IMG/VR virus record: IMGVR_UViG_3300044638_005715
Coordinates: 103,398-137,218 of that record
Source: a virus
Reading direction: 5' to 3' (one strand)
DNA: 33,821 bases
The first letter of the stretch is position 1; each line of letters opens with the position of its first letter. This document shows positions 1-33,821 of the stretch, one piece after another. A model generated the notes under the pieces. That model was not told where the DNA came from, did no database searches, and saw only the letters and a list, made by a program, of their open reading frames with translations. Position numbers and translations under genes: made by a program.

Positions 1-720
1 AGCAGATTTTGTGAAAATGCTTATACCACTGTCAATAGATTGATTTTGTATAAATAAATTAGATGAATCAACGATGGGCTCGCCCACTAAACCAACCTGC
101 CTAATAAACAAATCCATACTATTATCATTACCAATCTGATTTTTAATAAATAATGTGGATGTTTGATCATTATAAATATTACCACTAATACTACCATTAA
201 TAACAATATTTATATTTTGACTTTCATTATATACAACATTATTCATATATAATGGAGTTGAATTTTCTAGGCTTAATTTATCTCCACTTATAACTAATAG
301 TAAACTATTACTATCTGATAAATATTGAGTTCCATTAATCACCAAACTTGCATCAGAATTATTTATAATGCTATTAATTGTAGAACCATATATAAATAGA
401 TTTGATTGTAGATTATTCGATATTGGTAAATCAGACTCTATATATAGTGGCGATATTCCAAATGTATCATTATTCATAAATAAGTCAGCCCCAAGACTAT
501 TACTTATTGAGCCTTCTATAAATAAACTTTCGTTATTTGCATTTGGCTTGTAATCATCTCCTAATATATAAATATTCATATTGCCAGGATTAGAACCTGT
601 AATGTCTAATGGAATATTATTTGTTGAGAATTCGAGTGTTTTAATATATAAATCTATACTAGGTGTGTCATTATCGTTCTTGATAAATAAATTCACACTA
701 TTTAAATCATGAATATCATA
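1..720 (-). repeat. Tandem LFI/LVI beta-strand repeats in the adhesin
   Basis: Translating this stretch on the minus strand gives at least ten units of about 20-24 residues. Each has a strand core such as NLFIKN, DLYIKT, NIYILG, SLFIEG, PLYIES, NLFIYG, SLVING, LLVISG, NIVING, TLFIKN, DLFIRQ or NLFIQN. The units are separated by Ser/Asn/Asp-rich turns. The repeat continues to the left window edge, so its full number is unknown. The same core also occurs once at the very N-terminus of the protein (SLSLFIRN). Confidence 0.75.
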
Positions 721-3700
721 AGAATATGCATTGTCATTAACTGATAATATATTTAATGCATCGGAATATGTGCCATTAATAATACCGCCCCTATCATTAT
801 TAATTGCACCTATTTGGGGTTTTAATATATTTATGGCATTATTAAGTTGCTCAAATTTATTTGAGGTACTATTGGGCAATGGAATAACTTTCTTATTGAA
901 AGACTTAATAAATGATTCATTGAGTTTAAGTGATGCAGTTTTATTGAATATATTTAGAGACAATGGATCTCTAAAAATTAATCGATCGCCATATAATGAA
1001 TAGCGTCCACTTAATAAGATGTCTAAAACTCTTAAATTTGAATTAGTGTGAAATGTCCTAATACTATCATTATATAAGGATGTTAATGATATGAGGGAAT
1101 AATTTGGATCAGTAATATTAAGAGTTGGTAATATCCTACCCCTATATTCATAATTTTCATAAATAAATAATTGATCTATATAATTTAGAGATCTAAAATA
1201 TTCATTTAAATCTGCATCTATTGTAATTAATGTTTGTTGTGAATTAATTTCACTAAATTCATTTTCGACATCATAACCATTACATATTAACAAACCTCCA
1301 TCATATATAAAACTATCACCAAAATTATCTGATGGCTGATAATAAACATCTAATGATGAAAGTGATTTTTGGCGATTGTCAATCCCAGTCAACCAATATG
1401 CTTTATGATCCGGAAGAGAGATTTTAAGTGGATTAAATATAGATATGTCACGATTATTTCTATTTTCAATGACTCCTGATTTGATATAACTTAATCCATT
1501 ATATGTATAAAAGAATATTTTGGATTTTTCATTTTCAAATAACTGATTATCAAATGGTTGTGAGAAGCCAAAAATTAATTGCCCACCATCGCATAGTAAT
1601 GTTTTAGCAAATTTTTCGCCACGCTCAGATTGACTATCAAATAATTTACCTGGGGTTTTAATTCCATCTTCATGAATTTTTTGAATCTTTGTACCGTTTT
1701 TAAATATATGAATATATCCAGATGATGTAGAGGCAATTTGATTATCTGTTCCAGTATAATTAGTCGCAGGATCTATATTTGGCTCAACAGTTAATAAATT
1801 AGCTTCTGGCCGAATTACATATGGTTTAGTCTTAGAGCTACACGCTACGATAAAATCCCCCCCTATAATATCTAGGGCAACACTTTTTCCAAATGAATCC
1901 ACATATGGATAATAAGATAATTTAGACCATGGAAAATATTGAGAGGGGTAAATAAAATTATATTTGTATCGTGGCACACTATAGAAAAATTCAAAATAGT
2001 TAAAATTATATGCGATAAATCTATTGATTCCATATGTTATGGCTGCCCCTGCAAAATATTTAGTTCTGACTGAATTAACATTATAAGCCAAAAAAGAATC
2101 AGCAATTGAGGCATCTAACACACTGTAATTAAAATAGCCCGGAATATTATCTGAAAAATTATTCCATGGATCATACATATGTAAACACATAGAGCCATAC
2201 CAATATTCAAATCCATCCTTATATTCTATCATGCGAGTATAATTTCCACGAACACCATCTATTATATCATCCATACTATCTGGTTGATAAATAAATAGTT
2301 TTTCTGGACCATAATATGGACTGCAAGAAAGTGGGCAATCAGAGATTTCTGGGTCATTTTTACTGGCATCGAATGTATCTAACAATGTTAAATTTAAATT
2401 TGAATCAATTTCAAATAGATAAGATGAACCATTAAGGGGCTTTACTGGCAAATTAATCTTATCTAAATGTAGGCATGTTTGGGGGCCCCTTTCACCAGCT
2501 AGTAAATAATATTTATTATTATATTTCTTAACATCAATAGAGCACCCAAACCTAAAATTGGTCAAATATGAATTACCTCCCATCCTCCAATCATCTAGGG
2601 CCGATGACATTCCCTGTCGAACTTGAATAAGGCCCCTATTTATATCAACATTATTTATTTCGTTATCGTTATGCCTTCCTGTATATGGTGGTACTTGAGC
2701 ATCCTGAATGCCCACATTATAATCAATTTCAAAGATTCCATTATATGAATTAATATTATTAAATTCACTTCTAATTAAATTACCACTAGTAAAAGATGTG
2801 GTTGTTAAATTTACCACATTATTATTAACAGTGTATGACCCATATCTATTTCTACCATTTGGAGAGAAAACACTTTTTATATATTGCCATCTTCCCAAAT
2901 CTCCACCATAGATATTTCCTATGCATGACCATCTCAAATTAATCGATGACAATCCAGAGATGTCAGTTCTTTTAGTAAATTTATCATCTTCATATATGAC
3001 AAATTGATTAGAGTTAGCAATTTGAACATATTTTATGCCATTAATATGCTCATATGAAGATCCAGTAATTTGAATAATATCCCCATCTACTAATTTGTGA
3101 TTATTAGAAATAAGATATGGGGTGGTAATCTGTAAACATGTTCCTGATTTAGTTTTTACTATATCTATCTTGCCACAATTATAAACTGGTGTATATTTAA
3201 TTAATGATATTTCTAATTCTACATCCATGTAATATTCTGAATATCCATTAGCAATTTCTGAGGACCCATCATAAATTAAATCACCAGTCTTTGGAAGAGT
3301 CAAGCTAGGCAAGAAGGATAAAAAATTATATTTATCATTATAGGGGTCGTTTGTGTAATAAGCATCTTGTCCAATTAATAAATTGTCGGGCCCCATAAAT
3401 TGATAACGATTTACTAGCTGTGAAAAATTAATTCCAGAGACGGGTACATAAAAGTCAACCCCATTATAATCAATTGATTTATATTTTATTCTAAGGAATA
3501 AATTTGAAATATCGTAATTTACACTAGGGAAAGATTCATATGCATTGGGAGGGGCCAAGTCATAATCATAGGCTAATCCATTTAAATTTAAATCTGGTAA
3601 ATAAATACGCCCGTCTGTTCTATATTCAGTCTGTACAGAATCATAAAATACGTTTGTTTTAATATAATAAAATATTTTTCCAGTGGTGGTAATATTAGTA

Positions 3701-3972
3701 ATAGACTTATTAATATCTGTATATTCACCATAAGAGATAAAAGCAATATCATCTATGGCCCTAATATCCGAAACCTTATTCCGTATATTTAAATAGGAGT
3801 GGGCACCAAAACCCTGCACATTATCTATGTTTGTTTTCTCAAGGGATGTTAAGCCACCGTCCCAATTCGTAAAATGTTTAATGGGTAATTTAGAATGTAA
3901 ATATAAGTTGGTTAAATTGGAATCTGGCCCAGCATTTCTAATAAACAAACTTAATGATTCTCTATTTTCCAT
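1..3972 (-). CDS. Giant distal tail adhesin / fibre protein, C-terminus beyond the window
   Basis: An open frame starts with ATG at 3972 and has no stop down to base 1, so at least 1,324 residues are visible and the C-terminus is missing. The start is fixed by a TAATG overlap with the tape measure stop. The N-terminus begins MENRESLSLFIRNAG. Roughly residues 625-910 show beta-propeller-like units resembling FG-GAP/integrin repeats (for example DSFGKSVALDIIGGDFIVAC, GEKFAKTLLCDGG, GDSFIYDGGLLICNG). From about residue 1085 to the edge the protein is a string of short beta-strand repeats of about 20-24 residues with cores such as NLFIKN, SLFIEGS, NLFIYGS and SLVING. There are no recognisable catalytic motifs. 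Its place directly after the tape measure is where distal tail and receptor-contact proteins usually lie. The role in host contact is inferred; the CDS itself is clear. Confidence 0.9.
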   Translation of the reverse strand, partial: MENRESLSLFIRNAGPDSNLTNLYLHSKLPIKHFTNWDGGLTSLEKTNIDNVQGFGAHSYLNIRNKVSDIRAIDDIAFISYGEYTDINKSITNITTTGKIFYYIKTNVFYDSVQTEYRTDGRIYLPDLNLNGLAYDYDLAPPNAYESFPSVNYDISNLFLRIKYKSIDYNGVDFYVPVSGINFSQLVNRYQFMGPDNLLIGQDAYYTNDPYNDKYNFLSFLPSLTLPKTGDLIYDGSSEIANGYSEYYMDVELEISLIKYTPVYNCGKIDIVKTKSGTCLQITTPYLISNNHKLVDGDIIQITGSSYEHINGIKYVQIANSNQFVIYEDDKFTKRTDISGLSSINLRWSCIGNIYGGDLGRWQYIKSVFSPNGRNRYGSYTVNNNVVNLTTTSFTSGNLIRSEFNNINSYNGIFEIDYNVGIQDAQVPPYTGRHNDNEINNVDINRGLIQVRQGMSSALDDWRMGGNSYLTNFRFGCSIDVKKYNNKYYLLAGERGPQTCLHLDKINLPVKPLNGSSYLFEIDSNLNLTLLDTFDASKNDPEISDCPLSCSPYYGPEKLFIYQPDSMDDIIDGVRGNYTRMIEYKDGFEYWYGSMCLHMYDPWNNFSDNIPGYFNYSVLDASIADSFLAYNVNSVRTKYFAGAAITYGINRFIAYNFNYFEFFYSVPRYKYNFIYPSQYFPWSKLSYYPYVDSFGKSVALDIIGGDFIVACSSKTKPYVIRPEANLLTVEPNIDPATNYTGTDNQIASTSSGYIHIFKNGTKIQKIHEDGIKTPGKLFDSQSERGEKFAKTLLCDGGQLIFGFSQPFDNQLFENEKSKIFFYTYNGLSYIKSGVIENRNNRDISIFNPLKISLPDHKAYWLTGIDNRQKSLSSLDVYYQPSDNFGDSFIYDGGLLICNGYDVENEFSEINSQQTLITIDADLNEYFRSLNYIDQLFIYENYEYRGRILPTLNITDPNYSLISLTSLYNDSIRTFHTNSNLRVLDILLSGRYSLYGDRLIFRDPLSLNIFNKTASLKLNESFIKSFNKKVIPLPNSTSNKFEQLNNAINILKPQIGAINNDRGGIINGTYSDALNILSVNDNAYSYDIHDLNSVNLFIKNDNDTPSIDLYIKTLEFSTNNIPLDITGSNPGNMNIYILGDDYKPNANNESLFIEGSISNSLGADLFMNNDTFGISPLYIESDLPISNNLQSNLFIYGSTINSIINNSDASLVINGTQYLSDSNSLLLVISGDKLSLENSTPLYMNNVVYNESQNINIVINGSISGNIYNDQTSTLFIKNQIGNDNSMDLFIRQVGLVGEPIVDSSNLFIQNQSIDSGISIFTKSA

Positions 3973-6900
3973 TATACCTTCCTATCTAAATGCTTCTTAA
4001 CTTCTTCAACAACTAGATTTGAAATTGCCTGCTTAAACTCTTCTTTCATCCTACCTATATCTAGGCCACCAATATTTAAAATTCCATCAAATTTTACAGT
4101 ATGTTCCATTTTCATTCCATTTAATGTATTAACAACCTTTTCTATTTTTCCAGAAATCATATTGATGTTTTCTGCTATTTTAGTTAAACCGGCAACATCA
4201 ACAAATGGTTGTTGCATATTCCCCTGTGCCTGCATTGGTCTTTGTGGGGCGGCTACTGGTGCTACAACCTGATTTTGATTTTGTGGTTGGGCCCTACCTA
4301 CAATCGGCATTTGTCCACGACCAACAATTGGTGCCCCACCAAAAACAGGCCCCTGTTGTGCAATAATATTACGGCCCACATTTAATCCACCCCTATTTAA
4401 TTGTTGTGCAATATCTCTTTGGGATCGAGCCGCATCTCTACGTGACTGACGTTCGCCCCTTCGATTTTCTATAAATGATGGTTTTTGTCTTTGTACGGGT
4501 GGCCCGACTGGCATAGTTGTCTCAAATATATCAGCACCAGCACCTAAATCCGCAAAGGATTGTGGTTTTAGATTTGCGGGCCTTGCTATATTTGCTCTTT
4601 CTTGTTCGATCTGTTTATTTATTCTTTCAGCCTCTTCAATTTTACGTTGAGTTTCCGGATTACTATATTTATCTCTAATTCTCTGTTGACGATCTAAGTC
4701 TACTATTAACTTTTCATTTTTTTGCTTCTCAAGTTTCTTTTTCTCTTGTTCATCAGCAAGAATTAATTTCTGCTTATCTTGAATTAATTTATCCAATTCC
4801 TTAGTTCTTTCCTCTTCACTACTTGATCCAAATATTTTTAATTTTGGCTTTATATCCCGTACAGATTGCACAGTGCCACCCTGAGCTTTTTTCTGAATAT
4901 TTCCATTATTCATTGCTATTAAATTGTATTGGCCAATTTCTTTAACTGCCCTTTTATTCATGACGAATTCACCGGGAGTAAGTAATGCTGGAACAGTATC
5001 AGAATTACCAGCCCCAGGAACCCTACCACCAGAATTAAATTTGTTGGCATACATAGATTCTGCCATATTAAGCATATCTAAGAATTTAACTATTCTTGGA
5101 TCATTTTGAACTAATGAAGTTGAAATTTTACTTTTAGTATTAGTAATATGAGATTCTATATTTTGATAGTTTTGCTTTTCTATATCTCTTAAATTCATTA
5201 ATTTTTTATAATCATTTTGCAAACTATCAATTTCATGGTTTTTTGTTATATTTTCTACCAATCTAGTAGTTTCTGGAAAAAACTTCGCAGATGAACTTTG
5301 ATTTCTAATTACAGAGTCAAAAATAGAAGCAAAAGATTCTTTCTTTCCCGCTGGACCCGATTGTAATAAATATTTAAATCTTTCCTGATCTTGCTTACCA
5401 AGCTTAGAAATATCCTTCATATATGCAATCATATATTCTTTAGATTGACTTATAGAATCTTTATAGTAATCAAATGCATGTCCTAATTCATGACCAAAGA
5501 CATTTATACCCGAATCATTTTTTAATAATATTTCTTTATTTGCATCCCTATATAATCCTTTTACATTATTAAAACTAAAATTATCAGCATATCCTCTTGG
5601 CTGTTGAAATCTTAATTCAGGATCAATATCTATTAATGACGGTCCACGCTTAACGGATAAACCAGAATTAATTAAATCATCTAATATTGTTTCTGGAATT
5701 TGTTTATTAGACAACGCCTTGATATCTTGCCCAGTATAATTTTTAACTATACCGCCACTATTCATCTTTTGCATCATTCCGGTGCCATATTTTTTAACGG
5801 CATCTTTTCGCATAACAAATTCTCCCGGTGTTAATAATGCCTCAACATTATCTGAATTACCTACACCAGGAACTTTTCCACCCATATTAAATTTTAATGG
5901 GGAATTTCCAATTCTATTTTGAAAATTAGCAAAAGTATTTTTTATTAAATTAGCAGCATTCATTAATGTATTAGCTGCTGTCATTTCAATATTAATCAAT
6001 GCATTATTAGCAGCTTGTTCTTGCTGTGATATTGCAGTTAATGATGCGATTAGCTTATCCTGTTCAGATGTTGTAGCTGCCCCAACAAATTGTGCCGCCT
6101 GTTTAATAGTAGCACCAGGAACCATTCTCAAGAAATCCTGTGCTAACAAACTCCTTCTTATATCTTTTCCAGTCATACCACCAGTTAATTCTACATCTGA
6201 AAGTGATTCCAAAAGTGATGATACACGGCCCCTCATTTCATCATTAAGTGTTTGAAAGCTACCAGTCATTATACTAGTTTGTAAGGCAGCAAAATCCATA
6301 CTCATTGCATTTCTAGACTCGGCCCCACCAAGTATAAATTCCTCTATTTTTGAGTTCTTTTGATTGATTCCATTTTGGATTTTTTCAAATTTACTCATCA
6401 CATCATTAGTTAGTTCAGACTGATCAGATAATTCCCTCAATCTATCAGTAGTTAATTTAAGTTGTTCACTCAATTTATTAAATTTAACAACCTGATCAGA
6501 ACCAGTTATATTAGATCTTGCTAATATGTTTAATTCTCTTTGTGCATTTTTAGCGGCATTAGATAAATCACTTATATTATTTGCATTAATTCCAAATCTA
6601 TTCAATGGAATCTGTGCGGCAGCATTTCTATTTGCTTGCCTTCTTGCCATATCATTACGCCCAGGAAAATTATCTCCCAATATCTTAGATATATTATCTT
6701 GCAATCTATTAGATATGTTTAGAGAATTTTTTTGAAGCTCACTAACTTTAGCAAATTGAGCATTCGTTTGCTCTATTGTTTTAGATAATTGAGCAAGTTG
6801 ATTTTCCATTAAGGAAGCGGACTTATTAATAACATCTATGTATGACTGAGAATCAGTAATAACAGACTCTAATAATTGATTTATAAGTTCCTGTGTAATT

Positions 6901-9900
6901 ATAGTATTAGCACCTTGCTCTTTAGCAATTTTATTAAATGCAAGAGATACTTGTTTACCAGCATTAGATCCCGCACCAATTCCTAATGCTTCTAGTAATT
7001 GTTGAGATGTTTGAATAGATCCTGGGCCACTTACTATTTCTGTGTTAAGTAATTTATCTTGTGCGGCTTGAAATATTCTAATTGATTCAGCTATATTAGC
7101 AGAAGCATTCTTTCCATATGACCCTAGATTTTTAGTCATTTCATCTATGGTTCGTAATGAGTCTACATTTAGATCTTTAACTGATGGTAATTGCAATTGC
7201 TTAAAAGACGCTGAACTACCATTAACTGCCGAAAGTAAATTATCTAATGAATTGGAAAATTTTTGATTATCAAACTCTATAGATGAAAGTGTTCTAAAGG
7301 CCCTTACCGTTTCTAGAGCACTCTCTCTTTGTGCTTTTTGTAATGCATTTAATTCTAAGGTGCTTTGCCTTTGTTTTTCATTGGCATCTAATGATTTGCG
7401 TAAGCCCTGTACGAAAGCATCATACGTTTCGCCAACTTTATCTTCCGGCAAAGAGGCTTCCAATGTAGATTTATAATTTACAAGAGCAGGAGATAATTGA
7501 GTAAATATTTGATCAATTGATTTACCTGATTTACCGAATGATTCAGAGGCTTCAAAAATCCCCGACTCTAATTGTGTTCTTGCCCCAGTTAATTTTGTAT
7601 TTTGTTCAGTTAGGGCACCTTGTAATGCTTCCTGATTTTTCTTTTCAATATCAGTAAGTCCACGACTGCTACCAAATTTTCCACCAGTTAAGGTTTGCAT
7701 CCATCCAGGCTCCTGTGATATAACATTCATTTGTGCTGCATTTAATCTAGCACTACTTTGGGCCTTTTTCTGGCTTGTCACTAATTTATTAGTTTCTGAC
7801 GATAAGATAGATAAACTATCAACGGCATCTAGATTTTTTAACTTAGCAATATTAAGTGCGGAATCAAAATCTGATATTGATTTTACGGCAGTATAAGTAG
7901 CATCAACATATGAGTTTACCGCCTCTATTTGTACTTTTGATAATTCATCAAAACTTCCAGCAAATGAACCAAGAGCACCACCGAGGGCACCACCTATCGC
8001 ACCACCAACCATGGTTCCAAAAGGGCCCCCTATAAATGTACCGATAGCGGCCCCTGCTACAGTTCCAATAGTAGTTACTATTAATCCAGTAGACTTTATA
8101 CCAACGGCCCTTTGAGATTCCGCCATAGAATCCAATAGAGTTCTTTGCATATCTCCAATCTTTACTTTATTTCCTGACTCTATGCCCTTTACCAACTTAT
8201 TAAATTCACCCTGTAGTTTTTCGGCATTACTACGAAATTTACTAGCATATAATTCAGTAGCAGATGCACCCAGTGCCATGCCCATAGTTAAACCTACTAC
8301 AGTACCCTTTAACTTAGCAAAAGATTCAGGTAAAACATCACCAAACGCTGTTCCAATACCAAAAATAGCAGAGAATGTCATGGCGGATTGACCAATGGCA
8401 TCAGCCATTGTTTGATCTAGAACACCAAATTGTGATGCTACCTGCCCAATACTTGATGACAATATACTAAAAGTTAATGCAGAACTTGATAATTTAGATG
8501 TAAAATCTTTAATAGCTGCTGGATTAGATCCAAAAGATTGCAATTGGCCCCTTTTTTCTGCAATAAATGCAGATACACCAGTTTTATTTATATCTGGTAA
8601 TCCACTTGCAAAAGCTTTTAAATTCTTAGATCTATCAGTAACTATTTTATCATATGCTTTAATACGGGCCTCTTCTGCATCTGTCCCTTTATTAATTTCT
8701 TCAATAAATAAATCCATTGCTTGACTAAGTTCAGTTCCTTTAACACCGGCAGTGCCCTGTATTCCAAGTGATGAAAATATTGCCTCAGATGTTTTTTTCA
8801 TTTGGCTTTCAGTTTCTGGTGGAGTTACCTTACCCCTATCAGCAATTCCAGACTTATAAGCTATTTGCCTATATAATTCAGTCATACTTGCCCTATTCTC
8901 TTGAACAACTTGTGGATTCACTGCTAGTCTATTAAACCTTCTCGACATTTTAATCGGTGGGTTTTCTAATCCCTCGATATATCCAGATGGATTTGGTTGA
9001 CCACTATATAATGGTGGAAGATTTGACTTTTCACCCATAGTATGAATATAAGCTTTGTATTTTAATTTATTTTGGTATGCTTTATTTAATGATGGATTAG
9101 ATTCTTGAAATCTAGTGTTAGGCATTACACCTGGGGGTGAATTAATTATTGGCTCAGGATATCGCACCATCTGTTCCGCTAAATCGTTTACTGGGCCCTT
9201 TACTCTTGGAGTAGTCGGCGTATTTTGTGATTTAATAATATTTGCAGATATTTTAGATATTGGTTTCTTAACTATATTTTGAGAATTACCACCACCTGTA
9301 TCAAACATAGCATCTGGAATAGGCCCCAACCCATGTAAATCTGCATAATCTGACAAAGCACTAGGAGAAAATGTAGGTCTATTAAGTCTATTAGATAATT
9401 TATCAACTTCTTTTTGGAGTGATGTCTTTTCCTTTTCTAATTTTTTAATTTCACTTCTAGATTGATCCATTTCTTGCATTATGGAAATTTCATTAATTTT
9501 ATTCTGGGCATCCATAATGCGTTTACGGACTCTTTCATTTTCTTTATTACTTAATTCCTTGTATGCATAGCTACTACCTTCCGCAAAATAACTCACAGGA
9601 TTATTATTCATTTGGCTTAGGCGACTATAACCAATCTTTTCAGCAGATGATTTTTTTACAATAAATTCGCCCGGTGTTAACATAGCGGGAACTGTATCAG
9701 TCCCCTTTGCTAATCCGCCCGTTGCAAAGAATTTAACATCATCAATATATTGGCTCAAATCACCAGTGGTATTTTGGGAAATAAAGCGGGGAATTTTTGA
9801 TCTTATAATACTATCGACAGATTTTCTTTCCCTTTGGTATTTAGCATCAGCAGCTACTAAATTCATATCATCCATTTGGGAAAAGATTAGTGATAAATTT

Positions 9901-12900
9901 TTTAAATCACTTGTAAAATCAAAATCATCTCCCTGACCAGGAAGTGGTATATTGGTAAGACTACTAACCAAACCCTCGAATAAATAACCACCTATTGTTC
10001 CTTTTAATCCGGTATCCTTTACCATAAAACCAGCAGTATTCATGAATGCGGATGGATTTATATTTAATTTATTTTTACTTAAAATCGCATCAGCTAAGTC
10101 CATCATAGTATTACTAAGCATCATTTGTAATTGCTCTGAAATAATACTATTTATAGATGTCTTATAATCTTGTCGTATGTTTTCTGTAGAAGGATAAAAG
10201 GCAGGAACATCATTAGCGGCAGCAATATTTAAATCTTTAACTGTTCCCGCTGGTGAAGATTTGATAATACTAGTATCTTTAATTTTATCAAGTTCTTGTT
10301 TATAATTACTACTTAAAATAGTAAATAATGTAGTTGGCCCACTTAATGTCATTGGTTTATTACCCTTACTAGTATTAAACCGAGTCGTAATAGATGGACC
10401 TTCTGCTAGTTTTTTTTCATCAACGAGTCTTTGAGCAGTTTGTTCACTCACCTCTTTATTAAATGCTGATAATTCAGCAGTAGTAACAGATAATGGTGGA
10501 TTATTATTATATTTTGAGGCAATAATATTTTGTGCTGATGTAGTGAAATATTCATCAATATCAACATCATCATTGTTTGGGCTCTTAATAGTATAACCAA
10601 GACTAATAGATTTAGCCAATGATATAGGGCTAATAGATGAATACTTTTCAGTTAGTGATTGACCACCCTGTATGGAATTTAAACCCTTTTGTAATAAGTC
10701 ATCCTTAATACTTTTACTAACTTGTACTGATTTGCCCTTTGGCTGTGTATCCATATATTCCTTGGGTTTACCGCCAACAGGATTCATGAATAAACCAGCA
10801 AATTTATCCCTCTTTACATTTAGAACAACACCACCATCTGCAAAATATTGAGTATATTTAGAATCAATCAATTCCTTAAATTTATCTCTATCATATCTTC
10901 TATATTTATCAATGTAAACACTAATTGTCTTAGTTGTTGGATAAATATCATCAATATTTGGACTTAATGAATTCAAATAGCCCCTTTTAGAATTTAATGA
11001 CTTGGTTAATATAGTTAAATATGAATCAGATGTTGTAGACATTGATTTACCAAAATTTCTATCACTTTTAATCTCACCAAATGGTAAATCTAGAAAATCA
11101 TTATTTGTATTAACCTTTTTACCAGTTCTTTTACTAACTATTTTTTCAAATGCTAATCCCTTTGCTAAGTTAGAAGCTTCACCACTTTTTTCCTCTGATA
11201 TTTTAGCATTGACATAATTCTTTAAAGATTTCTTATCTGAACTTCTTAGTGGGTCTACTTCAACTGTATCATAATTCAATAATAAATTATCATCATGTCC
11301 ACCACGCTGTTTTCCCCAATTCTTCTTTGAATCAATTATTTGCCTCAAAGTTTTAATTCCCTGAATACCATCCCTTGGATATAATTGGCTCGTTTTAACT
11401 GGGCCACCTTCAGCAAAATATTGTGGGTTGGCATTTATTTTTTGCAGATTAGATAATCCAATTTGTCTAACAGATGATTTCTTTATAACGAACTCACCCG
11501 GTGTTAACATAGCTGGTACAGTATCTGAACTACCAGATCCTGGAATTGAACCACCAGAATTTCTACCAATCACACCTCTGCCACCACCGAATCCACCAGA
11601 AAATATTGATACTAAACCCTTTCCTAATTGTACTGAAGCAAAAGCAGTAAGAAGTGGTAAAATAGGTTCCATAGATTCGGCAACCTTAATCATGGCCGAC
11701 GCTATAGATAAAGATGTTCTAACAAAAAGTTGAAAAGTGTCTGATTTCTGAAATGTTCTAATTAAATCTTGAAATTCTTCCCTAACACGTTTAATCTGAT
11801 TTTCTAATGATTGTTGTGCGATTACCTGATCTTCTGTCAAGCTATTAGTAGAGCCCTGTGCAACTGCTAGTGCTTGTTCTGCCAATGTAAATTGTTTAAT
11901 TAACGGAATAACCTTACCGATCTGACGGAAACCACCTAATTCTTCAGTAATGGCCGCAAATCGAATGTCCCGTGGATCAATTTCACTTAGGCCCTGTGAA
12001 ATACGTTTAATGGCCTCAAATGGGCCAATGAACTTACCTTCTAAATCTTGTAATTCAATACCAAGTTTTTGTAATTGTGATATTGTTTCAACACGCTGAA
12101 TACGTGTAAAAATGGTCCTCAAACCGGTTGCAATACTTTCCGCAGATTCGCGAGTAGTAGCTCGTACAGAAGTGAAAAGGGACAATAATTCATTAAGGGA
12201 GCCACCAGCCGCCTCAAATGAACCCCCCGCCTTTCGAATGGTAGAAATTAAGTCTGATGATTCTACGGCGAATGCCTTAGAAACTTCGTTAATAGCACCA
12301 AGTGCCTGTTCTAGGAATTTAACATCGCCTCCAGCCCTAATCGCATCTTTTCGGAACTGACTTAATACTGCAATAGCACCTTCGGTAGTTTCTTCTATGT
12401 CATCGAATGACGCCGCTAATTGTGTTTTTGCCAATACTTCTAATGAGTCTTTTGTTTGTTTAGCTGAAAAACCAGCTTGTGATAATATGATAGCCGTATC
12501 TAATAGACCATCAGATGATAGACCAAGTGATTTAGATAAATTTACAACCTCAGTATTAAGATCTTGTAATTGTGCAACACTTTTCCCAGTAACCTGCGAC
12601 AATACCAACATCTTCTTTTCGAATTGTATAGCTTCCTTTAGAGATGATTTAATAGATCTTGCTAAACCAACGAATGTGCCAGTAGCAAAACTAATAGCAG
12701 CAAATCGACGGGCCCCAGTTCCAATAATATCAGCAAGGGCCGAATATTCTTTACGTGCAATCTTTGAATTCTTAGTAATATTTTGAATTTCTTGATTGAC
12801 TCTATTTAGGGCCCTTGGATCAGTTTGGGCCCTTACATCTATATTGACATTACCAAATTCACTTTTTAATTGATTTACAACCTTCGATAAATTACGAGGG

Positions 12901-12941
12901 CTCTGTAAATTCATTTCCAATGTCAAAGCATATTTAGCCAT
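3972..12941 (-). CDS. Tail tape measure protein with embedded enzyme-like domains
   Basis: The protein has 2,989 residues, very long for a tape measure. Residues ~95-370 match the PhageMin_Tail pattern (SLGLSSDGLLDTAIILSQAG, then a block containing SVRATTRESAESIATGL). Gly-Gly...TPGEF repeats lie at 461-513, 1072-1122, 2351-2397 and 2635-2689, and a degenerate YFADGG unit at 699-704. Between them are two PD-(D/E)xK-like segments (~520-698 and 705-1071) and an HExxH segment (~2398-2634). A helical/coiled-coil stretch lies near 1125-1165, and a Gly-rich hydrophobic stretch near 1480-1655. The C-terminus (MEHTVKFDGILNIGGLDIG) resembles the usual tape measure end. The start has a good ribosome site (AAGGGG) just after a terminator. 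In siphoviruses this protein sets tail length at about 1.5 angstrom per residue, which would allow up to about 450 nm if fully extended. The role is certain; the embedded activities are inferred. Confidence 0.96.
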   Translation of the reverse strand: MAKYALTLEMNLQSPRNLSKVVNQLKSEFGNVNIDVRAQTDPRALNRVNQEIQNITKNSKIARKEYSALADIIGTGARRFAAISFATGTFVGLARSIKSSLKEAIQFEKKMLVLSQVTGKSVAQLQDLNTEVVNLSKSLGLSSDGLLDTAIILSQAGFSAKQTKDSLEVLAKTQLAASFDDIEETTEGAIAVLSQFRKDAIRAGGDVKFLEQALGAINEVSKAFAVESSDLISTIRKAGGSFEAAGGSLNELLSLFTSVRATTRESAESIATGLRTIFTRIQRVETISQLQKLGIELQDLEGKFIGPFEAIKRISQGLSEIDPRDIRFAAITEELGGFRQIGKVIPLIKQFTLAEQALAVAQGSTNSLTEDQVIAQQSLENQIKRVREEFQDLIRTFQKSDTFQLFVRTSLSIASAMIKVAESMEPILPLLTAFASVQLGKGLVSIFSGGFGGGRGVIGRNSGGSIPGSGSSDTVPAMLTPGEFVIKKSSVRQIGLSNLQKINANPQYFAEGGPVKTSQLYPRDGIQGIKTLRQIIDSKKNWGKQRGGHDDNLLLNYDTVEVDPLRSSDKKSLKNYVNAKISEEKSGEASNLAKGLAFEKIVSKRTGKKVNTNNDFLDLPFGEIKSDRNFGKSMSTTSDSYLTILTKSLNSKRGYLNSLSPNIDDIYPTTKTISVYIDKYRRYDRDKFKELIDSKYTQYFADGGVVLNVKRDKFAGLFMNPVGGKPKEYMDTQPKGKSVQVSKSIKDDLLQKGLNSIQGGQSLTEKYSSISPISLAKSISLGYTIKSPNNDDVDIDEYFTTSAQNIIASKYNNNPPLSVTTAELSAFNKEVSEQTAQRLVDEKKLAEGPSITTRFNTSKGNKPMTLSGPTTLFTILSSNYKQELDKIKDTSIIKSSPAGTVKDLNIAAANDVPAFYPSTENIRQDYKTSINSIISEQLQMMLSNTMMDLADAILSKNKLNINPSAFMNTAGFMVKDTGLKGTIGGYLFEGLVSSLTNIPLPGQGDDFDFTSDLKNLSLIFSQMDDMNLVAADAKYQRERKSVDSIIRSKIPRFISQNTTGDLSQYIDDVKFFATGGLAKGTDTVPAMLTPGEFIVKKSSAEKIGYSRLSQMNNNPVSYFAEGSSYAYKELSNKENERVRKRIMDAQNKINEISIMQEMDQSRSEIKKLEKEKTSLQKEVDKLSNRLNRPTFSPSALSDYADLHGLGPIPDAMFDTGGGNSQNIVKKPISKISANIIKSQNTPTTPRVKGPVNDLAEQMVRYPEPIINSPPGVMPNTRFQESNPSLNKAYQNKLKYKAYIHTMGEKSNLPPLYSGQPNPSGYIEGLENPPIKMSRRFNRLAVNPQVVQENRASMTELYRQIAYKSGIADRGKVTPPETESQMKKTSEAIFSSLGIQGTAGVKGTELSQAMDLFIEEINKGTDAEEARIKAYDKIVTDRSKNLKAFASGLPDINKTGVSAFIAEKRGQLQSFGSNPAAIKDFTSKLSSSALTFSILSSSIGQVASQFGVLDQTMADAIGQSAMTFSAIFGIGTAFGDVLPESFAKLKGTVVGLTMGMALGASATELYASKFRSNAEKLQGEFNKLVKGIESGNKVKIGDMQRTLLDSMAESQRAVGIKSTGLIVTTIGTVAGAAIGTFIGGPFGTMVGGAIGGALGGALGSFAGSFDELSKVQIEAVNSYVDATYTAVKSISDFDSALNIAKLKNLDAVDSLSILSSETNKLVTSQKKAQSSARLNAAQMNVISQEPGWMQTLTGGKFGSSRGLTDIEKKNQEALQGALTEQNTKLTGARTQLESGIFEASESFGKSGKSIDQIFTQLSPALVNYKSTLEASLPEDKVGETYDAFVQGLRKSLDANEKQRQSTLELNALQKAQRESALETVRAFRTLSSIEFDNQKFSNSLDNLLSAVNGSSASFKQLQLPSVKDLNVDSLRTIDEMTKNLGSYGKNASANIAESIRIFQAAQDKLLNTEIVSGPGSIQTSQQLLEALGIGAGSNAGKQVSLAFNKIAKEQGANTIITQELINQLLESVITDSQSYIDVINKSASLMENQLAQLSKTIEQTNAQFAKVSELQKNSLNISNRLQDNISKILGDNFPGRNDMARRQANRNAAAQIPLNRFGINANNISDLSNAAKNAQRELNILARSNITGSDQVVKFNKLSEQLKLTTDRLRELSDQSELTNDVMSKFEKIQNGINQKNSKIEEFILGGAESRNAMSMDFAALQTSIMTGSFQTLNDEMRGRVSSLLESLSDVELTGGMTGKDIRRSLLAQDFLRMVPGATIKQAAQFVGAATTSEQDKLIASLTAISQQEQAANNALINIEMTAANTLMNAANLIKNTFANFQNRIGNSPLKFNMGGKVPGVGNSDNVEALLTPGEFVMRKDAVKKYGTGMMQKMNSGGIVKNYTGQDIKALSNKQIPETILDDLINSGLSVKRGPSLIDIDPELRFQQPRGYADNFSFNNVKGLYRDANKEILLKNDSGINVFGHELGHAFDYYKDSISQSKEYMIAYMKDISKLGKQDQERFKYLLQSGPAGKKESFASIFDSVIRNQSSSAKFFPETTRLVENITKNHEIDSLQNDYKKLMNLRDIEKQNYQNIESHITNTKSKISTSLVQNDPRIVKFLDMLNMAESMYANKFNSGGRVPGAGNSDTVPALLTPGEFVMNKRAVKEIGQYNLIAMNNGNIQKKAQGGTVQSVRDIKPKLKIFGSSSEEERTKELDKLIQDKQKLILADEQEKKKLEKQKNEKLIVDLDRQQRIRDKYSNPETQRKIEEAERINKQIEQERANIARPANLKPQSFADLGAGADIFETTMPVGPPVQRQKPSFIENRRGERQSRRDAARSQRDIAQQLNRGGLNVGRNIIAQQGPVFGGAPIVGRGQMPIVGRAQPQNQNQVVAPVAAPQRPMQAQGNMQQPFVDVAGLTKIAENINMISGKIEKVVNTLNGMKMEHTVKFDGILNIGGLDIGRMKEEFKQAISNLVVEEVKKHLDRKV
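4875..5039 (-). repeat. TPGEF linker repeat, copy 4 (tape measure residues 2635-2689)
   Basis: Pattern: FNSGGRVPGAGNSDTVPALL, then TPGEFVMNKRAVKEIG, then a short tail ending QGG. TPGEF occupies residues 2655-2659. It follows the metalloprotease-like segment and precedes a charged coiled-coil and Pro/Gln-rich region. Confidence 0.85.
5040..5750 (-). other. Embedded HExxH metalloprotease-like domain of the tape measure
   Basis: Residues ~2398-2634 lie exactly between two TPGEF repeats. The motif NVFGHELGHAFDYY gives H2484, E2485 and H2488, and KKESFASIF 47 residues later supplies E2535. This spacing and context fit a gluzincin: two His plus a downstream Glu as zinc ligands, with E2485 as catalytic base. 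Upstream, RGYADNFSFNNVKGLYRDAN resembles the strand-rich N-lobe that precedes such helices in toxin-type (anthrax lethal factor-like) peptidases. The residues are seen; the family assignment and activity are inferred. Confidence 0.6.
5751..5891 (-). repeat. TPGEF linker repeat, copy 3 (tape measure residues 2351-2397)
   Basis: Pattern: FNMGGKVPGVGNSDNVEALL, then TPGEFVMRKDAVKKYG, ending in MNSGG. TPGEF occupies residues 2371-2375. VEALL replaces the VPAML/VPALL of the other copies. It immediately precedes the HExxH segment. Confidence 0.85.
9576..9728 (-). repeat. TPGEF linker repeat, copy 2 (tape measure residues 1072-1122)
   Basis: Pattern: FATGGLAKGTDTVPAML, then TPGEFIVKKSSAEKIG, ending in SYFAEG. 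TPGEF occupies residues 1089-1093. The SDTV spacer is shortened relative to the other copies. It directly follows the second nuclease-like segment. Confidence 0.85.
9729..10829 (-). other. Embedded PD-(D/E)xK-like domain B of the tape measure
   Basis: Residues 705-1071 lie between the YFADGG half-repeat and the second TPGEF repeat. The C-terminal part reads GGYLFEGLVSSL (E989), then GDDFDF (D1005, D1006, D1008), then VAADAKYQRE (D1032, K1034). This E...D...(D)xK order, with hydrophobic strands around the acids, is the signature of a PD-(D/E)xK nuclease core with Asp in the third position. The N-terminal ~250 residues of the segment are Ser/Lys/Asn-rich and unrecognised. The similarity is weak and based on a motif only. 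Confidence 0.4.
10830..10847 (-). repeat. Degenerate half-repeat YFADGG (tape measure residues 699-704)
   Basis: The sequence YFADGG matches the ends of the full repeats (YFAEGG at 508-513). It is not followed by a TPGEF motif. It marks the boundary between the two nuclease-like segments, as if the rest of the linker had been lost. Confidence 0.5.
10848..11384 (-). other. Embedded MutH/Sau3AI-like PD-(D/E)xK domain A of the tape measure
   Basis: Residues ~520-698 follow the first TPGEF repeat. LAKGLAFEKIVS supplies E599, and NDFLDLPFGEIKSD supplies D615/D618, E623 and K625. The very short spacing from Asp to ExK inside a DF..L..GE.K string closely resembles MutH (DFpelGvElK; catalytic E56, D70, E77, K79), where a helix with Glu also precedes. 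This suggests a metal-dependent endonuclease fold. The motif is seen; whether the domain cuts DNA is not known. Confidence 0.5.
11403..11561 (-). repeat. TPGEF linker repeat, copy 1 (tape measure residues 461-513)
   Basis: Pattern: NSGGSIPGSGSSDTVPAML, then TPGEFVIKKSSVRQIG, then LQKINANPQYFAEGG. TPGEF occupies residues 480-484. It separates the conserved N-terminal tape-measure domain and its Gly-rich linker from the first nuclease-like segment. Confidence 0.85.
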
Positions 12942-12954
12942 TCAATACCCCTTC

Positions 12955-12983
12955 AAAAAAAATGGGGTGAAAAAATCACCCCA
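12955..12983 (-). terminator. Rho-independent terminator upstream of the tape measure gene
   Basis: On the minus strand an 8-bp stem (TGGGGTGA pairing with TCACCCCA, 5-nt loop) is followed at once by eight T residues. It lies between the stop of the 294-residue tail-assembly gene and the tape measure start. The tape measure ribosome site (AAGGGG) sits just beyond the T-run. On the plus strand no T-run follows, so only the minus direction is supported. Confidence 0.85.
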
Positions 12984-13016
12984 CAATTAGCTGATTTCAT
13001 ATAATTAATTACTCAA

Positions 13017-13901
13017 TCATTCGGGTGTTTCCTTTTTCTTTCTTCCCTTCTTTGGGGCCGTAGATTCTTCTAGTTCTACCTCTGTATCTTCTTCTACTAA
13101 GACTGGTTTCCCATCATCATCTAGAAACGGACTAAATTGAATAAGTTTTTCACCATTTTCATCAACTTCATTACCATCAAAGTCAACAAAATATTGTTCA
13201 CCATTTTCACGATATGCAACATATCGACCATCTTCATTAATTAATTTACCACTAGCATCAATTAAATGACCATCTTTATTGATTAATCGTAAATCTTTAT
13301 TAGCAAACTTATATTTAGTTAAAAATTGATTTTCAAATAAATTATTATAATAGTCTGGATCTAAACCATATAGATCACTAGCTAGTTCTGATGCGGCCCT
13401 ATTAGCCCAAGTCTCATTACTGCTATTTTCATATTCTTCTAGACTTTTCCAAATCCTATTACTATTTTGATCTACAACGCATGAAATCACGAATGCATCA
13501 AACCTAGCATTATCAGCTTGACCTTCCGCAGAATTATTCTCATACTGTTGCCGTTCACTAATTAATTCATTAAATTCGGCCCTTAACTTACGTGTTTGTA
13601 GAGCTATTTCACGGGCCTTTTGCAATGGTATACCACCAGACTTTAGAGCACTTTCATTATCTCCAATCTGCTTTAAAATGCCCCTATACTTGCTTTCCTT
13701 TTTGTCATCCCATACACCCTGTTCCCGCATATAATCATTGAGTTTTTGTTTTAGAATTGCCCCATTTTCCAATGCAGTCCTAAATGCCTTATTATATGCC
13801 GCCTGACTTTCCCTATAGTCTTTTACATTGGGCTTTTTAAGATATACGGTTACTTCTTTTCCCTTATTATCTACTGAATCAACTTTCTTTAAATCTGACA
13901 T
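13017..13901 (-). CDS. Tail assembly chaperone candidate with acidic DG repeats
   Basis: The product has 294 residues. It lies immediately before the tape measure, the position of the tape-measure chaperone (lambda G/GT equivalent) in siphoviruses. Residues 30-130 are mostly charged helix. Residues ~205-265 hold a short acidic repeat: INKDGHLID, SGKLINEDG, ENGEQYFVDFDG, VDENGEK, DDDGKP. The C-terminus is acidic and then basic (PKKGRKKKE). The start ATG at 13901 has an AGGAAT ribosome site and lies 4 nt after the preceding stop. A terminator follows. I see no slippery heptamer for a programmed frameshift. The function is inferred from position; the CDS is secure. Confidence 0.85.
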   Translation of the reverse strand: MSDLKKVDSVDNKGKEVTVYLKKPNVKDYRESQAAYNKAFRTALENGAILKQKLNDYMREQGVWDDKKESKYRGILKQIGDNESALKSGGIPLQKAREIALQTRKLRAEFNELISERQQYENNSAEGQADNARFDAFVISCVVDQNSNRIWKSLEEYENSSNETWANRAASELASDLYGLDPDYYNNLFENQFLTKYKFANKDLRLINKDGHLIDASGKLINEDGRYVAYRENGEQYFVDFDGNEVDENGEKLIQFSPFLDDDGKPVLVEEDTEVELEESTAPKKGRKKKETPE

Positions 13902-13905
13902 ATTC

Positions 13906-14166
13906 CTATTCCTCTATTGGTAAAACGATATTTGTATAAAAATCCACCTTATAATTATCAAAATCCTGGTGTAATCCACGTATTTGATTATTTCCCTTAT
14001 CTAATATTTCTGAACGAATTTTTTCAAATTGTTCACCGTCAACATATTTTTCTATAGTTGCAATCGCCCCTATCATTGTTGTATTGATTCTTTTACTACA
14101 TACATTATATAGTTTTTCCCTAGCTAAATGCCTATTTTTTTCCTCTCTTTTTTTCCTAAAACTCAT
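13906..14166 (-). CDS. Small tail-assembly-region protein, unknown
   Basis: An 86-residue, charged, mostly helical protein with a very basic N-terminus (MSFRKKREEKNRHLAREK). It contains two Cys-free amphipathic stretches and no known motif that I recognise. It starts at an ATG that overlaps the upstream stop (TAATG), with AGGAG seven bases before, so it is probably translationally coupled to the 349-residue gene. It sits between two genes that are probably tail-assembly factors and may be a partner of them. Confidence 0.8.
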   Translation of the reverse strand: MSFRKKREEKNRHLAREKLYNVCSKRINTTMIGAIATIEKYVDGEQFEKIRSEILDKGNNQIRGLHQDFDNYKVDFYTNIVLPIEE

Positions 14167-15215
14167 TATTTACTCCTAAATTTTTGATTAAACATTTCAT
14201 TTTTTCTCTGCATTAATTCCAACTGAACATCATTAAATTTAGTATCAGTAACTTTATCAACACTATTATTAATAATATTTTGTCTATCATTGATTACAGA
14301 TCTGGCCCACTGATCATTCATATCATAAATCTCTTTAGCCTCTTCTGCATTCTCAGCAAAAATCATGATTTCTTTCGAATTTCTAATTTTCTCATTCTTT
14401 ATGCCACCCTGAATGGCCCCTTGCCTTTTCTCCTTTTCCCTTTCCCTTCTTGTTTTTAGCATCCATCCGTCCAAACAATCATCATCATTTAAAATATTTT
14501 CTGTTGGACATTCTGGATTTTCATATATGTTATCATACATTATAGAGTATGAACAAAGGGTAATTTGATCCCTAGTATATTCTGTGGTTGGTTTTTTAAA
14601 TAGGTTTCCACCATTTTTAGCAGATAACCACATTGGCCTCCATGGCTCATTACGAGCTATATATCTTAATTCTGTATTATCTATAATATTTTGCTTATAT
14701 AGAGAAAGTGCCATTGATAAATCTATTTTCCCATCCCAATTATACTTAGATCCATCAATATTAAATGCAGAATGAGAAATGATCCACATCATACGTGAAT
14801 TTTCAGCGACTCCATCACAACTAAGGTGATCCATACTATGCTTTGATGAAAGCAAATTGGTAAATGATTGATTTTTTGATAGTAATTTCCTTTTGCATTC
14901 TTTTAAACCCTGTTTATCAAATGCATTTTCATAACATTCAATTTTCAAATTATCAATTTCCGTTTTAATTAATTCCAGTTCCTTGTCATATAGTGGATTC
15001 CATATATCATACTCATTTAACAATATATTTATTTCATATTCCGTATAAACACCGGTTAAATAAGCATATTCATAATTAGAATCATAAAGCTCAAAAGATT
15101 CTAATAGTAATTGTGGAGTAGGCTCGTTTATAAAAATAGAAAGGTCGCCATACTTAATAAGCTGGCGACCATTAATTATTCTATATAATAGAAGATTTAA
15201 TCTATTGTCCTTCAT
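14166..15215 (-). CDS. Tail assembly protein candidate (349 aa)
   Basis: The gene directly follows the tail tube gene (17-nt gap) and precedes two further tail-assembly candidates and the tape measure. This is where tail chaperones are found. It is rich in Asn, Asp, Glu and Tyr and lacks signal or membrane segments. The N-terminal ~100 residues look helical. A central part (residues ~150-260) has aromatic residues (WIISHSAFNIDGSKYNWDG; ARNEPWRPMWLSAKNGGN). The C-terminal ~90 residues are highly charged coiled helix (RREREKEKRQG). I do not recognise the family with certainty. A terminator-like hairpin lies inside codons ~16-25. Confidence 0.85.
   Translation of the reverse strand: MKDNRLNLLLYRIINGRQLIKYGDLSIFINEPTPQLLLESFELYDSNYEYAYLTGVYTEYEINILLNEYDIWNPLYDKELELIKTEIDNLKIECYENAFDKQGLKECKRKLLSKNQSFTNLLSSKHSMDHLSCDGVAENSRMMWIISHSAFNIDGSKYNWDGKIDLSMALSLYKQNIIDNTELRYIARNEPWRPMWLSAKNGGNLFKKPTTEYTRDQITLCSYSIMYDNIYENPECPTENILNDDDCLDGWMLKTRREREKEKRQGAIQGGIKNEKIRNSKEIMIFAENAEEAKEIYDMNDQWARSVINDRQNIINNSVDKVTDTKFNDVQLELMQRKNEMFNQKFRSK
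15131..15170 (-). terminator. Terminator/attenuator-like hairpin inside the 5' end of the 349-aa gene
   Basis: On the minus strand GGTCGCCA and TGGCGACC form a perfect 8-bp stem around a 12-nt loop (15143-15150 with 15163-15170). It is followed by a T-rich run (TTTCTATTTTTAT) with two interruptions. The hairpin lies about 63 nt beyond the tail tube stop, yet within the coding region of the next gene. It could give partial termination so that tube protein exceeds the tail-assembly proteins. Coding constraint could also produce it by chance. Confidence 0.4.
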
Positions 15216-15232
15216 ATGGTCCTAGTAAAAAT

Positions 15233-16258
15233 TTAACTCCAATATGATTGGCCGTTACTTACCTTAATATCATTATAAGTGGAATAAGAATAGGTAACAG
15301 TTGCAATACCACCGCCAGTATCGCCCCCTTGGTGACTTACAGAGGTAAGTTTATTTTTATTACCTAAGTTAATTGAGGTTCCCAAAGTATCGCGAATGAG
15401 GATGGACCTAGTCGGGTTGTTTGCCCCAGTTCCAGAAATTGCAATTAAATCACCGCGTGTAGCATTAACTTCGAATTCGCATGTAATTTCGAATGGGAAA
15501 GTTGCATACTTGAAGTAGGGGCCGAATCGACCTTGTTCCAACATGTCTTCGCGGCCAAAGTTGGCAGTAATAGTAACGGACTGTAGACCGCTACCGGGTG
15601 AACCAACTGTATTAAGCTGGGACATAACTTCCGCAGGTATAATTGAGTTTGCTATATCAAACTTGGCCCTACGTGCTACACCAACATTACCAGATGGAGT
15701 GTGTGAACCATTGATAACGGCTGCTGTTGGACCACCGCTACCATATAGAACGGCGGGTGATGATGCCATACCATAATTGGCACTATTCCAGAATTTATTA
15801 TTACCAGTTAATGTGATGGATTCAGTGGCATTACCATTAATTGGATATGTATATGTGACAGAACTTAATGTAACGCCCGAGCACATAACAACATTATTTG
15901 GCGTATTACCAGAAATAGATGAGACGGAATCACTATATAGTGCCAAATATGCATCGCATACAGAATTTGATGCCGACACAACATTGGTTTTACCAATTTC
16001 GCCAACGGCCTGTAGATATAGCAATTTATGACCGTCAATAACCTTTTCGACAGTAATTTCTACTTCAGAAACTTCATCTTCATTACTATATAATTCTACC
16101 TGCCCATATTCAAACACTTGTTCTAGTGTAAAATTGGTATTGAGGCCAGCACTTTGCACGCCCTTCATGACTTCGAATTGGGTGGATGATGCATTATTAT
16201 GACCAGACTTAGCAATAGCTAAGGCTTGACAAGCGTAAAATAGTCTATTATTTGACAT
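15233..16258 (-). CDS. Major tail tube protein
   Basis: The product has 341 residues and is Gly/Ser/Thr/Val-rich, with alternating polar/hydrophobic strands typical of tail tube proteins. It begins MSNNRLFYACQALAIAK, then GVQSAGLNTNFTLEQVFEYG, where the predicted tube beta-sandwich starts. A strand-rich C-terminal part includes MLEQGRFGPYFKYATFPFEI and SVSHQGGDTGGGIATVTYSY. The ribosome site (ACGGAG, 9 nt before ATG) is strong and a promoter-like motif lies just upstream, both consistent with high expression. Position between the neck genes and the tail-assembly/tape measure block supports the call. An unusually GC-richer third codon position than its neighbours also fits a highly expressed protein. 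Confidence 0.8.
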   Translation of the reverse strand: MSNNRLFYACQALAIAKSGHNNASSTQFEVMKGVQSAGLNTNFTLEQVFEYGQVELYSNEDEVSEVEITVEKVIDGHKLLYLQAVGEIGKTNVVSASNSVCDAYLALYSDSVSSISGNTPNNVVMCSGVTLSSVTYTYPINGNATESITLTGNNKFWNSANYGMASSPAVLYGSGGPTAAVINGSHTPSGNVGVARRAKFDIANSIIPAEVMSQLNTVGSPGSGLQSVTITANFGREDMLEQGRFGPYFKYATFPFEITCEFEVNATRGDLIAISGTGANNPTRSILIRDTLGTSINLGNKNKLTSVSHQGGDTGGGIATVTYSYSTYNDIKVSNGQSYWS

Positions 16259-16278
16259 TTATTTTCTCCGTTTTATAT

Positions 16279-16303
16279 TGTGCGATATTATATAAATACA
16301 CAA
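16279..16303 (-). promoter_or_regulatory. Bipartite TTGTGTA...TATCGCACA motif before the tail tube gene
   Basis: On the minus strand the gap before the tail tube gene holds TTGTGTA, an AT spacer containing TATAAT, then TATCGCACA. The same two words in the same order recur at 28230-28253 before the protease/scaffold gene. The outer parts (TTGTG/CACAA) are also an inverted repeat. This may be a phage late promoter or an RNA element. Confidence 0.4.
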
Positions 16304-16304
16304 G

Positions 16305-17195
16305 TTATATGGGTTTAGTTTCTGTGGTGCATCTAATAGTAGCCATATATAAACCTGGACTCAATTCCGTAATTGTTGGAGAGCCCATGTCATGAATATA
16401 GCAAAACCACTTAGAGTATAAATTGATTAACTGCTTGTATGTTTTGGGTGAAATATTTAATGATCCATTTATATTAAGTGGAAAATCATTATTAGTGGCT
16501 ATTTCATTAACATCATATAAGTATATTAGTTTATCATTATTATATGATATATTATCTATAATTGATACACATTCAGTATCTGTTTCTGATAATACGGTGA
16601 AAATAATATCATTATATCCATATTGACCGCCGCCTAATTCAAATGGTTTAAAATATTTAGCGGGTGTAACATTTACTAATACAGACGGTAATTGAACCCG
16701 AGTATTACCAAATTGGGCCCATGAACCATATGATGAATTTTGTAATTGCGGAGATTCAGCATTATTAGAAAATTTTTGAATTTCCCTAAACCATGGATGC
16801 CCGATAGACGGCTGAACATCTATCCACTTATGAGATCTGGCTATATATATATTAGAAGATGTAGAAATAGGTGTATTAAATACAACACGCCCACTTTTAT
16901 AATTAATATTATATCCGCTACCTATTGGAATAAAGGAATTATTCACAAATAAGCCAGAAATAGAAATGGGCGATCCAACAGTTGTTCCTGATTCCCAGAC
17001 CCAATTATTTCTATGAGATTGCCAAACTTGCCCATTACTATATGATGGGTCGGCCACATTATAAAGTTTGTGTAATTGGCCCCCAGAGATACCAGAGCTT
17101 GGTATATTAATATTAATAAATCCACCCCCATCTAGAAATTGCCAATCTAGATATGGTATTATATTAGACTTAATAATATTAGTCATTGATTGCAT
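16305..17195 (-). CDS. Neck / tail terminator-region structural protein
   Basis: The product has 296 residues and starts with an ATG overlapping the previous stop (TAATG), so it is coupled to the tail-completion gene. The N-terminus (NIIPYLDWQFLDGGGFININ) is followed by a segment describing a beta-sandwich: DPSYSNGQVWQSHRNNWVWE, then LSGLF-type strands and GYNINYKSGRVVFNTP. The C-terminus is helical/strand mixed (YKQLINLYSKWFCYIHDMG). There is no signal peptide or membrane segment. Lying between connector genes and the tail tube gene, it is probably the tail terminator or a head-tail joining protein; that role is positional inference. Confidence 0.8.
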   Translation of the reverse strand: MQSMTNIIKSNIIPYLDWQFLDGGGFININIPSSGISGGQLHKLYNVADPSYSNGQVWQSHRNNWVWESGTTVGSPISISGLFVNNSFIPIGSGYNINYKSGRVVFNTPISTSSNIYIARSHKWIDVQPSIGHPWFREIQKFSNNAESPQLQNSSYGSWAQFGNTRVQLPSVLVNVTPAKYFKPFELGGGQYGYNDIIFTVLSETDTECVSIIDNISYNNDKLIYLYDVNEIATNNDFPLNINGSLNISPKTYKQLINLYSKWFCYIHDMGSPTITELSPGLYMATIRCTTETKPI

Positions 17196-17821
17196 TAGTT
17201 TAGGGCCCTATCTATAGATAATCTGACATTATTAATAAAGGAGGGGTCACTAATGGCCCTAGTAATAAAATTATTATCCATAGTTCCAGAAAATTGTTCG
17301 TTAACTCGAAAAAATCTTGATGATGGAACCATGATTGCCATTTCACTACGGCCGACATTATTTTTATATAATACACGATAATTATACACAACGGCGGCAT
17401 CACCATAATTCAACAACCAATCAAGCCATGGTAATTCCTCATCTTTTTCTGTTATAATAATAGATGTGGGCAGATTTAATAAATTTAAATATGTTATAGG
17501 CTGTACATTAATATTATAGCCACCAACAATATTGCCAGCCCTATTACGAGTATCTACATCAATATTGACAGATTGTGCGACTGAGTTTGCTATATCACCC
17601 GTTGGATCAAAATTTAAACCAAAATCAGCCTTTAAAATACCGTCTCGAACAGATTCCATTTCTGGACAGTTATAAACGGCCTCATAAATGTACGTTCTAA
17701 GATAACCTGAAACTTTATTTTTATTTGTTTGGAACAATTTAGATGATAATTTAGTTATTTCACTACTTATATTCTTTTTAATCTTAGTGAATGTTTCTTT
17801 AATTCTAAATCTAATTGTCAT
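17195..17821 (-). CDS. Tail completion / neck protein (HK97 gp10-like role)
   Basis: The product has 208 residues. The N-terminal ~60 residues are basic and helical (FRIKETFTKIKKNISSEI). The C-terminal half carries the strand pattern ELPWLDWLLNYGDAAVVYNY, then GRSEMAIMV, SSRFFRVNEQFSGT and NNFITRAI, which I associate with phage neck/tail-completion proteins that end in a long helix. It overlaps the upstream zinc-motif gene by 11 nt and is coupled to the next gene through TAATG. The function is inferred from pattern and position. Confidence 0.8.
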   Translation of the reverse strand: MTIRFRIKETFTKIKKNISSEITKLSSKLFQTNKNKVSGYLRTYIYEAVYNCPEMESVRDGILKADFGLNFDPTGDIANSVAQSVNIDVDTRNRAGNIVGGYNINVQPITYLNLLNLPTSIIITEKDEELPWLDWLLNYGDAAVVYNYRVLYKNNVGRSEMAIMVPSSRFFRVNEQFSGTMDNNFITRAISDPSFINNVRLSIDRALN

Positions 17822-18326
17822 CTGTTCCCCATATATTAATTATATATTTTTTCGGGTTATCCTTAAAACCAGTGGGATATGAGGGACTTTTTTTATAATA
17901 ACGATTTATTTTGAAGTTCTCAATTCCACTATAATTGACTGTTAAATATGCGGCCCTTTCTATTTGGGGCAGATATATAGAATCTGTATATGTTTGTATT
18001 GAATTACTATTTATATTAATATTGTCTGGAATAGGAACAAAGTCTGATTTTTTCCAATAAATTCTTGTTGGAATTTCTAAACTTTCTATTTCTTCTAGAG
18101 ATCCACGGCCACTACAATATGGGCATGGCATTCCATTTGAAAATGGTGCGGGTCCGCCCGCCCGATAAATTGATATAGAGGCCGCATTAGAAACAAGATT
18201 ATTTTGATAACAATTGGGGCACGGATTTAATTTAGAAGGAAAAAAAAGAATACATGTCCTTTCGCAATATTCTTTTACGAAATTATTATATATGTCATAT
18301 ACTTGAGTTGGAATATTAAGGTGCAT
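17811..18326 (-). CDS. Neck protein with paired CxxC zinc-ribbon motif
   Basis: The product has 171 residues. CPNC (C36, C39) and CPYC followed by SGRG (C68, C71) form a likely four-Cys zinc site; the second half resembles the CxxCxGxG repeat of DnaJ. A Gly/Pro-rich loop (RAGGPAPFSNG) lies between them. The C-terminal 70 residues are strand-rich. It overlaps both neighbours (11 nt each side), in the connector gene run. Proteins with this paired CxxC arrangement occur at this place in other phages, so a head-closure or connector role is likely. Zinc binding is inferred from the cysteines. Two further cysteines (C21, C25) lie upstream. Confidence 0.8.
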   Translation of the reverse strand: MHLNIPTQVYDIYNNFVKEYCERTCILFFPSKLNPCPNCYQNNLVSNAASISIYRAGGPAPFSNGMPCPYCSGRGSLEEIESLEIPTRIYWKKSDFVPIPDNININSNSIQTYTDSIYLPQIERAAYLTVNYSGIENFKINRYYKKSPSYPTGFKDNPKKYIINIWGTDDN

Positions 18327-18516
18327 AGCTTTCTTTCATTCGCCCATCTAATCTTTGATTTAGGGCCGCAATACTTTCATCCTTTTTGAGAGTATTCACG
18401 GCCAAAACATTATTGGTTAAAACGGCGGCTAAATTTCGCCCGCGTGGCACACCAACAACAACACGGTTGGTTTGAGGTTGTTCACTACCTGAACGAATTT
18501 TTTGTGCTACTGCCAT
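18316..18516 (-). CDS. Small protein in the connector operon
   Basis: A 66-residue basic protein, MAVAQKIRSGSEQ at the start and NQRLDGRMKESYAP at the end, with a central hydrophobic but not membrane-like stretch (LAAVLTNNVLAVNTL). It overlaps the genes on both sides by 11 and 10 nt, which argues that it is real and co-translated. No family is recognised. It may be a small head-tail adaptor component. Confidence 0.65.
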   Translation of the reverse strand: MAVAQKIRSGSEQPQTNRVVVGVPRGRNLAAVLTNNVLAVNTLKKDESIAALNQRLDGRMKESYAP

Positions 18517-19025
18517 CTTATTTCACCTTCTTCATCTAATATGTGGTAATTTTCTACTAAGTAACTTGATACATAATAGGGGCTAATAATTCCATAAAAA
18601 CTTTCAGAACTTTTATTTCTCTTATAATCATATTCAAGTGAAGCATATAAATCAGAGACTATTTTAGCTGCCGCCTGTAATTCCCGCCCCATCCCAGCTA
18701 AACTAATGGAAGAGGGGCCATCCTTAATAGAAACTGAACTGGCCGCCTTTGCTTTTATTTCACTATTTAATAATATCATGGAGGCTTTATAGGCCGTTAA
18801 TATATTAAATGCTTTATCGTTATTCATAAATGGATCTGGCGTGATTGTATTAGTAGCTATATTAATCGAATAATCAGTATCTAATGATACATCATAACTA
18901 ACTTGGTATGCCGCAATAGTTGCCAAAGATAATAAACGAGAATCGGAGTATTGCTGAACGGCCGCTTCACACGACATATCTCCAACAATACCCCTAATTA
19001 ATCTCAGTATATTAACTGCCCACAT
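18507..19025 (-). CDS. Head-tail connector-like helical protein
   Basis: I place the start at 19025 (MWAVNILRLIRGIVGD), giving 172 residues. Upstream in-frame ATGs at 19031 and 19064 are possible, the latter adding 13 residues, but only the 19025 start has a GGA at a usable distance. The middle DPFMNNDKAFNILTAYKAS, then ILLNSEIKAKAA, is helical and is followed by IKDGPSSISLAGMGRELQ and a helical C-terminus. This helix-rich DGPSSI-type pattern fits head-tail connector (adaptor) proteins. It lies at the start of the neck gene run. The start overlaps the end of the preceding gene. Confidence 0.75.
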   Translation of the reverse strand: MWAVNILRLIRGIVGDMSCEAAVQQYSDSRLLSLATIAAYQVSYDVSLDTDYSINIATNTITPDPFMNNDKAFNILTAYKASMILLNSEIKAKAASSVSIKDGPSSISLAGMGRELQAAAKIVSDLYASLEYDYKRNKSSESFYGIISPYYVSSYLVENYHILDEEGEIRWQ

Positions 19026-19341
19026 ATTCATATTCCAGATTTTTATTATCCTTATACACATCATAAATTGTATCGGATATTTCTTTTATGGAAAATGGGC
19101 CCGTATTATATCCATTTGACATCTGCTGCTTAATAAAGCTACGAAGCCGTATTTTAGCAAACCATGGACTTTTCTTGAGCCATTCTATAACATAGGGCAT
19201 AATTTGTGCTAATAAAGTAATTATTGCAACTAAAGTAGCTGGATCTATACCATATTTTCGATCGCCATTACTAATTTCATCGACATTATTCTTATTAACA
19301 TTAAATAGACGTTCGATGACTTTTATTTCCATTTCTTTCAT
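19012..19341 (-). CDS. Small single-span membrane protein
   Basis: A 109-residue protein. Residues 35-55 (ATLVAIITLLAQIMPYVIEW) form a credible membrane helix, followed by a positive patch (LKKSPWFAKIRLRSFIKQ) and a polar acidic C-terminus. The start at 19341 has AGGGG nine bases before. It follows the two-span membrane gene by 12 nt and overlaps the connector gene. A role in lysis or in membrane contact during infection is possible; the sequence does not decide. Confidence 0.75.
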   Translation of the reverse strand: MKEMEIKVIERLFNVNKNNVDEISNGDRKYGIDPATLVAIITLLAQIMPYVIEWLKKSPWFAKIRLRSFIKQQMSNGYNTGPFSIKEISDTIYDVYKDNKNLEYEYVGS

Positions 19342-19353
19342 TGGGTGCCCCTT

Positions 19354-19668
19354 TTAAAATTTATTCTTAACCCAGTCTATAATGGACAATCTTTTGCCAG
19401 GAATAGTTTCATCCTTTGAAATATCAACACTAATTTTATTAACATCCTCTGGTTTAACTACATTGGTGGGAGTTAACCAACGGCGTAAAAAATCTAAACC
19501 AAGTGTTAAAGCCAATGCTATAAGAGCATTAGTTGATCCGCCTATTGCTTCTAATTCTGGAATGACTGATTTTGCCACAAAATCCATAACAGCTACAAGG
19601 GCCGTTATAGCAGCTAAAGTAAGCCATTTTTTAATATCTAATTTATCTATCTGGCCGCTATTTGACAT
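19354..19668 (-). CDS. Two-span membrane protein, holin-like
   Basis: A 104-residue protein with two hydrophobic helices, about 14-36 (WLTLAAITALVAVMDFVAKS) and 46-62 (NALIALALTLGLDFLRRW). A short loop separates them and the C-terminal tail is charged (KDETIPGKRLSIIDWVKNKF). Size and topology fit class II-type holins. No endolysin or spanin gene is visible in the window, and the gene sits between fibre and connector genes rather than in a lysis cassette. The holin call is therefore only a likely one. The ribosome site is GGTGA before ATG. Confidence 0.75.
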   Translation of the reverse strand: MSNSGQIDKLDIKKWLTLAAITALVAVMDFVAKSVIPELEAIGGSTNALIALALTLGLDFLRRWLTPTNVVKPEDVNKISVDISKDETIPGKRLSIIDWVKNKF

Positions 19669-19708
19669 AGTATCACCATATTTTTGCGAATGATTTTAAC
19701 TTATATAA

Positions 19709-21769
19709 TTAATTACTCATAACAACATCAGATAAGATAGCCGATGGCTCATCTGGAACTAATATTGATATAACTTTAGTATCGTATATTTCAGATGATG
19801 ATATTTCTAATTTATATTCTGTATTTCTTAATAATACTAATTCAGCATATCCATTACTATCAGTTGTTGCATTTTGTATGGTATTAATATGAAGTGAGGC
19901 ATTATTTATTTCAAAACAATCAGATAGGCGTGCTATAATATTTGCACCATTAATTGGTAATATGCTTACAGTTCCCTGAGATTTTATAAATAGTTGTAAA
20001 ACACAAAGTTCATCCCCTAAATCTGGTACAACTAATTTTTGTAAATTAATAATTTGACTTAAATCTGCATTTGGCATATTTATAGTAATATCATTAACAG
20101 TTTGATATCCAGTAGGAGTAGTCACACGAACCGTATATGTTTCATTTCCATCAACATTAATACGGGCCACACCATTTTCATTTGTAAAGCCCTTAGCAGT
20201 TTTACCAACTATTGAGAACTGTACATTTTTAACGGCATTGCCATTATCAAGTGCAGTGAATGACAACTGATAGGGCCCGAAACCAGCTATATTTGGTTGA
20301 ACAACACGTAATGTTGCATACATAGTATAGGAACCATTTGTAAATTTATATCTAGCAGTACCCTCTTCTATTGGTCTATCTTGTGATGCATATGATAAGG
20401 CATAATAATATCGCGTACCCTCAGCCCGTAAATATGTTATATTGCCAGCTAAATTTACATATGGGCCGTTATCTATTGATACTTGTCCACTTATAACATC
20501 AGTGTTGTTTGGCCAACTGAATGTTAATGGCTTATCATCATCTAATGATCTTTCTGTAATATATGCTGGATTTGGTTGTAATGCTGTTAATACATTTTGT
20601 GGTAATAGAACTGCTGTTCCTATTGTATTATCAGTAGGGACTCCAACTGCTACTTGGTTAGCTGCTGGTACTATAAGTGTTCCTGTTCGATCACCAAATT
20701 GATAAACAATACCAAAACGAACATCAGAAGTTGCTGGACTTTGATTGCTGATTGAGGAATCAATAAGTGTTTTAGTAGATCCGTTTGGGGTGAGTCGGAA
20801 TTGTGCCGTCGTGTTAGCATTATTCTGTAAAAAAATTGCACCTGATACTGGAATCGCTCCATAAGTTCCAAAAATTAGATTTTTAATAAAAACTCTGGAC
20901 GCTTGATCCGCATTCGTGCTTTGATAGGCTACAGACTGTAAATTGTTACCTCCTGGTCCAAAATCATTTCCGATTGCATTTTCGATATAAATTTGAGTAG
21001 TTCCGCCAGTATTTCTAACAGCGGCTCTACTGCTTAAATTTCCGGCAATTGCATTTACAATGTTTACAGTACCAGACCCCAAAACTAATACGGGTACACC
21101 ATCTGCGGCCCCAGAAAACAAAGCTGTTTGTCCACCATAGGCGTTTGTTATATTAGTCGTACCGGAGCCACTATGAACGACACCATGTACGGTTCCACTT
21201 GTTGTGCCAATCCCATGATAAACGTTATTGACGTTTAAGACGCCGGGTCCAATATTATTAACAATTCCTACTGTAGTGATAAATAGTGCATTAGTTGCTG
21301 AGGTACTTCGTACATCTCTAGTTATGGTTGCAGTTCCAGTACCTTGTAAAAAAAATATGGAAGTAATACCAGTTCCAGACGACCATATAACATCACGACA
21401 TTCTACATTACCTGATCCGGTAATACTATAACATATAACACTATTACTAGGTGCGTTTATTATTAACGCATCCCTGAATGTTACTTTTCCAGATGTATGG
21501 GTAAATCGAAATGCTGTTGTACTGCTTCCATTTATCACAAAATCGCAATCTGTAAATGTTAGATTTCCACCTGCATTGTTTATTTCGGTTTGAGATATTA
21601 AGTAAGATCCTGTACTGGTTGCTTCAAAAGTAATACCAGTAACAGAAATGTTTAAATTGATCGTGAATGTTCCAGTTCGGACTATATCTCCTGGTTGTGG
21701 TTGAACGCCGCCAAAAGTAACGGCATAGTTGTTGTAATTTCCAGTTGCTACAGCGGTTACAATTGCCAT
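19709..21769 (-). CDS. Beta-helical tail fibre / receptor-binding protein, copy 2
   Basis: The product has 686 residues. The N-terminus (MAIVTAVATGNYNNYAVTFG, GVQPQPGDIV) resembles the start of the 654-residue fibre upstream, both with a P..GD turn. Residues ~60-370 are short Ser/Thr/Asn/Gly-rich strands (GGNLTFTDCDFVING, SGKVTFRDALIINAPSN) typical of a right-handed beta-helix. The C-terminal part has two Ig/carboxypeptidase-regulatory-like modules (GFTNENGVARINVDGNETY; ATTDSNGYAELVLLRNTEY). No catalytic motif is seen. It follows a helper-like gene by 3 nt, as the other fibre does. A role in host recognition or capsule contact is inferred. Confidence 0.85.
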   Translation of the reverse strand: MAIVTAVATGNYNNYAVTFGGVQPQPGDIVRTGTFTINLNISVTGITFEATSTGSYLISQTEINNAGGNLTFTDCDFVINGSSTTAFRFTHTSGKVTFRDALIINAPSNSVICYSITGSGNVECRDVIWSSGTGITSIFFLQGTGTATITRDVRSTSATNALFITTVGIVNNIGPGVLNVNNVYHGIGTTSGTVHGVVHSGSGTTNITNAYGGQTALFSGAADGVPVLVLGSGTVNIVNAIAGNLSSRAAVRNTGGTTQIYIENAIGNDFGPGGNNLQSVAYQSTNADQASRVFIKNLIFGTYGAIPVSGAIFLQNNANTTAQFRLTPNGSTKTLIDSSISNQSPATSDVRFGIVYQFGDRTGTLIVPAANQVAVGVPTDNTIGTAVLLPQNVLTALQPNPAYITERSLDDDKPLTFSWPNNTDVISGQVSIDNGPYVNLAGNITYLRAEGTRYYYALSYASQDRPIEEGTARYKFTNGSYTMYATLRVVQPNIAGFGPYQLSFTALDNGNAVKNVQFSIVGKTAKGFTNENGVARINVDGNETYTVRVTTPTGYQTVNDITINMPNADLSQIINLQKLVVPDLGDELCVLQLFIKSQGTVSILPINGANIIARLSDCFEINNASLHINTIQNATTDSNGYAELVLLRNTEYKLEISSSEIYDTKVISILVPDEPSAILSDVVMSN

Positions 21770-21772
21770 AAG

Positions 21773-22324
21773 TTAACTCCGCAGTTGATCGATCACTTCA
21801 TTCAGTGTTGGCGTTGGTTTATTATCTTGTTCTTGTTGATTAATCCACATAAGAGCCTTTTGATATAAACTAATCCAACTTTCACGCAATGTATTATATT
21901 GGTGCTTTCTCATTTCTCTCTCAATATCTATTTTATGCATTTCTCTTTGCATCTGAATACTTTCAATAGTAGGTTCAGGCATTCCTAGAACCTGCCATCT
22001 TTTTTGATGTATTATACAATAAGATAAAATAAAATTGGTTAATTCATCGGGCCATTTAGCAATTTGAGCTATTTGACGTATTTTTATTTGGGCGTGTTTA
22101 TCAGAGAGGTCTGTTCCTTCTGTTGAGGCCGCAATGAAAACAGCTTTAGCCTCAGAATCAGAGGCTGATACAGCATCAAGTGAATTTATAACTTTAGTCC
22201 TATATCCACTATCAGGAAATGCCTCTTCTATATTGCCGAATCTTAGCTTTTTACCAGTCTTTACAACTACATCTTCCTGCAAATACTGTAATATTTCTTC
22301 ATTACTTTGTTCCCAGTTAATCAT
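21773..22324 (-). CDS. Fibre-associated helper protein, copy 2
   Basis: I place the start at 22324 (MINWEQSNEEIL, 183 residues). A longer frame begins at 22381, but GGAGAA lies six bases before 22324 and the paralogue at 24304-24849 begins at the equivalent residue (MNINWSKSNEEIL). The two share TGK/NRL.F.., GYRT.VI.S.D, EAKAVFIAA, GTDLSDK and a helical C-terminus. The protein is soluble and helical in its second half. Each copy sits directly before a fibre gene, so an attachment or fibre-assembly role is plausible but not demonstrated. Confidence 0.85.
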   Translation of the reverse strand: MINWEQSNEEILQYLQEDVVVKTGKKLRFGNIEEAFPDSGYRTKVINSLDAVSASDSEAKAVFIAASTEGTDLSDKHAQIKIRQIAQIAKWPDELTNFILSYCIIHQKRWQVLGMPEPTIESIQMQREMHKIDIEREMRKHQYNTLRESWISLYQKALMWINQQEQDNKPTPTLNEVIDQLRS

Positions 22325-22337
22325 GACATTCTCCGTT

Positions 22338-24302
22338 TTAAAAAAATTCGCCCCTATCATTACTATTAAGTGCCAATACACCAGTTAATATCTGCTCTGA
22401 TGTTGATTGTAGTGCTAGTCCAGACTGAATGTTTCCAATTTGTGTTGATGATAATGATGCTTTTATTCTTCCACTTTCAAGTTCATCTGGTAGACGGTCA
22501 AGGATAGGTGTAAAGTCAACATCAATTTCGCCGATCCCCTCTAAGATAGAAGTGATTCCAGTTTCCAATGTTTCTTGTTCTGCTAACCCATCCCGAATTG
22601 CATCAATTGTTTCTTGATCCAATGAAGTTGGGATCGCTGAAATAGCTTCTAATATAGAATCGGAAGTTAATTCGACCAGTGATCCAACATCTTGAACACT
22701 TGCCTCAAGTGCTAACCCATTTTGAATTTCTGCAACCGAATGAACATGACTATCAGGACGAATAAATCCAATTTCACCGACAACAGGAATACCGCTTAAT
22801 GGTTTTTCAAGCACCACCACGCCGTACTCTGTTTCCTGGGTGTAGGTGATGATGGTGGAGTTCTCTCCTGCTAGGGTCCCTTCTTCGTCCATGTACAAGA
22901 CGCTGTTTTGGAATGATCCGTTTTCGAATCCGGTTAGATTAACAGAAAACGTTGTTGCTGTTGCAGTTACATCGTCTGTAATTTCGAATTCGATAACAGG
23001 GTTTGCTTGTCTTAATTTCTTTAATGTCCAAGCAAGACTATGGTTGGTGTCGTCGTAATCCCGAAGATCGGCTTCATGAACACCGTCAACTATGTCAGGA
23101 ATGTTTGCGGAAATTGCCGCTGCTAAGATTGCTGGATCAAGAATTAAACCGGTTCCGGTTTGTAAAAATCCGGTATATCCGTAAGTCACGCCGCCTGCAA
23201 CATTTTGCGTAGATGGGAGTGTTGGTGCATTTAATTGGAATGGTAGTATTTTCCCATTCAAACTGGAAGACGCTGTGTACACCATCGCATCTTGGGATGT
23301 TTGGTTTATGATTGTGTTGGTTGAAACTATGGTTGTATTACTTATTAGTATTCTTCCACTATTATTGATAGTAGTATTTGATAAATTGAATAAACAACCA
23401 TCAACATAAAATGTAGAAGTGGCTAATATAGAAATTGTCTGATTCTGGATGTTTAAAACTGAACTACTACCATTGCCCGCTATAAAAAACGCTGTAGAGT
23501 TAGTTGACTGATAGTTTCCTGTAAAATTAAAAGTACAAGACCCGGTACCTACCGAAAAAATTCTTTGTATAGAACCCGATATGTTTCCTGTATAGTTAAA
23601 AATGCCCGATCCCGAGGTAGCACTTATTAAAATACCAGCACCGCTTGTAGAAATATCTCCCACAAAGTTAACAGTAGAGACCGCTTGAAGCGAGATAAGA
23701 GTTTGCCCGCTTGATACATTGATTGAAGACGTACTACCGAGATTTGAATGATTCCAACTACTTCCGTTAGGGGAACTTCCGTTTAGACTCACTAACCGGA
23801 AACAGTTAGCACTTATTGTGAAATACCCAATTGTGTTAAGAATTGTAGCAGATCCAGAAACTGAGGCAATTTGTACTGATTGTGCGGCGTTATACAATTC
23901 ATTTTGTGGGTTACTGTCTTTTGCATAAAAATTAAGTGTTCCACCATTTAAATCAATTATTCTATTTCCGGCAGTAGTATTTGACGCGGTTATAGACCAC
24001 CGCCCAATAAAAGTAATAAGCATTCCAGCAATAACATTAGTGTTGCAAAGTTTATTACCAAGTAGATTGTTTGTGCCCGAAAGAAAAAATCCATTTGTGG
24101 CCGTAATCGTTCTTGTTGTTCCGCTGATCTCGAATCGACCACTTATAGTATCCCATGTAATACTTTCGGCTACAAAATCAATATCAAAAAGTAGTGTATG
24201 TCCTTTAATGATTAAGGTGTCACCTGCTTGCGGAATCTGAGCCGGACTCCAATTCGTAGAAGTTGTTAAGTTTACATTTCCGGTTGAAGTCAAAGTTGCC
24301 AT
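22338..24302 (-). CDS. Beta-helical tail fibre / receptor-binding protein, copy 1
   Basis: The product has 654 residues. The N-terminus (TNWSPAQIPQAGDTLIIKGH, then LLFDIDF) resembles a G8-type capping domain. Residues ~60-340 are strand repeats of a right-handed beta-helix (SSINVSSGQTLISLQAVSTV, GILISATSGSGIFNYTGNIS). A conserved-looking module follows (LDPAILAAAISANIPDIVDG, then VHEADLRDYDD). The C-terminal ~120 residues are helical, with repeated IQ.GLALE/Q motifs (EIQNGLALEAS, NIQSGLALQST). The nucleotide composition is GC-richer around 22800-23200 than in neighbours. It starts one nucleotide after the helper gene's stop. Receptor binding is inferred. Confidence 0.85.
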   Translation of the reverse strand: MATLTSTGNVNLTTSTNWSPAQIPQAGDTLIIKGHTLLFDIDFVAESITWDTISGRFEISGTTRTITATNGFFLSGTNNLLGNKLCNTNVIAGMLITFIGRWSITASNTTAGNRIIDLNGGTLNFYAKDSNPQNELYNAAQSVQIASVSGSATILNTIGYFTISANCFRLVSLNGSSPNGSSWNHSNLGSTSSINVSSGQTLISLQAVSTVNFVGDISTSGAGILISATSGSGIFNYTGNISGSIQRIFSVGTGSCTFNFTGNYQSTNSTAFFIAGNGSSSVLNIQNQTISILATSTFYVDGCLFNLSNTTINNSGRILISNTTIVSTNTIINQTSQDAMVYTASSSLNGKILPFQLNAPTLPSTQNVAGGVTYGYTGFLQTGTGLILDPAILAAAISANIPDIVDGVHEADLRDYDDTNHSLAWTLKKLRQANPVIEFEITDDVTATATTFSVNLTGFENGSFQNSVLYMDEEGTLAGENSTIITYTQETEYGVVVLEKPLSGIPVVGEIGFIRPDSHVHSVAEIQNGLALEASVQDVGSLVELTSDSILEAISAIPTSLDQETIDAIRDGLAEQETLETGITSILEGIGEIDVDFTPILDRLPDELESGRIKASLSSTQIGNIQSGLALQSTSEQILTGVLALNSNDRGEFF

Positions 24303-24303
24303 A

Positions 24304-24849
24304 TCAAACCCACAAGGTTGAAATTTCTTCTATTAAAGATTCTTCTTTCAGTTTTCCAGAACTTATCAGGTCAACAACTTGATTTGAGAACCGTTGCCAC
24401 TTATCTCGCAATTGTGATATGCGTTGAAATTCTTGGTTGGCGGAAATACTTACATTATGAGATTCTCTCATTTTTTGAATAGAGTCTAATGTTGGTTCTA
24501 CCAATTGCATAAATTTCCATCTGGGACCAGTCCACAAACAATATGATAAAACAAATTCAGTTAATTCATTTGGCCATTTTCCAGCTTCGGCAATATATTT
24601 AATTTGCATTTGTGCATACTTATCAGATAAATCAGTACCATCACTCGCAGCAGCAATAAATACTGCTTTTGCCTCAGCACTCACAGATGACATTAAATCA
24701 ACAGATTTTATAACTATGGTCCTATATCCCATATCTGGAAATCTTTTCTCCACATCATCAAATTTTAAACGATTACCAGTTTTAATATAGATAACTTCAT
24801 TTAATTCATTTAATATTTCTTCATTGGATTTAGACCAGTTAATGTTCAT
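24304..24849 (-). CDS. Fibre-associated helper protein, copy 1
   Basis: A 181-residue protein, paralogous to the one at 21773-22324. It opens MNINWSKSNEEILNELNE and contains YIKTGNRLKF, FPDMGYRTIVIKSVD, EAKAVFIAAASDGTDLSDKY and WPNELTEFVLSY, followed by coiled helix. A GGAGAA ribosome site lies before the ATG, and the gene overlaps the end of the small membrane gene by 11 nt. The stop is one nucleotide from the fibre start. No known domain is recognised. Confidence 0.85.
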   Translation of the reverse strand: MNINWSKSNEEILNELNEVIYIKTGNRLKFDDVEKRFPDMGYRTIVIKSVDLMSSVSAEAKAVFIAAASDGTDLSDKYAQMQIKYIAEAGKWPNELTEFVLSYCLWTGPRWKFMQLVEPTLDSIQKMRESHNVSISANQEFQRISQLRDKWQRFSNQVVDLISSGKLKEESLIEEISTLWV

Positions 24850-25069
24850 TATTTTTCTCCAATCTAGAAATTCTAAGCGAATTATAAGTATCTATAAATA
24901 ATGTGTCTTCCTTTAATTTTTGTAGATCCTTTTCTAATTTTAGCTGTTTTGATCGGCAGGAGAAATATGAAGAGACTAGCAAATATGCTATTATTGTAAT
25001 AACTATATACAGTAGGTATTCTAAATTATTATTATTGGCTATGAAATCATAATTATTCTGTGTTTTCAC
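24839..25069 (-). CDS. Small membrane protein with coiled-coil tail (GTG start)
   Basis: A 76-residue protein starting with GTG at 25069, preceded by a strong GGGGAGAGG ribosome site. Residues 16-37 (LEYLLYIVITIIAYLLVSSY) are a membrane helix; residues 40-70 are charged and helical (LEKDLQKLKEDTLFIDTYNS). The N-terminal part is short and polar. The topology resembles i-spanins or other accessory lysis proteins, but no partner is seen. It overlaps the 41-residue ORF at its start and the helper gene at its end. Confidence 0.7.
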   Translation of the reverse strand: MKTQNNYDFIANNNNLEYLLYIVITIIAYLLVSSYFSCRSKQLKLEKDLQKLKEDTLFIDTYNSLRISRLEKNNEH

Positions 25070-25178
25070 AATCCTCTCCCCTAATCCAACAAATCATCTG
25101 AAGTGCTAGTTTTATAGGATTCATATCGAATGTTGGTGCTGATATAAGCCAGTCACGTATTGCTTCTAATATATCCAT
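25053..25178 (-). CDS. Short ORF (41 aa) between the capsid terminator and the membrane gene
   Basis: The frame reads MDILEAIRDWLISA, then FDMNPIKLALQMIC and ends RGEDCENTE with a TAA. It begins 31 nt past the capsid terminator and overlaps the next gene's start by 17 nt, which suggests translational coupling. Codon use looks coding (Leu/Ile-rich amphipathic helix). No good ribosome site is visible. It is the only gene candidate between 25070 and 25208. Confidence 0.45.
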   Translation of the reverse strand: MDILEAIRDWLISAPTFDMNPIKLALQMICWIRGEDCENTE

Positions 25179-25211
25179 AATTTAATACACACAATTAAAA
25201 GTAAAGGAAAT

Positions 25212-25247
25212 AAAAAAGGGGCCACCCAAAATAAGGATGACCCCTTT
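25212..25247 (-). terminator. Strong terminator after the major capsid gene
   Basis: On the minus strand a 13-bp stem (AAAGGGGTCATCC pairing with GGGTGGCCCCTTT, two G-U pairs, 7-nt loop) ends in a run of T. The two G-U pairs exist only in the minus-strand RNA; the plus strand would have C-A mismatches, so the hairpin serves the minus direction. It lies 15 nt beyond the capsid stop codon. Confidence 0.88.
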
Positions 25248-25261
25248 ATGAAATCAAATAA

Positions 25262-26266
25262 TTAGAATGAACCAGCTATAATTCGGCGACCGTCAAGAAC
25301 GGCGAAACCTAGTTCCATCCAACCGTAATAACCCTGACGTTGTGACCTATGTAGGACAGGATCAGCAAAAATTTCTAATGCTGAAACAACCGGCATAATG
25401 AAACTATCATTAGCTGAACGATCTAGTCCAACAACAAGCTCTACGTCGCCTAGCCCCAATGACCCACCGAGATCATCAAGGAAATAATTTTGGTACTGTT
25501 GACCATCACCAAATTCATATAGGTCTCGCAAATTAATCCCGAAAATTCGGGTAAGTGCTGGACCACCATCTGGTGCAGTATACATTTCTCGACGAGTTAC
25601 ATCATCAATTTGATCGACGTTCCAGTTCCGAATATCTTCTACCGCTTCTAGAGAGGTATAAATATCGGTTAGGCGACCGCGTGATGTAACACTGTTCCCG
25701 CCACTATTACGCAACATAACAGTCTTCATAAGAGAGATTAGTCGCTTAGTAAACTGACCCGCTGCTGCATCTACATCATATACAGAAATGTTTCGGTCAA
25801 CAGCGGCAGCCAATAGGGTGTGCCAACCGTCATCATTAATCTTGGCAACGAATGATGCTTCGAGAATTTCCATGGCCCGAGCAATAACATTCCAGTTAGC
25901 TTGCTTTGCATACTTCAATAGAAAGTCTATTGAACTAGTGATGCCATAATATGGAACACTAACATAATCACTTTCTACGGTTCGCTCTGGAATTCGTCCA
26001 TGTCCAGGATTAGTATATGCAACGTGCTCTAATTCAGTACCAGGAGCTAGAAGATCCAATGGAAATTCAGGCTGAGTACCGGGCTGAAGAGGCATTGCTT
26101 CATAAATATCGGTAACAATGTCACCAAACAATACACCCTTACGCAACGGTGTTTCTAATGCTTTTGCAATCTCTTGCTGTGCTTCTAAAGCTACCTCTCG
26201 ATTGCCATCGCCGGATTTACGGTATAAATCAAGAATTGCTTCATCTGGTTGTATTCTACGACTCAT
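25262..26266 (-). CDS. Major capsid protein (HK97 fold)
   Basis: A 334-residue protein with the helix-strand pattern of phage HK97-type capsids. Clear features are the N-terminal arm, the SVPYYGITSSIDFLLKYAKQ spine-helix region, EDIRNWNVDQIDDVTRREMY in the A domain and the strand-rich end (RQGYYGWMELGFAVLDGRRI). Its place after a protease/scaffold and a decoration gene is canonical. The ribosome site ACGGAG lies 9 nt before ATG. The third codon position is more GC-rich than in neighbours, which fits high expression. A strong terminator follows directly. It assembles the icosahedral prohead shell. Confidence 0.9.
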   Translation of the reverse strand: MSRRIQPDEAILDLYRKSGDGNREVALEAQQEIAKALETPLRKGVLFGDIVTDIYEAMPLQPGTQPEFPLDLLAPGTELEHVAYTNPGHGRIPERTVESDYVSVPYYGITSSIDFLLKYAKQANWNVIARAMEILEASFVAKINDDGWHTLLAAAVDRNISVYDVDAAAGQFTKRLISLMKTVMLRNSGGNSVTSRGRLTDIYTSLEAVEDIRNWNVDQIDDVTRREMYTAPDGGPALTRIFGINLRDLYEFGDGQQYQNYFLDDLGGSLGLGDVELVVGLDRSANDSFIMPVVSALEIFADPVLHRSQRQGYYGWMELGFAVLDGRRIIAGSF

Positions 26267-26284
26267 TATTATTTCTCCGTTTAA

Positions 26285-26749
26285 TTATTGTGTGACAGGT
26301 AGATTAACTTCAACCTTGGCATAACCATCTTGATCTCTGGATGATAAGAATGTGCCAATAACTAGTGCGTTGTTAGCGATATTACTGGTTGCAAGATTTC
26401 CACTTTGGCCAATAAATACGTTCCCACCCGCAACTGGAGTGCCCTGAATTAGGTTGGTAACAACATAACCCTTTCGTAATAGAGTTACCTTCCCATTAAC
26501 CTGAACTTCATTGCGATATGGATTAACACGAACACGGGTTAAATCATAATTCTTAACATCATTTAGTAATATACCAATAGGTCTTACACCAGATGGATTA
26601 GCTGCATAACTTACTATTGCAACACCTTGATCCATAGCTGCTCCTGACCCGCCCGTAACGAGTGATGCGACACCACCACGTTCTGCAACGCTAGTCATGA
26701 AGAAGCTAATATCGGTTTGCATTTCATAACGATCTGTCTTTAAAGCCAT
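26285..26749 (-). CDS. Capsid decoration protein
   Basis: A 154-residue protein (MALKTDRYEMQTDISFFM). The strand-rich, Gly/Val/Asn-rich middle (GVAIVSYAANPSGVRPIGIL, VQVNGKVTLLRKGYVVTNLI) fits a small beta-barrel capsid decoration protein. The SD is TAGGAG before ATG. It lies between scaffold and capsid genes, the usual place of decoration proteins. Other possibilities are a minor head protein or head-fibre base. Confidence 0.8.
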   Translation of the reverse strand: MALKTDRYEMQTDISFFMTSVAERGGVASLVTGGSGAAMDQGVAIVSYAANPSGVRPIGILLNDVKNYDLTRVRVNPYRNEVQVNGKVTLLRKGYVVTNLIQGTPVAGGNVFIGQSGNLATSNIANNALVIGTFLSSRDQDGYAKVEVNLPVTQ

Positions 26750-26765
26750 TATTAATTCTCCTATA

Positions 26766-27437
26766 TTATTTCTTGTTAGCTTTTTGAGTTGTTTTTAATA
26801 TACTTGCGAAATACTGCTCGGCAGCGGTTGCTACGCCTGAATTATCTGTATTGATGTCACTAACACTAGCTGAACTGGTTTTATCAACATCGTCTAGAAT
26901 ATCTTCTGATGCTTTTTCTTTCATCATTTCTTTCTTTTTCTTTTCTTCTTCTTCCATCTTAGTCTTATCTTCATACATCTTGCCCTTAGATTTCTTAATC
27001 GTCGCTATAACCTTCTCGAATGATTCATCATCTAGGCCAGATAATTCAGCAACTGTATTTTCAACATCATCTACGCCAACATCTGATAACATAGAAGAAC
27101 GTCGAGCCACTGTTCTCTCAAGTTCAAAAGCCTTAACTTTTTCTGAAAGTTGTAGGTTTTGTGACTCTGCATCTTTTAATTGGGTATTTGCTGCTTCATA
27201 TAAAGCAACAATTTCATTTAATTTAGCTGAAACTGAACCAATGTCTTCCTTGGCACTAGCTAAAGATGCTTCCAAATTTTTGATAGTAGTAGTTTTTTCA
27301 TTTAGTTGGCCTTCATAAGCATCAAATTTAGCCTTTGAAGTTTCTTCACTAAGTTTAGTTTGTAATTCTTCGGCTTTCGCCTTATATGCAGCTAATTCTT
27401 TTTGAATAGCTTCAAATTGCTCTTGAGTAACAGGCAT
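26766..27437 (-). CDS. Scaffolding protein from an internal start in the protease gene
   Basis: An in-frame ATG at 27437 (MPVTQEQFEAIQKELAAYKA, protease residue 258) lies 9 nt after a GGAG at 27447-27450. It would yield 223 residues: the complete coiled-coil scaffold without the protease domain. Lambda makes Nu3 from gene C in the same way. The site is seen; its use is inferred. Confidence 0.5.
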   Translation of the reverse strand: MPVTQEQFEAIQKELAAYKAKAEELQTKLSEETSKAKFDAYEGQLNEKTTTIKNLEASLASAKEDIGSVSAKLNEIVALYEAANTQLKDAESQNLQLSEKVKAFELERTVARRSSMLSDVGVDDVENTVAELSGLDDESFEKVIATIKKSKGKMYEDKTKMEEEEKKKKEMMKEKASEDILDDVDKTSSASVSDINTDNSGVATAAEQYFASILKTTQKANKK

Positions 27438-28208
27438 TTCATTATTCTCCATATCTGCTTTTGAAGTGTCACTAGTTTTAAGTATTATGCTACTAGGATT
27501 AGCAGGCTTATCTACTAAGCCCTTACCTATAAAATTTATATTTTTAAAAACTCGACCTATCTGATAATCTTCATATACACCATTTCCACCATATTTTTTC
27601 AAATATTTGGTTAAATATGCTGTAGCTTCATTACGTTCTACAATTTGTAATTGATCATCAGAGCCATATAATCCATAATCAAATGATTCAAAAGAACATT
27701 CCATGGATACAAACCATTTATCAGAATTTTGTATCTCACTTATAATATTATTAATTCTTTTGCGTTTATCTTCCTCTATCCACTCTTTATAAATCAAAGC
27801 AGAAGATACTATATGATATGGATCATTTGGTGATTCATCGCCATTATAAACATTACCGGAACCATCTAATACATAAGTACCAGTAATATGGCCGATTATA
27901 TCATTTTGATTATGCATGAAATTAAATGGCTTATTCACTGGCGAATTTTTAGCAAGCCATAATTGTTCTTTAGTAAAGATATCATCATTCTTATTTTTTC
28001 CGACACTAGCTAGAATTGCTTTGAGTGGAAATAAGCCAGTTAAATTAGAAATTTCACTAGCAATAGAAAGCTGATCTAAAGAAAGGTCAATGTTAGGAAT
28101 GTATTCTGTATCATCTAATTGATATGCTTTAGAAGTTAATACAAATGAATTATCATTTGCAATATCAGCTAAACCATCTCTAATTTCTTGTTTGAATACT
28201 TTAATCAA
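26766..28208 (-). CDS. Prohead protease fused to scaffolding protein (TTG start)
   Basis: The product has 480 residues. The start is a TTG at 28208, with AGGA about 10 nt upstream; no ATG lies before residue ~98, so TTG is required. Residues 1-230 form a serine-type prohead protease: H99 in NFMHNQNDIIGH and S168 in WFVSMECS (E170 nearby), with a typical GLVDKPANP end of the domain. Residues ~255-370 are long coiled coil (LAAYKAKAEELQTKLSEETS) and the last 110 are highly charged (EEEEKKKKEMMKEK), as in scaffolds. An internal start gives the scaffold alone. In maturation the protease would cleave scaffold and capsid N-terminal arms. Confidence 0.9.
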   Translation of the reverse strand: MIKVFKQEIRDGLADIANDNSFVLTSKAYQLDDTEYIPNIDLSLDQLSIASEISNLTGLFPLKAILASVGKNKNDDIFTKEQLWLAKNSPVNKPFNFMHNQNDIIGHITGTYVLDGSGNVYNGDESPNDPYHIVSSALIYKEWIEEDKRKRINNIISEIQNSDKWFVSMECSFESFDYGLYGSDDQLQIVERNEATAYLTKYLKKYGGNGVYEDYQIGRVFKNINFIGKGLVDKPANPSSIILKTSDTSKADMENNEMPVTQEQFEAIQKELAAYKAKAEELQTKLSEETSKAKFDAYEGQLNEKTTTIKNLEASLASAKEDIGSVSAKLNEIVALYEAANTQLKDAESQNLQLSEKVKAFELERTVARRSSMLSDVGVDDVENTVAELSGLDDESFEKVIATIKKSKGKMYEDKTKMEEEEKKKKEMMKEKASEDILDDVDKTSSASVSDINTDNSGVATAAEQYFASILKTTQKANKK

Positions 28209-28229
28209 TTTTAATTTCCTAATATTGTA

Positions 28230-28253
28230 TGTGCGATAATATTAGTTACACAA
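28230..28253 (-). promoter_or_regulatory. Bipartite TTGTGTA...TATCGCACA motif before the protease/scaffold gene
   Basis: The minus strand carries TTGTGTA, an AT-rich spacer, then TATCGCACA and CAATAT, overlapping the portal stop codon. The matching copy at 16279-16303 has the same words in the same order. Both lie shortly before genes with high product demand. A phage-specific promoter is the simplest explanation; transcription has not been seen. Confidence 0.4.
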
Positions 28254-30293
28254 TTCAGAATATGCTAATGCATAAATATTACGCATATCATCAAGTGTTG
28301 GCATTGTTTTATATTGTTTTATGAACTCTTCTTTTAATTCATATGATAAGGATAAAAAATCATCTGAGGGCTTTTTATTATCTTGTAATGCGGCCAAAAT
28401 AGATTCGTGTGTAATTTCTGATAATACTGGTAGTGCTACCAAAACATTTAGCTTGAGTTTTTCTGCCGTTTCAAATTCCTCCTTGGTGAAACTTCTCACA
28501 TCCTTCTTATTGAAATGGGCCAAACAAAATGTATTAATATGTTTAGAAATTTCATCTTGGGCATTAATAGCCCATAAAGTGGCGGCGGCCATTTTTGAAC
28601 GTGGTAGCACACGTTTTTGCTTTCTAGCAGTTGTGTCTTTAACACTTTGGGGCCTGCCACCAGAAGGGCCCGACTTTAATGGCTTCTTTGCATTGCCACT
28701 ACCAGAAACATTACGAGAAGGAGAAATAATAGGGGGCTTTTGATATGGTATACCAATTTCCTCATAATATTCTTTAGCATTAATATTGTCTTTTTGAATA
28801 CCAAGTTTAATAACATCATTTTTATGATTGGGCGAGTGATAGGGGCTGGCTTTAGGAGGGGCCTGATATTTATCCCTTTGTTTACTTTCCCTTCTAACCC
28901 TAGTTTTTTCAACACTCGGAATCTCTTTAAATCTTTCCAATAATGTTTCCTCACTTATAATGTCACGATCTACTAATTGTATCATAAGACTCTTAATTGC
29001 GGCCTCATCTGACAATATAATGTTGTCAAAGTGGATTTCAGGGGCCACAGTGAACCCCATAGCTTTCTGAACTATTGCTATTTCATGTGTCCAAAACTTT
29101 AATAAAACATCTCTACCGTATTCTAATCTTTCTATAAGGGTTTTTAGAGAAACATAATTATTAGTATAACCGCCACCAGTTTGGCCACCGGTTAATGTTT
29201 GTGGAATACCAAGGCCCGCATAAATACTACTTAAAACTGGTTGATATTTTTCAGATCCTAAAAACTTATAAACCTGACTATTGCTTTCTTTAAATGTTAG
29301 GTCGGGCCCCCATACTAAATCTATTGTGCCACCAGTTGTATGAGAGGCTAATATAGAACGCAACTTATCAAGAATGGGCTTTTGTGGAACTATTTTGTGT
29401 TCCAAGCTCCCAAGCGTCCATAATCTAACATTAGAAATAGCACCATCTAAGGCCGCTAAATCCGCCATCTTCATTTTTTCTAACATAACAACATCATCAA
29501 GAATGGCATAAATCATAGGATTAGCCCATGGTAGCCAATCATCTTTTTTATAATAAAAGACAGATATGTTATTTTTATTTATATATACTTTATCTCTTTC
29601 TACACTTTCTATAATGGATGAATATGTGGGCATATTACTATTAATAGCCTCCATCATATCCTTAGTTATTCTTTTATATAACCTATATTCATTACCGGAT
29701 AATTTTTCGGCCTCAAGAGTTATTGGATTAACGAATTCATAATTCCATGGAATTTCACGCTTATTAGCCTCAACATCATCAAAGCTTTGGGCCGCAATAG
29801 ATGTTTGGAGTGTTTTTTGTTGCTTCTTAGTAATTTTAGCCATTTTTCTTTCAATGACTACATTACCAATTCTATATAGATAATTTAAAAAACGCTCAGA
29901 TCGTTCTTTACCATTTATTTTTCTAAACCAATTTCTATAAAATTTCTCAACCGTTTTATTAGTATGAACTATTGTCATTCCTTGACATGCAAAGTCTCCC
30001 ATTAAATCAATAACATTACGAATTAAACCAACTTTATCATATGCATCCATGCATAATTTCATAATTTGTTTTTGTCTTAAATTGACTGTTTGGCGGCCAT
30101 TATAAGACTGTGCATCTATATGATTTTGAGTGTCTCTAACACTTGGTGAATTATATAAGGAACCAGATGCAAAATTTATATTTGAAGAATCACCCTTATA
30201 TACAGCATCATACATGCTGGGATTAGAATTGGCATATAATGAAGCTAGTTGTTGCTTATCATTACAACCTAAATAAAGAGGATTTTGCGACAT
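28242..30293 (-). CDS. Portal protein
   Basis: The product has 683 residues, at the long end for portals. The N-terminal part contains the wing/clip region with YRIGNVVIERK, YEFVNPITLEAEKLSG and SVFYYKKDDWLPWANPMIYA. The middle has TGGTIDLVWGPDLTFKES and GLGIPQTLTGGQTGGGYTNN, the tunnel-loop and crown-proximal pattern of SPP1/HK97-type portals, followed by a long helix (LLKFWTHEIAIVQKAMGF). The C-terminal ~200 residues are basic and Lys/Ser-rich, ending in a helix. It lies between the terminase and the protease, as expected. The portal dodecamer would be the DNA entry gate. Confidence 0.88.
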   Translation of the reverse strand: MSQNPLYLGCNDKQQLASLYANSNPSMYDAVYKGDSSNINFASGSLYNSPSVRDTQNHIDAQSYNGRQTVNLRQKQIMKLCMDAYDKVGLIRNVIDLMGDFACQGMTIVHTNKTVEKFYRNWFRKINGKERSERFLNYLYRIGNVVIERKMAKITKKQQKTLQTSIAAQSFDDVEANKREIPWNYEFVNPITLEAEKLSGNEYRLYKRITKDMMEAINSNMPTYSSIIESVERDKVYINKNNISVFYYKKDDWLPWANPMIYAILDDVVMLEKMKMADLAALDGAISNVRLWTLGSLEHKIVPQKPILDKLRSILASHTTGGTIDLVWGPDLTFKESNSQVYKFLGSEKYQPVLSSIYAGLGIPQTLTGGQTGGGYTNNYVSLKTLIERLEYGRDVLLKFWTHEIAIVQKAMGFTVAPEIHFDNIILSDEAAIKSLMIQLVDRDIISEETLLERFKEIPSVEKTRVRRESKQRDKYQAPPKASPYHSPNHKNDVIKLGIQKDNINAKEYYEEIGIPYQKPPIISPSRNVSGSGNAKKPLKSGPSGGRPQSVKDTTARKQKRVLPRSKMAAATLWAINAQDEISKHINTFCLAHFNKKDVRSFTKEEFETAEKLKLNVLVALPVLSEITHESILAALQDNKKPSDDFLSLSYELKEEFIKQYKTMPTLDDMRNIYALAYSELCN

Positions 30294-30299
30294 TTATTA

Positions 30300-30339
30300 A
30301 TCCTATTGATAATTATATTGGCAATTACATCAATAGGAT
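30300..30339 (-). promoter_or_regulatory. Hairpin masking the portal ribosome-binding site
   Basis: An 11-bp perfect inverted repeat (30300-30310 with 30329-30339) lies in the terminase-portal gap. In the minus-strand RNA the 3' arm (ATCAATAGGAT) contains the AGGA that precedes the portal ATG. Folding would hide this ribosome site. An inner AATT/AATT pairing could extend the stem. No T-run follows, so it is not a terminator. Confidence 0.45.
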
Positions 30340-30353
30340 ATACTCAATTCATA

Positions 30354-32318
30354 TTAAATTGGACTTACAAACCAAGATGGTGCAATATATGAACTTTGCT
30401 GTCCTGTGTAGTAGAAAGAATCGGTAGCAAAACCCCCAACAGAACATGATGAACTATCAATAGTAAATTGTTTCTCTTGTCTAGCAGACATATTGGCCAT
30501 AAGTAGAGCGGAATATCTATCTTTGCGAAGTTTTTCCTTTTTACCAGTTCCAATCTTACTAGACGGTGTATCCCACTGCTCACGGCCCCCAGGTGTCTCT
30601 TTAATTTCAATCATTGATAATTCGTCTTTTAAGTTCTCTATTTCCATGACGCAATCTTCTAGTGTGTCATATACCCTATTTTTTCTGGAATCCTCTTCTG
30701 ATGCTATGGCGAGTGATATTGGATCAAAATATGGAAATAGGATAATTTTATCTTCCAGATCTTTTCTCAGACCATGATTAGCTTCTCTTACCCAGTCGGC
30801 ACGCGAAAATTGACACATTCTCACAATATGTAGGCCGGGATAATAATCTGAGTCTTTGGGCTTATCAGGGTCTATTACTTCCCATATAGGTAATTCACCA
30901 TCTTTTATTTTATCCTTATCGTGTAAAGCTTCAATAATTGGAATACCGCCACCACCAGCATCAAGTGCTATTTCGGTGCAAGGAAATACCTTCATCAAAT
31001 CTCTAATTTTCCGCGTACAATAAGCATAAAAATCATTCTCTTCAATTAGACCAGTTTTTAATTGTTCCTTATGTTTGCTTCTAGTTGATGTCCAACAATA
31101 AACAATGCGTCTATGATCACCATGTATTTCTAAAACTACAATAGAAAAATTATCCACTTCAGATGCAGGGTCTACACCATATATATATGTTTTATCTTTA
31201 CTTCCATGTAAACACGCCTCAAATAATGCTTGGCCCCCCTGAAAATTAATTACATTTTGTGGAGATACTGTACAAGCCTCAATTAGACTACGCTTATAGA
31301 AACCCATACTATCAGATGTGAATATACTTCCATATTCCATTTGAAATATACCAGAGTGGACTGTGGCCCGAGCCCGAGCAATTTGAGACTCATCCATGAA
31401 GCCTTCCGGCAGCGACATGACTGGAATACGCAAGACAGAGTAATCACGCCAGTCAAATGATGGATCTACGGGCCCTCTTAATAATTCTTCTAATTCTTTT
31501 TTATTGCCAGCAGTATCGATGAAGCTTTTATATTTTTTATATTCCTGGGCGAAATGGTTGAATTCATAATAGGCTGTACCACTCAATATAATCTGATTAG
31601 AGATATGATCAGCCCCTTGTGATTCATCAACGGCAATTCCCTTTTTTTGTAAATATTTTTTTTTGGCTATTTTTCTAAGCTTTTCTATTGGTGATTGTGA
31701 GACAACACCGAACCCCGCCACAGTATTTTCAAAAATTTCTCTTGGGATTGAAGCGAACTCATCGGCTATAATGTCATTTGCCCTTTGACCTCTAATCTTC
31801 TGTCCGTCTCCCAAAGGTAAACATGTAATAGTTCCACCGTTGATACGCATCACACACCTATCAACGTCTCTAACAGGGCCCGAGTTAGAATCACACAGAT
31901 CACGTAATACTGGTGCATTCCTCCAAATCGTTTCCGCATATTCGAAGACAACCTTAGACTGCCTAAATGCCGCCCCTACCACTATTACCTTCCGCTTTGG
32001 CATAAGTAAACACCTCAACAGACAATAGATAGCAAGCGTATAAGATTTAGACATACCTCGACTTCCTATTAGCATAGGAAATTTCTTAGTCCAAAGTTCT
32101 TTAAGGATTACGTTTTGAAAAGGGTGAATATCAACATTCAATATATATTTACAAGTAAAAGCAAAATAATCAGGATTCATCATGACCGTAGTTAATCTTT
32201 CAATTATTAGGTCATTATCATTATGTTCAAATATAAAATCCATGGGGTTAAATATGGCATTTTCATCAACATCAATATTTAACCATGCGTCATCAGCTTT
32301 TACATCATAGCTTTTCAT
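30354..32318 (-). CDS. terL: Terminase large subunit
   Basis: A 654-residue packaging motor and nuclease. Walker A is GSRGMSKS (residues 85-92) and Walker B IIADEFA ends in D186-E187. The C-terminal RNase H-like nuclease has its acidic triad at D383 (YGVDPAS), D453 (IALDAGGGG) and D600 (RKDRYSALL). The adenine-binding region (PFQNVILKELW) lies upstream of Walker A. It overlaps the ERCC4 gene by 14 nt and no small terminase is visible in the window; that gene may lie beyond the right edge. A poor ribosome site suggests coupling to the upstream gene. It drives ATP-dependent DNA packaging through the portal and cuts the concatemer. Confidence 0.96.
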   Translation of the reverse strand: MKSYDVKADDAWLNIDVDENAIFNPMDFIFEHNDNDLIIERLTTVMMNPDYFAFTCKYILNVDIHPFQNVILKELWTKKFPMLIGSRGMSKSYTLAIYCLLRCLLMPKRKVIVVGAAFRQSKVVFEYAETIWRNAPVLRDLCDSNSGPVRDVDRCVMRINGGTITCLPLGDGQKIRGQRANDIIADEFASIPREIFENTVAGFGVVSQSPIEKLRKIAKKKYLQKKGIAVDESQGADHISNQIILSGTAYYEFNHFAQEYKKYKSFIDTAGNKKELEELLRGPVDPSFDWRDYSVLRIPVMSLPEGFMDESQIARARATVHSGIFQMEYGSIFTSDSMGFYKRSLIEACTVSPQNVINFQGGQALFEACLHGSKDKTYIYGVDPASEVDNFSIVVLEIHGDHRRIVYCWTSTRSKHKEQLKTGLIEENDFYAYCTRKIRDLMKVFPCTEIALDAGGGGIPIIEALHDKDKIKDGELPIWEVIDPDKPKDSDYYPGLHIVRMCQFSRADWVREANHGLRKDLEDKIILFPYFDPISLAIASEEDSRKNRVYDTLEDCVMEIENLKDELSMIEIKETPGGREQWDTPSSKIGTGKKEKLRKDRYSALLMANMSARQEKQFTIDSSSCSVGGFATDSFYYTGQQSSYIAPSWFVSPI

Positions 32319-32778
32319 TTTCTACAATTCTTTTAAACAAAGATAGGGCTACAGTCTTGGCATTCTCTGGATTACCACAAAATAATAATTGAACATTATT
32401 ACATATAGCATACTCCAAAAGACACTTTAATATGTAGTCCCCCTTCATTCTAACTTTATTTTTAAGAAATTTAGGTATTTTAGCATTTTGAGGATAACTC
32501 AATAAATCAAAAACACTAAACTCACATATAATGTATCTATGCTTTATATCCATCATACGGGCCAATTCGTTATCGAACTGTTTTTTCTTCTTTCCTACAT
32601 TAATGGATACTTCCTCTGGGCTCCTTTTGCGTTCCACACATATAATGTGCTCATAACCCTCCAATGTATAATCACCTGTTTTTAGGCCCTTGCACACAGT
32701 ACCATTGCAATATACACTCTTATTAAATTGCCACCCTTCTTTTTCCCTTGTGTCTTTAATGACCGTGAATTTTCCCAT
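32305..32778 (-). CDS. ERCC4-type nuclease
   Basis: A 157-residue single-domain protein. D9-T-R-E12 (IKDTREKEGW), G35-D-Y and E49-R-K51 (CVERKR) form the ERCC4/XPF-MUS81 nuclease core (DxRE...GDY...ERK), with helices after it. No helix-hairpin-helix or helicase domain is attached, so it is a minimal nuclease. It ends inside the first codons of the terminase gene and begins 5 nt after the dehydratase stop, whose TGA lies within a GGTGA ribosome site. It may process branched packaging substrates, like T7 endonuclease I or other resolvases, ahead of the motor. Confidence 0.9.
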   Translation of the reverse strand: MGKFTVIKDTREKEGWQFNKSVYCNGTVCKGLKTGDYTLEGYEHIICVERKRSPEEVSINVGKKKKQFDNELARMMDIKHRYIICEFSVFDLLSYPQNAKIPKFLKNKVRMKGDYILKCLLEYAICNNVQLLFCGNPENAKTVALSLFKRIVENEKL

Positions 32779-32783
32779 TTATT

Positions 32784-33821
32784 TCACCATATTATGGGCC
32801 CAAATATATCACTATCTACCATTCCAGTTGCCATTTGGCCGAATGTTATTTTTGGTTCCCATCCTAATTTAGTTTTAAGTTTAGTATTGTCGCCATTGGA
32901 ATATGTTATGTCTAATGGCCTGTAAAGAGATTCATCAATAATAATGTAGTCCATATAGTTATCAATTCCTATATGTTTAAATGCTATTGAGATGAATTCC
33001 TCTAATGTATGATTTTCACCGGTGCATATTACATAATCGTCAAGTTTTTCTGACTGCATTATTAAGATCATTGCATTAGCATAATCTTGTGCATGGCCCC
33101 AATCCCTACTCACTTTTATATTACCCAATCTAAGCTTCGGAAATAATGATGTTTTAAGACGAAGGTGATCGTGATGAGTGATAATATAATTATAAGGAGA
33201 AAAAATATGGTGTGAATTTGCCCAGTGAAATAGTTCGGCCACATATTTGGTTATTTTTCTCGTTACAAAGTTTTCTGGCCTAAAGGGGCTCTCATGATTA
33301 AAACAAATAGCTGATGAGCAATTAATTCCATATAATTTCCTATATATATCTATGAGGTAGTGGGCCGCCAACTTAGATACCCCATATGGGCTTTTAGGGT
33401 GAAAGGGCGTTTCCTCATCTTGATATGAGTTGTGTATTTCAAACCATGGGTCAAAATCCCCACTAGAATTATCTCCATACATTTCAGATGTACTAGCTTG
33501 TAAAAACTTACAGGTTAAACGTTCATGTCTAATCGCCTCAAGTATATTTAAGCACCCAATTGTATTTGTTGTGAAATAAGATGCCGCATTATCAAATGAT
33601 TGGCCCACACTTGATTTTGCCGCCATATTAAATATGTAGTCGGGCCTTTCCCCAGCCACAATATTATATGAAGTATCTGCATCACTAACATCCCCAATAA
33701 TCGCCCTCATTGGATATAATATGTCGGTAATAAGATCACTATTTTTTTCCCTTACAACCCCCACTACTTCATGCCCCATATTATTTAGGAGCCCCCTTAA
33801 ATAACGAGATGTTTGCCCATT
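32784..33821 (-). CDS. gmd: GDP-mannose 4,6-dehydratase, N-terminus beyond the window
   Basis: The frame is open through base 33821, so the first residues are missing; an ATG at 33779 is internal. The visible start NGQTSRYLRGLLNNMGHEVV aligns with the NAD(P)-binding Rossmann turn TGQDGSYLAE. STSEMYG and SPYGVSK supply the Ser/Thr, Tyr and Lys of the short-chain dehydrogenase site. NHESPFRPENFVTRKIT and LGNIKVSRDWGHAQDY are GMD signatures. Between these two (about 33145-33235) an insertion of ~27 residues is rich in His (THHDH). It would convert GDP-mannose to GDP-4-keto-6-deoxymannose, the precursor of fucose- or rhamnose-type sugars. Placement before packaging genes suggests a late glycan role. 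Confidence 0.9.
   Translation of the reverse strand, partial: NGQTSRYLRGLLNNMGHEVVGVVREKNSDLITDILYPMRAIIGDVSDADTSYNIVAGERPDYIFNMAAKSSVGQSFDNAASYFTTNTIGCLNILEAIRHERLTCKFLQASTSEMYGDNSSGDFDPWFEIHNSYQDEETPFHPKSPYGVSKLAAHYLIDIYRKLYGINCSSAICFNHESPFRPENFVTRKITKYVAELFHWANSHHIFSPYNYIITHHDHLRLKTSLFPKLRLGNIKVSRDWGHAQDYANAMILIMQSEKLDDYVICTGENHTLEEFISIAFKHIGIDNYMDYIIIDESLYRPLDITYSNGDNTKLKTKLGWEPKITFGQMATGMVDSDIFGPIIW

What the first reader, a model, noticed from the sequence alone, without database searches (positions are those of the whole stretch)
19709..24849. Duplicated helper-plus-fibre cassette
The gene pair at 24849-22338 and the pair at 22324-19709 have the same order. The ~182-residue helpers are clear paralogues; the fibres share only the N-terminal pattern and a beta-helix plan. 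This looks like cassette duplication followed by fast divergence of the receptor-binding part, giving two host-recognition options. The conserved helper suggests that each fibre needs its own partner.
Basis: partly seen in the sequence, partly recalled or inferred. Interest (0 to 1): 0.62.

Follow-up and report, generated by a model that had tools for sequence, protein, structure and literature searches.

The report
Swappable phage fibre with matched partner
An uncultured virus of bacteria carries two fibre genes, each preceded by a small partner gene, and comparison with unrelated phages shows that the end of the partner is exchanged together with the start of its fibre, suggesting that the two are matched to fit each other.

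Summary
Observation confirmed: two tandem helper-fibre pairs, H1-F1 (24849-22338) and H2-F2 (22324-19709). The helpers are paralogues (51% over 149 aa). The fibres are not detectably similar directly, only through intermediates.

The in-place duplication and fast divergence story is only partly right. H1 is a recombinant. Its first ~135 residues are closest to H2 (54%), but its last 46 are 93% identical to the helper of a phage with different structural genes (L173). The matching DNA (~94%) continues into F1 to codon ~435. L165 versus L167/L168, in another lineage, shows the same junction: helper body 95% identical in DNA, tail 60%, exactly where the fibre start and beta-helix are replaced. 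In L175 the beta-helix is replaced, but helper tail and fibre N-terminus stay together.

All ten helper genes found lie directly before a fibre, but kin L083/L084 has one helper for two tandem fibres. The cassette sits in an accessory slot after the capsid gene that is empty in some kin. The helper matches no Pfam, PHROG or NCBIfam family and no solved fold.

Best reading: a fibre partner with a lineage-specific body and a fibre-specific tail, like a mirror image of Tfa tail-fibre chaperones. Physical contact and receptor binding are inferred.

The parts
24304..24849 (-). Helper 1 (H1), 181 aa: body residues 1-135 (paralogue of H2), tail residues 136-181 (shared with L173/L175 helpers)
   Evidence: AF2 model pLDDT 86.9
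24304..24444 (-). Exchanged part of H1: codons ~136-181, 96% nt identity to L173 over codons 137-181, against 48-61% before
   Evidence: best single breakpoint codon 136, dlnL 44.7, 0/500 permutations
22338..24302 (-). Fibre 1 (F1), 654 aa; sub-threshold G8 domain at residues 18-131; beta-helix-like 1-344; mosaic with L173F (residues 1-~435) and L175F (residues 1-~25 and ~361-520)
21773..22324 (-). Helper 2 (H2), 183 aa; body homologous to H1, tail unrelated (17% to H1)
19709..21769 (-). Fibre 2 (F2), 686 aa; homologous to L083/L165/L168 fibres; C-terminal CarboxypepD_reg domain (34.9 bits, cut-off 32.3) shared with L175F
24839..25069 (-). 76-aa single-TM, coiled-coil protein overlapping the start of H1; weak relative of the 74-aa TM protein overlapping the helper start in L173/L175; possible third cassette member (weak holin-like PHROG hit)
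25262..26266 (-). Major capsid protein (context): upstream edge of the variable slot
   Evidence: PHROG 2522 E 0.001; 238 relatives in IMG/VR
18507..19064 (-). p185, conserved gene (context): downstream edge of the slot
19354..19668 (-). 104-aa hydrophobic protein after F2 (context; function unknown, holin-like by appearance only)
   Evidence: sequence; no PHROG match

Best explanation
The locus holds two helper-fibre cassettes in an accessory slot between the major capsid gene and the next conserved virion gene (p185). Each fibre is a modular beta-helix-type surface protein, probably for attachment to host or habitat surfaces. Each helper is a small dedicated partner made of two parts: a conserved globular alpha-helical body (residues ~1-120), and a C-terminal tail (last ~45 residues) matched to the N-terminus of the fibre encoded immediately downstream. 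I think most likely that the tail binds or nucleates the fibre's N-terminal end while the body either docks onto a virion component (adaptor) or holds the trimer during folding (chaperone). When fibres are swapped between phages, the crossover falls in the helper gene at the body/tail junction, so the recipient keeps its own body and gains the donor's matched tail and fibre. Shown: paralogy of the helpers, conserved gene order across lineages, the junctions, and fibre mosaicism. Inferred: physical contact of tail and fibre N-terminus, adaptor or chaperone role, receptor binding by the beta-helix, placement on the virion.
For: All 10 helper genes in the records examined lie directly upstream of a fibre, with a 1-3 nt gap or 8-nt overlap, across this phage family (window, L083/L084) and at least two others whose records lack its capsid/terminase genes (L173/L175; L165-L168). 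H1 versus L173H: nt identity 56% before codon 136, 96% after. L165H versus L167H: 95% before codon 166, 60% after, while F nt identity is ~32-68% over most of residues 1-260 and returns to 92-100% after ~360. L167/L168 have identical helpers including tails, and their fibres share N-terminal residues 1-20 (92%) and the C-terminal part but not the beta-helix. L173/L175 have near-identical helpers and fibre residues 1-20 at 98% nt identity although the beta-helix differs (~42%). Profile comparison of the two helper subfamilies aligns only the body (columns 5-125, prob 96%, E 6e-9), not the tails. The AF2 model has a globular body, a long helix 121-163 and a tail helix, with the junction inside the long helix.
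Against: Tail and fibre start are neighbouring DNA, so co-transfer could be linkage with no functional match; there are only two clear recombination comparisons. L083/L084 carries two fibres after one helper. L170 and L171 have F2-like fibres without a recognisable helper, so some such fibres manage without one. No complex was modelled. No proteomics shows that any of these proteins is in a virion. For the window's own junction an assembly chimera cannot be excluded without reads, though fibre DNA is ~5% different from L173 and the same kind of junction appears in independent contigs.
Confidence: 0.6

Rival explanations
1. One reading: the H-F cassette was duplicated in place and the fibre (receptor-binding part) then diverged quickly by mutation, giving two host options.
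For: H1 and H2 bodies are closer to each other (54%) than to L173H (46-49%); same order and orientation.
Against: Most of F1 and the H1 tail are ~94-97% identical in DNA to a phage with different structural genes, so exchange rather than divergence made F1. Body-only tree support is weak, with the H1/H2 grouping unresolved. F1 and F2 belong to different fibre subgroups, each with closer relatives elsewhere.
Confidence: 0.15
2. Linkage only: helper and fibre are neighbours that are inherited and exchanged together; the helper has an unrelated role, and the junction inside it is accidental.
For: Exchanged segments are contiguous DNA; a stretch conserved in all helpers at codons ~91-105 (KWPxELTxFxLSY, nt 76-80%) could serve as the crossover site.
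Against: Two lineages whose helpers are only ~20% identical both have the junction 41-46 codons from the end of the helper rather than in the gene gap or upstream; the conserved stretch lies 30-45 codons before the H1/L173 junction; tail type and fibre N-terminal type stay together even when the fibre body is replaced.
Confidence: 0.2
3. The fibre has inverted polarity: it is anchored by its conserved C-terminal part and displays the exchanged N-terminal beta-helix outward, with the helper as a tip chaperone or tip adhesin on the N-terminus.
For: In L165/L167/L168 the C-terminal ~200 residues are 92-100% identical in DNA over most of their length while N-terminus and beta-helix are replaced; the L165 fibre C-terminus carries a BppU_N domain above the Pfam cut-off (26.2 vs 23.1), a domain that anchors BppU in lactococcal baseplates (own knowledge).
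Against: Most phage fibres are anchored by the N-terminus (PMC10408124); conserved C-terminal parts can instead be trimerisation domains; F1 and F2 have no BppU_N match.
Confidence: 0.2

Closest known systems
Tail fibre assembly (Tfa) chaperones: phage Mu Tfa, Pam3 gp25 (PMC9608196)
   Same: Small two-domain protein encoded next to the fibre; one domain conserved, the other variable and matched to the fibre; in Pam3 the variable domain is shown to bind the fibre.
   Different: Tfa/gp25 is encoded downstream, its variable domain is N-terminal and binds the fibre's distal C-terminal part. Here the helper is upstream, its variable domain is C-terminal, and co-variation is with the fibre N-terminus. 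No sequence or fold match.
Alteromonas phage V22/A5 fibre-chaperone modules (PMC10579305)
   Same: Fibre plus cognate chaperone shared as a module between distantly related phages.
   Different: Chaperone downstream, resembles intramolecular chaperone domains with beta-hairpin tentacles; the H1 model is almost all-alpha with a long helix and matched no solved structure.
Modular tailspikes/RBPs with conserved N-terminal anchor (PMC10408124)
   Same: Beta-helix body replaced between conserved flanks; horizontal transfer across genera.
   Different: There the N-terminal anchor stays with the phage genus. Here the fibre N-terminus is exchanged with the end of the upstream helper and the helper body stays.
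Mu G-segment (invertible S-U / S'-U' sets)
   Same: Two alternative fibre-plus-helper sets in one phage.
   Different: No inverted repeats around the cassettes and no serine recombinase in the held record; both sets lie in the same orientation as the neighbouring virion genes.

Membership tests
Tail fibre assembly (Tfa; Pfam PF02413, Caudo_TAP) | Sequence match to the Tfa family | tested here: not met
   H1/H2: no such hit in Pfam, PHROGs or NCBIfam
Tail fibre assembly (Tfa; Pfam PF02413, Caudo_TAP) | Fold similar to solved Tfa/IMC structures | tested here: not met
   Foldseek of the H1 model (pLDDT 86.9) against PDB: nothing with E <= 0.001, best E 3.1
Tail fibre assembly (Tfa; Pfam PF02413, Caudo_TAP) | Gene downstream of the fibre, acting on the fibre C-terminus | tested here: not met
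   All helpers are upstream; co-variation is with the fibre N-terminus
Tail fibre assembly (Tfa; Pfam PF02413, Caudo_TAP) | Needed for folding or trimerisation of the fibre | not testable with these tools
   Needs expression; no complex prediction available
Mobile fibre + cognate partner module (as in V22/A5) | Fibre and partner shared together by phages with different structural genes | tested here: met
   H-F pairs in L173, L175, L165-L168; MCP and TerL of this phage absent from those records (several records are fragments)
Phase-variable (invertible or DGR) fibre system | Inverted repeats plus serine invertase, or reverse transcriptase | tested here: not met
   the record may be incomplete
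G8-domain protein (F1) | PF10162 match above gathering score | tested here: inconclusive
   20.6 bits vs cut-off 22.9
Beta-helix tailspike/fibre (F1) | Beta-helix fold | tested here: inconclusive
   Strand-rich model 1-344 at pLDDT ~75; best PDB hits are beta-helix tailspikes (HK620) at E 0.026, TM ~0.2
CarboxypepD_reg domain (F2 C-terminus) | PF13620 match above gathering score | tested here: met
   34.9 bits vs cut-off 32.3

The most novel reading that the evidence does not exclude
A previously undescribed family of fibre partners: an orphan alpha-helical fold encoded upstream of the fibre, with a lineage-specific body and an interchangeable C-terminal tail that recognises the fibre's N-terminus. 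It would be a mirror image of Tfa, acting as a plug-in adaptor that lets unrelated phages exchange fibres while keeping their own docking body.
Probability: 0.35. Interest if true: 0.62.

Novelty: new variant of a known kind. Interest (0 to 1): 0.5.

Why it matters
How phages fit a foreign fibre to their own particle is an open practical question. A natural junction inside a helper gene, seen in two lineages with very different helpers, points to which part may have to match the fibre and which part may have to match the phage, and makes the question testable by binding assays. It also corrects a tempting story: paralogous neighbours with different fibres need not be a diverging duplicate, since here fibre 1 was exchanged with a different kind of phage.

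Tried and rejected
Pattern scans for the helper alone found no relative in IMG/VR, GTDB genomes or GenBank phages (one search returned only the L173/L175 contigs again). Relatives came only through the fibres. 80 capsid relatives and 40 whole kin records have no helper by the two-sequence model (one search had no positive control in the same search). Phase inversion and diversity-generating retroelement rejected. L086's weak hit (E 1.9) is p185, not a helper. L170's 197-aa upstream protein may be a very distant helper (3.7 bits) but was not counted. The body-only tree does not resolve H1/H2 as sisters. The fold search with the F1 model was weak because the model is poor. One BFVD match for the helper fold is an unnamed uncultured phage protein (A0A6J5M3D3, E 6e-4), so no function could be taken from it.

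Full report
OBSERVATION. The window is positions 103398-137218 of a 137,218-base IMG/VR virus record. Genes run on the minus strand in the order TerL (32318-30354), 683-aa protein, 480-aa protein, 154-aa protein, major capsid protein (26266-25262), 76-aa TM protein, H1, F1, H2, F2, two small hydrophobic proteins, p185 and downstream virion genes up to a 2989-aa tape measure protein. H1 and H2 are real paralogues: 51% over 149 aa, E 4e-58. H2 starts at ATG 22324, preceded by an ACGGAGA site. F1 and F2 have no direct significant similarity.

CONTEXT. The capsid protein has 238 relatives in IMG/VR. In them the stretch between capsid gene and p185/p171 is an accessory slot: 130 bases in L006, L009, L017 and L026, up to ~9.8 kb elsewhere, filled with unrelated fibres, collagen-like proteins, small beta proteins and sugar-modifying-type genes. 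The two cassettes fill this slot in the window. Among kin, only L083/L084 (TerL 65%, capsid 69% identical) carries a helper, in a longer slot. None of the other kin loci searched, including those with a complete slot, has one. The cassette is therefore optional cargo of this family.

RELATIVES. The helper alone found nothing in viral, genome or phage collections. The fibres did. F1 relatives: L173 (86%), L174 (77% over the part held), L175 (51%). F2 relatives: L083/L084, L165-L169, L170, L171/L172. In L173 and L175 a helper 58-59% identical to H1 lies 1 nt before the fibre. In L165-L168 and L083/L084 a more distant helper (196-206 aa) overlaps the fibre start by 8 nt. An independent profile built from L165H, L167H and L083H recovers H2 at 1.9e-8 and H1 at 2.8e-4 among all ORFs of the loci. 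Profile-profile comparison aligns only the body, columns 5-125 (probability 96%, E 6e-9). The records of L165-L168 and L173-L175 contain neither the capsid protein nor the TerL of this family, though several are fragments. L173 has its own portal and capsid/protease genes shortly after the cassette.

MOSAICISM. H1 versus L173H: 53-61% nt identity over codons 1-120, 48% over 121-136, 96% over 137-181 (third positions 91%); best single breakpoint codon 136, dlnL 44.7, 0/500 permutations. H1 versus H2: 63-64% nt over codons 1-120, 40% over the tail. F1 versus L173F: mostly 92-100% from residue 1 to ~435, ~60% to ~560, then ~92% to 600. F1 versus L175F: 98% over residues 1-20, ~42% over 41-360, 95-100% over 381-520. 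So F1 is a mosaic. In a second lineage, L165H versus L167H is 95% identical up to codon 166 and 60% after. Their fibres are dissimilar over the N-terminus and most of the beta-helix, and mostly 92-100% identical after residue ~360. L167 and L168 have identical helpers, share the fibre N-terminus (92% over residues 1-20) and the C-terminal part, but differ in the beta-helix. L165 and L166 come from different metagenomes and are identical, so this pattern is not a single assembly accident.

INTERPRETATION. The helper tail and the fibre's first ~20-25 residues stay together, even when the fibre body is replaced (L173/L175, L167/L168), and change together when the fibre N-terminus changes (L165 versus L167/L168; H1-F1 versus H2-F2). 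The helper body stays with the phage lineage. The simplest functional reading is a partner whose tail matches the fibre N-terminus and whose body has a fibre-independent job: docking to the virion, or trimer scaffolding. The H1 model (pLDDT 86.9) shows a globular helical body, a long helix 121-163 and a short tail helix; the junction lies in the long helix. It matches nothing in the PDB and one unnamed viral model. Because tail and fibre start are adjacent in DNA, linkage alone remains a serious rival.

Helper paralogy and conserved order are right. Duplication followed by divergence is not the history of F1. Whether the helper body was duplicated in place is undecided: identities favour it (54% vs 46-49%), but the tree does not resolve it. 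'Each fibre needs its own partner' is weakened by L083/L084, with two tandem F2-like fibres after one helper.

COMPARISON. Tfa-type chaperones (Mu Tfa, Pam3 gp25: PMC9608196) have a variable fibre-binding N-terminal domain, a conserved trimerising C-terminal domain, and act on the fibre's distal end. Alteromonas V22/A5 modules (PMC10579305) show fibre plus chaperone shared across distant phages. Classical tailspikes keep the N-terminal anchor and swap the C-terminal part (PMC10408124). The present cassette works like these but with mirrored order, and it is not a member of the Tfa family by sequence, fold or gene order.

LIMITS. Few independent junctions; no complexes modelled; virion location, receptor binding and expression are inferred; reads for the window are not available.

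Noticed in passing
L008:16260-17642, L011:16743-18140, L027:14353-14877, L036:19547-20431, L038:12627-13004, L047:16554-16922, L059:15087-15506, L061:14332-14739, L070:13991-15382, L073:15823-16197, L076:13932-14453, L111:14-1114: In kin phages, several apparently unrelated accessory-slot proteins (122-465 aa) end in the same short C-terminal tag, about (S/N)PAFLLF(M/L/V)(D/E); 24 of 2905 ORFs of at least 100 aa match a regular expression for it. It could be a shared docking or assembly signal; the window lacks it.
   Followed up: partly
Kin slots, e.g. L081:15011-15319, L027:16043-16351, L061:17906-18232: A 102-108 aa protein (MA..E.HVNDIGT..) sits just before p185 in many kin; L081's gives a sub-threshold BppU_N match (20.9 vs 23.1 bits). 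The window has hydrophobic proteins of 104 and 109 aa there instead.
   Followed up: partly
L047:16945-20253, L061:14743-17844, L070:16217-19480, L073:16201-19305: Some kin slots hold runs of metabolic or surface-modifying-type genes (by eye: glycosyltransferase-, sulfotransferase-, polysaccharide-pyruvyl-transferase- and radical-SAM-like) among the fibre genes.
   Followed up: no
L006, L009, L017, L026 (capsid gene to p185, 130 bases): Natural empty versions of the accessory slot, showing that all its cargo, including the fibre cassettes, is dispensable in this family.
   Followed up: yes
window 24839-25069; L173:595-819; L175:4240-4464: A 74-76 aa TM/coiled-coil protein overlaps the helper start in both phage types (32% over 56 aa, E 6e-6), so the mobile unit may have three genes.
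   Followed up: partly
L175:1176-2868: A metalloprotease-like gene and a subtilisin-like gene lie upstream of the helper-fibre cassette in L175 (by eye).
   Followed up: no
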